The notes below the pieces were generated by a model that was given only the letters and a program-made list of their open reading frames with translations, was not told where the DNA came from and searched no databases. A program made the position numbers and the translations under genes. Of a stretch of 64,000 bases of DNA, positions 1-64,000 are shown in pieces. Positions within the stretch are counted from its first letter, which is position 1. The number at the start of each line of letters is the position of its first letter. The stretch comes from Salinimonas chungwhensis DSM 16280 (GTDB lineage: Bacteria > Pseudomonadota > Gammaproteobacteria > Enterobacterales > Alteromonadaceae). The stretch is from the NCBI RefSeq assembly GCF_000378185.1, contig NZ_KB899380.1, positions 124,001 through 188,000 of the forward strand, read 5' to 3'.

Positions 1-326
<326 letters not shown>

Positions 327-911
327 ATGACCAAACGCTGTTTTGCTGCGTGCGTTCTTACTTTAATTTTTACTGTGACCCAACTCCAGGGCTGTGTCGT
401 TGCGGCAGTGGGTGCGGGCGCAGCAGCGGCGGCAAAAGTCGCTAATGATCGCCGTACCGTGGGCACGCAACTGGATGATCAGAACGCTGAGGGCAAAGTA
501 TCCTTTCGCTGGGCCAAATACGATCGGTTAAAGGATTCAGCAAACCTGCGGGTTGACGTGTACAACGGCGTTGCACTGTTAACCGGCCAGGCCCCTGATC
601 AACAATTGATATCTCAGGCTGTCAATGAGGTACAACAGGTAGATTACATCCACAAAATTCATAATCAGGTTCGCGTGGGCCAGCCGCAGGCGGCTACGTC
701 ACAGGCCTATGATATCTGGCTGGCAAATAAAATCCGGGCGAAGCTGCTGGCTAACGAAAATGTACCAGCATTGCAGATTAAAGTAGTGGTGGAAAATGCC
801 GAGGTTTTTTTAATGGGCCGAGTCACCAATCAGGAGGCGACCTATGCTGTGGATATCGCCAGAAATGTGGAAGGTGTGCAACGAGTCATTCGGGCTTTCG
901 AAATCACCTGA
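327..911 (+). CDS. dolP: Outer-membrane lipoprotein DolP (YraP), two BON domains
   Basis: The 194-residue product starts with ATG directly after the diaA stop codon, so the two are probably co-transcribed. A lipoprotein signal peptide ends in the lipobox LQGC, placing the acylated cysteine at residue 23. A short Ala-rich linker is followed by two BON domains (roughly residues 46-115 and 125-194); both contain the expected V-x-V-x-N-G-x-V-x-L-x-G type strand (VYNGVALLTG and VVENAEVFLMGRV). In E. coli DolP binds anionic phospholipid, sits at the outer membrane and division site, and supports BAM function and envelope integrity. Length and neighbours fit the family. A strong terminator follows. 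Confidence 0.92.
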   Translation: MTKRCFAACVLTLIFTVTQLQGCVVAAVGAGAAAAAKVANDRRTVGTQLDDQNAEGKVSFRWAKYDRLKDSANLRVDVYNGVALLTGQAPDQQLISQAVNEVQQVDYIHKIHNQVRVGQPQAATSQAYDIWLANKIRAKLLANENVPALQIKVVVENAEVFLMGRVTNQEATYAVDIARNVEGVQRVIRAFEIT

Positions 912-982
912 AACATAGTTACCCTGACAGTCATTGATCCTTCCTACCGTCAGCATCTTATAGACACAGGTTAGTGAATCAC

Positions 983-1030
983 CGCCTGTACAGGGCCTGT
1001 CTGCGCCCTGTACAGGCGCATCTTTTTATT
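983..1030 (+). terminator. Rho-independent terminator after diaA-dolP
   Basis: A perfect 14-bp stem (983-996 with 1005-1018, core CCTGTACAGG) closes an 8-base loop and is followed by CATCTTTTTATTT. It separates dolP from the MFS gene. Confidence 0.85.
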
Positions 1031-1060
1031 TATGCTCAACACAAGTGATCATTCATCGGC

Positions 1061-2464
1061 ATGCCATCTTTATCTCATAAAACTGCGACAGCCTTACTGG
1101 TTGCCGCTGCACTATTTATGGAAATTCTGGATGCAACCATCATTACTACCGCGCTGCCGATTATCGCCAGTGAGTTTGGTGTTCCCGCTGCTCATCTGTC
1201 AGTAGGCGTCAGCGCCTACCTTGTTGCCGTTACTATTTTTATTCCGGTTAGCGGCTGGGCGGCAGATCGTTTTGGTGCCAAACGCGTGTTTTCGCTGGCA
1301 ATCCTTATCTTTGTGGGCGCATCAGTACTGTGCGGCCTGAGTGAAACATTACTGCAGTTTACCCTGGCTCGTATACTTCAGGGCATTGGCGGCGCTATGA
1401 TGGTACCTGTGGGCCGTCTGGTGGTACTGCGCAATCTGCCCAAAGAGCAAATTGTCAAAGCCATGGCAATTCTCACGTGGCCGGCCCTGGGCGCCCCGCT
1501 TATTGGACCCGTACTGGGGGGCTGGATTGCACAAACCTGGCATTGGTCATGGATTTTTTTCATCAACATTCCGCTAGGCGCAGTGGCTCTGCTTTTTACC
1601 CATTGGTTATTGAGTAATGAAAAAGGTCAGTGGCAAAAGTTCGACGTTGTTGGATTCACACTTAGTGGATTAGGTTTTGGAATGCTTATGGCGGGGTTGG
1701 AGTCATTCAGTGCCCGACCTGATGATATGACCATACCTGCGCTGCTCGTAGTGGCAGGTGTAGTAATATTAAGTCTTGCGGTTCGCCATATGCTTACCAC
1801 ATCCAACCCGTTATTTTCATTAGCTGCGCTACGGTTTAATACGTTTCGCGCCACCATGACCGGTGGCTCGATTATACGCATAGCATTGTCCAGCGCACCA
1901 TTTATCATTCCTTTGATGCTGCAGGTTGGACTGGGTTACAGCCCTGTCGAGGCTGGCACGCTCCTGTTATGGCTGTTTGCCGGCAACCTGGCAATTAAGC
2001 CGGCGACCACCTGGATTATGAATACATTTGGGTTTAAAAATGTATTGGTTTATAACACGATACTTGTGGCAACCGGCTTTTTCGTACTTGCGCTGTGCAG
2101 TGAAAGCACTGCTGGCTGGGAATTAGGTTTGATTTTATTTTTAAGCGGCATGACCCGCTCCATGCATTTGACAGTGCTAAATACCCTTAGCTTTGCGGAT
2201 GTCCCTCAGACGTATATTCGCGATGCTAATACATTAAGCGCTGTACTTATGCAAATGACGCGCGGCATGGGAATCACTGCCGGCGCATTAGCATTAGCAC
2301 TGGCAACATTTATCATCGACGAATCACGTAATACCCCAGTCACTGCGGACTTTCAGCTTACTATGGTGTTTATGGGCGTTATCGCACTGTTGTCGCTTTT
2401 CAACAGCGTAAGGTTAAAGCCTGGCATTGGAAACGCGGTACTTAACGAACGGCAGGCCTCCTGA
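1061..2464 (+). CDS. MFS drug exporter, DHA2 (EmrB/QacA-like) family
   Basis: This is a 467-residue, almost entirely hydrophobic protein with a major-facilitator layout. The N-terminal helix carries the DHA2 motif LDATIITTALP (about residues 23-33). Motif A follows (GWAADRFGAKRV, about 66-77), then motif B (RILQGIGGAMM, about 104-114) and motif C-like GAPLIGPVLGGWI (about 147-159). These mark a proton-driven exporter of the 14-helix DHA2 type, a group including EmrB and QacA. No EmrA-like membrane-fusion gene is adjacent, so it may act alone in the inner membrane. The substrate cannot be read from sequence. The start codon has only a weak ribosome-binding site. Confidence 0.85.
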   Translation: MPSLSHKTATALLVAAALFMEILDATIITTALPIIASEFGVPAAHLSVGVSAYLVAVTIFIPVSGWAADRFGAKRVFSLAILIFVGASVLCGLSETLLQFTLARILQGIGGAMMVPVGRLVVLRNLPKEQIVKAMAILTWPALGAPLIGPVLGGWIAQTWHWSWIFFINIPLGAVALLFTHWLLSNEKGQWQKFDVVGFTLSGLGFGMLMAGLESFSARPDDMTIPALLVVAGVVILSLAVRHMLTTSNPLFSLAALRFNTFRATMTGGSIIRIALSSAPFIIPLMLQVGLGYSPVEAGTLLLWLFAGNLAIKPATTWIMNTFGFKNVLVYNTILVATGFFVLALCSESTAGWELGLILFLSGMTRSMHLTVLNTLSFADVPQTYIRDANTLSAVLMQMTRGMGITAGALALALATFIIDESRNTPVTADFQLTMVFMGVIALLSLFNSVRLKPGIGNAVLNERQAS

Positions 2465-2661
2465 CCAATTTACTATCTGTAAACGCTACACCGTGGTGTG
2501 CCTTTACTACAATAGTAACCGCCCACGATCCCTCTATCATTTTGAAATATAATGACTTATCTATATAGCACCAAAGTTGCATCTGCGATCCATGAATAGA
2601 TTTCGAGTCGATTAGCAATTTTGCTGATCGCTTACCTTACCCCCCCAATAAGGAGCTTTTC

Positions 2662-3327
2662 GTGAACGCTACTAAGCTAATGCTTGCTTCACTGATTTCA
2701 ACATCACTGTTTGCTACGTCTTCAATCGCACAGGAAACAAATACCAACAGTGTTCCTGTGGCTACCTCGCAGGTCAGCACTACGTGGATGACGCTTACCG
2801 GTAGTGTAACCCGGACCGACCAACAGTCAGTCACCGTCGATTTTGGTGAAGGCGAGATTACCGTGGAAACCGATGCACTAATGCTGGATGAGCGCGCTTT
2901 TGAAAAACTGCAAGGCGCTAGCGTCACTGTAACCGGTATGCTAAATCAAAACCTGCTGGAAAACGGTAAAATGAGAGCAGCAAGTTTATATATGCAGGAT
3001 ATTGGTACTGCCTTTATTGCCTCAGAATCAGTGGAAAATGAATCTGATATGCTTATTTCGGCTGCCGGCGTCGATCTGGATAAAGCCCAGGTCACCCTGA
3101 TCGGCAATGTTAGTGGCGTCACAGATGACACCTTTCAGTTCGATGTCGGCGATGGCACATTGAATATTGAAGTCGATGACCTTAAGGATAATCCACTGGA
3201 CGATGAGGGTTATCTACAGTTGAAACACGGCGATCGGGTAAAAATCACTACCTCCCTGGAAGATGATTTTTTTGAAGACTATGAAGTGAACGCAGAATCT
3301 GTCGTGCGTCTGCAACAGGCAAAATAA
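2662..3327 (+). CDS. Secreted protein with two tandem BOF/OB-like repeats, unknown function
   Basis: A GTG start is chosen because AAGGAG lies 6 bases upstream. The 221-residue product begins with a Sec signal peptide (cleavage probably after SSIAQ, about residue 24). The mature part is acidic and holds two similar beta-rich units: about residues 43-100 (LTGSVTRTDQQSVTVDFGEG) and about 143-210 (LIGNVSGVTDDTFQFDVGDG). The second ends with HGDRVKITTSLEDDFF. The spacing of short strands resembles periplasmic OB-fold (BOF, YgiW-type) domains; that resemblance is by eye. It stands alone, with an MFS gene upstream and a regulator downstream. No function is assigned. Confidence 0.7.
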   Translation: MNATKLMLASLISTSLFATSSIAQETNTNSVPVATSQVSTTWMTLTGSVTRTDQQSVTVDFGEGEITVETDALMLDERAFEKLQGASVTVTGMLNQNLLENGKMRAASLYMQDIGTAFIASESVENESDMLISAAGVDLDKAQVTLIGNVSGVTDDTFQFDVGDGTLNIEVDDLKDNPLDDEGYLQLKHGDRVKITTSLEDDFFEDYEVNAESVVRLQQAK

Positions 3328-3338
3328 ATTTCGCATAC

Positions 3339-3366
3339 CGACAAAGCATCAACCGATGCTTTGTCG
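3339..3366 (+). other. 12-bp hairpin between the secreted-protein gene and the GntR regulator
   Basis: Bases 3339-3350 pair perfectly with 3355-3366 around the loop AACC. No T-run follows, so it is not a classical intrinsic terminator, though it may protect or end the upstream transcript. Its 3' arm overlaps the palindrome TTGTCGACAA proposed as an operator. Confidence 0.5.
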
Positions 3367-3370
3367 ACAA
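3361..3370. promoter_or_regulatory. Candidate GntR operator 1 (TTGTCGACAA)
   Basis: This is a perfect 10-bp palindrome just upstream of the -35 box. It is one of three TTGTCGACA copies seen around the start of the regulator gene. FCD-type GntR regulators typically bind short palindromes with TNGT/ACNA arms, and TTGTcgACAA fits that pattern. Confidence 0.5.
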
Positions 3371-3385
3371 TACCCCGTCCAAATC

Positions 3386-3414
3386 TTGACGCCTCCCGTT
3401 ATTAAGCCTATATT
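3386..3414 (+). promoter_or_regulatory. Sigma-70 promoter of the GntR regulator / prp locus
   Basis: A -35 box TTGACG (3386-3391) and a -10 box TATATT (3409-3414) are separated by exactly 17 bases. Transcription would begin near 3421, about 30 bases before the regulator ATG. The -10 box overlaps operator candidate 2. Confidence 0.75.
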
Positions 3415-3422
3415 GTCGACAC
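3412..3422. promoter_or_regulatory. Candidate GntR operator 2 overlapping the -10 box
   Basis: ATTGTCGACAC shares its first bases with the TATATT box and covers the likely transcription start, so a bound repressor would block polymerase. It matches the in-gene copy at 3564-3574 over 11 of 11 bases. Confidence 0.55.
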
Positions 3423-3450
3423 CACCTCTTTAAATAACGCCAATTTCAAG

Positions 3451-4119
3451 ATGTCATTACCTCTCGAAACGCCTGTTACCAGTGCCGATAAAACATTTTA
3501 TCAATTGCGCACCGACATTGTTGAAGGGGTCATCGGTGCCGGCGCTAAATTAAGCGAAACAGAATTGTCGACACGTTACGCAGTCAGTCGTGCAGTAATC
3601 CGAGAAGCAATTAATCGGCTGGTAGCCTGCCACTTGGTAGAGCGCAAAGCGAATGTGGGCGCCAAGGTTGTAACCTTGTCGGCCGCGGGTCTGGTCCAGC
3701 TATATCAGGTGCGGGAAGCTTTAGAAGGTATGGCTGCCCGGCTAGCAGCGACCAATATGAGTGAAACTGAAATTACGGATTTACAGTCTTTACTTCAGGC
3801 TCATTCTAATAAGGTAAGCAGCGGCGAATCGTATTATCAGGAAGCCGGTGATGTGGACTTTCATTATCGCATAGTCCTGGGTAGCAAGAACACGCATCTT
3901 ATCAGCGTACTTATTGATGGCATCTATCATTTGGTTCGCATGTATCGAGTACAACTGGGTATGGCTGGTCCACGTGTTACCACCGCATTCGAGGAACACA
4001 ACAACATAGTGCGGGCGATTGTTCATCGAGATGGTGAACTGGCAGAAATTTTAATGCGCCGACATATTCTTTACTCGAAAAACAATATTCAACAAAAACT
4101 AAATTCAACCTCATCCTAA
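3451..4119 (+). CDS. GntR-family (FCD subfamily) transcriptional regulator of the methylcitrate locus
   Basis: This is a 222-residue regulator. The N-terminal winged helix-turn-helix (about residues 15-80) includes LRTDIVEGVIGAGAKLSETE and the recognition-helix stretch VSRAVIREAINRL. The C-terminal all-helical FCD domain (about 88-215) carries the metal/ligand-pocket pattern, with DVDFHYRIV and later histidines (EEHNNIV and a C-terminal RRHI). It ends 21 bases before prpB on the same strand, so it probably controls the propionate genes in place of the sigma-54 activator PrpR of E. coli. The ligand may be propionyl-CoA, 2-methylcitrate or a related acid; this is inferred from context. The promoter shows likely autoregulation. 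Confidence 0.85.
   Translation: MSLPLETPVTSADKTFYQLRTDIVEGVIGAGAKLSETELSTRYAVSRAVIREAINRLVACHLVERKANVGAKVVTLSAAGLVQLYQVREALEGMAARLAATNMSETEITDLQSLLQAHSNKVSSGESYYQEAGDVDFHYRIVLGSKNTHLISVLIDGIYHLVRMYRVQLGMAGPRVTTAFEEHNNIVRAIVHRDGELAEILMRRHILYSKNNIQQKLNSTSS
3564..3574. promoter_or_regulatory. Candidate GntR operator 3 inside the regulator coding region
   Basis: ATTGTCGACAC lies 113 bases into the gene and is identical to the copy over the -10 box. It could be a downstream auxiliary operator (looping or roadblock). It could also be chance, since the codons for ELSTR can give this string. Confidence 0.3.
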
Positions 4120-4140
4120 CCCTACAGAGGCAAAATACTT

Positions 4141-5019
4141 ATGCAAAGTGCAGGAAAAAAATTTCGTCAGGCGCTGACTGATAATCACCCCCTCCAAATT
4201 GTCGGCACCATCAACGCATATTCAGCAATCATGGCCAAAGAGATTGGACATAAAGCCATTTATTTATCTGGTGGCGGGGTGGCTAATGCCTCGTACGGTC
4301 TTCCGGACCTGGGAATGACCTCGCTCAATGATGTTCTTGAAGATGTACAGCGTATTACGCGGGCCTGTGATTTACCCTTGCTGGTAGACATTGATACTGG
4401 CTGGGGTGGCGCGTTTAACATCGCAAAAACTATTCAGGATATGGAAAAAGCCGGTGCCGCAGCAGTGCATATGGAAGATCAGGTTGCTCAGAAACGTTGC
4501 GGCCACCGCCCTAATAAAGAAATCGTATCAACAGCGGAAATGGTCGATCGCATAAAGGCCGCAGTGGATGCTCGTACTGACCCTGATTTTTTCATTATGG
4601 CACGCACTGATGCGTTTGCGCAGGAAGGACTAGAAGCTGCTATTGAGCGGGCCAAAGCCTACGTGGCAGCCGGCGCCGATGGAATCTTTGCCGAGGCGGT
4701 ACAGACTGAAGCGCACTATCGGGCATTTGCAGAGGCGCTGGATGTCCCGATTCTGGCCAATATCACGGAGTTTGGAAAAACCGAGCTGTGGAATAAAGAA
4801 GAGCTTGCCGAATGGGGCGCCGACATGGTGCTTTATCCCTTAAGCGCATTTCGGGCAATGAATAAAGCCGCCGAGCGTGTCTATCAGACAATACTCAACG
4901 ACGGCGATCAAAAAGCCGTCGTAGACGATATGCAGACCCGCATGGATCTGTACGATTATCTTGGCTACCACGAGTACGAACAGAAACTCGACGATTTATT
5001 TACACAGAATAAAAACTAA
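4141..5019 (+). CDS. prpB: 2-methylisocitrate lyase PrpB
   Basis: PrpB cleaves 2-methylisocitrate to pyruvate and succinate, the last step of the methylcitrate cycle, in the cytoplasm. The 292-residue product has the family length. It carries the isocitrate-lyase/PEP-mutase signature KRCGH with the catalytic cysteine at residue 120, and the Mg-binding acids in VDIDTGWGG (D83, D85) and HMEDQ (E112, D113). The substrate loop [10 protein letters not shown] and the segment MARTDA also match. ATG 4141 follows ACAGAGG 10 bases upstream. It is the first enzyme gene after the GntR regulator and is followed 42 bases later by prpC. Confidence 0.95.
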
Positions 5020-5061
5020 TAACTTTTGACCCTTTGTTCCTACATTTTCAGGAGATAATCC

Positions 5062-6186
5062 ATGGCTAAACAACTCAGCGGCGCAGGTTTGCGCGGACAG
5101 GTAGCAGGTAAAACAGCACTTTCAACAGTCGGCGTATCCGGCTCAGGACTGACCTATCGTGGCTACGATGTCAAAGATCTGGCGAATAATTGTCAGTTTG
5201 AAGAAGTGGCGCATCTCATTTTGAAAGGAAAACTGCCTAATGAACGTGAGCTAAGCGAATACAAACAAAGACTTAAGTCACTTCGCAGCCTGCCCCAGCC
5301 ACTTAAAGAGGTGCTGGAGCGTATTCCCAAAGATGCACATCCTATGGATGTTATGCGCACAGGCTGTTCAGTGCTTGGTAATCTTGAGGGTGAACAAAAC
5401 TTTGATCAGCAGCAGGATGCCACAGAGCGGATGTTGGCCACTTTTCCAGGCATCATTTGTTACTGGTACCGGTTTACCCACGACGGTGTAAGAATCGATG
5501 AAAATACCGACGATGACTCAATCGGCGGTCACTTTCTACACCTGTTACACGGGGAAAAACCCAAGCAGTTACATGAAGATGTTATGCATGTTTCACTCAT
5601 CCTTTATGCTGAGCATGAGTTTAATGCCTCTACATTTACTGCCCGCGTATGTGCTTCCACGCTGTCCGATATTCATTCTTGCATCACCGGCGCTATTGGC
5701 TCATTGCGTGGCCCGCTTCATGGCGGTGCTAATGAAGCGGCAATGGACATGATTGAGGATTTCACCTCTCCGGAGCATGCTGAAAAAGAAATGATGGGCA
5801 AGCTGGAGCGCAAAGAAAAAATCATGGGCTTTGGTCATGCTGTTTACTCAGACAGCGACCCACGCAATGAAATCATCAAACAATGGTCGAAAAAGCTCTC
5901 CGAAGATGTGGGTGATGATGTACTTTACGCCGTTTCAGAACGCTGCGAAGAAGTAATGTGGCGCGAGAAAAAGCTGTTCTGTAATGCCGATTTCTTCCAC
6001 GCCTCCGCCTATAACTTTATGGGCATTCCTACCAAGCTTTTCACACCGATTTTTGTGATGTCCCGCCTTACCGGTTGGGCCGCCCATGTGATGGAACAGC
6101 GTGCAGATAATCGTATTATCCGTCCGTCTGCAGAATATACCGGCGAAGAACTTCGCCCTGTTCCACCGATGCATGAGCGTGACTAA
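5062..6186 (+). CDS. prpC: 2-methylcitrate synthase PrpC
   Basis: This 374-residue member of the citrate synthase superfamily condenses propionyl-CoA with oxaloacetate. Catalytic histidines are visible in PLHGGANEAAMDM and MGFGHAVYSDSDPR, the two diagnostic blocks of the family. The length matches PrpC and is shorter than hexameric GltA (about 430 residues, with an NADH-regulating N-terminal region). That and the position between prpB and acnD favour PrpC over GltA. The start is supported by CAGGAGA 8 bases upstream of ATG 5062. A GC-rich hairpin follows before acnD. Confidence 0.94.
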   Translation: MAKQLSGAGLRGQVAGKTALSTVGVSGSGLTYRGYDVKDLANNCQFEEVAHLILKGKLPNERELSEYKQRLKSLRSLPQPLKEVLERIPKDAHPMDVMRTGCSVLGNLEGEQNFDQQQDATERMLATFPGIICYWYRFTHDGVRIDENTDDDSIGGHFLHLLHGEKPKQLHEDVMHVSLILYAEHEFNASTFTARVCASTLSDIHSCITGAIGSLRGPLHGGANEAAMDMIEDFTSPEHAEKEMMGKLERKEKIMGFGHAVYSDSDPRNEIIKQWSKKLSEDVGDDVLYAVSERCEEVMWREKKLFCNADFFHASAYNFMGIPTKLFTPIFVMSRLTGWAAHVMEQRADNRIIRPSAEYTGEELRPVPPMHERD

Positions 6187-6193
6187 AAATTCT

Positions 6194-6222
6194 AAAGCGG
6201 CGCGCCTGGAGCGCGCCGCTTT
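6194..6222 (+). terminator. Intercistronic GC-rich hairpin between prpC and acnD
   Basis: Bases 6194-6205 pair perfectly with 6211-6222 (12 bp, core GCGGCGCGC) around the loop CTGGA. Only TTTTAC follows, so it may terminate partly or mark a processing/stability site that lowers acnD relative to prpC. Confidence 0.55.
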
Positions 6223-6240
6223 TACATTAAAGAGACCGTT

Positions 6241-8844
6241 ATGAATACCGATTATCGAAAGCCTTTACCGGGCAGTAAGCTGGATTATTTCGATACCCGT
6301 CAGGCCATCAATGACATTAAATCTGACGCTTACGACACCCTACCCTATACTGCCAGAGTGTTAGCGGAAAACCTGGTGCGAAAATGCCCGCCAGATATCC
6401 TTACCCAATCTCTGGAGCAATTGGTTTTCCGCCAGCGCAAGCACGACTTCCCATGGTTTCCATCAAGGGTTGTCTGTCACGACATACTGGGGCAGACCGC
6501 GTTTGTCGACCTCGCCGGTCTGCGCGATGCTATTGCAGCAAAAGGCGGCGACCCGTCTAAGGTAAACCCGGTTGTCCCAACGCAGCTAATTGTTGATCAC
6601 TCTCTGGCAGTCGAACATGCCGGGTTTGAAAAAGATGCCTTTGAAAAAAACCGGGCTATCGAAGATCGCCGCAACGACGATCGTTTCCACTTCATAAACT
6701 GGACCAAAACCGCCTTTAAAAATGTGGATGTTATCGGACCAGGCAACGGCATCATGCACCAGATAAATCTGGAAAAAATGTCGCCTGTAGTCCATGCCAG
6801 AGATGGCGTTGCATTTCCCGACACACTGGTAGGCACTGACAGTCATACACCGCATGTTGATGCCCTGGGCGTTATCGCTGTAGGCGTTGGTGGCCTTGAA
6901 GCGGAAAGCGTGATGCTGGGCCGGGCCTCGTACATGCGTTTGCCGGATATTGTGGGCGTTGAATTAAAAGGTAAACCTCAACCGGGCATTACTGCAACGG
7001 ATATCGTTCTGGCGCTGACTGAATTTTTACGCGAGCAACGAGTCGTCAGTGCCTATCTGGAGTTTTTCGGCGAAGGAGCCTCCAATCTGACAGTAGGCGA
7101 TCGCGCGACAATTTCCAATATGACACCTGAGTATGGCGCCACCGCAGCAATGTTTTACATTGACGAGCAAACCATTGATTATCTCAAACTCACCGGCCGT
7201 GATGACGAGCAGGTGGCGTTAGTGGAAAATTACGCTAAACATACCGGATTGTGGGCTGATGACCTGGCGACGGCCCATTATGAGCGCATTCTTGAATTTG
7301 ATTTAAGTGCCGTAAACAGAACGATGGCCGGTCCGTCTAAACCGCATGCCAGTCTGCCCACCAGCGATTTGAAGCAACATGGCTTGCTGGGTTCGGTGGA
7401 GCATGAAGCGGGCCAGATGCCTGATGGTGCAATTATCATTGCGGCTATCACCAGTTGTACCAACACCAGTAACCCCCGGAATGTAGTGGCCGCCGGTTTG
7501 CTGGCTAAAAAAGCCAACGAATACGGACTGACCCGCAAGCCCTGGGTAAAAACCTCCCTGGCGCCCGGCTCTAAGGCCGTAAAGCTATACCTGGAAGAAG
7601 CGAACCTGATGGACGAGCTTGAAGCACTGGGTTTCGGTGTGGTGGCATTTGCCTGTACTACATGCAACGGTATGAGTGGGGCGCTGGATCCAACAATTCA
7701 GCAGGAACTGGAAGAGCGCGATTTATACTCAGTGGCCGTGCTGTCGGGAAACCGTAACTTCGACGGTCGTATCCACCCGTTTGCAAAACAGGCCTTTTTG
7801 GCCTCGCCAGCATTGGTGGTAGCTTATGCCATAGCCGGTTCAATCCGGTTTGATATCGAAAAAGATGTGCTGGGCACCGATAAAGACGGCAATGGAATTA
7901 CGCTCAAAGACTTATGGCCCAGCGATGAAGAAATCGATCACGTAGTGGCTAATTATGTCAAACCTGAGCACTTCACCCGAGTCTACGAACCAATGTTCGA
8001 CCTCAAGGTGGATTACGGTAAAGATTTGAATCCATTGTATAACTGGCGCGAACAAAGCACCTATATTCGCCGCCCTCCTTACTGGGAAGGTGCTTTGGCA
8101 GCTGAACGTACAATGACCGGGATGCGGCCGCTGGCATTGTTGCCGGATAATATCACCACTGACCATTTATCCCCTTCTAACGCGATTTTGCCAACCAGTG
8201 CAGCTGGTGAATACCTGACCAGTATGGGTGTGCCTGAGGTGGATTATAACTCTTACGCTACCCACCGTGGTGATCATCTCACCGCGCAACGGGCGACACT
8301 GGCTAATCCTAAGATCTTTAACGAAATGGTCAAAGAACAGGGTGAAGTGGTACAGGGCTCACTAACCCGGCTGGAACCGGAAGGTAAAGTTGTGCGTATG
8401 TGGGAAGCAATTGAAACCTACATGTCGCGTAAGCAACCGCTGATAATTATCGCCGGCGCTGATTACGGGCAGGGTTCTTCCCGCGACTGGGCAGCCAAAG
8501 GCGTGCGCCTGGCAGGGGTGGAAGTTATCGTGGCCGAAGGCTTTGAACGCATTCACCGCACTAACCTGATTGGAATGGGCGTACTGCCCCTTGAGTTTAA
8601 GCCTGGCACAACCCGTATCATGTTAAAGCTGGATGGCACCGAAACTTACGATGTGAAGGGTGAGCCTGAACCCGGCGCCGACCTGACGCTTGTGGTCAAT
8701 CGTAAAGATGGTGAGTCAGAGCATGTGCCGGTTACCTGTCGACTGGATACTTTCGAAGAGTTGTCGATTTACTCAGCCGGCGGTGTATTGCAGCGCTTTG
8801 CTAAAGATTTCCTGGAAGCGGAAGAGGCACAGCCAGTCAGTTAA
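6241..8844 (+). CDS. acnD: Fe/S-dependent 2-methylcitrate dehydratase AcnD
   Basis: AcnD is an aconitase-superfamily enzyme that dehydrates 2-methylcitrate, giving a product that PrpF must isomerise before hydration. The 867-residue product has the aconitase A layout: an N-terminal substrate region with GTDSHTPHVDALG, and the three [4Fe-4S] ligands in ITSCTNTSNPRN and FACTTCNGMSG. A C-terminal swivel domain contains GADYGQGSSRDWAAKG with the substrate arginine. AcnD is preferred over AcnA because prpF lies directly downstream and the length matches AcnD. The prpBC-acnD-prpF set replaces the prpD pathway; no prpD is present here. Confidence 0.93.
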   Translation: MNTDYRKPLPGSKLDYFDTRQAINDIKSDAYDTLPYTARVLAENLVRKCPPDILTQSLEQLVFRQRKHDFPWFPSRVVCHDILGQTAFVDLAGLRDAIAAKGGDPSKVNPVVPTQLIVDHSLAVEHAGFEKDAFEKNRAIEDRRNDDRFHFINWTKTAFKNVDVIGPGNGIMHQINLEKMSPVVHARDGVAFPDTLVGTDSHTPHVDALGVIAVGVGGLEAESVMLGRASYMRLPDIVGVELKGKPQPGITATDIVLALTEFLREQRVVSAYLEFFGEGASNLTVGDRATISNMTPEYGATAAMFYIDEQTIDYLKLTGRDDEQVALVENYAKHTGLWADDLATAHYERILEFDLSAVNRTMAGPSKPHASLPTSDLKQHGLLGSVEHEAGQMPDGAIIIAAITSCTNTSNPRNVVAAGLLAKKANEYGLTRKPWVKTSLAPGSKAVKLYLEEANLMDELEALGFGVVAFACTTCNGMSGALDPTIQQELEERDLYSVAVLSGNRNFDGRIHPFAKQAFLASPALVVAYAIAGSIRFDIEKDVLGTDKDGNGITLKDLWPSDEEIDHVVANYVKPEHFTRVYEPMFDLKVDYGKDLNPLYNWREQSTYIRRPPYWEGALAAERTMTGMRPLALLPDNITTDHLSPSNAILPTSAAGEYLTSMGVPEVDYNSYATHRGDHLTAQRATLANPKIFNEMVKEQGEVVQGSLTRLEPEGKVVRMWEAIETYMSRKQPLIIIAGADYGQGSSRDWAAKGVRLAGVEVIVAEGFERIHRTNLIGMGVLPLEFKPGTTRIMLKLDGTETYDVKGEPEPGADLTLVVNRKDGESEHVPVTCRLDTFEELSIYSAGGVLQRFAKDFLEAEEAQPVS

Positions 8845-8853
8845 AGACAATGG

Positions 8854-8881
8854 AAAGCTGGGCATTTGCTCAGCTTTTTTC
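8854..8881 (+). terminator. Intrinsic terminator/attenuator between acnD and prpF
   Basis: Bases 8854-8863 (AAAGCTGGGC) pair with 8868-8877 (one G-T pair) around ATTT, and a run of T continues to 8880. It looks like a working terminator, although prpF starts only 23 bases later, so partial read-through is expected. Confidence 0.65.
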
Positions 8882-8903
8882 TTGATTTTGTAAGGAGTAT
8901 GCC

Positions 8904-10079
8904 ATGGCGCATCAACCTCAAATACAGATCCCGGCCACCTATATGCGCGGCGGCACCAGCAAAGGTGTGTTTTTCAAACTGTCAGACTTACCGGATTATG
9001 CCCAGCAGCCTGGTCCGGCCCGGGATAGCATGCTATTGCGTGTTATCGGTAGTCCGGATCCCTATGCCAAACATACTGATGGCATGGGTGGCGCGACATC
9101 CAGTACCAGTAAAACCGTTATTTTGTCTGCCAGTGAACGCGACGGCTACGATGTGGACTACCTGTTTGGTCAGGTAGCCATTGATAAACCAGTGGTAGAC
9201 TGGAGTGGAAACTGCGGTAATTTGACCGCTGCCGTAGGCGCTTTTGCCATTACGAACGGGCTGGTATCTGAAGATAGAATCCCTGAAAACGGCATCGCTG
9301 AAATACGTATCTGGCAGGTTAATATACAAAAAGCTATCGTAGCCCATATCCCGGTCACCGATGGTAAAGTACAGGAAACCGGCGATTTTGAATTAGACGG
9401 TGTGACATTTCCGGCAGCGGAAGTAAAAATCGAATTTATCGATCCGGCTGATAGCGAAAAAGCATTATTTCCCACCGGCAATTTGGTCGACACCATTGAT
9501 GTACCTGAATTTGGGGCGATAGAAGCAACGCTCATAAATGCTGGTATACCTACGATTTTTGTTAATGCCAAAGATGTTGGTTACACCGGCACTGAACTTC
9601 AGGATGACATAAACAGCGATGCCAGGGCACTGGCGAAATTCGAAAGCTTGCGTGCCCACGGCGCGGTTAAAATGGGCTTAATTAACAATGTAGGCGAGGC
9701 AGTCGCTCGCCAGCATACGCCTAAAATTGCTTTTGTGGCGCCGCCGGCTCACTACACGGCCTCTAGCGGCAAACAGATTGGCAGTGATGATACTGACCTT
9801 CTGGTACGGGCCCTGTCAATGGGTAAGCTGCATCATGCGATGATGGGCACAGCCGCCGTCGCTATCGGTACTGCCGCCGCGATACAGGGCACCCTGGTGA
9901 ATCTGGCAGCCGGCGGCAACGAACGTGAATCGGTAGTATTTGGCCATCCTTCCGGCACCCTGAAAGTCGGTGCTAAAGCATCAAAAAACGGAGATCGGTG
10001 GGAAGTGGATAAAGCGATTATGAGTCGCAGCGCCCGGGTATTGATGCATGGCTGGGTCCATGTTCCCCCGTCTGACTAA
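8904..10079 (+). CDS. prpF: 2-methylaconitate cis-trans isomerase PrpF
   Basis: PrpF isomerises 2-methyl-trans-aconitate to the cis form so that an aconitase can rehydrate it; it always accompanies AcnD. The 391-residue product belongs to the DAP-epimerase-like fold. Family blocks visible are YMRGGTSKGVFFK near residue 14, GGATSSTSKTVI, the nucleophile segment DWSGNCGNLTAAVG, and MGTAAVAIGTAAAIQGT in the C-terminal half. AAGGAG lies 6-7 bases upstream of ATG 8904. It is the last gene of the locus and is followed by a terminator. Confidence 0.94.
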   Translation: MAHQPQIQIPATYMRGGTSKGVFFKLSDLPDYAQQPGPARDSMLLRVIGSPDPYAKHTDGMGGATSSTSKTVILSASERDGYDVDYLFGQVAIDKPVVDWSGNCGNLTAAVGAFAITNGLVSEDRIPENGIAEIRIWQVNIQKAIVAHIPVTDGKVQETGDFELDGVTFPAAEVKIEFIDPADSEKALFPTGNLVDTIDVPEFGAIEATLINAGIPTIFVNAKDVGYTGTELQDDINSDARALAKFESLRAHGAVKMGLINNVGEAVARQHTPKIAFVAPPAHYTASSGKQIGSDDTDLLVRALSMGKLHHAMMGTAAVAIGTAAAIQGTLVNLAAGGNERESVVFGHPSGTLKVGAKASKNGDRWEVDKAIMSRSARVLMHGWVHVPPSD

Positions 10080-10087
10080 ATAGTAAA

Positions 10088-10121
10088 GGCCGGATAGCGA
10101 AAAAATTCGTCCGGCCCTTTT
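10088..10121 (+). terminator. Terminator of the prp locus
   Basis: GGCCGGA (10088-10094) pairs with TCCGGCC (10110-10116); an inner CGAA/TTCG stem with an AAAA loop lies inside. The sequence CTTTT follows. Confidence 0.7.
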
Positions 10122-10140
10122 GACGTAGCGCACATCGCTA

Positions 10141-11766
10141 TCACATCCATGATTTGGCACTAACCTCAACTTCCGCCAGCGCGACCCTGGATAAATAACT
10201 TATCTGCTTTTGTGTTAAAAACGGTATAGAAACCGTGCCACTGGCCAGAATTAGCCGAATAGTGGCAAGCTTACGACGCCGCATCATTATACTTTGTTGT
10301 ATGACGACCTGCTGTATCTTGTAAAGTGGTAGTATTTGATAATCCTTGCCCACGATCCCACTGCGTACATACAGATAATTCTTGTCCCGGGCAAAACCCC
10401 AGCATCTGAACCTGAGCCATATTACACCACTCAATACTGTTGCTGCACCTAGCGCCACCGCCATAGCCTGCCACTGACCTTGCCAGCCTAATACTACCAG
10501 AAGAAAACACAATATCGGCAGCACACGCACGCCTATCATATGCACCAGATAAAACCCTGTTATAGGACTGAAATCACGAGAAAAAGGCTGGCTGGACGGC
10601 AAAACCTCTTCGCATAGTGCGCTGGCCTGAGATAGTGTGACAGACGGAACCAGTAACTTATTCGGGGCCATTAATTCCTGCCCCTGTTGGTTGCCGGTTT
10701 TGTTTTGTTCAAAAAAGATATTCGCTCGTCGCAGTATACGATCCAACCAGTCTTGTTTTACTGCCACCATCTGCACTCTGGATTGGCGCATACTGACTTC
10801 CTGCTGGCTTAGCAAACCGCTTTTTCGTATATAACGATCACCGCTGCGGGTCAGTGTATACCCATAATAAGTCAGCAATGAGCCACCCACAGAAAACAGC
10901 GCCATGGCGGCCATGATGATCATAATAATGGTAAAGGCATACAAGCCCCACTGCCACCAGGCAACGCTGGCCGAACCTGCCAGCTGTTCTAACTGAAGGC
11001 CCTGTTGTTCCAGCCACTCTCCCACCAACCGAGCCAGATCATCGTAAAATGGCGCCATTGCACCCAATACAATCCAAACCCGGTTATTGGTAATACCATG
11101 GATAACCAAATCTTTGACTGAGCGGCGATTGATGACCCGGTCCTCTTTATCTGAAGACTGGTCAGCGGGCTTGCTTACCGATGCATCAGGTGCCGTCTGC
11201 GAATTATCGCTAGTTTGCAAAAACTCGTTACGTTCACTAAGAATTTCGGCTCGAAGCCGCGCCGCATACTGCCGGGTAACCGCAACAATTTTTGCTTCTT
11301 CTTTGGCAGAGCCTGCAGTATCAAGTATAACCACTGCAAATTGCGTCAGCCGGTAGTAGAAAGGACGCTCCACCTTTATATTCTGAATTCGCCAGAATGG
11401 CAGATTGATGTGGCGTCGCCGCAACAGGCCCATTCTGATTTCCACATGGCCATTACGCACACGAAACTGGTAAAACAGGTAGCTGATCAATCCACTGCCT
11501 ATCATCAATACTAATAAGGCTGCCAGCACGGGAAAGAACCATCTTGTTTGCAAAATGCCTGTAGACTGGGCGCTGATTGCCAAAGCCGGGATAATATACA
11601 GCGCATTTTGCACCATGCTTTTAATATTGCTGGCAATAAAATAAAGCACAGCAATGGGTGCCAGCCGCCGCCAACGATTACCGGTAGCAACAGAGATGCG
11701 GGTAGTAGCCGACGAACTGCCGGGTTGCTCTATTTTATCCATTTGTGTTGCAACCTCATTTGGCAT
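10141..11766 (-). CDS. PH-domain (bPH2/DUF304) membrane protein, YdbT-like
   Basis: This is the long member of a YdbS/YdbT-type pair. It contains repeated modules of two transmembrane helices followed by a bacterial PH-like domain; the modules are recognisable by YYGYTLTRSGDRYIRKSGLL and, near the C terminus, FARDKNYLYVRSGIVGK. Both resemble the DUF304 consensus (Y-x-L-t-x-e-r-l-i-x-r-x-G-l). An upstream in-frame start at 11811 would overlap ydbS by 56 bases. ATG 11766, preceded by AAAGAG and overlapping the ydbS stop by 11 bases, is preferred (ATG 11742 is also possible). The family is sometimes linked to envelope homeostasis, but the biochemical role is unknown. Confidence 0.75.
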   Translation of the reverse strand: MPNEVATQMDKIEQPGSSSATTRISVATGNRWRRLAPIAVLYFIASNIKSMVQNALYIIPALAISAQSTGILQTRWFFPVLAALLVLMIGSGLISYLFYQFRVRNGHVEIRMGLLRRRHINLPFWRIQNIKVERPFYYRLTQFAVVILDTAGSAKEEAKIVAVTRQYAARLRAEILSERNEFLQTSDNSQTAPDASVSKPADQSSDKEDRVINRRSVKDLVIHGITNNRVWIVLGAMAPFYDDLARLVGEWLEQQGLQLEQLAGSASVAWWQWGLYAFTIIMIIMAAMALFSVGGSLLTYYGYTLTRSGDRYIRKSGLLSQQEVSMRQSRVQMVAVKQDWLDRILRRANIFFEQNKTGNQQGQELMAPNKLLVPSVTLSQASALCEEVLPSSQPFSRDFSPITGFYLVHMIGVRVLPILCFLLVVLGWQGQWQAMAVALGAATVLSGVIWLRFRCWGFARDKNYLYVRSGIVGKDYQILPLYKIQQVVIQQSIMMRRRKLATIRLILASGTVSIPFLTQKQISYLSRVALAEVEVSAKSWM

Positions 11767-12307
11767 TAAGCTCTTTATGACTGAGGATGTACTGACGAAT
11801 GCGCTGGGCATCGTTTAGTCGAAGGCCAGGAATTTCAAAGGTATGTAAAGAACCGCCTGCAGAAAAAACCTGTAATGTGGCCAGATCGACGCTGCGCTCC
11901 ACGGGCCCCCGTTTAAGTTCAATGTGTTGGATTCTAAGTATCGGCTGGCAGGCAATTTTTCTTAAAAACAGCCCCTGCTGCATCACCAGATCCTGCTCAC
12001 GCAAACAATATTTGATTTTTTTATCGGCAAAGAAATGATAAATCAAATTAAGACCGCCAAGGCTACAAACACCGGTCACTATGGCCGGGTAGAACGCATT
12101 CAGATTAAATGGCACTACCATAAATGTCTGAAAGCGCAAAAAGCTCAATATTGCCACTAAAATTATCACGACTGCTGCGGTAATCGACAGATTCACTACC
12201 CGATAACGGGGTGATATTTGAGTAAGCTCCACGTCCATCATATCAGGCAGCGCAGACACATTTATACGACGGTTCTCAAACTCCCACTGATCCTGTTCAT
12301 TCATCAC
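11756..12307 (-). CDS. PH-domain (DUF304) membrane protein, YdbS-like
   Basis: The 183-residue product has two hydrophobic helices (about residues 40-62 and 70-90) followed by one bacterial PH-like domain (about 95-170). The pattern DKKIKYCLREQDLVMQQGLF begins the domain and ILRIQHIELKRGPVERSVDL is its typical mid-part. The product probably sits in the inner membrane with the PH domain in the cytoplasm and works with the longer partner whose start overlaps its stop. It begins at the base where arcB ends, so arcB, ydbS and ydbT may share a transcript. Function unknown. Confidence 0.75.
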   Translation of the reverse strand: MMNEQDQWEFENRRINVSALPDMMDVELTQISPRYRVVNLSITAAVVIILVAILSFLRFQTFMVVPFNLNAFYPAIVTGVCSLGGLNLIYHFFADKKIKYCLREQDLVMQQGLFLRKIACQPILRIQHIELKRGPVERSVDLATLQVFSAGGSLHTFEIPGLRLNDAQRIRQYILSHKELNAK

Positions 12308-14667
12308 TAGTCTTCCAATACCTGCTCATTGAGCCATTCATCCAGCGCAATCATGTCATGCTGAACGGCCATCTGCAGCTCTTCCACCCAATCATGAACA
12401 TTCTGCCACCAGGCGGGATGATCACCCTGCTGAATCTGGTTTGCAATTCGCTGCACCCGGGACAGACCAACAGAGCCTGCTGCACCCTTTATTTTATGCG
12501 CCTGCGAGCAAACTTCTGATTTCTCATCTGCGCTGAGACTCAACTGCAATATCTCCATATATTCGGGCATTTTTTCCTGAAATACTTTAACACTGGCCCG
12601 GACCATTTCTTCGCCAATAGTATCCACCAGCATCTGCAACAGTTCCATATCCAGAATATTTGACAGTGATTTGTTTGTATCCGGCTTATCGCGCTTTTGC
12701 TCAACACCTTCTGGTGTGGGTGCTGCAGGCTCAGCAAACAACAAATTAAAAACTTCAATCACTCTGCTCTTTTTAATCGGCTTGGCGATGACATCGTCCA
12801 TACCATTTTGCAGATATTCTTCACGTTTTTTAATCACATTCGCGGTCAGCGCTACAATCGGCGTCTGCATCACCAAATCTTCTTCATGTAACACGTTGGC
12901 TACATCAAAACCGGTCATATCAGGTAGCTGGATATCCAGCAGAATCAAGTCGTAGGTAGTTTCGCGCGCTTTATCGATGGCTTCCTGACCGGTCATTGCC
13001 ACATCTACGCTCTGCCCCAGCTTTTCAAGCAACGCTTTGGCAACCATGACATTAAGCTCGATATCCTCGACCAGCAAAATATTAAGATCAGTAACCAGCA
13101 ATTTTGACGCCTGCATCGGTTTGGTTGAAATCTGCACCGGCAGCTCTATCTCGAACCGGGTGCCTTTATTGACCTCACTGGATACCCGTATTTCTCCATT
13201 CATCAGCTCTACCATTTGCGTACAAATAGCCAGCCCGATACCTGTGCCGGTCGCCGATTGATGATTGGGATGATCTACCTGATAGTACATGGCAAAAATT
13301 TTGTCTATTTCAGACTCCGGGATCCCCACCCCTGTGTCCTGCACCACATAGGTTACCATGCTGATATCGTTAGCAGGCTCGGTAGCAGACACCTGCAGGC
13401 TAATCTCCCCTTTCTGAGTGAATTTGACAGCATTGAACAGAATATTCCATAAGATCTGGCGCAGTCGGGTGCCGTCCACCTCAACCTGGTGCGGTAGCGG
13501 CTCATTGATTGTGGTAACCAGTTCCAGCCCCTTATCCGCGGCCAGTAGCCGAATAATACTGGATAATTCTTCGGTGAAATCCCGCAACGAAACAGTTTTA
13601 AGACTCAGTTCCAGCTTATCCCGATCCAGTTTATCCAAATCGATTATGTCGTTAAAAATATTACCCAGTGTAATGGCGCTGGCGTAAATCGTACTGACCC
13701 AGTTAAACTGCTCTTCCGATAAATCTGTATCCCGCAACATTCGGCTAAGACCCACAATGCCGTTTAGCGGCGTACGCAGTTCGTGGCTAATGGTGGCTAT
13801 AAAGCGGGTTTTATCGGTGCTGGCTTTGGCGGCTGCGCTTTCTGCCTGTTTTCTTTCGGTCATATCCCGTCCAAACGCGAGCAGCCCCAGCCGATTACCG
13901 GCCGCATCGAAAAACGGCACACGTTTCATCTCAAAGTAACGACGGCGGCCATCCGCAAAACGCAGCCACAGATCTTCTGTAATGCTGGCGTTGGTTTCTA
14001 ATACCTCCTGGTCACTGGCCACTATTTGACTGGCCAGCTCTTCTTCAAAAACATCGTGCAGGGTCAGCCCGACCAACTCTTCTTCGGTTTTGCCGGTTAA
14101 CAGTTCAGCAATGCGATTACATCCGGCAAACCGCCCTTCTTCATTTCGGTAATAAATAAGGTCAGGCGAGGCATCAATGATAGAGCGCAACAGGGTGGAA
14201 AGGCGCCGCGCCTGCTCCTCAGAATAAGATTTATCATCGATTTCTTTTTCTAATTCCTTGAACACCGCCTCACGCTCATTCTGGGCTTGCTTACGCTGCT
14301 CAATTTCATGATTCAACTGGCGGATATTGGATTGTAGTTCGCGATTCAAAAATACGTCTTCTTCGCGCAGCCTTTCTAACTGACTGACCACTTCCTTAAG
14401 ATTGGTCCGGGAATTTTCCAGCTGTTTAACCAGCTCGCTGAAGAAATACAGCACCCAGGGGGCCGACAACAATGTAATGATGATAGCAATAATAAAATCG
14501 TCAGGCTGAACACTTTTACCCAGACTGACTCTGACAACGTATGAGCTGCCGAGGGTAAACACCAGGGTAACCAGCACAAATAAGATACTGAGCTTAAGCG
14601 TGCCAAAGCGTTTGACAAACTGGGCAATGCGAATAGCCCATGAATCGTTAGGAGAATCCTGATGCAT
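12307..14667 (-). CDS. arcB: Aerobic respiration control sensor kinase ArcB
   Basis: This 786-residue tripartite hybrid kinase aligns with E. coli ArcB over its full length. In order it has two transmembrane helices (about 24-48 and 56-78), a leucine-zipper-like coiled coil (about 80-150), a PAS domain (about 155-270), and HisKA with the H-box around H295 (SHELRTPLNG). HATPase_c follows with DTGVGIP and GTGIGLA, then a receiver with D578 (LLDIQLPDMTG) and an HPt domain with H724 (HKIKGAAGSVGL). ArcB phosphorylates ArcA when the quinone pool is reduced. Of the two E. coli redox cysteines, C180 is kept (C183, in GCNR) but C241 is tyrosine (Y244, in RRYFE). The location beside gltBD is conserved with E. 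coli. Confidence 0.93.
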   Translation of the reverse strand: MHQDSPNDSWAIRIAQFVKRFGTLKLSILFVLVTLVFTLGSSYVVRVSLGKSVQPDDFIIAIIITLLSAPWVLYFFSELVKQLENSRTNLKEVVSQLERLREEDVFLNRELQSNIRQLNHEIEQRKQAQNEREAVFKELEKEIDDKSYSEEQARRLSTLLRSIIDASPDLIYYRNEEGRFAGCNRIAELLTGKTEEELVGLTLHDVFEEELASQIVASDQEVLETNASITEDLWLRFADGRRRYFEMKRVPFFDAAGNRLGLLAFGRDMTERKQAESAAAKASTDKTRFIATISHELRTPLNGIVGLSRMLRDTDLSEEQFNWVSTIYASAITLGNIFNDIIDLDKLDRDKLELSLKTVSLRDFTEELSSIIRLLAADKGLELVTTINEPLPHQVEVDGTRLRQILWNILFNAVKFTQKGEISLQVSATEPANDISMVTYVVQDTGVGIPESEIDKIFAMYYQVDHPNHQSATGTGIGLAICTQMVELMNGEIRVSSEVNKGTRFEIELPVQISTKPMQASKLLVTDLNILLVEDIELNVMVAKALLEKLGQSVDVAMTGQEAIDKARETTYDLILLDIQLPDMTGFDVANVLHEEDLVMQTPIVALTANVIKKREEYLQNGMDDVIAKPIKKSRVIEVFNLLFAEPAAPTPEGVEQKRDKPDTNKSLSNILDMELLQMLVDTIGEEMVRASVKVFQEKMPEYMEILQLSLSADEKSEVCSQAHKIKGAAGSVGLSRVQRIANQIQQGDHPAWWQNVHDWVEELQMAVQHDMIALDEWLNEQVLED

Positions 14668-15744
14668 ATAACTTTTTTCTCAGATAAAACTGCACGTATC
14701 CTAGCAGGTCTTACATACGGAACAAATAACTGACGAGCAGATACTAAAAAATCAATGGACAGTGCACCAAATCGGCGACAGCTGCACTGTGATCACTCAT
14801 GGCTTGTGCTACGGGGCTGCCAATAATCAATACGCAAATGAACATGTGCCGTCAGGCTTGAGGAATACGTCAGAGAGGAAGTACGGGTAGATGAGGTGCC
14901 GGCTGACCCAAATGGTTAGGGTCAACAATCACCGGCAGAGATTATTCAAAACAGCGTAACTGTTAAAAAACCTTAGATAAGTTTTTGATATCGCTTTAGT
15001 TATACCCTGGAACTGCGATATCTTCGATTTCTTCTTCATCGTATACATGAATATCAAACATAGCTTCACCTTAAAAATTTCGTCAAATATGAATGTCACA
15101 GCCGAGATGGCGGCAGTAGTTATCGTGCATGACGGTCTGGCTACAGAGTTCGCCAATCAACACTTACTGATTACAATGCAAGACCCCGACCATTTTTAAC
15201 AGGTGCGTAAACAAAATTTAGTGAATCATCAATAACGTTTCAGGGGCCTGCCTGTTCGTTTAAACGTGAATGCAAAAATGTTAAAAAATATGCATTGAAT
15301 TGTAAATAAACCGTATAAATAATCGAGTGTTGAAGATATTTATTCATCATTAACAAAAAGCTAAATATAGAAAATTAGTATGTTTATACTAAAATAAAGG
15401 ATGATGCTCGTTATCAGCTTATGTCGTTCTCTTCCCAGAAATAATACAAGCCACTGATTTATTGTATTTTTATTATTTTTCATCATTTAGAACTAAATAG
15501 CATGGTTGTTATGAATTGATTTTATCTGCTGATATGGGTATTTTGTACCCCCGCACTGCAATACTGCATAATGATGCGGAGCACATGGCTGGTATCCTCT
15601 AATAATAAATAACAATAAAAACAGACACACGCCAAAAAGGGCCACAATTAGCCTGTAAATAATAAGATGTCTGACAACGCTGCACCGCAAGCGCGAACAA
15701 TGCAGCCTGTACCTTGCCCAGTCGAAGGTTGAAGGAGTTTAGAG
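14668..15744. other. 1,077-bp gap between arcB and gltB
   Basis: I see no gene of normal size here. From about 14750 to 14940 base composition is like the neighbours and dyads occur: ACAGTGCA (14759-14766) with TGCACTGT (14783-14790), and a nested pair TGCCGG...CCGGCA (14897-14902, 14932-14937) enclosing TGACCC...GGGTCA (14904-14909, 14919-14924). One possible 21-codon peptide lies at 14996-15061 on the minus strand. From about 15190 to 15500 the DNA is very AT-rich, as expected for a gltB promoter/upstream-activating region. No promoter could be fixed confidently. Confidence 0.5.
14996..15061 (-). CDS. Possible 21-residue acidic peptide
   Basis: ATG at 15061 is preceded by AAGGTG five bases upstream, a good ribosome-binding site, and the frame ends with TAA at 14998-14996. 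The 21-residue product has a central acidic run (DEEEIED) flanked by aromatic residues (FDIHVY and the end PGYN). No membrane segment, signal peptide or cysteine is seen. It could be a small protein, a leader peptide or a modified-peptide precursor, but no modifying enzyme gene is close. Chance is a real alternative at this length. Confidence 0.3.
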   Translation of the reverse strand: MFDIHVYDEEEIEDIAVPGYN

Positions 15745-18700
15745 ATGAGTTTATACAATCCCAATGATTCAAGGGACAACTGTGGGTTTGGGTTAATTGC
15801 CCATACACATGGTGAGGCCAGTCATCAGTTGGTAAAAACAGCCATACATGGTCTGGACAGGATGCAACATCGAGGCGGAATTGCTGCCGATGGAAAAACC
15901 GGTGACGGCTGCGGCCTTTTGCTTCAAAAACCTGACGCATTTTTTAAGGCCATCGCCAGCGAAAACGGCTGGAAGCTAAGCAAAAAATACGCGGTAGGTA
16001 TGGTTTTCTTAAGCCAGGATCCGGTGCTAGCGCAGCAAGCCAAGGATGTGTTGAACGAAGAGCTTGAAAAAGAAACGTTAGACGTGCCTGGCTGGCGCGA
16101 AGTACCCGTCAATAATGATGTACTTGGCGAATTAGCATTGACCGGCGTGCCCAAAATTGAACAGGTTTTCGTGAACGCCCCGCCAGGATGGCGTAAGCGT
16201 GACCTTGAACGCCGCCTTTATATGGTTCGTCGCCGCGCCGAAAAGCGTCTGGAGACAGATCCAGACTTTTATGTAGCCTGCTTATCAAGCCTGGTAACAA
16301 TTTACAAAGGGCTGGTAATGCCTAAAGATCTGCCTGCGTTTTATGCAGATCTGGCGGATGAACGCATGCAAAGCGCTATTTGCGTATTTCACCAGCGTTT
16401 TTCTACCAACACATTACCGCGTTGGCCACTGGCCCAGCCTTTCCGCTTTCTGGCCCACAATGGTGAAATTAATACGATTAAAGGAAACCGTGACTGGGCC
16501 AAGGCCCGGACTGGAAAATTCTCCACGCCACTCATTCCTGACTTAAAAGATGCCGCGCCTTATGTGAATTCTGAAGGGTCTGATTCTTCCTCGCTGGATA
16601 ATATGCTTGAGCTGTTTCTGGCCGGAGGGATGGATTTATTTAGAGCGATGCGTCTGCTAGTGCCGCCCGCTTATCAGAACGACCGTACCATGGACGATAA
16701 TCTGCGTGCGTTTTACGAATTCAACTCCATGCACATGGAACCCTGGGACGGCCCGGCCGGGATTGTTCTTACTAATGGCCGCCATGTAGCATGTAACCTT
16801 GACAGAAACGGGTTGCGCCCCGCCCGTTATGTGATCACCAACGACGGTTTCATTACGCTGGCCTCAGAAGTAGGTATCTGGGATTACCAGGAAGAAAATG
16901 TTATTGAGAAGGGCCGGGTTGGGCCCGGTGAAATGTTAGCGGTTGATACTTACAACGGCAAAGTGTGGCGTTCGAATGAAATTGATGATGAGTTAAAAGA
17001 TCGACATCCGTATCGGGAGTGGCTGGATAAACATATTCGTCATCTGACCCCGGTTGAGGAAGCCGATGCAACACAGATCGGTACCCGTGTATTCGATGAT
17101 GACACCATGGCCATCTACCACAAGCTGTTTAATTACAGCTACGAAGAAATTCGGCAGGTAATAAAGGTGTTGGCAAAGGATGGGCAGGAAGCAGTAGGTT
17201 CAATGGGCGATGACACGCCGATGGCGGTCATGTCTTCGAAAACCCGCACCCTGTATGATTACTTTCGTCAGCAATTCGCACAGGTTACCAACCCGCCAAT
17301 CGATCCGTTGCGAGAAAATCATGTCATGTCGCTGGCCACCTGCATCGGCCGCGAGCAAAACGTATTTAGCGAAACATCGGGTTACGCCGACCGGGTACTT
17401 TTTCAGTCGCCGATTCTGATGTATACCGATCTTAAGCAATTGCGCGAGTTTAATCCGGATAATTATTATTCTGAGATTGTAGAGCTGCAGTATTCTCAGG
17501 AAGAAGGGCTTCGTAAAGCTATTGAGCGTATTTGCAATGAAGTGGAATATCTGGTTAAACAGAAAAAAGCCGCGTTTGTTATTCTTTCAGACCGAAATAT
17601 TCGCAAGAACCGTTTACCGGTACCAGCGGCAATGGCCGTGGGTGCGGTACAGCGTCGGCTGGTGGATAACGCTCTGCGCTGCGACGCAAATATTGTAGTG
17701 GAAACCGCCACCACCCGCGATCCCCATCATTATGCCGTACTAATTGGCCTGGGCGCGACCGCGATCTATCCGTTCTTAGCCTACGAAACCATCGAGCAAT
17801 TGTGTGATAAGGGTGAACTTGATATTTCCGCCATGGACGCCACTATCAACTACCGTAAAGGCATTAACAAAGGCCTTTATAAAATCATGTCCAAGATGGG
17901 CATCAGTACCGTGGCAAGCTACCGCTCCGCAAAACTGTTTGAGGCCATTGGTATCAATCAGGAAGTCATGAAACTGTGCTTCGATGGAATCGCCTCACGG
18001 ATTCAGGGAGCCGGCTTTTCAGACTTCGAACAGGACATTCTTAATCAGGCCCGCGTAGCCTGGTTGAAACGTAAGCCTATTTCACATGGCGGTCTGTTAA
18101 AATATGTGCACGATGGCGAGTATCACGCTTATAATCCAGGCGTAGTAATGTCGCTGCAAAAGGCGGTGGTCAGCGGTAAATATGACGACTATCAGGATTA
18201 TGCCCGTCAGGTCAATGAGCGCGACCCTGCTCACTTGCGGGACTTACTGGCGCTTAATCCTCAAACGGATCCGGTTGATATCAGCGAAGTAGAATCAGCA
18301 GAAAATCTGTTCCCACGCTTTGATACCGCAGCAATGTCGATTGGCGCGTTGAGCCCCGAAGCACACGAAGCGCTGGCTATTGCTATGAATCGCCTTGGAG
18401 GTCAGTCTAATTCAGGTGAAGGTGGTGAACACCCTTCCCGCTTTGGCACTGAGAAAAACTCAAAAATCAAACAGGTGGCGTCAGGCCGTTTTGGGGTAAC
18501 GCCTCATTATCTGGTTAATGCCAATGTTATTCAGATTAAAGTTGCCCAGGGCGCTAAACCTGGTGAAGGTGGGCAGTTACCAGGCGATAAGGTTAATCGC
18601 TATATTGCCACACTGCGTTTCTCCGTGCCGGGAGTGACCCTGATTTCCCCTCCCCCCCATCATGATATTTATTCGATAGAGGATTTGGCGCAGCTGATAT

Positions 18701-20211
18701 TCGATCTGAAACAGGTCAATCCGGCCGCGTTGATATCGGTGAAACTGGTTTCCGAACCCGGTGTGGGTACCATCGCCACCGGTGTGGCAAAAGCGTACGC
18801 CGATCTTATCACCGTCTCAGGGTATGATGGCGGTACAGGTGCCAGTCCACTGACGTCTGTAAAATATGCCGGCAGTCCGTTTGAGCTGGGCCTGGCAGAA
18901 ACACAGCAGGCGCTGGTGGAAAACGGGCTGCGTCACAAAGTTCGTCTGCAAACCGATGGCGGTCTGAAGACTGGCCTTGATGTAGTCAAAGCCGCCTGTC
19001 TGGGCGCCGAAAGCTTCGGTTTTGGTACCGGCCCCATGGTGGCTCTGGGTTGCAAATATCTAAGGATTTGCCATCTGAATAATTGCGCCACCGGGGTTGC
19101 CACGCAAGATGAAAAATTGCGTGAGGAACATTTTATCGGGTTGCCCGAAATGGTGATGAACTATTTCAGGTTCATCGCACAGGAAGTCAGAGAAATTATG
19201 GCCTCCTTAGGGGTCACCAAGTTTGACGATCTGGTAGGACGAACTGATTTACTTAAAATGCTCGATGGCATTTCAGCTAAACAGAATCGTCTTGACTTGT
19301 CGCCACTACTGGCGATGCCCCACCCGGGTGAACATACGCGGCTGTTTAACTCGCAGACGACGAACCAACCCATGGATAAAGGCGAACTAAACGCACGATT
19401 ATTTAAAGATGGTCAGCAGGCTGTGCACGATGCCAGTGGTATTTACCTGCACTATCCTATCCGTAACACTGACCGCTCAGTGGGTGCGCTGTTATCTGGC
19501 GAGATCGCCAAGGTTCATGGCAATCAGGATATGGAAGACAAGCCAATACAAATTCAGTTTACCGGTACGGCGGGCCAGAGTTTCGGCGTCTGGAATGCTG
19601 GCGGTCTGCATATGCGCATAGAAGGTGACGCCAACGACTATGTAGGTAAAGGAATGACCGGTGGAAAACTGGTTATTTACCCCAAACGCGGAATTACCTT
19701 TGATGCGCCGAACAGCGCGATTATGGGTAATACCTGCCTGTACGGAGCCACCGGCGGTAAATTATTTGCTGCCGGCCGCGCCGGCGAACGCTTTGGGGTG
19801 CGTAACTCCGGGGCCATTGCTGTGGTTGAAGGCTGTGGTGATAATGGCTGCGAATACATGACAGGTGGCATTGTGGCTGTGTTAGGTAAGATCGGCGTGA
19901 ATTTTGGTGCCGGTATGACCGGTGGGTTTGCTTATCTGCTTGATACGGAAAACGATCTGGCTGACCGTGTTAACGACGAGCTAGTCGAGATTATGGAAGT
20001 GGCCGATAAGAACATTTTAGTTGAGCATCTGCGTGGGCTAATCAATCAGCACTACGAGGAAACGGGAAGTGAGCACTCATTAAACCTGCTTACGGATTTT
20101 GCCGGTACCCTTGAAAAAATAAAGCTTATTAAGCCCAAAACCAGTGACGTGAAAAATTTGCTGGGCCATATCAGCCGTTCCAGCGATGAACTTCGCATTC
20201 AGGCGCAGTAG
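15745..20211 (+). CDS. gltB: Glutamate synthase (NADPH) large subunit
   Basis: GltB makes two glutamates from glutamine and 2-oxoglutarate. The 1,488-residue product has the complete alpha-subunit order: a class II glutamine amidotransferase domain (about 13-415), the central domain, the FMN/[3Fe-4S] synthase domain (about 830-1210), and the C-terminal beta-helix (GXGXG) domain. RDNCGFGLIAH places the nucleophile at C13, so a 12-residue propeptide must be removed. The cluster cysteines lie in CKYLRICHLNNCATG. The start is supported by GAAGGAG 9 bases upstream. gltD follows after 12 bases. Confidence 0.97.
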   Translation: MSLYNPNDSRDNCGFGLIAHTHGEASHQLVKTAIHGLDRMQHRGGIAADGKTGDGCGLLLQKPDAFFKAIASENGWKLSKKYAVGMVFLSQDPVLAQQAKDVLNEELEKETLDVPGWREVPVNNDVLGELALTGVPKIEQVFVNAPPGWRKRDLERRLYMVRRRAEKRLETDPDFYVACLSSLVTIYKGLVMPKDLPAFYADLADERMQSAICVFHQRFSTNTLPRWPLAQPFRFLAHNGEINTIKGNRDWAKARTGKFSTPLIPDLKDAAPYVNSEGSDSSSLDNMLELFLAGGMDLFRAMRLLVPPAYQNDRTMDDNLRAFYEFNSMHMEPWDGPAGIVLTNGRHVACNLDRNGLRPARYVITNDGFITLASEVGIWDYQEENVIEKGRVGPGEMLAVDTYNGKVWRSNEIDDELKDRHPYREWLDKHIRHLTPVEEADATQIGTRVFDDDTMAIYHKLFNYSYEEIRQVIKVLAKDGQEAVGSMGDDTPMAVMSSKTRTLYDYFRQQFAQVTNPPIDPLRENHVMSLATCIGREQNVFSETSGYADRVLFQSPILMYTDLKQLREFNPDNYYSEIVELQYSQEEGLRKAIERICNEVEYLVKQKKAAFVILSDRNIRKNRLPVPAAMAVGAVQRRLVDNALRCDANIVVETATTRDPHHYAVLIGLGATAIYPFLAYETIEQLCDKGELDISAMDATINYRKGINKGLYKIMSKMGISTVASYRSAKLFEAIGINQEVMKLCFDGIASRIQGAGFSDFEQDILNQARVAWLKRKPISHGGLLKYVHDGEYHAYNPGVVMSLQKAVVSGKYDDYQDYARQVNERDPAHLRDLLALNPQTDPVDISEVESAENLFPRFDTAAMSIGALSPEAHEALAIAMNRLGGQSNSGEGGEHPSRFGTEKNSKIKQVASGRFGVTPHYLVNANVIQIKVAQGAKPGEGGQLPGDKVNRYIATLRFSVPGVTLISPPPHHDIYSIEDLAQLIFDLKQVNPAALISVKLVSEPGVGTIATGVAKAYADLITVSGYDGGTGASPLTSVKYAGSPFELGLAETQQALVENGLRHKVRLQTDGGLKTGLDVVKAACLGAESFGFGTGPMVALGCKYLRICHLNNCATGVATQDEKLREEHFIGLPEMVMNYFRFIAQEVREIMASLGVTKFDDLVGRTDLLKMLDGISAKQNRLDLSPLLAMPHPGEHTRLFNSQTTNQPMDKGELNARLFKDGQQAVHDASGIYLHYPIRNTDRSVGALLSGEIAKVHGNQDMEDKPIQIQFTGTAGQSFGVWNAGGLHMRIEGDANDYVGKGMTGGKLVIYPKRGITFDAPNSAIMGNTCLYGATGGKLFAAGRAGERFGVRNSGAIAVVEGCGDNGCEYMTGGIVAVLGKIGVNFGAGMTGGFAYLLDTENDLADRVNDELVEIMEVADKNILVEHLRGLINQHYEETGSEHSLNLLTDFAGTLEKIKLIKPKTSDVKNLLGHISRSSDELRIQAQ

Positions 20212-20220
20212 GAGGTATGA

Positions 20221-21639
<1,419 letters not shown>

Positions 21640-21650
21640 TCCCTTTAAAA

Positions 21651-21687
21651 AAAGCTGCGACAGTTCATCTCGCAGCTTTTTTCTTTC
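21651..21687 (+). terminator. Terminator after gltBD
   Basis: AAAGCTGCGA (21651-21660) pairs with TCGCAGCTTT (21670-21679) around a 9-base loop. A run of T follows. Confidence 0.9.
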
Positions 21688-21804
21688 CTTTGCAATACGC
21701 TAATATCATTTAGCATACCTAATAATCCCCTTGTTCAGTTGCTGCTCAATGACGGCAAACCTATAGTAGTCAGGTGCATTAATTAAACAAAGAAACGGGT
21801 AATT

Positions 21805-22179
21805 ATGAAGTTTTTAGGTGCGTTGACACTCTCTGCATTTTTTGCAGTTTCATTCTCCTCTAACGCCAATAGCAGCCAACCGGATACCGCCGCTTGCCCG
21901 GGCGATTTTTACAGCATTACCATGCCTGGCGATGCGATGCAGTGCCAGCGTTTTGACGATAATATGCCAGCATCGTTAGTCTTTCATACACCCATGGATA
22001 ATCAGCAAATTATTGACTGGTATCAGCAGGCTATGCCTGAACTTGATGTGATTAGTCAATTTAACGGACGGGTCGTGCTGGCAGCGCAGCAAAACAATAT
22101 TCGCGTGGTTATTTCGCCGGATAATACAGGCTCCCAAATTGATTTATTAGTCATAGACACTCTGCTAGCCCGCCAGTAA
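21805..22179 (+). CDS. Small secreted protein of unknown function
   Basis: The 124-residue product begins with a Sec signal peptide of about 23 residues (ending SSNANS). The mature protein of about 100 residues has two cysteines (ACPGDF and MQCQRF, about residues 31 and 52) that could form a disulfide in the periplasm. It continues with a mixed alpha/beta pattern (NQQIIDWYQQAMPEL and GRVVLAAQQNNIRVVIS). No family is recognised. It stands alone between two strong terminators, so it is probably a single-gene transcript. The start is supported by position relative to the signal peptide; the ribosome-binding site is weak. Confidence 0.65.
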   Translation: MKFLGALTLSAFFAVSFSSNANSSQPDTAACPGDFYSITMPGDAMQCQRFDDNMPASLVFHTPMDNQQIIDWYQQAMPELDVISQFNGRVVLAAQQNNIRVVISPDNTGSQIDLLVIDTLLARQ

Positions 22180-22192
22180 GTCCAGTATTAGT

Positions 22193-22243
22193 CTGGCGTT
22201 ACCAACATTGCGTCCCAACCGCATGGTAACGCCAGCGTTTTTT
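22193..22243 (+). terminator. Terminator after the small secreted protein gene
   Basis: CTGGCGTTACC (22193-22203) pairs perfectly with GGTAACGCCAG (22225-22235), loop 21 bases. CG and six T follow. Confidence 0.8.
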
Positions 22244-22305
22244 CACTGAATTCCGTTTCTTCCCCAACGCTTTTTTCTTTCTGTTTATAACGTCTGTTTT
22301 TAGAT

Positions 22306-22321
22306 TGGCACCACCTTTGCA
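22306..22321 (+). promoter_or_regulatory. Sigma-54 (-24/-12) promoter of the DUF2726 gene
   Basis: TGGCAC (22306-22311) and TTTGCA (22316-22321) place GG and GC exactly 10 bases apart. This matches the RpoN consensus TGGCAC-N5-TTGCA without mismatch. Transcription would begin near 22332, about 68 bases before the preferred ATG at 22400. No activator site was identified upstream. Confidence 0.8.
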
Positions 22322-22399
22322 AATACCTGTTTGAAGATGATTTTTTTCATGCACGTGTCAGAAAACCGACACTTTTGCATACTTTGTCGAGGATTTGTT

Positions 22400-22984
22400 A
22401 TGGAACTGGCTATAATTCTTATGATGTTGCTGATTGTGGTGGCCGCAGGTGCCATTAAACTGTCAGACGGTGGTGTGGCATTCCCCTTTAAACGCAGACA
22501 ACAGCTTTTCACGCCTGTTGAACATACTTTTTTGAACCTGATTGAACAGTCAATGGGCCGGGAGTTTCGCATTCTTTGTCGGGTACGTCTTTGCGATGTC
22601 CTGTCGGTGCGGCAGAATACATCTAAAAAACAAGCAAGCGCGGCCCTCGCCCGTGCCTCTTCCCGTCAATTGGACTTCATTTTGTGCGATAAAGAAGATA
22701 TGACACCGGTGCTTGCAGTGGACCTTGTGCATAATGCCGGTAAAGAAGGATATAAAACCCAGCGTGACTGGTTTGTGTCAGGTTCACTGGACGCCGCCGG
22801 GATCCCCCACGCCCGTATTAAGGTGAAGTCCGGCTATACAGTGGAAGAGATCCGCGAATGTCTGGAAACCAAACTCATCCCTTATCGGCGCAAACAAAAT
22901 AAGCTGGCTCAGGTACCCTCCTACAATCCTGTAACACCGAAGCGGCCAACCCGCCCGGTGCGTTCCAGCCGCGCTGCTGCATAA
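22400..22984 (+). CDS. DUF2726 domain protein with N-terminal membrane anchor
   Basis: The preferred start is ATG 22400, with GAGG upstream and directly before the hydrophobic helix. An in-frame ATG at 22331 lies on the expected transcription start of the sigma-54 promoter, so it is unlikely. The 194-residue product has one transmembrane helix (about residues 3-22) and a DUF2726 domain (about 38-160) with LDFILCDKEDMTPVLAVDL and RDWFVSGSLDAAGIPHARI. DUF2726 is restriction-endonuclease-like by fold, but function is not established. The basic tail is rich in R, P and S. Its RpoN promoter suggests control by nitrogen, motility or another sigma-54 activator. Confidence 0.78.
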   Translation: MELAIILMMLLIVVAAGAIKLSDGGVAFPFKRRQQLFTPVEHTFLNLIEQSMGREFRILCRVRLCDVLSVRQNTSKKQASAALARASSRQLDFILCDKEDMTPVLAVDLVHNAGKEGYKTQRDWFVSGSLDAAGIPHARIKVKSGYTVEEIRECLETKLIPYRRKQNKLAQVPSYNPVTPKRPTRPVRSSRAAA

Positions 22985-22993
22985 CGGTTTACG

Positions 22994-23031
22994 GGAAGTC
23001 ACACGCCCCCAGTGTGGCTTCCTATCTTTTT
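22994..23031 (+). terminator. Terminator after the DUF2726 gene
   Basis: GGAAGTCACAC (22994-23004) pairs with GTGTGGCTTCC (23012-23022, one T-G pair). TATCTTTTT follows. Confidence 0.75.
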
Positions 23032-23084
23032 ACGCCTGTAAGTCTCTCTGATACTGTCAGATTTATTCTGTGATGTTATATGCA

Positions 23085-23147
23085 CTCAGGGCTATTCTTG
23101 CGCTCAGGGCTATTCTTGCGCTCAGGGCTATTCTTCCGCTCAGGGCT
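23085..23147 (+). repeat. 18-bp tandem repeat, 3.5 copies, upstream of mtnN
   Basis: The unit CTCAGGGCTATTCTTGCG occurs at 23085-23102, 23103-23120 and 23121-23138 (one change, CTTCCG), with a half copy at 23139-23147. It ends 79 bases before the mtnN start. A frame running through it encodes repeated SGLFLR but continues into the mtnN coding region out of frame, so it is probably not a gene. Copy number may vary between strains. Confidence 0.85.
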
Positions 23148-23225
23148 GTCAGTTGTTGCCGATTCGTATTACCATATTTGTCACTTTTTTCATTTACGCT
23201 CCGAGCGTCTTAAGAACGTTAAATT

Positions 23226-23927
23226 ATGTCAAAAATTGGAATCCTTGGTGCCATGGATCAGGAAGTGGCCCTGCTTAAATCATCTCTTGAAAACCTTTCC
23301 ACCCAAAGGTGGCATCATCTGACCTTTTATGAGGGCTCGCTGCACGGGCAGGATATTGTGCTGGTCAAATGCGGCATCGGGAAAGTTGCGGCGACGATGG
23401 CAACCACGGCATTAATAGAGCGCTTTGCGCCAGATTATGTCGTCAATACCGGCTCAGCAGGTGGCTTTGATAGCGAACTGCGTATCGGCGATGTGGTCAT
23501 CGGGTCCGCTCTGGTTCATCATGATGTGGACCTGACATTTTTCGGCTATGCGCCCGGCCAGTGTGCTGGGGATATGCCCGCAGTTTATGAGTGCGATCCC
23601 CGATTGATTAATGCGGCTAAATCGGCCACCAGCCAGTTGGAAAATGTTGCTTATAAAACCGGGCTCATCTGCACCGGCGATGCCTTTATCGGTAGTGATG
23701 AAGCAGCAGATAAAATACGCGCCACCTATACCGATATGAAGGCTTGTGAAATGGAAGGAGCTGCTATTGCACAAACCTGTCATTTGCTTGGCACCCCCTG
23801 TCTGGTTATTCGTTCGTTATCCGATATTGCCGGAAAAACTTCCACCGTATCCTTTGAGGAATACCTGGACACAGCTGCCAAAAATTCGGCACAACTGGTC
23901 ATGGGTATGGTAGCGGCTCTCGCCTGA
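23226..23927 (+). CDS. mtnN: 5'-methylthioadenosine/S-adenosylhomocysteine nucleosidase
   Basis: MtnN (Pfs) hydrolyses methylthioadenosine, S-adenosylhomocysteine and 5'-deoxyadenosine, recycling by-products of SAM use. The 233-residue product matches family length. Catalytic and binding residues are visible: the acid glutamate E13 in MDQEVALL, the purine/ribose segment NTGSAGGF, the ribose-binding CEMEGAAIAQ, and the catalytic aspartate in RSLSDIAGK. It is followed 11 bases later by a CbiB-like gene and then btuF. 5'-deoxyadenosine is a by-product of radical SAM and adenosylcobalamin chemistry, so the grouping with B12 genes may be functional. Confidence 0.95.
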   Translation: MSKIGILGAMDQEVALLKSSLENLSTQRWHHLTFYEGSLHGQDIVLVKCGIGKVAATMATTALIERFAPDYVVNTGSAGGFDSELRIGDVVIGSALVHHDVDLTFFGYAPGQCAGDMPAVYECDPRLINAAKSATSQLENVAYKTGLICTGDAFIGSDEAADKIRATYTDMKACEMEGAAIAQTCHLLGTPCLVIRSLSDIAGKTSTVSFEEYLDTAAKNSAQLVMGMVAALA

Positions 23928-23938
23928 ACTGACTCAGC

Positions 23939-24892
23939 GTGGACGCTGCATTTCATACCATGCCCCTGCAAACGCTGATTATATTATTAGTCAGCGTATT
24001 GTCGGATGCTGTCTGGCGATGGCCAGCGGCCTATCATCCGCTCACATTAATAAGGTATATGGCCGAAACCATGGCCGCAAAAGTGCGTCCGGCAAAGACC
24101 GACCCTGCTACCCAGCATTATATTTCCGGTAGCCTGGGGCCGGCGTTACTGATTATACCGCTGGCCCTTCTGCTAGCTAATCTTATAGCTCTGGCAGAGT
24201 ATCCCTGGTTTTTCGAAGCACTGATTATACTGACGTTATTGGATTTTGGGCATGACCGTACTCATTATAAACACGTCGTCAAAGCGTTGGCCGGAAATAA
24301 AAAGGTGTTGGCGAGAGACCACGCTGCAAAATTTATGGCCCGTGATACGCAGCGCCTTTCAGATATTGGCGTAGCAAAAGCCAGTATTGAGGCTCTGTTA
24401 TTGCGCTTTTTAATCCTCTATTGTGGGATAATTTTCTGGTTTGTGGCAGTGGGACCGATAACAGCGCTATGTTACCGCCTTGTCATCGCTGTCAGCTGGC
24501 AGTGGCACTACAAACGACCAGGGTTTTCGCTGTTTGCCAAACCCGCTCGGTTGCTCAGTAAACTTGCCAGCCTACCGGGAGCGCTTTTAGGTATTATTGT
24601 GGTGGCACTGGTGACTAACCCTTTTACAGCCACCGCAGCATTCTGGCGGGCGCCAGCCAGGGATCTCACTTCCCGTATACTGGCAGCTTTTGGTGCTGCT
24701 ATGGGGTTTAGAGTGGGCGGCCCGGCTATCTATCACGGAATTAAATATCGTCATACCCGGGTCGGAGGAAATCGGGAAGTCCGTTTTTCTGATATGACTT
24801 ACAGCTACCGAGCTATATTACGCGCAATGGTATTACTGGCATCGCTAACCAGCCTGCTGCTGCTCATCTTATGGAAAACAGTATATGTATAG
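23939..24892 (+). CDS. CobD/CbiB-family membrane protein (adenosylcobinamide-phosphate synthase-like)
   Basis: The 317-residue product has about five hydrophobic helices. The N-terminal WPAAYHPLTLIRYMAE matches the CbiB pattern around the conserved HP, and ARDTQRLSDIGVAKASIEAL matches the CbiB block S-R-D-t-x-x-L. The C-terminal GGPAIYHGIKYRHTRVGG also fits. It is more divergent than typical CbiB in the middle, where the usual N/D-rich block is not obvious. The enzyme family joins aminopropanol to cobyric acid. With no other cob genes nearby and btuF overlapping by 8 bases, a role in cobinamide salvage or a related amidation is inferred. The start is GTG 23939 or ATG 23960; neither has a good ribosome-binding site. 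Confidence 0.7.
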   Translation: MDAAFHTMPLQTLIILLVSVLSDAVWRWPAAYHPLTLIRYMAETMAAKVRPAKTDPATQHYISGSLGPALLIIPLALLLANLIALAEYPWFFEALIILTLLDFGHDRTHYKHVVKALAGNKKVLARDHAAKFMARDTQRLSDIGVAKASIEALLLRFLILYCGIIFWFVAVGPITALCYRLVIAVSWQWHYKRPGFSLFAKPARLLSKLASLPGALLGIIVVALVTNPFTATAAFWRAPARDLTSRILAAFGAAMGFRVGGPAIYHGIKYRHTRVGGNREVRFSDMTYSYRAILRAMVLLASLTSLLLLILWKTVYV

Positions 24893-25703
24893 TAACCGTA
24901 AAATCTGGTGCCTGGTGCTAGTATGCTGGACATGGTCCGCGTCGGCTAAAACCATTGTAAGCCTGTCACCTCATCTTACCGAGTGGGTATACAGCCTTAA
25001 GCAAGAGCAAAATCTATTAGCCGTAAGTTCACACAGTGATTTTCCACCTCAGGCAGCAAACCTTCCGGTGGTGGCAGATGCCCATGGTGCAAATATCAAA
25101 GCCATAGTTAAATTAAATCCCGATATTATTCTGGCTTGGCGTGGCGGTAATAAGCCGCAGGATATTGCCCGACTTGAGCAGCTGGGGTTTAGCGTATTTG
25201 AGTCACAGCCGCAGTTGCCTTCCGATATAAGTAATGAATTACGTTCATTAGGGCGAATTTTAGGTGCGCAGCAACAAGCCCGGAAACTAACCAAACAATT
25301 TGATCAACAACTAAGTCAGTTAACGGCTCAGTATCGTGAAGTCCCGCCTGTCACAGCTTTCTATTATCTGTGGACAGCGCCCCTGATGAGTGTAGGAGAA
25401 AAAGCCTGGGCCAGCCGCCTGCTTTCACAATGTAATATAAGCACGCTGTTCGCCGACTCACCGGTGGACTATCCGCAGGTGTCAGTACAGGAAGTGATTC
25501 GGCGTCAACCACAGGTATTAGTTGCTGCGACCAGCCGTTCTCTGGCGACAGAGCAGGCTTTTTGGCAATCTCATGCAGATGCACTGGATGTGCCGGTATT
25601 GAGGGTAAACCCGGACATTTTCAGCCGTTTTACACTGCGCCTGGCCCCTGCTTTGAAAAAGCTGTGTGCGAAAATTCACGCAACTCGTTTCTATGCTGAA
25701 TAG
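24885..25703 (+). CDS. btuF: Vitamin B12 ABC transporter substrate-binding protein BtuF
   Basis: BtuF captures cobalamin in the periplasm and hands it to BtuCD. The 272-residue product has a signal peptide (about 1-21, cut after SASA). The class III binding-protein start is IVSLSPHLTEWVYSLKQ, followed by the block ADAHGANIKAIVKLNPDII and a long connecting helix near residues 125-150. The overall order matches BtuF closely. btuC and btuD are not in this window. The start overlaps the end of the CbiB-like gene by 8 bases, indicating translational coupling and supporting a shared role in corrinoid uptake. Confidence 0.88.
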   Translation: MYSNRKIWCLVLVCWTWSASAKTIVSLSPHLTEWVYSLKQEQNLLAVSSHSDFPPQAANLPVVADAHGANIKAIVKLNPDIILAWRGGNKPQDIARLEQLGFSVFESQPQLPSDISNELRSLGRILGAQQQARKLTKQFDQQLSQLTAQYREVPPVTAFYYLWTAPLMSVGEKAWASRLLSQCNISTLFADSPVDYPQVSVQEVIRRQPQVLVAATSRSLATEQAFWQSHADALDVPVLRVNPDIFSRFTLRLAPALKKLCAKIHATRFYAE

Positions 25704-25753
25704 CGGTTACTATATGCTAAGTAGTTTGAATTTTTTTAGTTAATGGCCGCAGT

Positions 25754-26155
25754 ATGAAATCTGTTATTACGTTCACTATTTTAATAATCTTGATGTTTCT
25801 GTCAGGCTGCGACAGCCAGGCTGTCCAGGCAAAGCCAGTGGCGCAGGATACAGCGTCATTCTTGATGAAAAAAGTTCAGAACGATGAGTGGCTTTTGATT
25901 GACGTACGCTCACCACAAGAATTTGCTCAAGGCCATATTCCTGGTGCCATAAATATGCCTCATAACGAAATAACCGTATTTATCGAACAACTAGAGGGCG
26001 AGCAACCAAAACCAATTGTGGTGTACTGCCGCTCCGGACGACGGGCCATGCTGGCAGCAGAAATACTTAAAAAAAATAATTTTCCGGATGTCCGTCATCT
26101 TGAGGGCGACATGATGGGCTGGTCAGCAGCGGGGCTGCCCATAGACAGAATGTAG
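25754..26155 (+). CDS. Rhodanese-domain lipoprotein
   Basis: The 133-residue product has a lipoprotein signal peptide with lipobox LSGC (cysteine at residue 19). A single rhodanese domain spans about residues 35-130. The active-site loop is YCRSGRRA, with the catalytic cysteine near residue 92 and the usual C-x4-R pattern; DVRSPQEFAQGHIPGAINMP is the family's CDC25-like entry motif. Such periplasmic, membrane-anchored single-domain rhodaneses bind or transfer sulfane sulfur; PspE is the best-known relative. It follows btuF by 50 bases on the same strand. Substrate unknown. Confidence 0.85.
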   Translation: MKSVITFTILIILMFLSGCDSQAVQAKPVAQDTASFLMKKVQNDEWLLIDVRSPQEFAQGHIPGAINMPHNEITVFIEQLEGEQPKPIVVYCRSGRRAMLAAEILKKNNFPDVRHLEGDMMGWSAAGLPIDRM

Positions 26156-26274
26156 CGCTGGACAGGTTTTCGGTCGCAATTTTTTGGTTTATTCTGACCA
26201 GGTGACATATCCGGTGTCGAGATGCACTGACTTATTTGCTACCATAAGTTTTTTTGCAGGCCGCACGCATTCTG

Positions 26275-26658
26275 ATGACCATTGATATTGCCACCCCCGC
26301 CATGTTGTTTCCGGCGATCTCTTTACTGCTTCTTGCCTATACTAACCGGTTTTTAACACTGGCCAGTATTATTCGAAATTTTTCCAAGGAGAAATGGGAT
26401 GAAAATACTGAAGCCCAGATTCAGAATTTGCGTCAGCGCATTCAGTTCATCAAACGGATGCAAATTGCCGGCGTAGTAAGTTTTTTTCTCTGCGTACTAT
26501 CTATGTTAGCCATATATCTGACGTATCAGATTGTGGGAAACTGGATTTTTGCCGCCAGTCTCATTTGTCTGTTGTATTCGTTATGGATGTCGGTCAGAGA
26601 AATTCTGATTTCTGTTGAAGCACTGGATGTGCATTTAAACGGGATTAAAACCAAGTGA
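26275..26658 (+). CDS. DUF2721 membrane protein
   Basis: ATG 26275 is preferred over an upstream in-frame TTG at 26254. The 127-residue product begins TIDIATPAMLFPAISLLLLA, the standard DUF2721 N terminus, followed by YTNRFLTLASIIRNF. It has three hydrophobic helices (about residues 7-27, 65-85 and 90-110) and a conserved basic helix after the first. The family is widespread but uncharacterised. The stop codon overlaps the GTG start of the next gene by 4 bases, so the two are translationally coupled. Confidence 0.8.
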   Translation: MTIDIATPAMLFPAISLLLLAYTNRFLTLASIIRNFSKEKWDENTEAQIQNLRQRIQFIKRMQIAGVVSFFLCVLSMLAIYLTYQIVGNWIFAASLICLLYSLWMSVREILISVEALDVHLNGIKTK

Positions 26659-27233
26659 GTAAAACCGAATCGGTTATTGATTACGCCCTGCTGGCACCGG
26701 AGCATTTTGACGGAGTAGTGAGACTGGGCAACCAGGTTCACGGGGACAACTACCTGAGTCATCAGAGCCTGCATCAAATGTATGAAAAAAGCTTTCATGA
26801 TGCGGTTAACGCCAGCTGGGTGGCAATTGCTAACCAACAGGTAGTTGGTTTCAGGTTGACTTATGCCCATTCTCAGTGGGAGCCTGATGAATGGTGTACA
26901 CCGGCCGCATGGCCAGTACCAGCAGACAAGGTTTGCTATTTCAAATGCAACACCGTTGCGCCAGACAGACAAGGCCTGGGGATTGGCAGCGAAATGTTAC
27001 AGCGTGCTATTGCATCTGCCCATACACAAGGGGCACAAGCGGGGTTAGCGCATATCTGGCTGGCCAGCCCCGGCAATAGTGCCTACAAGTATTTTAAGAA
27101 AAATGGTGGTGAGCTTATCCAAAAACATCCCGATAAATGGCGCCATGAGGCGCTTTATGATGGCTATGATTGCCCTGTCTGTGAGGGCCTGTGCCAGTGT
27201 GAAGCAGCGGAGATGTTGCTGCGCTTTTCATGA
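26655..27233 (+). CDS. GNAT acetyltransferase with a cysteine-rich C-terminal tail
   Basis: The 192-residue product is a GCN5-related N-acetyltransferase. The acetyl-CoA loop is DRQGLGIGSEML (about residues 102-113), preceded by the strand VCYFKCNTVAP and followed by the helix/strand pattern ending in YKYFKKNGG. After the domain is a short tail with CPVCEGLCQC (about 172-181), spaced like a zinc-binding knuckle and unusual for the family. The GTG start overlaps the DUF2721 stop, and the stop overlaps the next ATG by 4 bases (ATGA). The acetyl acceptor is unknown; the coupled FAD amine-oxidase-like gene suggests an amine or amino acid. Confidence 0.8.
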   Translation: MSKTESVIDYALLAPEHFDGVVRLGNQVHGDNYLSHQSLHQMYEKSFHDAVNASWVAIANQQVVGFRLTYAHSQWEPDEWCTPAAWPVPADKVCYFKCNTVAPDRQGLGIGSEMLQRAIASAHTQGAQAGLAHIWLASPGNSAYKYFKKNGGELIQKHPDKWRHEALYDGYDCPVCEGLCQCEAAEMLLRFS

Positions 27234-28552
27234 ACTTTGACCCGTTAACAGATTCCGGTGTCTCACCTGCGGACAGTCTGCCGCCCACTTATTGGCACGA
27301 TACTGTCACCGCCCCGCCCTACTTACCACTTGAACAGGATTTTACCACCGACTATCTGGTTATCGGAGGTGGCTACACCGGTATTTCTGCGGCCCTTACC
27401 CTGGCCCAGAGTAATGCTGGCTCGGTAACTGTGATTGACAGTCATTCTCCTGGCTTTGGTTGCGCTGGACGCAATGCAGGCTTTGTGTTGTCCGGCAGTG
27501 GCAGACTGGGGCCTCTTGCCTTACAAAAGCGGTTTGGTATGCCAGTAGCGCAGCATATACAGGCAGAGTTTGATGGCGCAGTGAGTGACCTGCTGGCGCG
27601 CGTACAGGCATATAACATCGATTGTGATCTCACCCCGGGGCCCTATTACAAGCTGGCACACACGGCAGAACAGGCGCAAGCGCAAGCCGCTAATGCAACG
27701 GCGCTTGCGCATCAGTTTCAACAGCCGGTTACCGCATTAAACCGTAGCCAGCTACACAGTGAATTGCCAGTGCAGGGTTTTTACGGTGCCACGCGCCAAC
27801 CCGGCTATACGCTGAATCCTTTAAAACTCATTGTGGGCCTGGCAGAGACTGCCAAAGCAAGGGGGGTGAATATTTTTGGCGCATCACCGGCAACCGCAAT
27901 AACCCGATCTAACGACGGTTATACAATTGCTACGCCAGGCGGCACAATAAAAGCAGGAACAGTGCTTATCGCCAGCAATGCCTACAGCAATAAAAAACTC
28001 CATCCGATGGTTAATAAGCGGCAGTTTCCGGTGCAATCGAGCATTCTGGTTACTGAACCGCTAACGCAGACACAGTGTGTGCAAACCGGCTTGAACCGCG
28101 CCGTTTCCATGATGGATACACGCAAGATGAAATATTATTATCGACTGCTGCCAGATAATCGCTTGTTGTTCGGCGGGCGGGGTGAAGTGGCCGGTAAAAA
28201 TGCACATCGGGGCCAGGCAAGATTGCATCAGGCAATGGCTGACAGTTTTCCCGCCTTGCGCGATAAAACCGTGAGCCACTTCTGGAGTGGCTGGGTATCA
28301 GTATCTATGGACAGCCTCCCTCGCGTATTTTTTGATTATGAAGCTCAGATTGGTTACGCCATGGGATACTGCGGCGCAGGGGTATCATTTGCCAACATGG
28401 CCGGCCGTCGATTGGCCCAGCAGGCAACCGGGCAGCCCGTCGACAGTTCTTTACCACTGTATAATAGTCCGTTGCCGCGTTTCCCGCTGGCAAGTCTGCG
28501 CCGCACGGCACTGCGCGCCCTGTATAGCTGGGCACGCATAACAGAGCGTTAA
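27230..28552 (+). CDS. FAD-dependent amine/amino-acid oxidoreductase (DadA/PuuB-like)
   Basis: The 440-residue product has a DAO-type Rossmann motif, [19 protein letters not shown], near residue 43. The second FAD strand is [20 protein letters not shown], and the C-terminal FAD/substrate block is [18 protein letters not shown]. The segment GCAGRNAG is typical of gamma-glutamylputrescine oxidase (PuuB) and relatives. The exact substrate cannot be assigned; polyamine or N-modified amino acid oxidation fits the coupled acetyltransferase. Its stop codon overlaps the stop of the convergent tyrS gene. Confidence 0.82.
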
Positions 28553-29751
28553 ACGGTAACGGTCACCCGGGCAAATTTACGTTTACCTACCTGATAAACC
28601 GCTTCGCCCGGCTCGGTGATTTGCAGTCGCGTATCCGACACTTTCTCACCATCGATTTTCACCGCGCCCTGTTTGATCATGCGCATTGCATCTGAAGTAG
28701 ATCCTACCAGACCAGCGTGTTTTAATAAATTTCCAATAGCCAACGCACCATCTTCAAGCGCCAGCGTAAGTTCTGGCATTTCATCCGGAATAGCGTTTTT
28801 CTGGAAGCGCTGCACAAAATCCTGATAGGCATCTTCTGCCGACTCCTCACTATGAAAACGCGCAATAATTTCTCTGGCCAGCAGAATTTTAATATCCCGC
28901 GGATTTTCACCCTCTTCGACCCGCATTTTCAGATTAGTCACTTCATCCAGTGGTCGGAAACTTAGTAGCTCGAAGTAACGCCACATGAGCTCATCAGAAA
29001 TCGACATGATTTTGCCAAACATTTCGTTGGGGGTATCGGTAATTCCAATATAGTTATTCAACGATTTTGACATCTTCTGCACACCATCAAGACCTTCTAA
29101 CAGTGGCACCATGACTGTAGTCTGAGGTTTCTGGCCATTTTCTTTCTGTAACTCGCGCCCCATCAGCAAATTAAAGCGTTGATCGGTGCCGCCCAGTTCC
29201 ACGTCTGCTTCTAGTGCAACAGAATCCCAGCCCTGTACCAGAGGATACAAAAACTCATGTATGGCAATAGCCTGACCGTTGTTATAACGCTTTTTAAAGT
29301 CATCCCGCTCCAGCATACGGGCAACGGTCTGACTGGCGGCAAGCTTGATCATGCCGGCAGCGCCCAGTGCATCCATCCACTCTGAGTTAAAGCGAATTTC
29401 CGTTAGTTCCGGGTCAAGAATTTTGAAAACCTGTTCTTTATACGTTTGCGCATTCTCCAATACCTGTTCTTTGCTCAGGGGCTTGCGCGTCGCATTTTTA
29501 CCTGTAGGATCACCAATAAGCCCGGTGAAATCACCGATCAGAAAAACAACCTTATGACCAAACTGTTGGAACACACGAAGTTTGTTAATCAACACCGTGT
29601 GGCCTAAGTGCAGATCTGGCGCAGTGGGATCAAATCCCGCTTTTATTGTCAGTGTTTTGCCCGATTGCAGTTTCTCTTTGAGATCCTCTTCGGGAAGAAT
29701 TTCATCTGTGCCTCGTTTTATTTCAGCGAAAGCGGTTTGCCAGTCACTCAT
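28549..29751 (-). CDS. tyrS: Tyrosyl-tRNA synthetase
   Basis: The 400-residue product from the preferred ATG 29751 (an in-frame GTG lies at 29763) is a class I synthetase that charges tRNA-Tyr. Signature motifs are HLGH ([13 protein letters not shown], near residue 45) and KMSKS ([14 protein letters not shown], near 230). A C-terminal S4 RNA-binding domain begins near residue 335 ([17 protein letters not shown]). The length and layout fit the TyrZ-like bacterial subgroup. It lies divergent from the M23 peptidase-anmK pair, a conserved gammaproteobacterial arrangement. Confidence 0.96.
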
Positions 29752-29940
29752 CGGTTTTTCCACACGTTTGTCATGTTCGGTTTAATCAGGGCGAGCATTT
29801 TACGCATGTGAGTGAACCAATGAAAGGTTTACGCATCAAAATCAGGATTCGGGGCTGGCGATGTACAAAAAAAGTACGATTATCACCAGCCAGTGTAGAA
29901 ACAAGGCGCTTTACACGATATTCTCGGGTTGAGCTGTTTG

Positions 29941-31260
29941 ATGAGAATGAAATTGAAAGATAACGTGGTTTATAAAACACTTCGCAATTTACCCAGACCC
30001 CATCGCACAGGCCTGTTGCTAGGCAGCTTGTTGCTGGGAGGTCTGATTCTGTTGCCTTCAGATCCTGTAGAAGCGAGCCGTCATCAGGACTCGCTGGTAC
30101 TGGATGCCGGAGTACGTTACCCGGTCGAGCTTTCTGTTACAGATTCACCCAATATTGAATTCGGCGAAGATGATACCGGCTGGCACCTTTATCAGGTGGG
30201 CGCAGGAGATACGCTGGCCAAGATTTTCAAGCGAGCCGGTTTCTCAGCACGGGATACTTATAACGTCACCCAGGCCGGTGAGTTGGCTAAAACCCTGGTA
30301 ACTCTGGTGCCGGGTGATAAGTTGCATCTAAAAGCAGATGGTACCGGTGCATTTGCGGGTCTGCGATATGCAGTGTCGCCTAAAGATACGCTGGTTATAC
30401 GCGCCACAGACACCCATGGCAAAATGCTAGCTGATCTTGAAAGTAAAGAAGTGGAAACCCGCTATAACTTCGCTCAGGGTGATATTGACTCTAGCTTCTG
30501 GAAAGCAGCTGTGACTGCTGGCTTAAGTAATAATCAGATCATGAATCTGGCCGGTATTTTCGGCTGGGATATCGACTTTGCTATGGAGATTCGTCACGGC
30601 GATACCTTCAGCATTGTGTACGAAGAACAATTTATTGATGGTGAATTTGTCGGTTACGGCGATATCGTGGCGGCGGAATTTGTGAATCAGGGTGAAACCT
30701 TCACCGCGATTCAGCACTCTGATGGCAACTACTACACGCCAGAGGGCCGTAGTATGCGCAAAAGCTTCTTGCGCGCGCCGATTAACTTTAAATACGTAAG
30801 CTCAAACTTTACCAAAAAGCGGTTTCACCCGGTGCAAAAGCGCTGGAAATCTCATAATGGCACTGACTATGTGGCAGCCACAGGTACGCCGGTAATGGCA
30901 GCCGGTGACGGCCGGGTAATAAAGGCATCCTATAACCGTTTCAATGGCAATTATGTATTTATTCAGCATGGTGAAAAGTACGTCACCAAATACCTGCATT
31001 TTAAAAGCAAGGCAGTAAAGACCGGAGAAACTGTCAAGCAAGGCCAGGTGATTGGCTACCTTGGCAGTACTGGTATGGTTACCGGCGCCCATTTGCATTA
31101 TGAATTTCTGGTGGACGGTGCGCACCGAAATCCACGCACTGTAGAGCTGCCCAAGGCAGAACCCATAGATTCGGCTCAACGAGCAGCATTTATGAAGATT
31201 GCAGAAAACCGTCTAACGCAGCTGAAAAACAACAAGCGCGTTATGCTGGCTATGCAGTAA
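29941..31260 (+). CDS. M23-family murein endopeptidase (MepM/YebA-like), OapA/LysM-like domain
   Basis: From ATG 29941 the 439-residue product has one N-terminal membrane anchor (LLLGSLLLGGLILLP, about residues 22-36). A LysM/OapA-like module follows (LYQVGAGDTLAKIFKRAGFS, about 75-94), then a linker and an M23 zinc peptidase domain (about 290-390). The metal motif HNGTDYVAATGTPV and the HLHYEF segment (HxH) give the expected zinc ligands, so the enzyme should be active. MepM cleaves D-Ala-mDAP cross-links to allow sacculus growth. anmK starts 6 bases after the stop, linking cleavage with recycling. Confidence 0.9.
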   Translation: MRMKLKDNVVYKTLRNLPRPHRTGLLLGSLLLGGLILLPSDPVEASRHQDSLVLDAGVRYPVELSVTDSPNIEFGEDDTGWHLYQVGAGDTLAKIFKRAGFSARDTYNVTQAGELAKTLVTLVPGDKLHLKADGTGAFAGLRYAVSPKDTLVIRATDTHGKMLADLESKEVETRYNFAQGDIDSSFWKAAVTAGLSNNQIMNLAGIFGWDIDFAMEIRHGDTFSIVYEEQFIDGEFVGYGDIVAAEFVNQGETFTAIQHSDGNYYTPEGRSMRKSFLRAPINFKYVSSNFTKKRFHPVQKRWKSHNGTDYVAATGTPVMAAGDGRVIKASYNRFNGNYVFIQHGEKYVTKYLHFKSKAVKTGETVKQGQVIGYLGSTGMVTGAHLHYEFLVDGAHRNPRTVELPKAEPIDSAQRAAFMKIAENRLTQLKNNKRVMLAMQ

Positions 31261-31265
31261 TTTGA

Positions 31266-32366
31266 ATGAGCCTGTATATTGGGCTTATGTCTGGCACCAG
31301 TATGGACGGCGTTGACGCCGTCCTGTGCCGTATTCATGACCAACGTGCAGAAACACTGGGCCAGGTACATCTTCCTTACCCGCCAGCGTTGCTCGACTCC
31401 CTTCATAAGCTTTGCCTGCCTGGCCACAACGAGCTGGTCACTGCGGGTGAGGCGGATATCCAGATCGCACGACTTTACAGCCAGGCCGTCTTAGCGTTGT
31501 TACGTCAGAATAATCTTAACGCTGATGCTATTAGTGCCATTGGTAGTCACGGCCAGACGGTTCGCCATCACCCCGATAATTTGTATCCGTTTACCATCCA
31601 GTTAGGCGACCCGAATACGCTGACTGCGCTCACAGGCATTCCTGTGGTAGCTGACTTCAGGCGCAAGGACATGGCTCTGGGTGGCCAGGGTGCCCCCCTG
31701 GTGCCAGCCTTTCACCAGGCCCAGTTTGCCACTGAGCAGCGCACTATCGTCGTTAATATTGGCGGGATTGCCAATTTATCGGTGGTAAAGCGCGGTGATG
31801 TGCCACTGGGATTCGATACCGGGCCGGGCAATACGTTGATGGACCACTGGATTAATCATCATCTGCAACAATCGTATGATACTAACGGCGATTGGGCCGC
31901 TTCGGGAACCGTAAGTCAGCCCTTATTGAATAGCATGCTGTCCGATAAGTATTTTGCTCAGAGGGCGCCTAAAAGCACAGGCCGGGAATATTTCAACAGC
32001 GCCTGGTTACAGAGCCAGCTTGCTGAGGTCACAGATCCGTTAACTCCTGCAGATGTGCAGGCAACATTGTGCGCGCTGACAGCTAACACTATCTGCCAGG
32101 CAATACATCAATTCAAAGATGTGGCTCATGTTTATATCTGTGGAGGGGGGGCGTTTAACCAGCAACTGGTCAGTAACCTGCAAGCAGGGCTTGGCCCAGT
32201 CCCGCTTAGCAGTACGGCTGGTTTGGGTATCCATCCGCAGTGGGTAGAAGGCGCAGCGTTTGCATGGCTTGCCTTTGCCAATCTTAATCGCCTGTCTGCG
32301 AATGTACCCGCGGTCACGGGAGCTAGTCGTGGCGCACTATTAGGCGGCCTGTACTTACCTGATTAG
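31266..32366 (+). CDS. anmK: Anhydro-N-acetylmuramic acid kinase
   Basis: AnmK phosphorylates and opens 1,6-anhydroMurNAc released during peptidoglycan turnover, giving MurNAc-6-phosphate. The 366-residue product starts with the ASKHA phosphate-1 motif LMSGTSMDGVDAVL. It continues with IGSHGQTVRHHPD, VADFRRKDMALGGQGAPLVP and NIGGIANLSV, all diagnostic AnmK blocks; the catalytic aspartate is expected in DFRRKD. The stop codon overlaps the convergent stop of the SRPBCC gene. The M23 endopeptidase upstream is likely in the same operon. Confidence 0.96.
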   Translation: MSLYIGLMSGTSMDGVDAVLCRIHDQRAETLGQVHLPYPPALLDSLHKLCLPGHNELVTAGEADIQIARLYSQAVLALLRQNNLNADAISAIGSHGQTVRHHPDNLYPFTIQLGDPNTLTALTGIPVVADFRRKDMALGGQGAPLVPAFHQAQFATEQRTIVVNIGGIANLSVVKRGDVPLGFDTGPGNTLMDHWINHHLQQSYDTNGDWAASGTVSQPLLNSMLSDKYFAQRAPKSTGREYFNSAWLQSQLAEVTDPLTPADVQATLCALTANTICQAIHQFKDVAHVYICGGGAFNQQLVSNLQAGLGPVPLSSTAGLGIHPQWVEGAAFAWLAFANLNRLSANVPAVTGASRGALLGGLYLPD

Positions 32367-32791
32367 GGTTTTATTTCAGGCAGTTTCGATAACCGCTCAA
32401 AGCGTTCATACCACAGGGTTTCGGTTTGCCGCAACGTCTCTGGTGAACGCAGACCGCTGTGAGTCAGATGAAGTTCGCTGGTGTGATCATCAGCTTCGGT
32501 AAACCGCACATCCACTGATGTTTCTGTCTGGTCACCGGCTTTTAGCGTAAAAATAATTTCCTCATTGGGGAAAAGTTCAGCGATTTGGCCGCTGTAATAC
32601 TCAACAGTTTCACCATCCTGGCTTTCAAACTCCATTTCAAATTCTGCCCCTTTTTCCAAATGCATCACGATTTTTTTCAGTCGCATATGCGCGCCGGCAA
32701 ACCACTGAACCAATAGTTCGGTTTTACAGAAGCAATGATATAAACGGCTAACCGGCATGCCGAATGTGTGGTGTAGTGATAATTCCTGCAT
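32363..32791 (-). CDS. SRPBCC/AHSA1-type domain protein
   Basis: ATG 32791 is preferred over the more upstream 32809 because it places LSLHHTFGMPVSRLYHCF at the N terminus, as in AHSA1-like proteins. The 142-residue product follows the START/SRPBCC pattern: ELLVQWFAGAHMRL (usually W-F-x-P), the central strand series ending IIFTL, the block TSVDVRFTE, and a long C-terminal helix. These domains bind hydrophobic ligands or act as Hsp90-activator-like modules; the ligand is unknown. It has no obvious partner. Confidence 0.75.
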   Translation of the reverse strand: MQELSLHHTFGMPVSRLYHCFCKTELLVQWFAGAHMRLKKIVMHLEKGAEFEMEFESQDGETVEYYSGQIAELFPNEEIIFTLKAGDQTETSVDVRFTEADDHTSELHLTHSGLRSPETLRQTETLWYERFERLSKLPEIKP

Positions 32792-32872
32792 GGTGAAAAT
32801 AGCCAGCAACGTAGTGATTGACAGTGATAGTCTATACGATGCCGGCTTATCTGGCGATTACCTCTGTGCTTA

Positions 32873-34654
32873 TTATTGCTGCATTATGGCAGCCATACTG
32901 GGCACTGTGCTGTAATACTGGCCGGTTACCTCACGAGCGGTACGCTCATACAGGGCATCAACTGCGTCCAGCGACATAAACTTATCGCAAAACCCCGGAT
33001 GGTCTGGCTCAATGTAATGCCTTGCTGCCAGAATGAAATGACCAATCAACTGTTTCACGTTATCGGTCCCCATCGCGACGCGCATGGTAGTCAGCTCGAT
33101 ACCTGCTTTCTTTTGTTCCTCAGCACTGAGCTCAGAGTGTGATGTAAGGGCTGGACACAGGACGATGGTGTTGTGCTGGCCGATACTGACCTGATGACTG
33201 AATGCCGGTTCCAGTGAGTCGAAGAATCGGGTAAAAACCTCGCGGGTTAATCCAGCCTGTGCCATATCTACCGTAAATAATGTGCAGGGCCAGCCGTGGT
33301 TGTGCTGTTTTTGTTTTAACCGGGCATTATTGTGAGACGATAACGCATGGCTGTTCACCCGAATATCGGGATGATGATCTAAAAATGCGGTGAAAACCTG
33401 GGTATTGATCACCTTATTCATAATTCGCGGTTCAAGGGTTTTCATACCGTTGAGCACATCAAAGGCTTTTTCAGAATCCAGAAACGCGCCTTTAATGTAA
33501 TACACATCCCAAAACATAGTTTCAGACCAGTCTACACCGTTTGTCTTCGACCCCTTAGGTTGAAACATCCGATAACCCGGTCCGATAACAACGCCTGCCG
33601 TAGTGGCGCCACTGCCGCAAAGATCTTTCGTATAACTATGGATGAGATAATCTGGCCGGCAAGCGACATCTTTATGCTGCAAAGGCTGATGCAGGACCGG
33701 TGTCGCCAATGTCGAGTCAACCATTACCAGTGAATTAAACTGGTGCGCATACGCACAGATCCCCGGGACATCGAGCACATAGCCGTGGGGATTGCAGGGC
33801 GACTCTATGTAGACATGCATACGAGCCCCGGCGTCGAGTCTGGCACTGTGATCATTTCGGGTTGCATTGAAGAATATTTCAAATTCTTCCTGCGTGTAGC
33901 CATCAAACCACGCTATCTGGATATCCAGCCGGTTAGCGCGTGCATAATAGTCATGCAGTAACTGGTAGACGCCGCCATAAACATTACGTGACACCACCAG
34001 CACATCGCCATGCTGCAACACGTTTGCCAGCGTTGCATCGATAGCCGCCATGCCAGAATTAAAGTTCCAGGCCAGATAATCCGCCGAATACGGCCCGGCT
34101 TCCATATCTACAATAGCATTGGCCAGAGAAATATTAGTTGGATTTAGCAACCGTGAATATATCTGGTGAGTAAATTCTTTCCCCTGAAACGCATCATCCA
34201 CCCACTCGGTACAAGCGTATACATACGTTGCTGTGCGCACCACTACAGGTGTGGCTGAAAATAAAGCAGTGACATTATCAAACAGCGGATAATGATGCTG
34301 CCCGGTGTTACCCGAAGATAAGCTTTGCCAGGTTTTTCGAAAGGGGTTTTGCAGCGTGTCTAACACCTTGGCCAACTGAAAAGATAAGAATTTTTTGGCA
34401 TTGAACCATGCAACGCGATCTTCTTTATCTAAATCGGCCAGCGTCTGATTAGTGATTTCCCATAAGCGAGATACATCTGCCTGGGCATGGTAGAGATGTT
34501 CAGCGGTACTCGCCAAAGCCTGACCGTACTCGGATTGCTTATCGATACCAAAATGGGCAAGCTGTTCGTCAACCAGTGCTCCAATAGAGGTTGCTTCTGA
34601 GGTATTGCGTCGCGGTGAGAGCCATCGGGCATGTTCTAATTCTTGTGACATCAT
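32873..34654 (-). CDS. Trans-sulfuration-type PLP enzyme with long N-terminal extension
   Basis: At 593 residues it is about 200 longer than cystathionine gamma-synthase, methionine gamma-lyase and relatives. Residues 1 to about 120 are an extra, mostly helical region. The Cys/Met-metabolism PLP fold follows: IYSRLLNPTNISLANAI, WNFNSGMAAIDATLANVL, RNVYGGVYQLL, ESPCNPHGYVLDV, and MVDSTLATPVLHQPL with the pyridine-binding aspartate. The PLP lysine lies in HSYTKDLCGSG. The family includes lyases, gamma-synthases and sulfhydrylases; the reaction here cannot be named. It is divergent from a D-2-hydroxyacid dehydrogenase that could reduce a 2-oxo acid product. Confidence 0.75.
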   Translation of the reverse strand: MMSQELEHARWLSPRRNTSEATSIGALVDEQLAHFGIDKQSEYGQALASTAEHLYHAQADVSRLWEITNQTLADLDKEDRVAWFNAKKFLSFQLAKVLDTLQNPFRKTWQSLSSGNTGQHHYPLFDNVTALFSATPVVVRTATYVYACTEWVDDAFQGKEFTHQIYSRLLNPTNISLANAIVDMEAGPYSADYLAWNFNSGMAAIDATLANVLQHGDVLVVSRNVYGGVYQLLHDYYARANRLDIQIAWFDGYTQEEFEIFFNATRNDHSARLDAGARMHVYIESPCNPHGYVLDVPGICAYAHQFNSLVMVDSTLATPVLHQPLQHKDVACRPDYLIHSYTKDLCGSGATTAGVVIGPGYRMFQPKGSKTNGVDWSETMFWDVYYIKGAFLDSEKAFDVLNGMKTLEPRIMNKVINTQVFTAFLDHHPDIRVNSHALSSHNNARLKQKQHNHGWPCTLFTVDMAQAGLTREVFTRFFDSLEPAFSHQVSIGQHNTIVLCPALTSHSELSAEEQKKAGIELTTMRVAMGTDNVKQLIGHFILAARHYIEPDHPGFCDKFMSLDAVDALYERTAREVTGQYYSTVPSMAAIMQQ

Positions 34655-34756
34655 ATGTTCTCAATATTGCTCGTTACCAAATTTAAACGCTTTAGCAACA
34701 ATTTATAAACATCGGCGCGCTAAACAAATTAATGCAAAAGGAAAGATAACTTTACT

Positions 34757-35716
34757 ATGACAGATACAACCACTTCACTGGACGTTGTGATTCTTAGCAA
34801 TGAATTTGCCGCGTATGCAGATGCCTTATGTCAGTACGAAAATCCAGTGTTGAATATTGTTCAGGCCACCGATAAGCCTGAACAGATCGACACTTGCTCA
34901 GTTGAAATTATGCTTGCCGATCCTTCGCTGGCGGCTGAGATTGTGGATAAATGTGACAACTTGCAGTGGATCCAGTCCGGTTGGGCGGGCAATACACCAC
35001 TCATCAACGCCAACAATCAGGCATACACACTTACTGGTGTAAAAGGCGTGTTTGGTAAACAGATGCGAGAGTATGTTTTCTCCTACCTGCTTCATTTTGC
35101 CCGAAATGTGGGAGGCTTTCAGGCTGCTCAGTGTTATGAAGGCCAACCAAAATGGTGTAAGCCAGAGTTTGGTTATCTGGCGGGTAAAACACTAGGGATT
35201 TGTGGTGCAGGTTCAATTGCAAGCAGTCTTTTAGATGTAGCGCAGGTATTCGATATGCAGGTAATCGGGCTGCGTAATTCGGGCAAAGCTAAACCAGGCT
35301 ATAAGGCAATGTTTTCGGCTGAGCAAATTGGTGAGTTTGTTGCGCAAAGTGACTACATTGTTAATCTGTTACCAGATACGCCAGACACCCATAACATTTT
35401 TGATAAATCGGTCTTCGCCACCATGCGCCCTCACTGCGTACTTATTAATGCAGGCAGAGGTAGCGCCATTAACGATCAGGATTTGATTGAAGCGTTAAAC
35501 CATGACCAACTGCGTGGCGCGGTATTAGATGTTTTTGATAAGGAGCCTCTGCCAGACCACCATCCATTCTGGCATCACAAAAAAATTGTGGTTACCCAGC
35601 ATACTGCAGCAGAGTCAGATGCTGCTGATATCGCCGCACTGTTTCACGAAAATGCCAAACGATATATCAACGGGGATCCGCTCAACTACCAGTTTGATTT
35701 CAATAAGGGCTATTAA
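34757..35716 (+). CDS. D-2-hydroxyacid dehydrogenase (NAD(P)-dependent)
   Basis: The 319-residue product interconverts 2-oxo acids and D-2-hydroxy acids. An N-terminal substrate domain includes WIQSGWAGNTPLI. The Rossmann motif is LGICGAGSIASSLLD (near residue 145). The catalytic triad is visible as R in NAGRGSAIND, E in DKEPLPDHHPFW and H in VTQHTAAES. Variants of this kind resemble GhrA-like glyoxylate/hydroxypyruvate reductases, but substrate choice cannot be read. It is transcribed away from the long PLP enzyme gene across a 102-base gap, suggesting shared control. Confidence 0.85.
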   Translation: MTDTTTSLDVVILSNEFAAYADALCQYENPVLNIVQATDKPEQIDTCSVEIMLADPSLAAEIVDKCDNLQWIQSGWAGNTPLINANNQAYTLTGVKGVFGKQMREYVFSYLLHFARNVGGFQAAQCYEGQPKWCKPEFGYLAGKTLGICGAGSIASSLLDVAQVFDMQVIGLRNSGKAKPGYKAMFSAEQIGEFVAQSDYIVNLLPDTPDTHNIFDKSVFATMRPHCVLINAGRGSAINDQDLIEALNHDQLRGAVLDVFDKEPLPDHHPFWHHKKIVVTQHTAAESDAADIAALFHENAKRYINGDPLNYQFDFNKGY

Positions 35717-35727
35717 CTAATGCCCTG

Positions 35728-36300
35728 TTAATCACGTGGGTCGGTGGCAGTAATCTCTATACGATCGGCGTGATCCTCTCGAAAGGATTTAAGCGCATCA
35801 AAGTCCTTTAACGTATGGAGCTGGCGAAACTCTATCCAGTCAATAAGCGTGTACAGACAGATAGAGGGGTATTGCCAACCACTAAACTGGCCTTCCTCGA
35901 CCTGATTATTAAGCGCACGCAAACTGGCATCAATACGCTCCCGTTGGTTTTTCACCAACATCGCATCACGATCTGCTTCAATGTTTGATTGTTTCATTTG
36001 AAACAGAATGACCAGAGAATCGTTAACTGCATCTATTAACGTCAGCTGATTCTCCTGCTCCCAGGACAGCGCGGCATACTGAAATTTTTCAGTCAAATAA
36101 TTGTGGATAACCCGGGAGTCAAAAATAAGGTGTCCGTCATCTTCAAGACAGGGAACGCGCAGCACCGGCGTCTTACTGGCCAGCACTTCTCTGCCCTTCC
36201 CTTCATAAATATTCAGGCTGACAAATTCATGGGGTGTCTGCGAAAGCAGAATTCTGATACGACGTACATAGGGCGAGGTCGTTGAACCGTAAAGTTTCAT
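35728..36300 (-). CDS. Glutathione S-transferase family protein
   Basis: The 190-residue product starts with a thioredoxin-like domain (KLYGSTTSPYVRRIRILL, where SPY is the usual catalytic position). The conserved cis-proline strand is VLRVPCLEDDGHLIFDSRVI, ending the N-terminal GST domain near residue 75. An all-helical C-terminal half follows. It is slightly shorter than most GSTs. No partner gene points to a substrate. A hairpin lies between its start and the erpA stop on the same strand. Confidence 0.85.
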   Translation of the reverse strand: MKLYGSTTSPYVRRIRILLSQTPHEFVSLNIYEGKGREVLASKTPVLRVPCLEDDGHLIFDSRVIHNYLTEKFQYAALSWEQENQLTLIDAVNDSLVILFQMKQSNIEADRDAMLVKNQRERIDASLRALNNQVEEGQFSGWQYPSICLYTLIDWIEFRQLHTLKDFDALKSFREDHADRIEITATDPRD

Positions 36301-36370
36301 TGTTGCTCCTGACCAAAGCTATTTGCTCATTCTTTACGCGCCTGATCAGGGAGCAGACCACTTTACAGCA

Positions 36371-36392
36371 CATGACGTGAAAACACGTCATG
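36371..36392. other. Perfect 9-bp hairpin between erpA and the GST gene
   Basis: CATGACGTG (36371-36379) and CACGTCATG (36384-36392) flank an AAAA loop. No T-run is seen on either strand, so it may be a mRNA-stability element or an operator rather than an intrinsic terminator. It lies in the 105-base gap after the erpA stop. Confidence 0.55.
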
Positions 36393-36405
36393 CTGAGTGT
36401 ATGTC

Positions 36406-36750
36406 TTAGATGCTAAAGCTTGCGCCGCAACCGCATGTAGTCGTGGCATTTGGATTTTCTACCAGAAATCGCGCGCCCTCCAGGTTTTCAACATAGTCGA
36501 CGACACCACCCACCAGGTACTGCAAACTCATGGGATCCACCACCAGGGTGACATCACCCTTGGCAATCGTCATATCACCTTCGTTCACTTTCTCATCAAA
36601 TGTGAAACCATACTGAAATCCAGAACAGCCTCCACCGGTCACATAGACCCGAAGCTTTAACTCAGGATTCTCTTCTTCGCTGACCAGCTCTTTAACTTTC
36701 ATTGCGGCCGCATCGGAAAATTCGATGGGCATAGCTGCTTCTACAGTCAT
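36406..36750 (-). CDS. erpA: Iron-sulfur cluster insertion protein ErpA
   Basis: ErpA is an A-type carrier that delivers Fe-S clusters to target proteins (IspG in E. coli). The 114-residue product matches E. coli ErpA almost throughout. It has the three cluster cysteines in [11 protein letters not shown] and [11 protein letters not shown], plus the signature [23 protein letters not shown] 36750 gives the usual short N-terminal extension before MPIEFSD. The window's Fe-S enzymes (AcnD, GltBD) are plausible clients. Confidence 0.96.
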
Positions 36751-36836
36751 AATAACCTCTTAGCATGTGCAAAACCGGCTTGCCGGTTGTGCCGGAATTA
36801 TCTTACATCATAACACCGCAATCAACGGAATCTGAA

Positions 36837-37559
36837 CTAATCTGTCCCGATGGCTGCTGCTGTCACTGCTTCGTCCCAGTTTACTGACCAGGAAAAAGTT
36901 TGTCGTTTGGTCGTGTATCGGTAGACATCGCTTGAAAATATTATCGACTGCGGCCTGAAATCTGCAGGTAATGTGATAGCGATATCCACCGCCTGAAAAA
37001 ATTTGAACCGATATTTCAAGTCTCCCTCTGGCAACAGATAGTCGCTACCAGAACAAATATCTTTAGCGCCGGCAGACGCTTCTCCTATAATACAAATCTT
37101 CAGCAATCCTTTGACAACAGCGCGCTGTGGAAAATTTTGCAGCAATACCAGTTGTAGTCGGTACGTATCAGCTGTTGATTGACGTTCAATTGCCAGACCA
37201 TCCACCACCAACCCTTCGCTACGCTTTTCAGGCGCTACCACATTTTCGTAAAATGCCAGGGTGCGCTGAGCTTCGTCAAGTGCATCCATTTGCCGGGAAT
37301 AGGCTTCGTTGAGCGCTTCATGCTCAAGTTGTAAGAGCGCAAAGCGGGTTTCCAGTGTGTGCTGAGCCTGGACCCGCGTTTCGTTCTCCTGTTGCAGAGA
37401 AATCAGGGTATTTTGTGCATTTTCAAGCTGCAGCGCCTGATTTTCTTTGGTGTAACCTCCCCACACAGCGCCCAGTGAAAATGTCATCACCAATACCAGC
37501 AGTACTGTAACTCCCGCTCTGGTTCCGGCAAGAACCGGTTTAAATCGTTTTTTAAACAT
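36837..37559 (-). CDS. DUF6776 membrane-anchored coiled-coil protein
   Basis: The 240-residue product has one N-terminal transmembrane helix (VTVLLVLVMTFSLGAVWGGY, about residues 17-36). A coiled coil follows (about 38-108, rich in Q, E and L with heptads). The C-terminal beta-rich domain contains LAFYENVVAP and YRLQLVLLQN, the recognisable DUF6776 blocks. Most of the protein is probably periplasmic. It lies upstream of erpA on the same strand with an 86-base gap. Function is unknown. Confidence 0.7.
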   Translation of the reverse strand: MFKKRFKPVLAGTRAGVTVLLVLVMTFSLGAVWGGYTKENQALQLENAQNTLISLQQENETRVQAQHTLETRFALLQLEHEALNEAYSRQMDALDEAQRTLAFYENVVAPEKRSEGLVVDGLAIERQSTADTYRLQLVLLQNFPQRAVVKGLLKICIIGEASAGAKDICSGSDYLLPEGDLKYRFKFFQAVDIAITLPADFRPQSIIFSSDVYRYTTKRQTFSWSVNWDEAVTAAAIGTD

Positions 37560-37659
37560 ACATTAATAAACTAAAATTTAAGCACATCATAAGCTTAGGA
37601 ATTAAGGTTGCGTGTGGTAAGCTACCCGTTATCTGTTCAATCATCCAGCCGGTTAATGC

Positions 37660-39336
37660 ATGCACCTCAATGGGTTACGCCAGGAACTTGCTCATCCGAA
37701 AACATCAGTGTTGGTTTGCCTGCTCGGCATCTGCGGTGGCAGCATCGCAGCCGGACTGATTATTCTGTTCAGGCTGAGTTACGAGTGGCTTCACCTGCAC
37801 GCGCTGGATACGCTAAACCAACTTTTTACTCATCAGTGGATGGCCCGCTTTCTGTTACCTTTGGTCGCAGTCGCGCTTATTTTGTTAGTAGCTTTCCTGA
37901 CCGGCTTTAAGCATTATCGCATGGGTATCCCTTTTGTTATACATCGGGTAAAGATGTTCTACGGTTATGTGCCTTTCAGAACGACCATCAATCAGTTTTT
38001 TGGCGGTATGTTCGCGCTGGCCGGCGGATTTGTTGTCGGCCGCGAGGGTCCGTCGGTACATATCGGTGCATCTGGCAGCAGTTATCTTGGACAGTGGCTA
38101 CGGCTTCCCTACAACAGTATTCGCATTTTAGCCGGCTGCGGAATCGCCGCCGGCATTTCAGCGTCTTTCAACACCCCCTTCGCAGCCGTTATTTTTGTTA
38201 TGGAAGTGGTGTTGCGCGAATACAAAATTCATATTTTTGTACCCGTGATGCTCGCCGCGGCGTGTGGCTCCGTGCTCACCCGCATGGTCTTTGGCGAAAT
38301 TAACGAGTTGTCTTTTCTGACCTTCGCGGTCTTCAGCGAATGGATGTATTTTTACCTGATTTTGCTGGGCATAGTTCTGGGCGCACTGGCAGCGCTGTTT
38401 AATAATCAGTTAATGCGGGTAATGACCCTGTTTCGGCCTTTCAGTATGATCTGGCGCCTTATTCTGGCTGCATTGATAACCGGCGGTGTGAGTATTGTGC
38501 TTCCCGAAGCTACCGGAGCAAGTTTTGAAAGTGTGGAGGTGCTGTTTACCGAAGAGCCTGATACGGCCTTCTTAGTGGCTTTGCTAGCGGCAAAATTTTT
38601 ACTGGCTGTTTTTGCTATCGGTCTGGGTGTCCCCGGTGGCATCATGGGCCCGGTGATGCTTATCGGCATGCTCGCCGGGGCGGTGTTATTGTTTCCGCTA
38701 AGCGGCATTATTGATACTCAGAATTATATCAGCAGCTTTGCGTTGTTGGGCGTAGCGGGCATGCTAACCGCAACATTACATGCGCCTCTGGCGGCGCTGT
38801 CGGCGGTCATGGAGCTGTCGTATAGTCCGCAAATCATTCTACCGGCAATGCTGGTTATTGTACCGGCTTATGTGACCTCCACTCAATTTCTGGGTAATCG
38901 GTCTATATTTATCCGCCAGCTGGACTATCAAAATCTCCCCTATGCTATTACCTCTATCCGTGAGGCACTTGAAAAAACCGGCGTGCTGGCAGCCATGACC
39001 AGAGACTATAAAATTTTTATTGATGCGCCTGCTGAAGCCATTGAACAACATCTTTCAGATCACCCCGCGTCAGTGGTGTTACAGCAGATTCAGCACGAGC
39101 AGCACCTTGAATTTAAAATGGTGGAATATGATGTCAGTCTGGAACACGATGCGCAGGCATTAGACTACTCATCTATAGACGGCCTCAATAGCCAGTGCAC
39201 CCTGCATGAAGTTTATGAGAAGCTAAAAAACGCGCGTGGCGGCGCTGTATATATTTATGATTCTGAACCGGACAATATTGTCGGCGTAATCACCTGGAAC
39301 ATTCTGCAAAGTGTCTTGCAGCGTTCTCAATATTAG
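37660..39336 (+). CDS. CLC-family chloride channel/transporter with C-terminal CBS-like region
   Basis: The 558-residue product has the CLC membrane core (about residues 15-410) and a soluble C-terminal part (about 420-558) that looks like CBS domains, including GGAVYIYDSEPDNIVGVITW. The gating glutamate is kept in GREGP (E129). Two key positions differ from ClcA: the GSGIP chloride-binding serine motif reads RMGIP (M88 for Ser107), and the proton glutamate E203 site reads FVMEVV (V183), as in CLC channels. It may therefore be a channel rather than a proton antiporter; this is inferred from residues only. hemJ follows 20 bases later. Confidence 0.85.
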   Translation: MHLNGLRQELAHPKTSVLVCLLGICGGSIAAGLIILFRLSYEWLHLHALDTLNQLFTHQWMARFLLPLVAVALILLVAFLTGFKHYRMGIPFVIHRVKMFYGYVPFRTTINQFFGGMFALAGGFVVGREGPSVHIGASGSSYLGQWLRLPYNSIRILAGCGIAAGISASFNTPFAAVIFVMEVVLREYKIHIFVPVMLAAACGSVLTRMVFGEINELSFLTFAVFSEWMYFYLILLGIVLGALAALFNNQLMRVMTLFRPFSMIWRLILAALITGGVSIVLPEATGASFESVEVLFTEEPDTAFLVALLAAKFLLAVFAIGLGVPGGIMGPVMLIGMLAGAVLLFPLSGIIDTQNYISSFALLGVAGMLTATLHAPLAALSAVMELSYSPQIILPAMLVIVPAYVTSTQFLGNRSIFIRQLDYQNLPYAITSIREALEKTGVLAAMTRDYKIFIDAPAEAIEQHLSDHPASVVLQQIQHEQHLEFKMVEYDVSLEHDAQALDYSSIDGLNSQCTLHEVYEKLKNARGGAVYIYDSEPDNIVGVITWNILQSVLQRSQY

Positions 39337-39356
39337 ATTAAAAAGCGAAGAACAAG

Positions 39357-39785
39357 ATGACAGTACTCTGGCTTAAAGCCCTGCACGTTTTTTTCATGGT
39401 AGCCTGGTTTGCCGGCATTTTCTATCTGCCACGTTTGTTTGTTTATCATGCGCAGACTGACGAACCGGCGGTAAAAGCGCAATTTAAAATCATGGAGCGA
39501 CGTCTGTGGTTTTTTATTACACCGTTTGCCATTCTTACCGCTGTGTTTGGTATATGGCTTATTGGCATATACGGTACAAGTTGGTTAAAAGTATCGGGTT
39601 GGCTTCACGCTAAGTTAACTCTGGTGGCAGCGCTGTATGTTTATCATTTTTATCTGTATCGGTTGGTAAAACAGTTTGCCAACGATACAAATACCCATAG
39701 CGCACGCTTTTATCGAATTATTAATGAAGTGCCGGTACTGGTTTTACTAGCAGTAGTTATTCTGGCAGTGGTTAAACCTTTTTAG
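39357..39785 (+). CDS. hemJ: Protoporphyrinogen oxidase HemJ
   Basis: HemJ is a small inner-membrane, heme-binding enzyme that oxidises protoporphyrinogen IX. The 142-residue product has four hydrophobic helices. The essential histidine lies in LKALHVFFMVAWFAGIFYLP (H10) and the conserved H/K pair in GWLHAKLTLV. MERRLWFFITPF is another family block. It may share a transcript with the CLC gene upstream. Confidence 0.93.
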   Translation: MTVLWLKALHVFFMVAWFAGIFYLPRLFVYHAQTDEPAVKAQFKIMERRLWFFITPFAILTAVFGIWLIGIYGTSWLKVSGWLHAKLTLVAALYVYHFYLYRLVKQFANDTNTHSARFYRIINEVPVLVLLAVVILAVVKPF

Positions 39786-39864
39786 CCGTTCACAGGAATA
39801 AAGCGTAGTACCTAAAAATCGTTGGTCAAACAAGCGTTATGTACCAAAAAAGAGGAATGATTAC

Positions 39865-40053
39865 ATGGATGTAAATAACGAGCGGTTAAAGATATTGTTA
39901 CACCGCACTGATAGTACATTTAATGCGTTGCTTAAAGAACCCGGGTCAATTGAGCTCAAACACGCGTACGAGTCCGCAAAAGAAGAATTAGATGCGTATA
40001 TCGCTGCGCGCCGTGAAACACTTTCCAGGCGCAGGTCTGTCCTGCCAAGATAG
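39865..40053 (+). CDS. Small (62-residue) hypothetical protein
   Basis: ATG 39865 is preceded by AGAGGAA at a suitable distance. The product is soluble, mostly helical and ends with a strongly basic tail (RRETLSRRRS). No domain is recognised. It is a single small gene between hemJ and a convergent UPF0149 gene, so it is supported by its ribosome-binding site and gene-like composition only. Confidence 0.5.
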   Translation: MDVNNERLKILLHRTDSTFNALLKEPGSIELKHAYESAKEELDAYIAARRETLSRRRSVLPR

Positions 40054-40073
40054 TTCAGTGTTAGGACATTCGT

Positions 40074-40733
40074 TCAGTTATCCGCTTTTCCCTCAAACAT
40101 TTCAAACTGGTTGGGTAAAAAGCTGGCCAGCTCTCCGGCCAGCTGGATATACTCCCTGAGCATCTGCGGTAGCTGTTTAAGCAGCGCCGGAATATGCTTT
40201 TTCAATTGCACTTGTTGTGCAGGCGTACGGTTCTGGTATGCCTGCTCAATATCAGCCAACGTAGAAAACATTTTCAGACAGCGTTTAAGCCGCTTCGCCG
40301 GATCTTCAGTATTGTTCAGGCCATCATCTGCCCCCGGATTTTGCTGAGCGCGCAGCCAGGCACTTTGCCATACCGGCTCCAGGTGCTGGTGCCCTGCGAG
40401 TAAACCGTTCAGCCATAGGCTTAGCGATTCGTCCGGCTCATCTGTGGCCAGGGTCTGCTGTGGCAGTAAAGAACCGTCGTGGCGCATAGTGTTGAGCGTA
40501 TCGCGCAGACAATGCATTAACGCCTGCGCCAGATCATCTATAATCCCATCGGCTAAGCGCGGTTCCTCACCTGAATGGTAAATAAACCAGGGCATCCAGG
40601 TCTCAGGCAAGGGAATTTCCGGCGCGGCACATATTGCCACCATGAGTCCCCGGGCTTTCTGTTCAGGCAGAATAATTCGATTAAATGCTGCCTGTGAATA
40701 CAGCCGGGTGAATGCATCAGCTGAAAATGTCAT
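40074..40733 (-). CDS. UPF0149 (YecA/YgfB-type) protein
   Basis: ATG 40733, with GAGGT 4 bases upstream, is preferred over an in-frame ATG at 40751. The 219-residue product matches the UPF0149 layout: ARGLMVAICAAPEIPLPETW near the N terminus and the typical L-x-x-W-x-x-G-x-x-x-G block, LSLWLNGLLAGHQHLEPVW, in the middle. The SEC-C metal-binding tail seen in some YecA proteins is absent. Relatives include YgfB, which affects gene expression in Pseudomonas, but the role here is not known. Confidence 0.7.
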   Translation of the reverse strand: MTFSADAFTRLYSQAAFNRIILPEQKARGLMVAICAAPEIPLPETWMPWFIYHSGEEPRLADGIIDDLAQALMHCLRDTLNTMRHDGSLLPQQTLATDEPDESLSLWLNGLLAGHQHLEPVWQSAWLRAQQNPGADDGLNNTEDPAKRLKRCLKMFSTLADIEQAYQNRTPAQQVQLKKHIPALLKQLPQMLREYIQLAGELASFLPNQFEMFEGKADN

Positions 40734-40993
40734 GCTTACCTCAGTCAACATACTTTTTTTCGTAGCCTACCTGTTTGGTTAATATTTTGCACCTTTACCA
40801 CCGCGCATAGTGCTTTGTGAAGATAACGGTATTAGCAAAATGACTGCACAAAGCCAGATAACGGTTAAGCCATATAAATTTTTTTTGATTTACTCTTGGC
40901 GTAGCTGAACGATTTACGTACCATCCGCCCCCCTGAGAAACGCCAGTCTATTGAGACTGAAAAGCAGACTTTTAGCATACAGGCAGCCCTCTT

Positions 40994-42187
40994 ATGGCAA
41001 AAGACAAATCCGGATTTATCATTGCAGCGGCTTTCATTGGCCCGGGTACAGTGACCACCGCCAGCATTGCAGGTGCAAACTTTGGTTTTCATCTGGTATG
41101 GGCACTGCTTTTTTCCATTGTGGCCACAATGGTTTTACAGGACATGGCGGCCAGGCTGGGTATTGCTACCGGAAATGGTCTGGCGGCAGGCCTTAAGGAT
41201 ATTAGCGAAAATCGTATTCTAAAAATTTTCTTTTCTGCCTTAGTGGTTTCCGCGGTAGGCATCGGCAACGCCGCGTATGAGTCGGGAAATCTTACCGGCG
41301 CAGCGATTGGGCTCGACGCATTCTGGCAAATAGGAACCGGAAAATGGGCCATGATTCTTGGCGGTATTTCAGCTGCATTGCTATATAGCGGTAAATACAA
41401 GATGATTGAGTCAGTACTGGTGGTTCTGGTTATTGCCATGGCGCTGGTCTTTTTTGTCACCTTGTTTGCTGCCGACCCCGACTGGTCTGCCATGCTTAGT
41501 CAGGCAACATCGCCGCAGCTGGATGCCACGGCAATCACCATGGTCCTGGCACTTATCGGTACTACCATCGTGCCTTATAACCTGTTTCTACATGCCAGTC
41601 TAACGGCACAAAATTATGCCGGCGAAGATAAAGCGGCTGCCATTGATGCATCGCGTAAACAGTCTATCTTTGCCATTGGTTTTGGCGGGCTGATTACACT
41701 CGTTGTAATGGCCACAGCAATGCTGGCATTTTTTGGGCAAAATGCGCAGATGGATGCAACTAACATGGGCAAACAGCTGGAGCCAGTGTTGGGTGAATCT
41801 GCGCAGTGGTTTTTTGCCGCGGGATTATTTGCTGCCGGTCTGACAAGTTCTATCACTGCACCTCTGGCAGCCAGTTATGCCGTGTGCGGCGCACTTAACT
41901 GGTCAACTGATCTGAACAGCAAACCGTTTAAAGCTGTCTGGATGTCAATTATCGCCACCGGGGTGATTATCGCCGGAGCTGGATTCAAACCGCTGGCTGC
42001 CATCCTTTTTGCGCAGGCTGCCAACGGTTTATTATTACCCATTGTAGCTATATTTTTGCTGGTAGTTATGAACAAAAGCCGCACTCTGGGCGCCTTTAAA
42101 AACGCCCTGACCAGTAATTTACTGGGTATAGTGGTAGTGGGCTTTGTTATCTGTCTTGGGGCGTATAAGCTGGTTTCTTTATTCTGA
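40994..42187 (+). CDS. Nramp-related membrane transporter with altered metal site
   Basis: The 397-residue product has 10-11 hydrophobic helices in the LeuT-type Nramp order. Canonical Nramp proteins bind metal with DPGN in helix 1 and A-x-x-M-P-H in helix 6. Here helix 1 reads FIGPGTVT (residues 14-21; D and N lost) and helix 6 reads TTIVPYNLFLHAS (V193 for Met, Y195 for His). Mn/Fe transport by the usual mechanism is therefore doubtful. A Mg-type or other substrate, or even a non-metal one, is possible. Its 3' end overlaps the convergent MalY/PatB gene by 9 bases. Confidence 0.8.
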   Translation: MAKDKSGFIIAAAFIGPGTVTTASIAGANFGFHLVWALLFSIVATMVLQDMAARLGIATGNGLAAGLKDISENRILKIFFSALVVSAVGIGNAAYESGNLTGAAIGLDAFWQIGTGKWAMILGGISAALLYSGKYKMIESVLVVLVIAMALVFFVTLFAADPDWSAMLSQATSPQLDATAITMVLALIGTTIVPYNLFLHASLTAQNYAGEDKAAAIDASRKQSIFAIGFGGLITLVVMATAMLAFFGQNAQMDATNMGKQLEPVLGESAQWFFAAGLFAAGLTSSITAPLAASYAVCGALNWSTDLNSKPFKAVWMSIIATGVIIAGAGFKPLAAILFAQAANGLLLPIVAIFLLVVMNKSRTLGAFKNALTSNLLGIVVVGFVICLGAYKLVSLF

Positions 42188-43315
42188 AGCCAGCCGTTCC
42201 AGAATTTCACTCAGCATTTTCCGGCTACAGCCAAAGTTTACCCGAAAATGTTGTGGGGCCCCAAAATCTACTCCCGGCGACGGGCCGACACCTTTTTGCT
42301 CGGCCCATTTTTGCACATCATCCACACCCAGGCCTGAAGCATCCACCCAGGCCAGAAATGTTGCTTCCTGACGCTTGACCGATAATCCCTCTATAGCATT
42401 GATGCGTTCATATACCAGATCTCGGTTTTCGCGCAAATAATCAAGTTGGTCGGTATGCCAGTCGTCGCAGCGGGTAAAGGCTGCCTCTGTCGCCAGCAGA
42501 CCAAGTTGGTTAACCCATGGAACGATGCCTGCGGCGGCTTTAACAAAATGCTGGCGTAACTTCGCATCCGGTATTATTGCAAATGATGCGCCCAGCCCTG
42601 CTATGTTAAATGTTTTACTCGCTGCCATCAGGGTAACACTGTTGTTTTTTAATTTAGGATCACGCCCGGCGGGTAGGTGGACTTTATCTTCATCTAATAC
42701 AAGGTCGCAGTGAATTTCGTCTGAACATAATACGACATTGTTACGCTGGCAAATCTCTGCAACCTGATCCAGCTCGCTTTGGGTAAGCACCGAGCCCACC
42801 GGATTCATAGGATTGCAAAGGATCAGTAATTTACAGGCAGGATCGCTGGCCTCCTGCGCAAGCTGTTCGAAATCCAGCGTATACCGTCCATCCACTTCTA
42901 CCGTTTGGATAGCCACCCTCTGCATGTCATTCAACTTCGGCGCTGCGAGTAAAGGCGGGTAGTTAGGGACCTGAACCATGATTTTGTCACCGGGCTCACA
43001 ATACGCTTTGCATGCAGCGTTAAAAGCGGGAACAACACCAGGCGTCCACACCAGCCAGAGAGGATCGATATCCCAGTTATGCTTATCTTTCAGCCAGCGT
43101 ACCACGGCATCAATAGCCGGCTGATACTGGCCTGGCAAAACATAACCCAGGTTACCATCTTCAATCCGTCTGCTTAGCGACTCAAGAATAGGGTCGGCGC
43201 AGCGGAATTCAGTATCCGCTACCCAGGCCGGAATGATATCGCGCCCTTTGTATTTTTCCCATTTGAACGAATAGGTCCCCTCTCTGGAAGGAGTTTTATC
43301 AAAATTATAGGTCAC
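42179..43315 (-). CDS. MalY/PatB-family PLP aminotransferase/C-S lyase
   Basis: The 378-residue product is a fold-type I enzyme of the MalY/PatB group, which cleaves cystathionine or cysteine conjugates. Its N terminus, REGTYSFKWEKYKGRDIIPAWVADTEF, is diagnostic. Further marks are the block CNPMNPVGSVLTQSELDQVA, the cofactor aspartate in SDEIHCDLVLD, and the PLP lysine in MAASKTFNIAGLG. It probably acts as a cystathionine beta-lyase in methionine synthesis or as a cysteine desulfhydrase; sequence alone does not decide. A second PLP sulfur enzyme lies at 32.9-34.7 kb. Confidence 0.85.
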   Translation of the reverse strand: MTYNFDKTPSREGTYSFKWEKYKGRDIIPAWVADTEFRCADPILESLSRRIEDGNLGYVLPGQYQPAIDAVVRWLKDKHNWDIDPLWLVWTPGVVPAFNAACKAYCEPGDKIMVQVPNYPPLLAAPKLNDMQRVAIQTVEVDGRYTLDFEQLAQEASDPACKLLILCNPMNPVGSVLTQSELDQVAEICQRNNVVLCSDEIHCDLVLDEDKVHLPAGRDPKLKNNSVTLMAASKTFNIAGLGASFAIIPDAKLRQHFVKAAAGIVPWVNQLGLLATEAAFTRCDDWHTDQLDYLRENRDLVYERINAIEGLSVKRQEATFLAWVDASGLGVDDVQKWAEQKGVGPSPGVDFGAPQHFRVNFGCSRKMLSEILERLASE

Positions 43316-43425
43316 TGCAAGCCGGTCCTTTGTCAGATTAAACGTGTTGGCAGTGTAACCAACTCACCACGAACCAATCCACTGTTGTGTTAGAAGATTT
43401 GGGAATGAGATGGATAGCATTGCTG

Positions 43426-43802
43426 TCAGTGTGCCAGCAATCCCCGAATTTTCGCCATTAGTCTGTCCATGTTAAACGGTTTGGCAATAAACTGCGTCAC
43501 CCCCACTGCGCCGGCCTTTACGACTGTATTGCGGGTGGCACAGCAGTGATCCACAAAAATGGCGACTGCATGCTCTTGTCGCGCCATCACGTGAGCAAAT
43601 GAAGTCCATCATAATCCGACATCATTTGATCACTGATGATCAAAGATACTGTAGCGTCGTGTTGCTGGCGCAGACAATCCCGGGCAAGCTTACTGTAATT
43701 AACCGCATACACATTCATTTTAAGCTGGCTTACCAACGCATCACAGATGCGTTGCAGAGTGATAGCATCGTCATCTATCACTACCACTGACTGACGTGCC
43801 AT
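43426..43802 (-). pseudogene. Response-regulator receiver domain gene broken by a frameshift
   Basis: The first frame (43802-43587) encodes VVIDDDAITLQRIC with the acidic pocket and the phospho-acceptor D58 (LIISDQMMSDYDG), then stops after GLHLLT. In the next frame the protein continues directly: VMARQEHAVAIFV, AGAVGVTQFIAKPF with the conserved receiver lysine, and an end at TGA 43428-43426. The total, 377 bases, is one short of 126 codons, so a single-base deletion near 43592 explains it. It may be a real pseudogene, a sequencing error or a phase-variable site; no homopolymer is present at the break. Confidence 0.8.
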
Positions 43803-43891
43803 AGTGGCTCTCAGTTGTTTTACTGAGATGCGGTCTAACGGTTTTTATCTTACATTTTACAGGTTAGATGACAGACCAGTATCGCAGATAC

Positions 43892-43921
43892 AAAAACGCC
43901 GGCATGGGCGCCGGCGTTTTT
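43892..43921 (-). terminator. Terminator after typA
   Basis: AAAAACGCCGGC (43892-43903) pairs perfectly with GCCGGCGTTTTT (43910-43921) around a 6-base loop. The A and T runs make it work on either strand; here it follows the typA stop. Confidence 0.88.
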
Positions 43922-43936
43922 AATCTTTGGAGTATT

Positions 43937-45772
43937 TTAGCCCTTCGGAGCACGAGACGCACGCTTACGCTCATTTTCCGTCAGGAAACGCTTACGGACA
44001 CGAATGCTCTGCGGAGTAACTTCCACCAGCTCATCATCATCAATAAACTCAAGCGCCTGTTCCAGTGACATAACCACAGGCGGCACCAGACTCTGCGCTT
44101 CATCTGTACCTGATGCACGAACGTTGGTCAGCTGCTTGCCTTTAAGCGCATTTACCGTCAGGTCATTTTCGCGGCTGTGGATACCAATAACCATACCTTC
44201 GTAAACTTCAACACCATGACCGATAAATAAGCGTCCACGTTCCTGCAAATTAAACAGTGCGTTGGTAAGTGCCTTACCTGCCGCATTAGCAATCAGAACA
44301 CCATTTTTACGCTGGCCGATTTTACCGCCTTTATGCGGACCATAATGGTCGAAGGTATGATAAAGAAGTCCTGAACCTGATGTCAGCGTCATAAACTCAG
44401 TCTGAAAGCCAATAAGACCACGGCTGGGAATAACAAAGTCCATACGAACCCGGCCTTTTCCGTCAGGCGACATATTCGTCAGCTCGGCTTTACGATAACC
44501 CAACTGCTCCATAACAGAGCCCTGATCTTCTTCTTCACAATCGATGGTCAGTGTTTCAAACGGCTCTTCGACATTGCCATTTTCGTCTTCTTTAAGTATA
44601 ACTTCCGGACGGGAAACCGCCAGCTCATAACCTTCCCGGCGCATATTTTCAATCAAAATACCCAGGTGCAGTTCGCCGCGTCCTGATACTCTGAATTTGT
44701 CCGGGTTCTCGGTTTCCTCAACACGCAAGGCAACGTTGTGAACCAGTTCATCATTCAGACGCTCTAGAATATTACGAGAGGTAACATACTTACCTTCACG
44801 ACCGGCAAACGGTGATGTATTAACCTGAAAGGTCATAGTTACTGTTGGTTCATCAACCGTTAGCGCTGGCAACGCCTCAACATTATTAACATCGCAAATG
44901 GTGTCGGATATTTTAAGTTCACCAACCCCCGTAATGGCGATAATATCGCCGGCGCTGGCCTTTTCTGCATCAAAACGCTGCAGACCAAGATACGTCAGAA
45001 CCTGACCCACCTTGCCATTACGTGTTTTACCTTCTTTATCAATAATTGTAACCTGTTGATTGGTCTTAACCGAACCACGGGTTATACGTCCAACACCTAT
45101 AACACCTACATAGGAGTTATAGTCCAGCTGCGAAATCTGCATCTGGAACGGTCCTTCAGGATCAGTATTAGGCGCATTGACTTTTTCAACGATGGTTTCA
45201 AACAGCGGGGTCATGTCGGTACCTACGGTATCGGCATCCAGCGAGGCCCACCCGTTGATGGCTGACGCATAGACCACATCAAAATCAAGCTGCTCATCGG
45301 TGGCACCCAGGTTGTCGAACAAATCAAACACCTGATCCATTACCCAATCAGGACGGGCGCCGGGTTTGTCGATTTTATTGATAACCAGAATGGGTTTAAG
45401 CCCCTGCGCAAAAGCTTTCTGGGTTACAAAACGCGTTTGCGGCATAGGGCCTTCCTGCGCGTCAACCAACAACAGCACTGAATCAGCCATAGACATCACG
45501 CGTTCTACTTCACCGCCAAAATCTGCGTGTCCGGGAGTATCTACAATGTTGATGTGATAATCTTGCCAGTGGATAGCGGTATTTTTAGCCAGAATAGTAA
45601 TGCCGCGCTCTTTCTCGATATCATTCGAGTCCATGACGCGCTCTTCTGCTTCGCCCCGGCTTTCCAGTGTACCGGACTGCTGCAACAGTTTATCAACCAA
45701 TGTTGTTTTACCATGGTCAACGTGCGCAATAATCGCAATGTTGCGTAACTTTGAAATATCGTAAGTCTTCAT
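43937..45772 (-). CDS. typA: Translational GTPase TypA/BipA
   Basis: TypA is an EF-G-like GTPase that binds 70S ribosomes and supports growth at low temperature and under stress, notably large-subunit assembly. The 611-residue product has all G motifs: P-loop [10 protein letters not shown] (G1), the switch segment ERGITI (G2), [15 protein letters not shown] (G3) and [13 protein letters not shown] (G4). The EF-G-like domains II, III and V follow, and the TypA-specific C-terminal region contains [19 protein letters not shown]. It is divergent from glnA, as in E. coli. Confidence 0.97.
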
Positions 45773-46034
45773 TAAATAGAGCCTGTATTACCTGCCCGGT
45801 ACTACCCGCGGGGACCGGTTTTGGGTGTGAAAATTTTTTGCAGAGATGAAATGTGCGCGGATTGTACAGAAAGTTTATCGATTTTTCGCCTGTTTTTTCG
45901 TTTATTTTCTTTCCTTTCTGTAATCTCAATGTCTCTAACTACTGTATGTAGGCCTGAAGATTAAAAATATACGTAGCAAAAACCTTAATTGGCGGGCGCC
46001 GCACCAGTTTGACGCATTTATCGCCCTAAACAAT

Positions 46035-46050
46035 TGCACTATCACGGTGC
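46035..46050. promoter_or_regulatory. NtrC-binding site 1 upstream of glnA
   Basis: TGCACTATCACGGTGC matches the enhancer core GCAC-N7-GTGC exactly. It lies about 125 bases upstream of the expected sigma-54 start site, a usual enhancer distance. Confidence 0.75.
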
Positions 46051-46055
46051 GGTAT

Positions 46056-46072
46056 CGCAACATTATGGTGCA
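46056..46072. promoter_or_regulatory. NtrC-binding site 2 upstream of glnA
   Basis: CGCAACATTATGGTGCA fits GCAC-N7-GTGC with one mismatch in the left arm. Its centre is about 21 bases (two helical turns) from site 1, so two dimers would bind on one face of the DNA. Confidence 0.65.
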
Positions 46073-46134
46073 ATATTTCAATTTGAATTCCATAGTGTTT
46101 CTATTCAGGCCGCAGATTTCCGGTCTTAGACACA

Positions 46135-46150
46135 TGGCATGAATATCGCT
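46135..46150 (+). promoter_or_regulatory. Sigma-54 promoter of glnA
   Basis: TGGCAT (46135-46140) with GC at 46148-46149 gives the -24 GG and -12 GC exactly 10 bases apart. Transcription would begin near 46161, 60 bases before the glnA ATG. Confidence 0.75.
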
Positions 46151-46220
46151 TTTACATTTTTAACTTAAGACAGGAAACAAAGATTTTCCTGCGCCAATAC
46201 ATCAAAACCTGGAGGACACG

Positions 46221-47630
46221 ATGTCAATAGAAAAGGCATTAGAGCTGATTCAAGAAAGTGAAGCGAAGTTTGTAGATCTGCGTTTTACTGATACAAAAGG
46301 TAAAGAGCAACACGTCTCTATTCCGGCCGCCCTCATCGACGATGAGTTTTTCGAAGAAGGCAAGATGTTTGACGGCTCTTCCATCAGTGGATGGAAAGGT
46401 ATCAACGAATCAGATATGATTCTTATGCCAGATTCTTCCTCTGCAGTTCTCGATCCGTTTGCAGAAGAAACACAGGTTAATATTCGCTGTGACATAGTGG
46501 AGCCTACCACGCTGGAAGGTTATGAGCGCGATCCACGATCCGTGGCAAGACGTGCTGAAGAGTATTTAAAATCAACCGGCATTGGCGATACTGCCTTCTT
46601 CGGACCTGAGCCAGAATTCTTTATTTTTGACGATGTACGTTTTCATACAGATATGAGCGGCTCGTTTTACAAGATTGACTCTGCTGAAGCAAAGTGGAAT
46701 TCAGGTGAAGATTTTGAAGGCGGCAACCTGGCTCACCGTCCCGGCGTGAAAGGCGGTTATTTCCCGGTACCACCAGTAGATTCAGCCCATGATACTCGCT
46801 CTGCAATGTGTATGGTTATGGAAGAGATGGGTCTGCGTATTGAAGCGCACCACCATGAAGTTGCAACCGCTGGTCAGAACGAGATTGCCTGTGAATTTGA
46901 TACATTGGTTCGCAAGGCTGATGAGCTGCAAATCTACAAGTATGTAGTGCACAACGTCGCCCACGCGTATGGTCAGACTGCTACCTTTATGCCTAAGCCA
47001 CTGGTTGGCGATAATGGTTCAGGGATGCACGTTCACCAATCAATCTCTAAAGATGGTAAGAACATCTTTGCCGGCGACAAATATGCGGGTCTCTCTGAAG
47101 AAGCCTTATATTATATTGGTGGTATTATTAAGCACGCACGAGCAATCAATGCATTTGCTAATGCGTCTACGAACTCTTACAAGCGTCTTGTACCAGGCTT
47201 TGAAGCACCGGTAATGCTGGCCTATTCTGCGCGTAACCGCTCAGCATCAATTCGTATTCCTTACGTAACCAGCGATAAGGCTCGTCGTATTGAAGTTCGC
47301 TTCCCTGACCCAACAGCTAACCCTTACCTGGCCTTTACCGCTATGCTGATGGCCGGTATTGACGGGATCAAAAATAAGATCCACCCAGGCGATGCGATGG
47401 ACAAAGATCTTTATGATCTGCCAGCAGAAGAAGCGAAAGATATCCCAACGGTAGCCAGTTCATTAGAGATGGCTCTGGAAGCACTGGATAACGATCGTGA
47501 GTTTCTTAAGGCAGGCGGCGTAATGACAGATGATACAATCGATGCATATATCGATCTTAAGACAGAGGAAGTTACAACATTGCGAATGACTACGCACCCT
47601 GTTGAGTTTGATATGTACTACAGCGTGTAA
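46221..47630 (+). CDS. glnA: Glutamine synthetase type I
   Basis: GlnA makes glutamine from glutamate, ammonia and ATP as a dodecamer. The 469-residue product has family length. Signatures are [17 protein letters not shown] (N-terminal GS motif), the ATP-site block MHVHQS in the central region, and [18 protein letters not shown]. The adenylylation tyrosine lies in [10 protein letters not shown] (near residue 398), marking a GSI-beta enzyme controlled by GlnE. Sigma-54/NtrC control is visible upstream and a strong terminator downstream. Confidence 0.98.
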
Positions 47631-47644
47631 TAATCACGATTACC

Positions 47645-47671
47645 AAAAACCCGCTTAAAGCGGGTTTTTTT
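47645..47671 (+). terminator. Terminator after glnA
   Basis: CCCGCT (47650-47655) pairs with AGCGGG (47659-47664), flanked by A5 and followed by seven T. Confidence 0.9.
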
Positions 47672-47747
47672 ATACCTGTTTATAATTGTAAATGTGTCTT
47701 TTTAAGCGGATTTTCGTAATATGATAAAACGGGATCAGGAGAAAATT

Positions 47748-48281
47748 ATGACAAAAACGCTGTTGTTTACACTTACCCTGGCAAGTCTGTCGGCGCCTGC
47801 AGACCCAGGCAAAGTTTATAAGATAGAGCAGGCAGATGGTACGGTGATTTATACCGATACGCCCTCTAAACACAGTGAGCCGGTCAATTTTGATGAACAT
47901 ACCCTCAATGTGACAGATGCCCTGCCTACGCCCGTAAAAGACAACAGCCAGGACGCTTCTCAAGCGCGTAAGCAGCCTGATTATACGTTATCGGTTAAAC
48001 GCCCTGCGCCAGAAGCAACAATTCGCAACAACAATGGTAAAGTGACCATCACCGCCACGGCTAATCCGCGGCCTACCGGTCAGTTCCAGCTGACGCTGGA
48101 TGGCGAAATTATTGATACAAATACGTCAGGGACCTTCGCTCTGTCCGGTGTCGTTCGCGGCGCTCACACATTTAGCATCGCTCTTGTTAATAATAAGGGC
48201 AAGACTCTTGCATCTACCAGTCAACAAACATTTTATATGCACCAGGCTTCTGCACTAATTAATAATAACGCCGGGCAATAA
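47748..48281 (+). CDS. DUF4124 secreted protein between glnA and glnL
   Basis: ATG 47748, with CAGGAG upstream, is preferred over in-frame 47721. The 177-residue product has a signal peptide (about 1-17, ending SLSAPA). The DUF4124 N-terminal repeat is KVYKIEQADGTVIYTDTPSK (usual form YKWVDEQGVVHYSDTP). A linker rich in Q and P leads to a beta-sandwich-like C-terminal region (GQFQLTLDGEIIDTNTSGTF) resembling an Ig-type fold. DUF4124 proteins are often found beside ntrBC in marine gammaproteobacteria; function is unknown. It has no NtrC site of its own directly upstream. Confidence 0.75.
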   Translation: MTKTLLFTLTLASLSAPADPGKVYKIEQADGTVIYTDTPSKHSEPVNFDEHTLNVTDALPTPVKDNSQDASQARKQPDYTLSVKRPAPEATIRNNNGKVTITATANPRPTGQFQLTLDGEIIDTNTSGTFALSGVVRGAHTFSIALVNNKGKTLASTSQQTFYMHQASALINNNAGQ

Positions 48282-48365
48282 CCTTTCAGCCATAGGTTGC
48301 GTGACGTTTCTGCTGAAGGTGTTGGTGCATAGTCATTGGTGCTCGGGCTAACAGACAGACCGCAA

Positions 48366-48382
48366 TGCACCAATAATGTGCA
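48366..48382. promoter_or_regulatory. NtrC-type site upstream of glnL
   Basis: TGCACCAATAATGTGCA matches GCAC-N7-GTGC. It ends 17 bases before the preferred glnL ATG at 48400. In E. coli a similar site lets phosphorylated NtrC repress the glnL promoter, so autoregulation is likely. Nearby half-sites TTGGTGC occur at 48322-48328 and 48336-48342. Confidence 0.7.
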
Positions 48383-48399
48383 AAGGAGTATTTGCAAAT

Positions 48400-49485
48400 A
48401 TGCATGGCACTGCCCATACGCCATATAACCTTCTTGATAACCTGAATACTGCACTGGTGATGATTGATGACCAGTTGAATATTGTGTATGCCAATCATTC
48501 AGGCGAAGCCCTATTTGAAACAGGGGTTAAACAGTTATATGGACATCCTCTGTATGATTTTTTCCTACCTGGCGCCATTCAACAATCACGACTAAAAGCT
48601 GCTATGCGACGCGGCGAGGATTTTACCGAGAATGAAGTCCGGCTCGTATTCAAAGATAATCGTTTTGTGATGGCAGATTTAACCGTCACAAATCTGCAGA
48701 TTGAAAGCCGTGCCCGGCTGCTATTTGAAGTGCGACAGATAGATCAGCAAAAGCGTATTTCAAAAGAAAATTTGCAAAATGCACAGCATTACGCTGCCCG
48801 GGAGTTAGTGCGCGGCCTGGCTCATGAGATTAAAAATCCATTAGGCGGTATTCGTGGCGCAGCGCAGCTATTAGAAAAAGAACTTAACAACGAAGGGCTC
48901 AAAGAATTTACCCAAATGATTATTGAGCAGTCTGACAGATTAAGGGCTCTGGTTGATCGCCTGTTAGGGCCCAACGCCCTGCCCCGGTTACAGTGGAGTA
49001 ATTTGCATCAGGCTTTAGAAAAAGTCCGCACACTAATGCAGGCTGACTCGGATAATCCAATCACCATTGTACGCGATTATGACCCGAGCATTCCCGATGT
49101 GCATGTGGACCAGGATATGGTGCAACAAGCCGTTCTCAACATCATCAGAAACAGTATTCAGGCGCTGACTGAAGCCAACACGCCTGCGCCGAGGATACGT
49201 CTGCAAACACGGGTAGAACGTCAAATGACCATTCAGGGTAAGCGTTATCCTCTTGTGGCGAAAGTAGCGATTGAGGACAACGGCCCCGGGATTCCCGACG
49301 AAATTAAAGACACGCTGTTTTATCCGATGGTAAGCAGCAAAACACAGGGCAGCGGCCTGGGCCTGTCTATCGCGCAAACCCTGATCAACCACCATGGCGG
49401 CCGCATTGATGTAGACAGTCACGCCGGCCATACCGAGTTTGTGTTGTACCTTCCCATAGACCGTAAGGAGTCAATTGATGAATAG
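48400..49485 (+). CDS. glnL: Nitrogen regulation sensor kinase NtrB (GlnL)
   Basis: ATG 48400 is preferred because it follows AGGAG; the in-frame ATG at 48376 lies inside the NtrC site without a ribosome-binding site. The 361-residue cytoplasmic kinase/phosphatase has a PAS domain (about 10-115), then HisKA with the phospho-histidine H142 (GLAHEIKNPLGGIRGA). HATPase_c follows with the N box (NIIRNSIQAL), G1 (EDNGPGIPDEI) and G2 (GSGLGLSIAQTLI). GlnL senses PII and controls GlnG. Its stop overlaps the glnG start by 8 bases. Confidence 0.95.
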   Translation: MHGTAHTPYNLLDNLNTALVMIDDQLNIVYANHSGEALFETGVKQLYGHPLYDFFLPGAIQQSRLKAAMRRGEDFTENEVRLVFKDNRFVMADLTVTNLQIESRARLLFEVRQIDQQKRISKENLQNAQHYAARELVRGLAHEIKNPLGGIRGAAQLLEKELNNEGLKEFTQMIIEQSDRLRALVDRLLGPNALPRLQWSNLHQALEKVRTLMQADSDNPITIVRDYDPSIPDVHVDQDMVQQAVLNIIRNSIQALTEANTPAPRIRLQTRVERQMTIQGKRYPLVAKVAIEDNGPGIPDEIKDTLFYPMVSSKTQGSGLGLSIAQTLINHHGGRIDVDSHAGHTEFVLYLPIDRKESIDE

Positions 49486-50890
49486 TGAATCCGTCTGGAT
49501 TGTAGACGATGACAGCTCCATACGCTGGGTAATTCAAAAGGCGCTACAAGCGGCGAACATCAGCTGTATTTGCTTTGAAAACCCTGAAGACTTGTTGCGC
49601 CAGCTACACAGCGGCCAGGCCCCCGAGGTGGTCATTTCAGATATTCGCATGCCGCAGATGGATGGCATGACGCTGTTAAAGGAAGTGCATGATGTGAATT
49701 CGATGATCCCGGTTATTATCATGACCGCGCATTCAGATCTGGATAGCGCTGTTAATGCTTATCAAAGCGGTGCATTTGAATATCTGCCTAAACCTTTTGA
49801 TATAGATGATGCAGTAACACTATCTCAGCGGGCATTGGCCCACGCCCGGGAACAAAAACGCCATCAACAAGCTCCTGTTGAAGAACCGGCGCCGGAAATA
49901 ATTGGTGAAGCTCCTGCTATGCAGGAAGTGTTTAGGGCCATAGGACGGTTGTCCCGTTCATCAATCAGTGTGTTGATTAATGGTCAGTCAGGCACAGGCA
50001 AGGAATTGGTGGCCCAGGCCTTACATCGCCACAGTCCGCGTTCGGCAAACCCGTTTATCGCCCTCAATATGGCGGCGATCCCGGCTGATTTGGTGGAATC
50101 AGAATTGTTTGGGCATGAGAAAGGCGCGTTTACTGGCGCTCAGAATGCGCGCCAGGGCCGATTTGAGCAAGCTAACGGTGGCACGCTTTTTCTGGATGAA
50201 ATTGGCGATATGCCGTTAGATGTGCAGACCCGTTTGTTGCGGGTACTGGCAGACGGTCAGTTTTATCGTGTGGGCGGCCATCAATCGGTGACGGTGGATG
50301 TTCGAATTATTGCTGCCACACATCAAAATCTTGAGCAACGGGTTCATGAAGGAAAATTCAGGGAAGATTTGTTCCACCGCCTGAATGTTATTCGCATTCA
50401 TCTGCCCTCACTGGCAGAAAGGCGCGAAGACATTGGCTTGCTTGCCGGTCATTTTTTGCGTCAGGCTGCTGTAGAGCTTGATGTCGAAACAAAAACACTG
50501 AGTAAGGAAACAGAAAAACTGATGGCCAGGTTACCGTGGCCAGGAAACGTCAGGCAACTGGAAAATGTATGTCGCTGGCTAACCGTGATGGCCAGCGGAC
50601 AGGAAGTTCTGCCCCACGACCTGCCCCCGGAAATTCATAAAGACAGTGCTAAAGAGACCGGCCAGAAAAAAGCTGAAGACTGGCCCGAACTTCTGGCTCG
50701 CTGGGCCGATAACCAGCTTAATGCCGGGCAATTTGATATTTTAAATGATGCTATGCACACCTTTGAAAAAATCATGCTGGAGCGTGCTCTGCATTATACC
50801 CATGGTCATAAACAGGACGCGGCCAGACGCCTGGGCTGGGGAAGAAATACTCTTACCCGCAAACTTAAAGAACTTGATGTGCCCGGTTGA
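49478..50890 (+). CDS. glnG: Nitrogen regulation response regulator NtrC (GlnG)
   Basis: ATG 49478 overlaps the glnL stop. The 470-residue product has a receiver (phospho-acceptor D55 in [11 protein letters not shown], lysine in LPKPFD), then a sigma-54 AAA+ domain. That domain has Walker [15 protein letters not shown], the GAFTGA loop ([11 protein letters not shown]), Walker [13 protein letters not shown] and the R-finger region. A Fis-type helix-turn-helix ends the protein ([20 protein letters not shown]). It activates glnA from the enhancer sites at 46035-46072 and is the only sigma-54 activator visible in this window. Confidence 0.96.
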
Positions 50891-51155
50891 AAGTTTTTCT
50901 TCAATTTCCAATGACTGGGCAGCTTAAAGCCCAGTATTAATTTTAGCTTCAGGCCCACTGCATAGAAGATGTCTTGTAACTCAAAGATGCTTCGGATGGC
51001 AGGACAAATTATAGTCTGAACAGAGAGTCTGGCGACTACGTGGTCGACTACCTTATGGTTTTTAACTTCCTACGGTGCCAATATCCAGTTGCTTTTATGT
51101 GAAGATTCACTACAGTGCCCTGTTAGTGATTGGTTAGAGCTATAAGGATAACCCC

Positions 51156-52649
51156 ATGCAAGATCCCGTTCGCAAAGTTGTTATCGCCGGGGGAGGCACA
51201 GCTGGATGGATGACAGCAGCCCTGTTAAAAAAGGTGCTTCAGGCGCAGGTTGACATTGAGCTGGTGGAGTCAGAAGATGTTGGCACTATCGGCGTTGGTG
51301 AAGCTACCATTCCACCCATTCAGACATTTAATCAATTTCTGGGGCTGGACGAAAAGGCTTTTTTACGGGAAACCAATGGGACCATTAAGCTTGCCATCGC
51401 ATTTGAAAACTGGCGCAAACAGGGTGAAAGCTACTTTCATACTTTTGGCGCGCCAGGCGCTACGTTAGGAATTTGTGGTTTTCAACATTACTGGTTGCGT
51501 GCCCGAAAAGCGGGTCTGGACGCCTCTTTATGGGATTTTGATCTTAATTATCTTGGCTGCAAGGCCGGTAAATTCAACAAAATCCAGTCGGAAAATCCGG
51601 TTTATAACATGGGCTATGCCTACCATTTTGATTCTACGCTGTATGGTCAGTTTTTACGCCGACTTGCTGAGCAGGCCGGTGCGAAGCGAACTGAAGGTAT
51701 GATTGAACATGTGTCGCTGAATACCAAAACCGGCTTTGTAAATGGTCTGCAGTTAACTGACGGGCGCCAGGTTACGGGCGATTTTTTTATCGACTGTACC
51801 GGTATGCGAAGCCTGTTATTGCAAAAAGCGCTGGGGGTTGCCTATGAAGACTGGTCGCACTGGCTGGCCGCTGATTCCGCGCTGGCTGTGCCGTCACAGC
51901 GCCACCAGCAGACAGCGCCCTATACCCGCAGTATTGCCCGTGAGGTGGGCTGGCAGTGGCGAATTCCCCTGACCCATCGTAATGGTAATGGGCTGGTTTA
52001 CAGCTCAGCATATCTGAATGACGACAAAGCGCGTAATATGTTGATGGATAATCTTGATACAGAGGCCCTCGATGAGCCGCGTAAAATTCGTTTTAAAACC
52101 GGTCGGGCTGAAAAGCAATGGCACAAAAATGTCGTGGCCATTGGTTTGTCCAGCGGCTTTTTGGAGCCTCTGGAATCAACCAGCATTCATCTGATTCAAT
52201 CAGCAATTGTGCGGCTGTTAAAAATGTTTCCAAACAACGCTGTGACCCCTTCCATGGAAGCATTATATAACGAAGAGTCGAAAGACGAATATGAAACCAT
52301 TCGCGATTTCATCATCCTGCATTACTACCTTAACGAACGAGACGATTCTGATTTCTGGCAGGATATGCAGCGGCTAACATTACCTGATAGGCTGGCGCAA
52401 AAGATTAATGCCTTTAAAGATACCGCCACTGTTTTTAATGAACAAAATGATATGTTCCGGGATGCTTCCTGGGTGCAAGTTATGATGGGCCAGGGAATAA
52501 TGCCTGCCGATTATCATCCGTCAGCTGATGTGCACAGTGACTCTGCAATACTTGATATCATGGCAAAAGTCTATGAGGCAAAACAACAACCTATCGCTCA
52601 AATGTTATCTCATGACGACTTTCTGGCCAGGTACACGAAGATTCAATAA
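51156..52649 (+). CDS. Flavin-dependent tryptophan-halogenase-like protein
   Basis: The 497-residue product has the FAD motif VIAGGGTAGWMTAALL and the diagnostic halogenase motif WxWxIP (W266, W268, P271 in GWQWRIP). The two catalytic residues of PrnA-type enzymes are also present: lysine at K78 (TNGTIKLAIAFENW) and the glutamate/serine pair at E340-S341 (EPLEST). It should therefore be a competent halogenase using hypohalous acid on an indole or phenol, with reduced flavin from an unlinked reductase. No biosynthetic genes or TonB receptor are adjacent, so the substrate is open. AAGGA lies 9 bases before ATG 51156. Confidence 0.85.
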   Translation: MQDPVRKVVIAGGGTAGWMTAALLKKVLQAQVDIELVESEDVGTIGVGEATIPPIQTFNQFLGLDEKAFLRETNGTIKLAIAFENWRKQGESYFHTFGAPGATLGICGFQHYWLRARKAGLDASLWDFDLNYLGCKAGKFNKIQSENPVYNMGYAYHFDSTLYGQFLRRLAEQAGAKRTEGMIEHVSLNTKTGFVNGLQLTDGRQVTGDFFIDCTGMRSLLLQKALGVAYEDWSHWLAADSALAVPSQRHQQTAPYTRSIAREVGWQWRIPLTHRNGNGLVYSSAYLNDDKARNMLMDNLDTEALDEPRKIRFKTGRAEKQWHKNVVAIGLSSGFLEPLESTSIHLIQSAIVRLLKMFPNNAVTPSMEALYNEESKDEYETIRDFIILHYYLNERDDSDFWQDMQRLTLPDRLAQKINAFKDTATVFNEQNDMFRDASWVQVMMGQGIMPADYHPSADVHSDSAILDIMAKVYEAKQQPIAQMLSHDDFLARYTKIQ

Positions 52650-52743
52650 GTCTAAAGGCGCTTTGTTTGATAATAAGTCCACTGGCATTGCATTTATGCG
52701 AGTTGACACAGCAAAAATAAAATAAGCTGGTTACGCGGCGTGG

Positions 52744-54129
52744 CTAACGGGAAACCAGCGCAGCAGGAAGTTGCGCTGACACATAGTACAATGCCAGTTG
52801 TGCTCTGAGCTCATCAACCTTTGCTGAAATTAACTTTAGCTGTGCCTTTATAAAGGTAATCTGACGGGCGTTTAGTACAAATACATCGGTATCTCCAATA
52901 TCAAACCGGGTTTTTTCCACCGCTTGCAAGCGCTCAGCCAATGCGGCAGCTTGCTGATTTAATTCAGTAAGATCCTGACTTTGTTGCCACTTTGCTACCG
53001 CTGTATCGAATTGCTGGGCCAGCTTTTGTTCGGCATCGGCGAGCTTGAATGTCATTTCACGCAACTTGGCTTGCGCACCGGCAGCTTTCGCCTTGGCTTT
53101 GCGGTTGCCCAGCGGATAGTTAAAATCCAGTCCCACTTTGGTATCGGTTTGCATAAGGGAGGTCGGCCCACTACCTAAATCTCTGGCCAGTTCGGCTTTC
53201 ATATCCAGTTTGGGTAACAAATTGTTTTGCGCCAGACGTTGCTTGTTACGCTGTTGTTTTATCGCCAGGTTCAAATCATCTGTTAATGGATGCACAGTCA
53301 GATGATGGCGCAAATCACTCAATTGTGTGTGATTGACCTGATAAGGCCATTGCTGGCTGTTAATCACCGGTTCAGCCCGGGTCACCCATTTAGGCGGTAC
53401 ATAATAAAACAGCTTAGTCGCAGCAGCTTGCAGCTTTTGTCTTTCGGTTGCTTTTAGCAAATCAATTTCAAGCAGATTGGCTTCAAATGCCTGCAGCACA
53501 ACCTGCGCTTCATCACCTTGCTCCACCTTACGCACCAACACATTTTCCTGTTTTTCCAATGTGCGGCGTAATTCATTAAGTCGTTCTATTTTAAGATGGC
53601 TTTCGTACCAGTCCAGATAGGTCATTGCAGCAGAGTACATTAGCTTATTGACCCCCAGTAAATAACTGGTTTGCCAGCGCTCTATAGCAAGCCGGGCGTT
53701 CTGCTGCGCCGTACGGCGGTCATCTGTTTCTCGTCCGCGTAACAAAGATAACCTGACGCCCACTGCTGCTTCGCCACCAGATAATGTATCGTACTGCCCG
53801 TTATAATCCGGGAAATCACCGTCGGCAATACGATACTGGCTGTACACCTCACCATTCATGGTTGAAAGCGGCTGTGAAAATTCACTGGTGGAGACATCCC
53901 CGGAATAGTACCCAGACAAGCGACTGTTGACCGACTGGGCCACATACGGATCAAACGCAGCATCGGCACTTTCCAGTTCGAATCGCTGTTGTTCACCCTG
54001 TTGTTCAATAGCTTGCAAATAAGGATGTGAGGTCATTACATGGGTAAGCATTTCAGATAACGATAACGTCTCGGCCCTGGCCGGATATACACCCATTAAA
54101 GTTAACGCCAGCAACAACCATGGCTTCAT
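52744..54129 (-). CDS. TolC-family outer-membrane channel protein
   Basis: The 461-residue product has a signal peptide (about 1-19, ending ARA) and two long alpha-helical repeats with beta-strand segments, the outer-membrane-factor layout. Typical marks are LSLSEMLTHVMTSHPYLQAI at the start and the paired helix region EKTRFDIGDTDVFVLNARQ near residue 415, which corresponds to the TolC Y-x-x-G-x-x-x-x-x-x-x-x-L-x-A motif. It is the third gene of a coupled export operon, starting one base within the stop codon of the HlyD gene. Confidence 0.85.
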   Translation of the reverse strand: MKPWLLLALTLMGVYPARAETLSLSEMLTHVMTSHPYLQAIEQQGEQQRFELESADAAFDPYVAQSVNSRLSGYYSGDVSTSEFSQPLSTMNGEVYSQYRIADGDFPDYNGQYDTLSGGEAAVGVRLSLLRGRETDDRRTAQQNARLAIERWQTSYLLGVNKLMYSAAMTYLDWYESHLKIERLNELRRTLEKQENVLVRKVEQGDEAQVVLQAFEANLLEIDLLKATERQKLQAAATKLFYYVPPKWVTRAEPVINSQQWPYQVNHTQLSDLRHHLTVHPLTDDLNLAIKQQRNKQRLAQNNLLPKLDMKAELARDLGSGPTSLMQTDTKVGLDFNYPLGNRKAKAKAAGAQAKLREMTFKLADAEQKLAQQFDTAVAKWQQSQDLTELNQQAAALAERLQAVEKTRFDIGDTDVFVLNARQITFIKAQLKLISAKVDELRAQLALYYVSAQLPAALVSR

Positions 54130-55163
54130 TATTTTTCTGCCTTCATCTTATTATCGAGCACTACCGGCTTCGGCGGAAAGTTGTTCAATTGCCGCCACAA
54201 TTCGTAGCCCAGGCGCACTTCTTCAAGTAATACCCACGCTTTAACCCTGCTGCCAAACCGTACAACCTGCTCCTGTGGCCAGGGTTGTCCTTCAGGATCT
54301 GGCGCTATCCAGACGTTAAAATTACCAATATTGTCGGCTACTGGCTCAACGTAAATCACTTCGCCGCCAAAAGTGCCGATGGCGGCTTCCGGCCAGCCAC
54401 TAAACTGAAAGACCGGCCAGCCCTCAAATTGTAGTCTGGCTTTTCTACCCACTTCAATTAAAGGTGCGTCCATACCACTGACCGTGACCCTGACATGACG
54501 CTGGACGCCTTCAGGAATAAACTCACCCAGTACTTCACCAGCTTTCACATAGGTAGACGGACCGCCGGACTTAAGTTTGATAACCACCCCATCAGAGGGC
54601 GCAACCTTGGTCTGGGTACGTTGCCGTGACAACGAAACACTTGCTTTATTTATGTCAGACTGCGACTTAGCCGCTTTAGCAACAAGTTCCTGTAGCTTTA
54701 TCTGGGCCGCCTCAACGGTCTTATCCGAGGCCACCCCTTGCTCCAGCAGCGTTTGTTGGCGATTCAGATTATTGCGCGCATTAGCTACTGCGCTCTGATT
54801 TGCAGCATGGACAGCCTGCGCGGCATCAAGCTGGGCCTGCAGCTTACTCACCAATTCCTCGTCAACATCGATCAGTGTAACAATCGGCTGGCCCTGTTCT
54901 ACCAGCTCACCTTCATTAACATGCCATTGTTTTATCTGTCCTGATACCAGCGCTGATATTGCCTGAGTACGCTGGGCAGGATCCAGTGAGTCCACCTGAC
55001 CGGTTCCATAAGCCGTTTGCACCCATGGTGTGAACCACAACAATGCAGCAACCAGAATGACTAACACCACAACGACCCCTGCCAGTATTTTATAGGCACT
55101 GGGAAGATAGTCGTTTCTTAATGCAGAGATTTTATCCAGATAGCGCGCTTCGTTATGATGCAT
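54129..55163 (-). CDS. HlyD-type membrane-fusion (periplasmic adaptor) protein
   Basis: ATG 55163 is preferred over the in-frame start at 55202, which overlaps the ABC gene by 50 bases. The 344-residue product has one transmembrane helix (about residues 22-45) and a lipoyl/biotinyl half-motif, SGQIKQWHVNEGELVEQGQP. An alpha-helical hairpin follows (about 95-175), then the second lipoyl half (VAPSDGVVIKLKSGG) and a beta-barrel. It bridges an inner-membrane ABC-type protein and the TolC-like channel, both encoded in the same operon. Confidence 0.85.
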   Translation of the reverse strand: MHHNEARYLDKISALRNDYLPSAYKILAGVVVVLVILVAALLWFTPWVQTAYGTGQVDSLDPAQRTQAISALVSGQIKQWHVNEGELVEQGQPIVTLIDVDEELVSKLQAQLDAAQAVHAANQSAVANARNNLNRQQTLLEQGVASDKTVEAAQIKLQELVAKAAKSQSDINKASVSLSRQRTQTKVAPSDGVVIKLKSGGPSTYVKAGEVLGEFIPEGVQRHVRVTVSGMDAPLIEVGRKARLQFEGWPVFQFSGWPEAAIGTFGGEVIYVEPVADNIGNFNVWIAPDPEGQPWPQEQVVRFGSRVKAWVLLEEVRLGYELWRQLNNFPPKPVVLDNKMKAEK

Positions 55164-56829
55164 GAGGCTCTCCGTCAGCGACATGTACGCTCGAAGAAGC
55201 AAGGTCTTCCAGGGTCACGGTTTGATCAAAAAAGCGGTCATTCGGCGCGTTGGTGAAATATAGTACGGTAGCATTTATATTTTCCAGCACCTTAAGCAAA
55301 TGCAGCCTGGTCGCTGCTGGAATTGCATCAAAATGCTGATTGACCAGTACAATGCTGGGTTTGGTTAAGATGGTCGCAGCCAGTTTTAACAACAGTAATT
55401 CTACAGGTTGAAGTGGGTTGCCCATCACCGATAAGGTCGTGTCCAGCCCGTCCGGCAACTCTTCTATCGTTTCATAAAGATGAACCTGACGCAGTGCATC
55501 GTACACTTCTCCGCTACCCGCGTCCGGCGCCGCCATTTTAAAGTATTCTTTAACCGTACATTCTACCATCAGCGCCCGATCTATCGTGGATATGCATTGC
55601 CGAAGCTCAAAGATATCGTAATCCTGGAGGGCTTTTTCGCCCAGAAAGATAACTCCCCGGGGAGCATTTTCGTGACGCTTGATAAAACTGACCAACTGCT
55701 TCTGCATCCACGCATGCTTAGTCATGACGAAGCACTTTTGGCCCGCAGGTACTGACCAGGTTAATGAATAATTATGATGAGTGTGTTTCAGTTTGACGTG
55801 ATCAAACCGTAACGCCGAAGATGCCGGTAATGCCTGCTGAGTTTGATCGGCATCTTCCTGGGGCATTTTGAGTGCGCCACCCAGCTTTTCTGCTGCACCA
55901 TATAGCTCATAGTAAAGCTTAAGATAGATAGAAAACCGGGAGATCCCTAAAAATACGGCTGACATAATTAGCTCGGCCGCTACCAGTTGCCCCAAGGATA
56001 ATTGCCCCTGAACAACCAGGTAGCCGCCAATACCAAGTAACGAAGCGCTGGCAGCAGCATATAGCAACAGAAACATCACAGCCTGGGTGAAGGTAAACCG
56101 AAAATGCTGCCGATGAGCACTTAGGTAGCCTTCAATGTGCTTTTGTGTGTTGCCCGCGGCATAGTCAAGATGGCGACTGGATTTGAAAAACTCGTGGGCA
56201 GCGGCGATATCACTAAGCCATTTTGCCCCATCATATTTTGCCTGAGATAGGCGAACTGCAGAGCGTTTGGCGCCTTTTCCCCATATTTTCCATATACCCA
56301 GCATGACGAGCAGAATGAGTATATTAAATGCAAAAAATGCCGGATGATAAAAACTCACCAGGGTAAACCCAACCAGCATTTGTAGTACAAGCGCGAAACC
56401 GTCAATCATCAGTGAAGGAATGTTTTTCTGCAGCGTCATAATATCAAAATAACGCTGCGTGATGGCCACATTACGACGACCTTCGAAAAAGCGGTGGGGG
56501 GCAAAGATTGTTTTCAGGCTCAGCTGAGACGTCAGTCGCGAATAGACTTTACGTTCATAATATTCCATCACACGCATACGCAGAGCACTGAAAATCCCAG
56601 AGACAAGCAGGATAATAAACAATACCACGGCCAGCGTAATAACAGCCTGAACCGACGCCGTATTTACCACACTATTAATAAGCGTCTGTACCGCCAATGG
56701 CACTGCCAGCGTTAACAGACCAATTGCCACACCATAGACAATCGCGGCGGTAAAAAAATGCCGATCTGGTTTCAATAGCGAGAATAATGTTTTGCGAACA
56801 GATTTGAGATCTATATTTTTGGCCATCAT
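55153..56829 (-). CDS. ABC exporter-like protein with catalytically degenerate nucleotide-binding domain
   Basis: The 558-residue product has an exporter-type six-helix membrane half (about 25-310) followed by a domain collinear with an ABC ATPase (about 338-545). None of the ATPase motifs survives. The Walker A place reads CFVMTKHAWMQKQL (366-379). The Q-loop place is ISTID. The signature LSGGQ place reads NPLQPVELL. Walker B reads IVLVNQHFDA (D to N497, E to Q498). The H-loop histidine place reads FTNAP. The frame is intact and coupled to hlyD (11-base overlap). It is either a pseudo-ATPase scaffold, half of a heterodimer with an unlinked ATPase, or a non-ATP-driven porter. The substrate is unknown. 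Confidence 0.82.
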   Translation of the reverse strand: MMAKNIDLKSVRKTLFSLLKPDRHFFTAAIVYGVAIGLLTLAVPLAVQTLINSVVNTASVQAVITLAVVLFIILLVSGIFSALRMRVMEYYERKVYSRLTSQLSLKTIFAPHRFFEGRRNVAITQRYFDIMTLQKNIPSLMIDGFALVLQMLVGFTLVSFYHPAFFAFNILILLVMLGIWKIWGKGAKRSAVRLSQAKYDGAKWLSDIAAAHEFFKSSRHLDYAAGNTQKHIEGYLSAHRQHFRFTFTQAVMFLLLYAAASASLLGIGGYLVVQGQLSLGQLVAAELIMSAVFLGISRFSIYLKLYYELYGAAEKLGGALKMPQEDADQTQQALPASSALRFDHVKLKHTHHNYSLTWSVPAGQKCFVMTKHAWMQKQLVSFIKRHENAPRGVIFLGEKALQDYDIFELRQCISTIDRALMVECTVKEYFKMAAPDAGSGEVYDALRQVHLYETIEELPDGLDTTLSVMGNPLQPVELLLLKLAATILTKPSIVLVNQHFDAIPAATRLHLLKVLENINATVLYFTNAPNDRFFDQTVTLEDLASSSVHVADGEPHAS

Positions 56830-56873
56830 TCAACCACAGATGAAATGGAAGTTAGAGTCTAATCATCTTTACC

Positions 56874-56890
56874 ATCAGTGTAAAACTGAT
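56874..56890. promoter_or_regulatory. Candidate LysR operator dyad 1
   Basis: ATCAGT (56874-56879) and ACTGAT (56885-56890) form a perfect dyad with a 5-base centre in the 96-base divergent gap between the ABC and LysR genes. This is the usual place for a LysR-type binding site. Confidence 0.5.
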
Positions 56891-56891
56891 A

Positions 56892-56903
56892 ATATCGAGA
56901 TAT
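56892..56903. promoter_or_regulatory. Candidate LysR operator dyad 2
   Basis: ATATC (56892-56896) and GATAT (56899-56903) lie directly beside dyad 1 and 22 bases before the LysR ATG. Adjacent recognition and activation sites are typical for LysR regulators. Confidence 0.4.
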
Positions 56904-56925
56904 AACATCGGTTTTTTCTTACAAT

Positions 56926-57834
56926 ATGCATCAACTTAATTATCGTCACCTCTATTACTTCTACCTTACAGCGAAGCTTGGCAGTATTGCCAGCGCAGCA
57001 AAAACATTACATGTTACTCCCCAGACTGTCAGTGGACTGCTTTCAACATTTGAGGCACAGTGTGGTCAGCCCCTATTTGACCGTATTGGCAAACGGTTGC
57101 AGCCCAATGCAATGGGAAAGCAGGTGTATCAGCATGCTCAGGAAATATTTAAAAAAGGTAATGAGCTGGCCGAACTGCTGCGCTCAGGCGATGCGCAAAC
57201 ATCTAACGAGTACACCGTAGGTCTGACCGACGCGATTCCAAAAGTGCTGGCATATGAATTTATCCACCAGACAATGCTAGCTAACCCTAAGGTACGCTTT
57301 GTCTTTAAGGAAGGTTTATTTGATGATTTACTAAGCGAAATGGCTGTGAACCGAATTGACATAGTCCTTGCTGATCGTGGCGTCGCCCCCGGGGCAGCCG
57401 TGAGCGCGGTGGGTCATTCACTGGGTACCAGCGCGGTCAGCTTTTTTGCCAGCATGCCATTAGCTAACCGCCTTAAAGCGGAATTTCCTGACTCATTAAA
57501 CCAGGCCGCGATGCTGATGCCCGGCGTCAGGTCGGGGATAGCGTTTGGTCTTAGTGCATGGCTAGAGGATCGCCAGTTATTCCCCAAACAAGTAGCAGAA
57601 TTTGACGACAGCGCGTTGCTCAAACTGTTTGGCGCAGAGGGCTTTGGTGTATTTTGTGCGCCTTCATGCATAGCAGAACATGTGGAACAACAATACCAGG
57701 TGCGCTGGATTGGCCAGGCCGATACACTGCAGGAACACTTTTTTGCATTAACCCGCCATAACCAAACCAATACGACCATTGCGCGGCAAATTATAGACCA
57801 TGCCACGGCACTGTTAGCAGCCCCTGCTCGCTAG
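56926..57834 (+). CDS. LysR-family transcriptional regulator, NhaR-like
   Basis: The 302-residue product has an N-terminal winged helix-turn-helix (about residues 4-62: LNYRHLYYFYLTAKLGSIAS, then the recognition helix VTPQTVSGLLSTFEAQCG). The effector domain follows (about 92-295). The start LNYRHLYYF and the helix TPQTVS resemble NhaR, the Na/H antiporter regulator. However, no nhaA is adjacent, and the divergent partner is the ABC/HlyD/TolC operon, which it probably controls. Its stop codon overlaps the convergent HPt-HD-GYP gene stop. Confidence 0.85.
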   Translation: MHQLNYRHLYYFYLTAKLGSIASAAKTLHVTPQTVSGLLSTFEAQCGQPLFDRIGKRLQPNAMGKQVYQHAQEIFKKGNELAELLRSGDAQTSNEYTVGLTDAIPKVLAYEFIHQTMLANPKVRFVFKEGLFDDLLSEMAVNRIDIVLADRGVAPGAAVSAVGHSLGTSAVSFFASMPLANRLKAEFPDSLNQAAMLMPGVRSGIAFGLSAWLEDRQLFPKQVAEFDDSALLKLFGAEGFGVFCAPSCIAEHVEQQYQVRWIGQADTLQEHFFALTRHNQTNTTIARQIIDHATALLAAPAR

Positions 57835-58991
57835 CTTGCCGGCTGGGTCAGTAATGCAGTCATCACCGCATTAAAATGACGCATCCACTCAGCGCTGAAC
57901 TGCCCTCTCGCCTGGCGATTCATTTCAATTACCGCCTGCTTTTTTGAGATTTCAGTCGCTTTATTGTGCGCGCGGGAGTGGGTCATTGCATCATAAGTGT
58001 CAAGGATCGCCAGTAGCTTAGCACCGTCACAAATATCGTTTTCCTTTAAACCTAGCGGATAGCCACTGCCATCAGGGCGCTCATGATGCTGCATGACAAT
58101 TTTACGGGCATGATCCCATTGTTCCAGATGCTCCAGTAATCGCGAGCTTTTATAAACATGAGAACGCATCAGGTTAAATTCGATGTCAGTCAGCGGCTCT
58201 GTTTTGTTGAGCAAGTGCAACGGCATGAAAGCCATCCCGAAATCATGAACATAACAGGCTACCGCTAATTGGTCATCATCGATAGGGTTACCGGCCTGAT
58301 GATTAATATACATTGCCAGCTTCGCGATACGATCTCCCCGCCCCGCCCAATAATTAGACCGGTGCTCAATCGTTTGCATAAGCTCACGGAAAAAGAGCAT
58401 GTCCATCTGACGCTCAGCGCTCAGAGATTTCGGAATACCGGTGTTAGACAGGGTTGCCGGAAGCGTCTGACCTTCAGGCCGAAACGCTGAGTTCCCGTCT
58501 GTCGGATTATCAAAAGAAGCATCCAGAGACGGATTTAACAGCAGTACTGCCTCATGTAACAGCCGTTCATGATCTGCCTGATTATCAGGCGTAATCCGCG
58601 ATACTGCTAACACTAGCTTGTCATGCAGTTCGCTATCGTAATCAGCTTTACCATGATTCATCACCGCTTCTACAAAAACCTTGACCCTGTCCATCGTTAG
58701 CAATACGAGGTCGCTCATGGTGCTGGTATACTGCATCTGGCCTTTGCGCAACCAATCAAGCAAGTCTTCTACATGCTGCAACAGCGGGATCATAGGCGTA
58801 AAATTAACCAGTCCGAGATCCCCTTTTATGGTATGAATAGAGCGAAATAAAGCACGCTGTAATTCGTTATCTTGAGGCCTAATCTCAAGCTCAATGAGCG
58901 TTTGCTCACTGGCTTCATACAGCTCATTGATTTCCTCCATCAGGTCGGTCAGGATATCGTCATCTAAATCTTCTGGAACGAATGTTTGCAT
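57831..58991 (-). CDS. HPt-HD-GYP fusion protein (putative c-di-GMP phosphodiesterase)
   Basis: The 386-residue product joins an N-terminal histidine phosphotransfer domain (H53 in SIHTIKGDLG) with a C-terminal HD-GYP domain (about 195-385). The HD-GYP marks are CYVHDFGMAF, a later histidine in MRSHVYKSSRLLEH, and HHERPDGSGYPLGL, so the GYP and HHE motifs are intact. The usual HDIGK lysine is methionine in this protein. HPt as the input is uncommon; receiver or PAS domains are usual. It may let a phosphorelay control c-di-GMP breakdown. No kinase is adjacent. Confidence 0.85.
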   Translation of the reverse strand: MQTFVPEDLDDDILTDLMEEINELYEASEQTLIELEIRPQDNELQRALFRSIHTIKGDLGLVNFTPMIPLLQHVEDLLDWLRKGQMQYTSTMSDLVLLTMDRVKVFVEAVMNHGKADYDSELHDKLVLAVSRITPDNQADHERLLHEAVLLLNPSLDASFDNPTDGNSAFRPEGQTLPATLSNTGIPKSLSAERQMDMLFFRELMQTIEHRSNYWAGRGDRIAKLAMYINHQAGNPIDDDQLAVACYVHDFGMAFMPLHLLNKTEPLTDIEFNLMRSHVYKSSRLLEHLEQWDHARKIVMQHHERPDGSGYPLGLKENDICDGAKLLAILDTYDAMTHSRAHNKATEISKKQAVIEMNRQARGQFSAEWMRHFNAVMTALLTQPAS

Positions 58992-59160
58992 TAATTAAGT
59001 ACCGCATGCAGCTAAAACGTGAATTCACCTGATAGGCTATCGGTTTAATGTCGCAACTGCTTTAGTTCTTTAGGTTAAATTTTACTAAATAAACTGATCG
59101 GACATCTATCTGCCAGCGAATAATTTATACTGCGCCGCAAATGCTTCTACAGGATCTTAA

Positions 59161-59886
59161 GTGCTCGCTATTTTAAGAATTTTTCTGCTATTTATCGCCT
59201 TCGTTCTTATCAATATTGTGGTTTTTGCGGTATGCGTGTTTCGACCATTTAACCGTAATAACGTGCATTTCGCCGGTAGTGCATACGCCATGATGGCACC
59301 GATTGTCGGGCTAAAGGTAAAGGTACGGCAGGCAGATGAGCATAAAATTCACACGCCCTACGTGTACATTGCCAATCATCAAAACAGCTTTGACATTATT
59401 ACTATATGTAAAGCAGCCATGCCAGGCGTGGTAACAGTCGGAAAGAAGAGCCTGAAATGGATCCCCCTGTTTGGGCAGATCTACTGGCTCTCAGGAAACA
59501 TCATGATAGACAGAAAGAACACCGGCAAAGCGCGTGACACACTATTGCTGGCAGGAAAAAAAATCAGAGAACGGCGCACATCAGTTTGGGTATTTCCGGA
59601 AGGCACACGTAGTTACGGTCGTGGCCTGCTACCATTTAAATCTGGCGCATTTCGGTTAGCCCAGGCGGTTAATGAACCGGTGGTGATGGTCACCGCGAGC
59701 GAAATGCATGAAAAAGTTAAATGGAATCGATGGGACAACGGTACGGTATTAATTGATATTTCCGCGCCTGTCACTGTCGACCAAAGCAAATCTGTACGGG
59801 AATGGGCTGATTTTTTTCGTCAGTCAATGCAGCAAAAAAAGCAGCAACTGGATGCTGAAGTCGCTGAACTGGATAAAAAGCGGTAA
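59161..59886 (+). CDS. plsC: 1-acyl-sn-glycerol-3-phosphate acyltransferase
   Basis: PlsC acylates lysophosphatidic acid to phosphatidic acid in the inner membrane. The 241-residue product starts with GTG 59161, with AGGA upstream. It has an N-terminal membrane helix, the acyltransferase motif NHQNSFDII (H-x4-D, about residues 72-80), the substrate motif FPEGTRSYGRG (about 144-154) and motif IV near EPVVMVTAS. rraB follows 33 bases downstream; the two probably share a transcript. Confidence 0.93.
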   Translation: MLAILRIFLLFIAFVLINIVVFAVCVFRPFNRNNVHFAGSAYAMMAPIVGLKVKVRQADEHKIHTPYVYIANHQNSFDIITICKAAMPGVVTVGKKSLKWIPLFGQIYWLSGNIMIDRKNTGKARDTLLLAGKKIRERRTSVWVFPEGTRSYGRGLLPFKSGAFRLAQAVNEPVVMVTASEMHEKVKWNRWDNGTVLIDISAPVTVDQSKSVREWADFFRQSMQQKKQQLDAEVAELDKKR

Positions 59887-59919
59887 ACTCGCCGGACTAT
59901 TTCTTTGGGATCGCCAATT

Positions 59920-60318
59920 ATGAAACAAATTGAAGAGCTAGCCGAATGGCACGAATTCAATCAGGAAACCATGGATGCACTGCTTGAAGACGGCAGTCAG
60001 ACTGATGCCGACTATTCCATTGAGCATCATTTTGCCGGGCAGGATTTTGACCAGCTGGAAAAAGCTGCTGTTGATGCATTTAAAGCTGGTTTCGAGGTAT
60101 CAGATGCAGAAGAAGTCTATCTGGATGATGGCGGTACCGCGTTTTGCTTTGACGCCATCATTGAAAGAAAGCTCAGCCGCGATTATTTGGATAAGGATGT
60201 AGAAACACTGCTGCATATTGCCGATAAACATGATGTGGTATATGACGGCTGGGGTACGTATTTTATGCCACGTAATGATGAACAGGCGGATACTGCCGAA
60301 GAGGATTTTGACGAGTAA
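59920..60318 (+). CDS. rraB: Regulator of ribonuclease E activity B
   Basis: RraB binds RNase E and changes its cleavage pattern. ATG 59920 is preferred over the in-frame codon at 59905, giving 132 residues. The acidic product matches the family from [20 protein letters not shown] through the end of the fold, [11 protein letters not shown]. The C-terminal tail is strongly acidic, as in E. coli. A bidirectional terminator separates it from the convergent amidase gene. Confidence 0.93.
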
Positions 60319-60365
60319 GCGCATAATAGGCTCAGCCTGCCAGCTTTAAATTTTGCGCTGATAAA

Positions 60366-60393
60366 AAAAAGAGCAACTCGTGTTGCTCTTTTT
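60366..60393. terminator. Bidirectional terminator between rraB and the amidase gene
   Basis: AAAAGAGCAAC pairs with GTTGCTCTTTT around TCGT, flanked by eight A and five T. It can end transcription from both convergent genes. Confidence 0.85.
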
Positions 60394-60441
60394 ACGTGTT
60401 ACCCACCCTGCTCGACTTGTCTATCGATTGCAGTTTAATGT

Positions 60442-62085
60442 TTAAAGGCGCGGACTCAGTGCACGCTGTATCTCAGGTAATGCTGCAGCATTCTTAAGAT
60501 ATTGTGGAGTCAGTCTTTGTTTTGATTGCTGTTCATAGGCAAATGCGTAGGAAAGTACATTGATGTCCTGCTGGTTACTGCCTATGAAGGAAAGGCCCAC
60601 GGGTAACGCTTTAAACCCGCCCATAGGCACAGTGATATGCGGATAACCGGCACGTGCAGCAGGTGAACCGTAGCCCGGCCAACTGCCCGGCCAGACATCA
60701 CCATTGATAGGGTCGATTCGTGGCGCCAGCACACCTGTGGGGGCCACTAATACATCAACCTCATGGTTAGCCAATAATGTATCTATGCTGTTTCGTGCGG
60801 TTTTCTGAACCAGTTCAAGACTGTCCTGATACTCTGCACTATCCAGTCCACCCATTGTATCGGAAGCGGTAAAAATGCTCTGATCGAATAACGCCAGCTC
60901 GGTATCTGCATGTTTTCGGTTAAATTCAATAAGTTCACTGAGCGTACGCGGTTTAACCTGGTCAGCCGAGGTGGAGGCCAGATATTCATTTATACCGGCT
61001 TTAAACTCGTATTTAAGTAAGTCGTAAGCCATCCGGTTATAATTTTCTGGCGTTTCCGGGCTCTTCTCAATGCTGACCAGTATTGCACCGGCCGCCTTAA
61101 GATCCTCCAGCGCTTGCTCAAATAACGATGCAATGGCCTGATTTCCACCTGTGGCAAACTCCAGTACACCTACACGTACACCGTTCAACGCCTCGCTATC
61201 TAATCTGGCTGTATAATCAACCGCAGGCGACTGCGTGGCCATAGCGTTCATTAGCATTGCTGCGCCCCTGACCGTTTTTGTCATAGGGCCGGCAGTATCC
61301 TGTGAGCGAGAAATAGGCACAATGTATTGCTGTGGTACGATGCCAACGCTAGGTTTAAAGCCCACCACCCCATTGACGTTCGCCGGACAGGTAATGGATC
61401 CATTGGTCTCTGTGCCGACAGTCGCAGCAGCCAGCGACGCGGCGGCGGCCACGCCGGATCCGGAGCTTGAGCCACATGGGTTACGATCCAGCATATGCGG
61501 ATTTTTCACTTGTCCCCCCAGTGCGCTCCAACCGCTCATGGAACGTTCAGAACGAAAGTTTGCCCACTGGCTTAGGTTTGTTTTACCCAGGATAATCGCG
61601 CCCTGAGCACGTAAACCAGCCACTAATGGGCTGTCTCTGCCTGTGATATTATCTTTCAGCGCCCACGCGCCGGCGGTGGTGGCCATAGCATCTTTTGACT
61701 CGATGTTATCTTTTAGCAAAATTGGCACACCATGTAGCGGGCCTCTCAGATCGCCCGCCTGACGCGCCTCATCCAGCATTTTTGCCTGCGCGAGCGCCTC
61801 CGGATTGAGCGTCAGAACCGCCTGCAATGCCGGACCATTTTTATCAATCGCATTAATGCGTTCTATATATTTCTGCACCAATTCTTCAGAACTTATGGTT
61901 CCATTAGCAAGTGCCTGGCTGATTTCAGGTAAAGACTGAACCAGCATCGGAGGGGGCTGAAATCCGCTTCGCGTTGAATTGTCCGGTGGCGCGTAGCTGT
62001 TGTCCGATTGAGAGCTACAGCCATTTAACATGGCCAGCGTGAGCACCGTCGTCAGAAATAGGGATTTTTTGATTTTTGCTTTCAT
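60442..62085 (-). CDS. Amidase-signature lipoprotein
   Basis: The 547-residue product has a lipoprotein signal peptide with lipobox LNGC (cysteine about residue 23). A full amidase-signature domain follows: the catalytic lysine in ILLKDNIES, the cis-serine region CGSSSGSGVAAAAS with its glycine-serine run, and the nucleophile segment GTETNGSITCPANVNG. All three Ser-Ser-Lys positions look intact, so it should hydrolyse an amide in the periplasm or at the cell surface. It may act on a secreted or peptide amide; the substrate is unknown. It is longer than typical GatA and not linked to gatBC. Confidence 0.88.
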   Translation of the reverse strand: MKAKIKKSLFLTTVLTLAMLNGCSSQSDNSYAPPDNSTRSGFQPPPMLVQSLPEISQALANGTISSEELVQKYIERINAIDKNGPALQAVLTLNPEALAQAKMLDEARQAGDLRGPLHGVPILLKDNIESKDAMATTAGAWALKDNITGRDSPLVAGLRAQGAIILGKTNLSQWANFRSERSMSGWSALGGQVKNPHMLDRNPCGSSSGSGVAAAASLAAATVGTETNGSITCPANVNGVVGFKPSVGIVPQQYIVPISRSQDTAGPMTKTVRGAAMLMNAMATQSPAVDYTARLDSEALNGVRVGVLEFATGGNQAIASLFEQALEDLKAAGAILVSIEKSPETPENYNRMAYDLLKYEFKAGINEYLASTSADQVKPRTLSELIEFNRKHADTELALFDQSIFTASDTMGGLDSAEYQDSLELVQKTARNSIDTLLANHEVDVLVAPTGVLAPRIDPINGDVWPGSWPGYGSPAARAGYPHITVPMGGFKALPVGLSFIGSNQQDINVLSYAFAYEQQSKQRLTPQYLKNAAALPEIQRALSPRL

Positions 62086-62252
62086 AACATATCCGTTATT
62101 TTTTTCTATAACTTAGGGAATCTTCAGCAAAATAGCAATGCGCGCTAACCGGGTTGGTTTTATCCACCGGCCGGCAAATAAACCGTACCGACTGTCTGCA
62201 ACACCTGATTTGACTGCCTGAGCGTTGACAATTGTCTCAGCTTGCTGCTTAG

Positions 62253-62281
62253 TTGAAAGTCCATCAGTCGAGCCATATATA
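62253..62281 (+). promoter_or_regulatory. Sigma-70 promoter of the S41-like gene
   Basis: TTGAAA (62253-62258) and TATATA (62276-62281) are separated by exactly 17 bases. The start site would be near 62288, 19 bases before the ATG. Confidence 0.7.
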
Positions 62282-62306
62282 ACCTTTTAAAAAACTGAGA
62301 AAAGCA

Positions 62307-63245
62307 ATGCGATGCATAACCTTATTGCTGGTCTTTACCCTCCTTTTCAAACATGCCCATGCAAGTTCGCTAATACCCGGTGAAGAGCAGATACTTGATC
62401 AGCAGGAAATAGTCACAGCCGTGACCGGCCTGATAGATGCAATAGACCAACAATACCTGTTCGAGACAAAGCGTCAGCGCATCACGACACAACTTACTCA
62501 GGCGCTGAGCAATGGCGAATTTGACGGTCATTTTTCATTTGGCCGGTTCAAAAGAAAAATGGAGGCAATGCTGGTCGCCGTATCACATGACAGTAACTTT
62601 GAACTTCAGTGGCGCTCGGGATTGACTGGCGACAGTAGCGGCGACCTGCTACCGGGCTCTGTTTCATGGCAGAAGCTGCCAGGTGATATAGGCTATATCA
62701 GCATAGAAGGCGATCTCGTTGCCAAAGGCTGGCAGAAAGACATCGATCGCGCTTTTGCTGCTTCAGTGGACAGTCGCGCGCTGATCATTGATGTCAGGAA
62801 AGCCGGTTTGAGCTCACTGGCCTTGTCTCACCACGTGCTTAGCCAGTTTATGCCTGCAGGTCAGCCGCTTTCTGTTATCACTTTTGCGCGACAGTCCACA
62901 GAACAGATGGTCTCAAATGGCTCACCACAGGCCTTTCCCCCAGCGCTGCCGATTTTTATCATTACCTCTCCTTTCGTAGCCGGCCCATGGGAGTTTGTAG
63001 CTTACACGTTAAAACACGCCGAAAGAGCCACTATTGTTGGTACACCGACCATGGGCGTAGGCTATCTGACCACCACAATCGTGCTGAGTGAACACGTAAA
63101 GCTGGTTATGGCAAATGCTGAATTACGTCACCCGAAGACCGACGAAAGCTGGCAGGGATGGGGAGTGTTACCAACTATCTACGCCGAGGCAGACCGTGCT
63201 ATGGATGTAGCCTTAAAGCTGGCACAACGTACGCAAAGTAAGTAA
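62307..63245 (+). CDS. Secreted S41-peptidase-like protein lacking the catalytic serine
   Basis: The 312-residue product has a signal peptide (about 1-19) and an N-terminal helical IRBP-like part (about 30-110: QQEIVTAVTGLIDAIDQQYL). The tail-protease core spans about 125-310. The conserved block normally ending T-F-S-A/G-x-E-E-F-A-Y reads TSPFVAGPWEFVAY here (220-233), so the nucleophile serine is glycine (G226). The later GExTxGGA block is GTPTMGVGY. The fold thus seems kept and the active site lost. It may bind peptides or a retinoid/lipid, as IRBP-type domains do. A good sigma-70 promoter precedes it. Confidence 0.7.
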   Translation: MRCITLLLVFTLLFKHAHASSLIPGEEQILDQQEIVTAVTGLIDAIDQQYLFETKRQRITTQLTQALSNGEFDGHFSFGRFKRKMEAMLVAVSHDSNFELQWRSGLTGDSSGDLLPGSVSWQKLPGDIGYISIEGDLVAKGWQKDIDRAFAASVDSRALIIDVRKAGLSSLALSHHVLSQFMPAGQPLSVITFARQSTEQMVSNGSPQAFPPALPIFIITSPFVAGPWEFVAYTLKHAERATIVGTPTMGVGYLTTTIVLSEHVKLVMANAELRHPKTDESWQGWGVLPTIYAEADRAMDVALKLAQRTQSK

Positions 63246-63399
63246 TGCAGCGCTCCCTCTCATGTGGCTGAGCGGTTTTAACAGACGAAATCGTGGCATT
63301 TTTTATTGAACGGCAACGGGCCCGAACACACATAAAGACTTAGGTGCATTGTCTAAGCACCAGGGCACTGCGGGAAGTAAGATTTTCTGGTAGATAACG

Positions 63400-64000
63400 T
63401 CATTGCCTGCGGTTTACATCTCTTACACTCAGGCGAAGCTCCAGCACCTTAATAGTGTCAAAGAAATCAAACTGTATCTCACACTCAGCATTTATCATCG
63501 CCCGCCATACGTAACGTAGCCGATCAGGTCTTGGCCCGGTCCAGAATGCTTTGGTTTTATTAATGTAGGCAATAACCGGCGCGATGTGGCCATCCCGATA
63601 AATTTGTCGAACAAAGTTCCAGTCCGGCCCGAAAGAACTCAACACCGCTGCGTCACCGGCTTCAATGGACTTCAGTAACGCATCAAAGGCCTCATCAGGG
63701 TTACCTTTCCTATATGCAAGCCATGCCTGCGCGATACCTACAGCATGTTTTTCACTGCTAAAACTGTCAAATACATCTCCGGCAATCTGTTGTTTTACAC
63801 TCAGTGCATCAGCATGCTCAAAAACACGATCAATTTTGGCCTCAACCTCACTGACAGGGTCGAACTGGGCACTGTATTTCAGGTGTCTGCTTAAATCTCC
63901 TATTATCTGGAAAGGGTTGTCGCTGATGGCCAGACTGCGCTGGTAATCCCGCCACGTATCCACAAGCAAACGCCTGTTTTTTGCCTCATAATAAGCATAC
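63400..64000 (-). CDS. C-terminal part of an unidentified protein
   Basis: The frame is open to the window edge and ends at 63400, so at least 200 C-terminal residues are visible. The segment is largely helical with TPR-like pairs (AQAWLAYRKGNPDEAFDALL, about 30-residue spacing). It ends in a compact domain containing FGPDWNFVRQIYRDGHIAPV and WTGPRPDRLRYVWRA. No cysteine-rich, membrane or enzyme motif is seen. It could be a TPR-containing regulator or enzyme; no function is assigned without the N-terminal part. Confidence 0.6.
   Translation of the reverse strand, partial: YAYYEAKNRRLLVDTWRDYQRSLAISDNPFQIIGDLSRHLKYSAQFDPVSEVEAKIDRVFEHADALSVKQQIAGDVFDSFSSEKHAVGIAQAWLAYRKGNPDEAFDALLKSIEAGDAAVLSSFGPDWNFVRQIYRDGHIAPVIAYINKTKAFWTGPRPDRLRYVWRAMINAECEIQFDFFDTIKVLELRLSVRDVNRRQ

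Follow-up and report, generated by a model that had tools for sequence, protein, structure and literature searches.

A gene in the 64,000-nucleotide stretch of Salinimonas chungwhensis DSM 16280 DNA that we analyzed (the window) encodes an ABC-exporter-like protein in which an exporter membrane domain is followed by a pseudo-nucleotide-binding domain (pseudo-NBD) that has lost its ATPase motifs. Beyond this one gene, the loss characterizes a family with members in at least two phyla, and the family gene is retained next to a gene for a HlyD-type adaptor and, in most loci, one for a TolC-like duct. As the motor parts have been lost yet the pump has been kept across several bacterial groups, there is probably another power source. 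We therefore put forward, tentatively and at somewhat less than even confidence, a model in which the three proteins would form an ATP-independent tripartite exporter driven by an ion gradient, most likely of protons or sodium, with the NBDs as a scaffold and two membrane-domain residues, E286 and H162, as candidate coupling residues.

Organization of the triad

The ABC-exporter-like protein (558 aa) is encoded at 55153..56829 on the minus strand, and the frame that the sequence-only reading had called intact is present over this whole span. The membrane domain (residues ~24-319; 55873..56760, minus strand) is its best conserved part, and the pseudo-NBD occupies residues 338-545 (55195..55818, minus strand). 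The adjacent gene encodes a HlyD-type periplasmic adaptor (54129..55163, minus strand), read from the Met at 55163, which is the conserved start; the ORF itself is open up to a TTG at 55202 (ORF span 54129-55202). The C-terminal tail of this adaptor, GYELWRQLNNFPP, is a mark of the family. The third gene encodes a TolC-like outer-membrane factor (52744..54129, minus strand; PF02321, 74.8 bits). The gene overlaps described earlier were recovered: the HlyD ORF overlaps the ABC-like ORF, and the TolC-like ORF starts on the last base of HlyD (54129).

A LysR-type regulator is encoded divergently (56926..57834, plus strand). With a counterpart in just 12 of the 17 named close loci (see below), it is an optional neighbor, and it gives no clue to the substrate. 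On the other side of the triad, and convergent with it, lies a tryptophan halogenase gene (window 51156-52649; PF04820, 610.7 bits). Two tandem copies of this gene are found at the triad in L033 and L047, and L040 has a more distant relative upstream of the triad; none was found in the examined flanks of the remaining 14 named loci.

An NBD-derived domain without ATPase motifs

The sole Pfam match of the window protein was ABC_membrane (54 bits, cutoff 28; residues 28-293), which identifies a PF00664-type membrane domain, and ABC_tran (PF00005) gave no match at E<=1. Full-length HlyB, MsbA and CydC profiles, all scoring far below their NCBIfam cutoffs, align collinearly through the NBD, as do exporter sequences from the PDB (BmrA, 9h8n, E 4.5e-19, residues 8-515). 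These collinear alignments indicate that residues ~338-545 derive from an NBD.

We assigned the motif slots by alignment with 10 canonical exporters, and all five motifs proved to be lost, as had been claimed. In the Walker A slot (residues 370-377, TKHAWMQK; 55699..55722) the lysine is replaced by Q376; the Q-loop slot holds D417 (55579..55581); LQPVE replaces LSGGQ in the signature slot (residues 473-477; 55399..55413); the Walker B slot (55336..55353) ends in N497-Q498 in place of D-E; and the H-loop slot holds N527 (55249..55251), all on the minus strand. W374, Q376, D417, N497 and Q498 are invariant in the 16 close relatives aligned. With Walker A, the signature and the Walker B D-E all replaced, the protein falls outside what is expected of an ATP-driven ABC exporter. 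Walker A and LSGG[QE] are kept in all 8 other PF00664 proteins of the same genome.

The AlphaFold model of the pseudo-NBD (pLDDT 79, pTM 0.77) was better than that of the full-length protein, and a Foldseek comparison with the PDB matched it to ABC NBDs (best E 9.0e-12; TMq 0.73 to P-glycoprotein), so that an NBD fold is predicted for this domain. The full-length model was modest (pLDDT 65, pTM 0.56). It matched PCAT1, TM287/288 and, as the fourth-ranked match, HlyB, at TM-scores of about 0.57; the rmsd was large, so that its domain arrangement is unreliable. The membrane domain was weak in this model (10-residue means of 38-74), and E286 and H162 can therefore not be placed in space. Sequence, model and family members that still match PF00005 (see below) thus back the earlier view of residues 338-545 as an ABC-ATPase-like domain, and together they rule out a C-terminal domain unrelated to ABC proteins.

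The motif losses are shared by close relatives

Within the genus, 27 of the 36 genomes, its own included, gave a match at E<=1e-40 (57-84% identity), and none of these matches contains an internal stop. Eighteen named loci were retrieved, namely 17 with close copies, from Alteromonas, Paraglaciecola, several metagenome bins and one record named Endozoicomonas sp. G2_1, and L049, which encodes a distant canonical ABC protein. The motif slots were lost in 44/44 close copies aligned, several of these being one gene fetched through two collections. The replacement letters are themselves mostly conserved in the 44 copies, with a few variants each (W-x-Q, LRQ...DR(S/A)L, PLQPLE, NQHFDAIP and TVLYFTN).

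For L006/L007, the pair with the least saturated dS, we obtained a dN of 0.039 and a dS of 1.51 (ratio 0.026); most other pairs are dS-saturated, so only a low dN can be stated for them. The expectation that homologues would share the losses, with dN/dS below 1, was borne out: none of the 44 close copies has intact motifs, and the ratio is far below 1 where it is measurable. Together, these two results rule out recent decay.

Graded motif loss in a wider family

A HlyD profile search gave matches in 14 of the 369 genomes of the class, and a broader HlyD profile in 11 of the 398 genomes of the phylum, the own and same-genus genomes included in both cases. A family ABC-like gene adjoins each of the 18 distinct HlyD matches outside the own genus (L073-L084, L105-L110). 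In plasmids, tblastn found Sphingomonadales members at 36-40% identity and Bacteroidota members at about 24%, and the seven plasmid loci fetched were triads again. By these profile and plasmid searches, the family ranges over Gammaproteobacteria, others included, Sphingomonadales and Bacteroidota, the last represented by plasmid records only, of which three were fetched.

We compared 41 aligned rows, comprising the window protein, 15 named close loci, L066-L084 and L105-L110. The LSGGQ signature is kept in none of them, the P-loop in three (L083, L110 and L072) and the Walker B D-E in one (L083). In the 10 canonical exporters aligned alongside, the signature is present in 9/10 (the tenth has LSEGQ), and the P-loop and the Walker B D-E in 10/10 each. 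A few members, such as L075 and L081, retain an H-loop-like His, so the loss of the H-loop is not universal. PF00005 scored above its cutoff in five of the eight other members scanned (L083, 74.6 bits; L110, 63.8; L072, 61.6; L070, 55.7; L078, 29.9) and gave no match in L066, L067 and L079. Judged by these scores, the members form a graded bridge from a normal NBD to a pseudo-NBD. In L079, the ABC-like protein matched no Pfam family at E<=0.01.

A tree built from the membrane-domain columns, from which L084 was left out as L046 and L084 are apparently one gene fetched twice, placed 40 family rows together, to one side of a branch supported at 98/99. Closest to the family base are L110 and, with weak support (81/38), L083; the branches of the outgroup are long. 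On a simple reading, loss of the signature came first, and the P-loop disappeared later, more than once. Since L083 and L110 keep the P-loop and match PF00005, ATP binding may persist in these near-base members. The L083 protein (1586-3655), whose NBD is the most intact, carries about 160 extra N-terminal residues, for which no Pfam match was found at E<=0.01.

Linkage and neighborhood of the triad

For gene order we used 41 loci (17 named close loci, L066-L083 and L105-L110), a set that overlaps the 41 rows without being identical to them. The ABC-like gene is followed by the HlyD gene in 41/41 loci, and a TolC-like gene is third in 38/41 (36 by sequence match, plus L083 and L110 by Pfam OEP), which agrees with the earlier impression of a maintained set. 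Because 17 of the 41 loci were found through HlyD, the HlyD linkage is independent only for the 17 named close loci and the 7 plasmid loci, which were found through the ABC-like protein. No TolC-like gene was detected beside the triad genes in L079, which was read gene by gene, L080 or L082, all from one small-genome genus.

Apart from the triad, none of the genes in the window is shared by all 17 named loci. In L066, on Sphingobium plasmid pHAL16, a DUF2309 gene (1362-3914) lies directly upstream of the triad; we take DUF2309 to be the DabA inorganic-carbon uptake family. A strict motif pattern found no exporter-type ATPase beside the triad in the flanks of the 41 loci (4 to 13.7 kb of DNA per locus). 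The ATPase matches in these flanks, named by eye, were ABC-F-like directly downstream of the triad (L032), distantly FtsE-like (L078) and UvrA-like next to the triad (L109); we rejected them as partners because they are absent from the other loci and none is exporter-like. A defence role, for which PADLOC gave no match, was set aside as unsupported, as was phage carriage, for which two Listeria phage records gave the only matches, at 32% query coverage.

Purifying selection is centered on the membrane domain

Over 23 genomes, mean identity to the own protein was 75.4% in the membrane domain and 46.9% in the pseudo-NBD, compared with 79.4% in the membrane domain and 78.4% in the NBD of an MsbA-like control in the same genomes. 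Purifying selection is thus centered on the membrane domain while the pseudo-NBD drifts. The invariance of W374, N497 and Q498 in close relatives nevertheless indicates that the pseudo-NBD is not free to vanish and does something. In G002, G023, G033 and G026 the MsbA-like match is disrupted, by a stop within it in three of these genomes and by a split in the fourth, which could be an assembly or alignment artefact.

In a 31-row scan, all 15 fully invariant columns fell within the membrane domain. When 16 columns were recounted on 41 rows, 11 were invariant (L41, P44, Q48, R126, F128, Q150, Y161, G268, G280, E286 and Y307), and the H162 column had His in 40/41. E286 (55972..55974, minus strand), early in TM6 in the stretch GQLVAAE, is Glu in 41/41 rows and lies within the TM6 hydropathy peak. 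H162 (56344..56346, minus strand) lies where the TM3 and TM4 hydropathy peaks join, in a turn of the model. Neither the Glu nor the His has a counterpart at these positions in any of the 10 canonical exporters compared, L091-L093 being among those that align poorly in TM6. The adaptor tail is strongly conserved, as is the membrane domain as a whole.

A model of ATP-independent, ion-driven export

That the catalytic residues are lost but the membrane domain, the adaptor and the duct are kept points to ATP-independent transport. Our model suggests that the inner-membrane protein would be a dimer-type ABC exporter which, together with the adaptor and the outer-membrane duct, would export a substrate that is probably a small molecule. 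Its NBDs, without canonical ATP binding or hydrolysis, would act as a dimerization or gating scaffold. The membrane domain itself would couple transport to its driving force, most likely a proton or sodium gradient, with E286 in TM6 and H162 in the TM3/TM4 turn as the candidate ion-coupling residues.

We hypothesize this coupling from the invariance of the two residues and from published work on NBD-less exporters. In the accessible parts of two reports, the membrane domains of LmrA and MsbA without NBDs are described as carrying out proton-coupled drug transport, and a TM6 glutamate, E314, was required for proton-coupled transport in LmrA (PMC6155054, PMC4979069). According to the same parts, full-length LmrA and MsbA in cells or bilayers used nucleotide along with the gradient, and LmrA-MD gave no current under conditions where ATP started a current in full-length LmrA. 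Compared by residue number and without alignment, E286 does not appear to correspond to LmrA E314. The conserved E286 and H162 are thus only a hint of ion-coupled transport, and both could serve structure or HlyD contact instead.

One alternative, doubtful to us but worth serious consideration, is that there is no active pump and the ABC fold has turned into a gated channel, a regulator or an assembly platform for the HlyD-TolC duct. The substrate would then pass downhill, or the protein would act as a sensor; CFTR and SUR have taken such a course within the ABC superfamily. The loss of every ATPase motif, the strong conservation seen in the adaptor tail and throughout the membrane domain, and the CFTR and SUR precedents are all consistent with such a role. 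However, CFTR and SUR retain ATP binding, the family-specific Glu and His hint at coupling, and a path through both membranes that is permanently open would presumably be costly.

A partnership, in a heterodimer or larger complex, in which the protein would be the silent member and a canonical ABC half or a stand-alone ATPase would come from another locus of the genome, seems unlikely to us. Silent halves of known heterodimers still contribute their LSGGQ to the site that works, but here the signature for the partner's site is present in 0/41 rows, and the motif pattern found no partner half in the examined flanks of the 41 loci. Heterodimeric exporters in which one site is degenerate, such as TmrAB, are familiar from the portion of the literature available to us (PMC8277102), and a partner would be at hand among the 8 other PF00664 proteins of the genome with intact motifs. 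Four of these eight were searched for in 35 genus genomes and were present in 35, 35, 34 and 32. Three are near universal, so that partnership is neither supported nor excluded for them, and for the fourth (L087, 32/35) no match was obtained at E<=1e-100 in G009, whose genome is a single contig and carries the triad. Thus, none of the four tracks the triad, which, together with the lack of a linked partner and the missing signature, makes this arrangement less likely.

We consider it improbable that the pseudo-NBD binds and uses ATP by an unrecognized chemistry based on its own letters W374, Q376, D417, N497 and Q498. Although these are invariant in the 16 close relatives and the P-loop is retained in L083, L110 and L072, the letters are not kept together across the wider family, and the pseudo-NBD changes far faster than an active NBD. 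Finally, recent pseudogenization or a sequencing artefact, which motif loss by itself would suggest, has next to no probability given the losses common to all 44 close copies with largely conserved replacements, the ratio of 0.026 in the best measurable pair and the 27 genus matches without an internal stop.

Significance and comparison with known systems

ABC exporters are defined by their use of ATP, and a natural motor-less family makes pumping by the membrane domain alone directly testable. That the membrane domain could be a physiological ion-driven pump on its own has so far been argued from truncated LmrA and MsbA, in the accessible parts of the reports (PMC6155054, PMC4979069). The motor-less but otherwise retained family spans Gammaproteobacteria, Sphingomonadales and Bacteroidota. 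It also matters for annotation, since three of its P-loop-less plasmid members, L066, L068 and L071, carry the name 'ABC transporter ATP-binding protein' in their records. Judged by its description, HlyBD2-OMP2 of Blastomonas fulva T2, with a 1659-bp hlyB adjoining hlyD2 and omp2, is probably a further member. In the available part of that paper, each gene is compared with Novosphingobium aromaticivorans proteins, and the system is filed as an ABC-type HlyB pump, with its NBD not remarked upon (PMC9505733). Among the matches listed in our literature searches, none describes the family; some queries were very narrow, making this weak evidence of absence. With slightly more reserve than for the mechanism itself, we propose that a natural, cross-phylum ABC-fold family, in which an ion gradient rather than ATP would drive a HlyD-TolC conduit, may form a distinct energy class of tripartite exporters.

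The triad has the same kinds of parts in the same order as type I secretion by HlyB-HlyD-TolC (TIGR01846; PDB 7sgr/8dck). HlyB is the best NCBIfam match of the window protein, at 90.8 bits against a cutoff of 725.55, and every family listed for either the ABC-like protein or the adaptor stays below its cutoff. In contrast to type I secretion, the window protein has no ATPase motifs, so that, judged by this loss, it would not be an ATP-hydrolyzing inner-membrane protein, and Pfam detected no extra N-terminal domain in it.

The TmrAB and TM287/288 heterodimers likewise include an ABC exporter half with non-canonical NBD residues. Here, however, no partner gene lies in the examined flanks, and the loss goes beyond the catalytic Glu to both faces of the site, the signature among them. 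EmrAB-TolC and AcrAB-TolC carry out tripartite export driven by ion gradients, with an MFS or RND protein in the inner membrane. The triad would share this principle, but its inner-membrane part has the ABC exporter fold. Closest in lacking a working NBD are LmrA-MD and MsbA-MD, which reportedly use ion gradients (PMC6155054, PMC4979069, in their accessible parts); those are laboratory truncations of ATP pumps, whereas the family described here is natural and conserved, and has a pseudo-NBD, an adaptor and a duct of its own.
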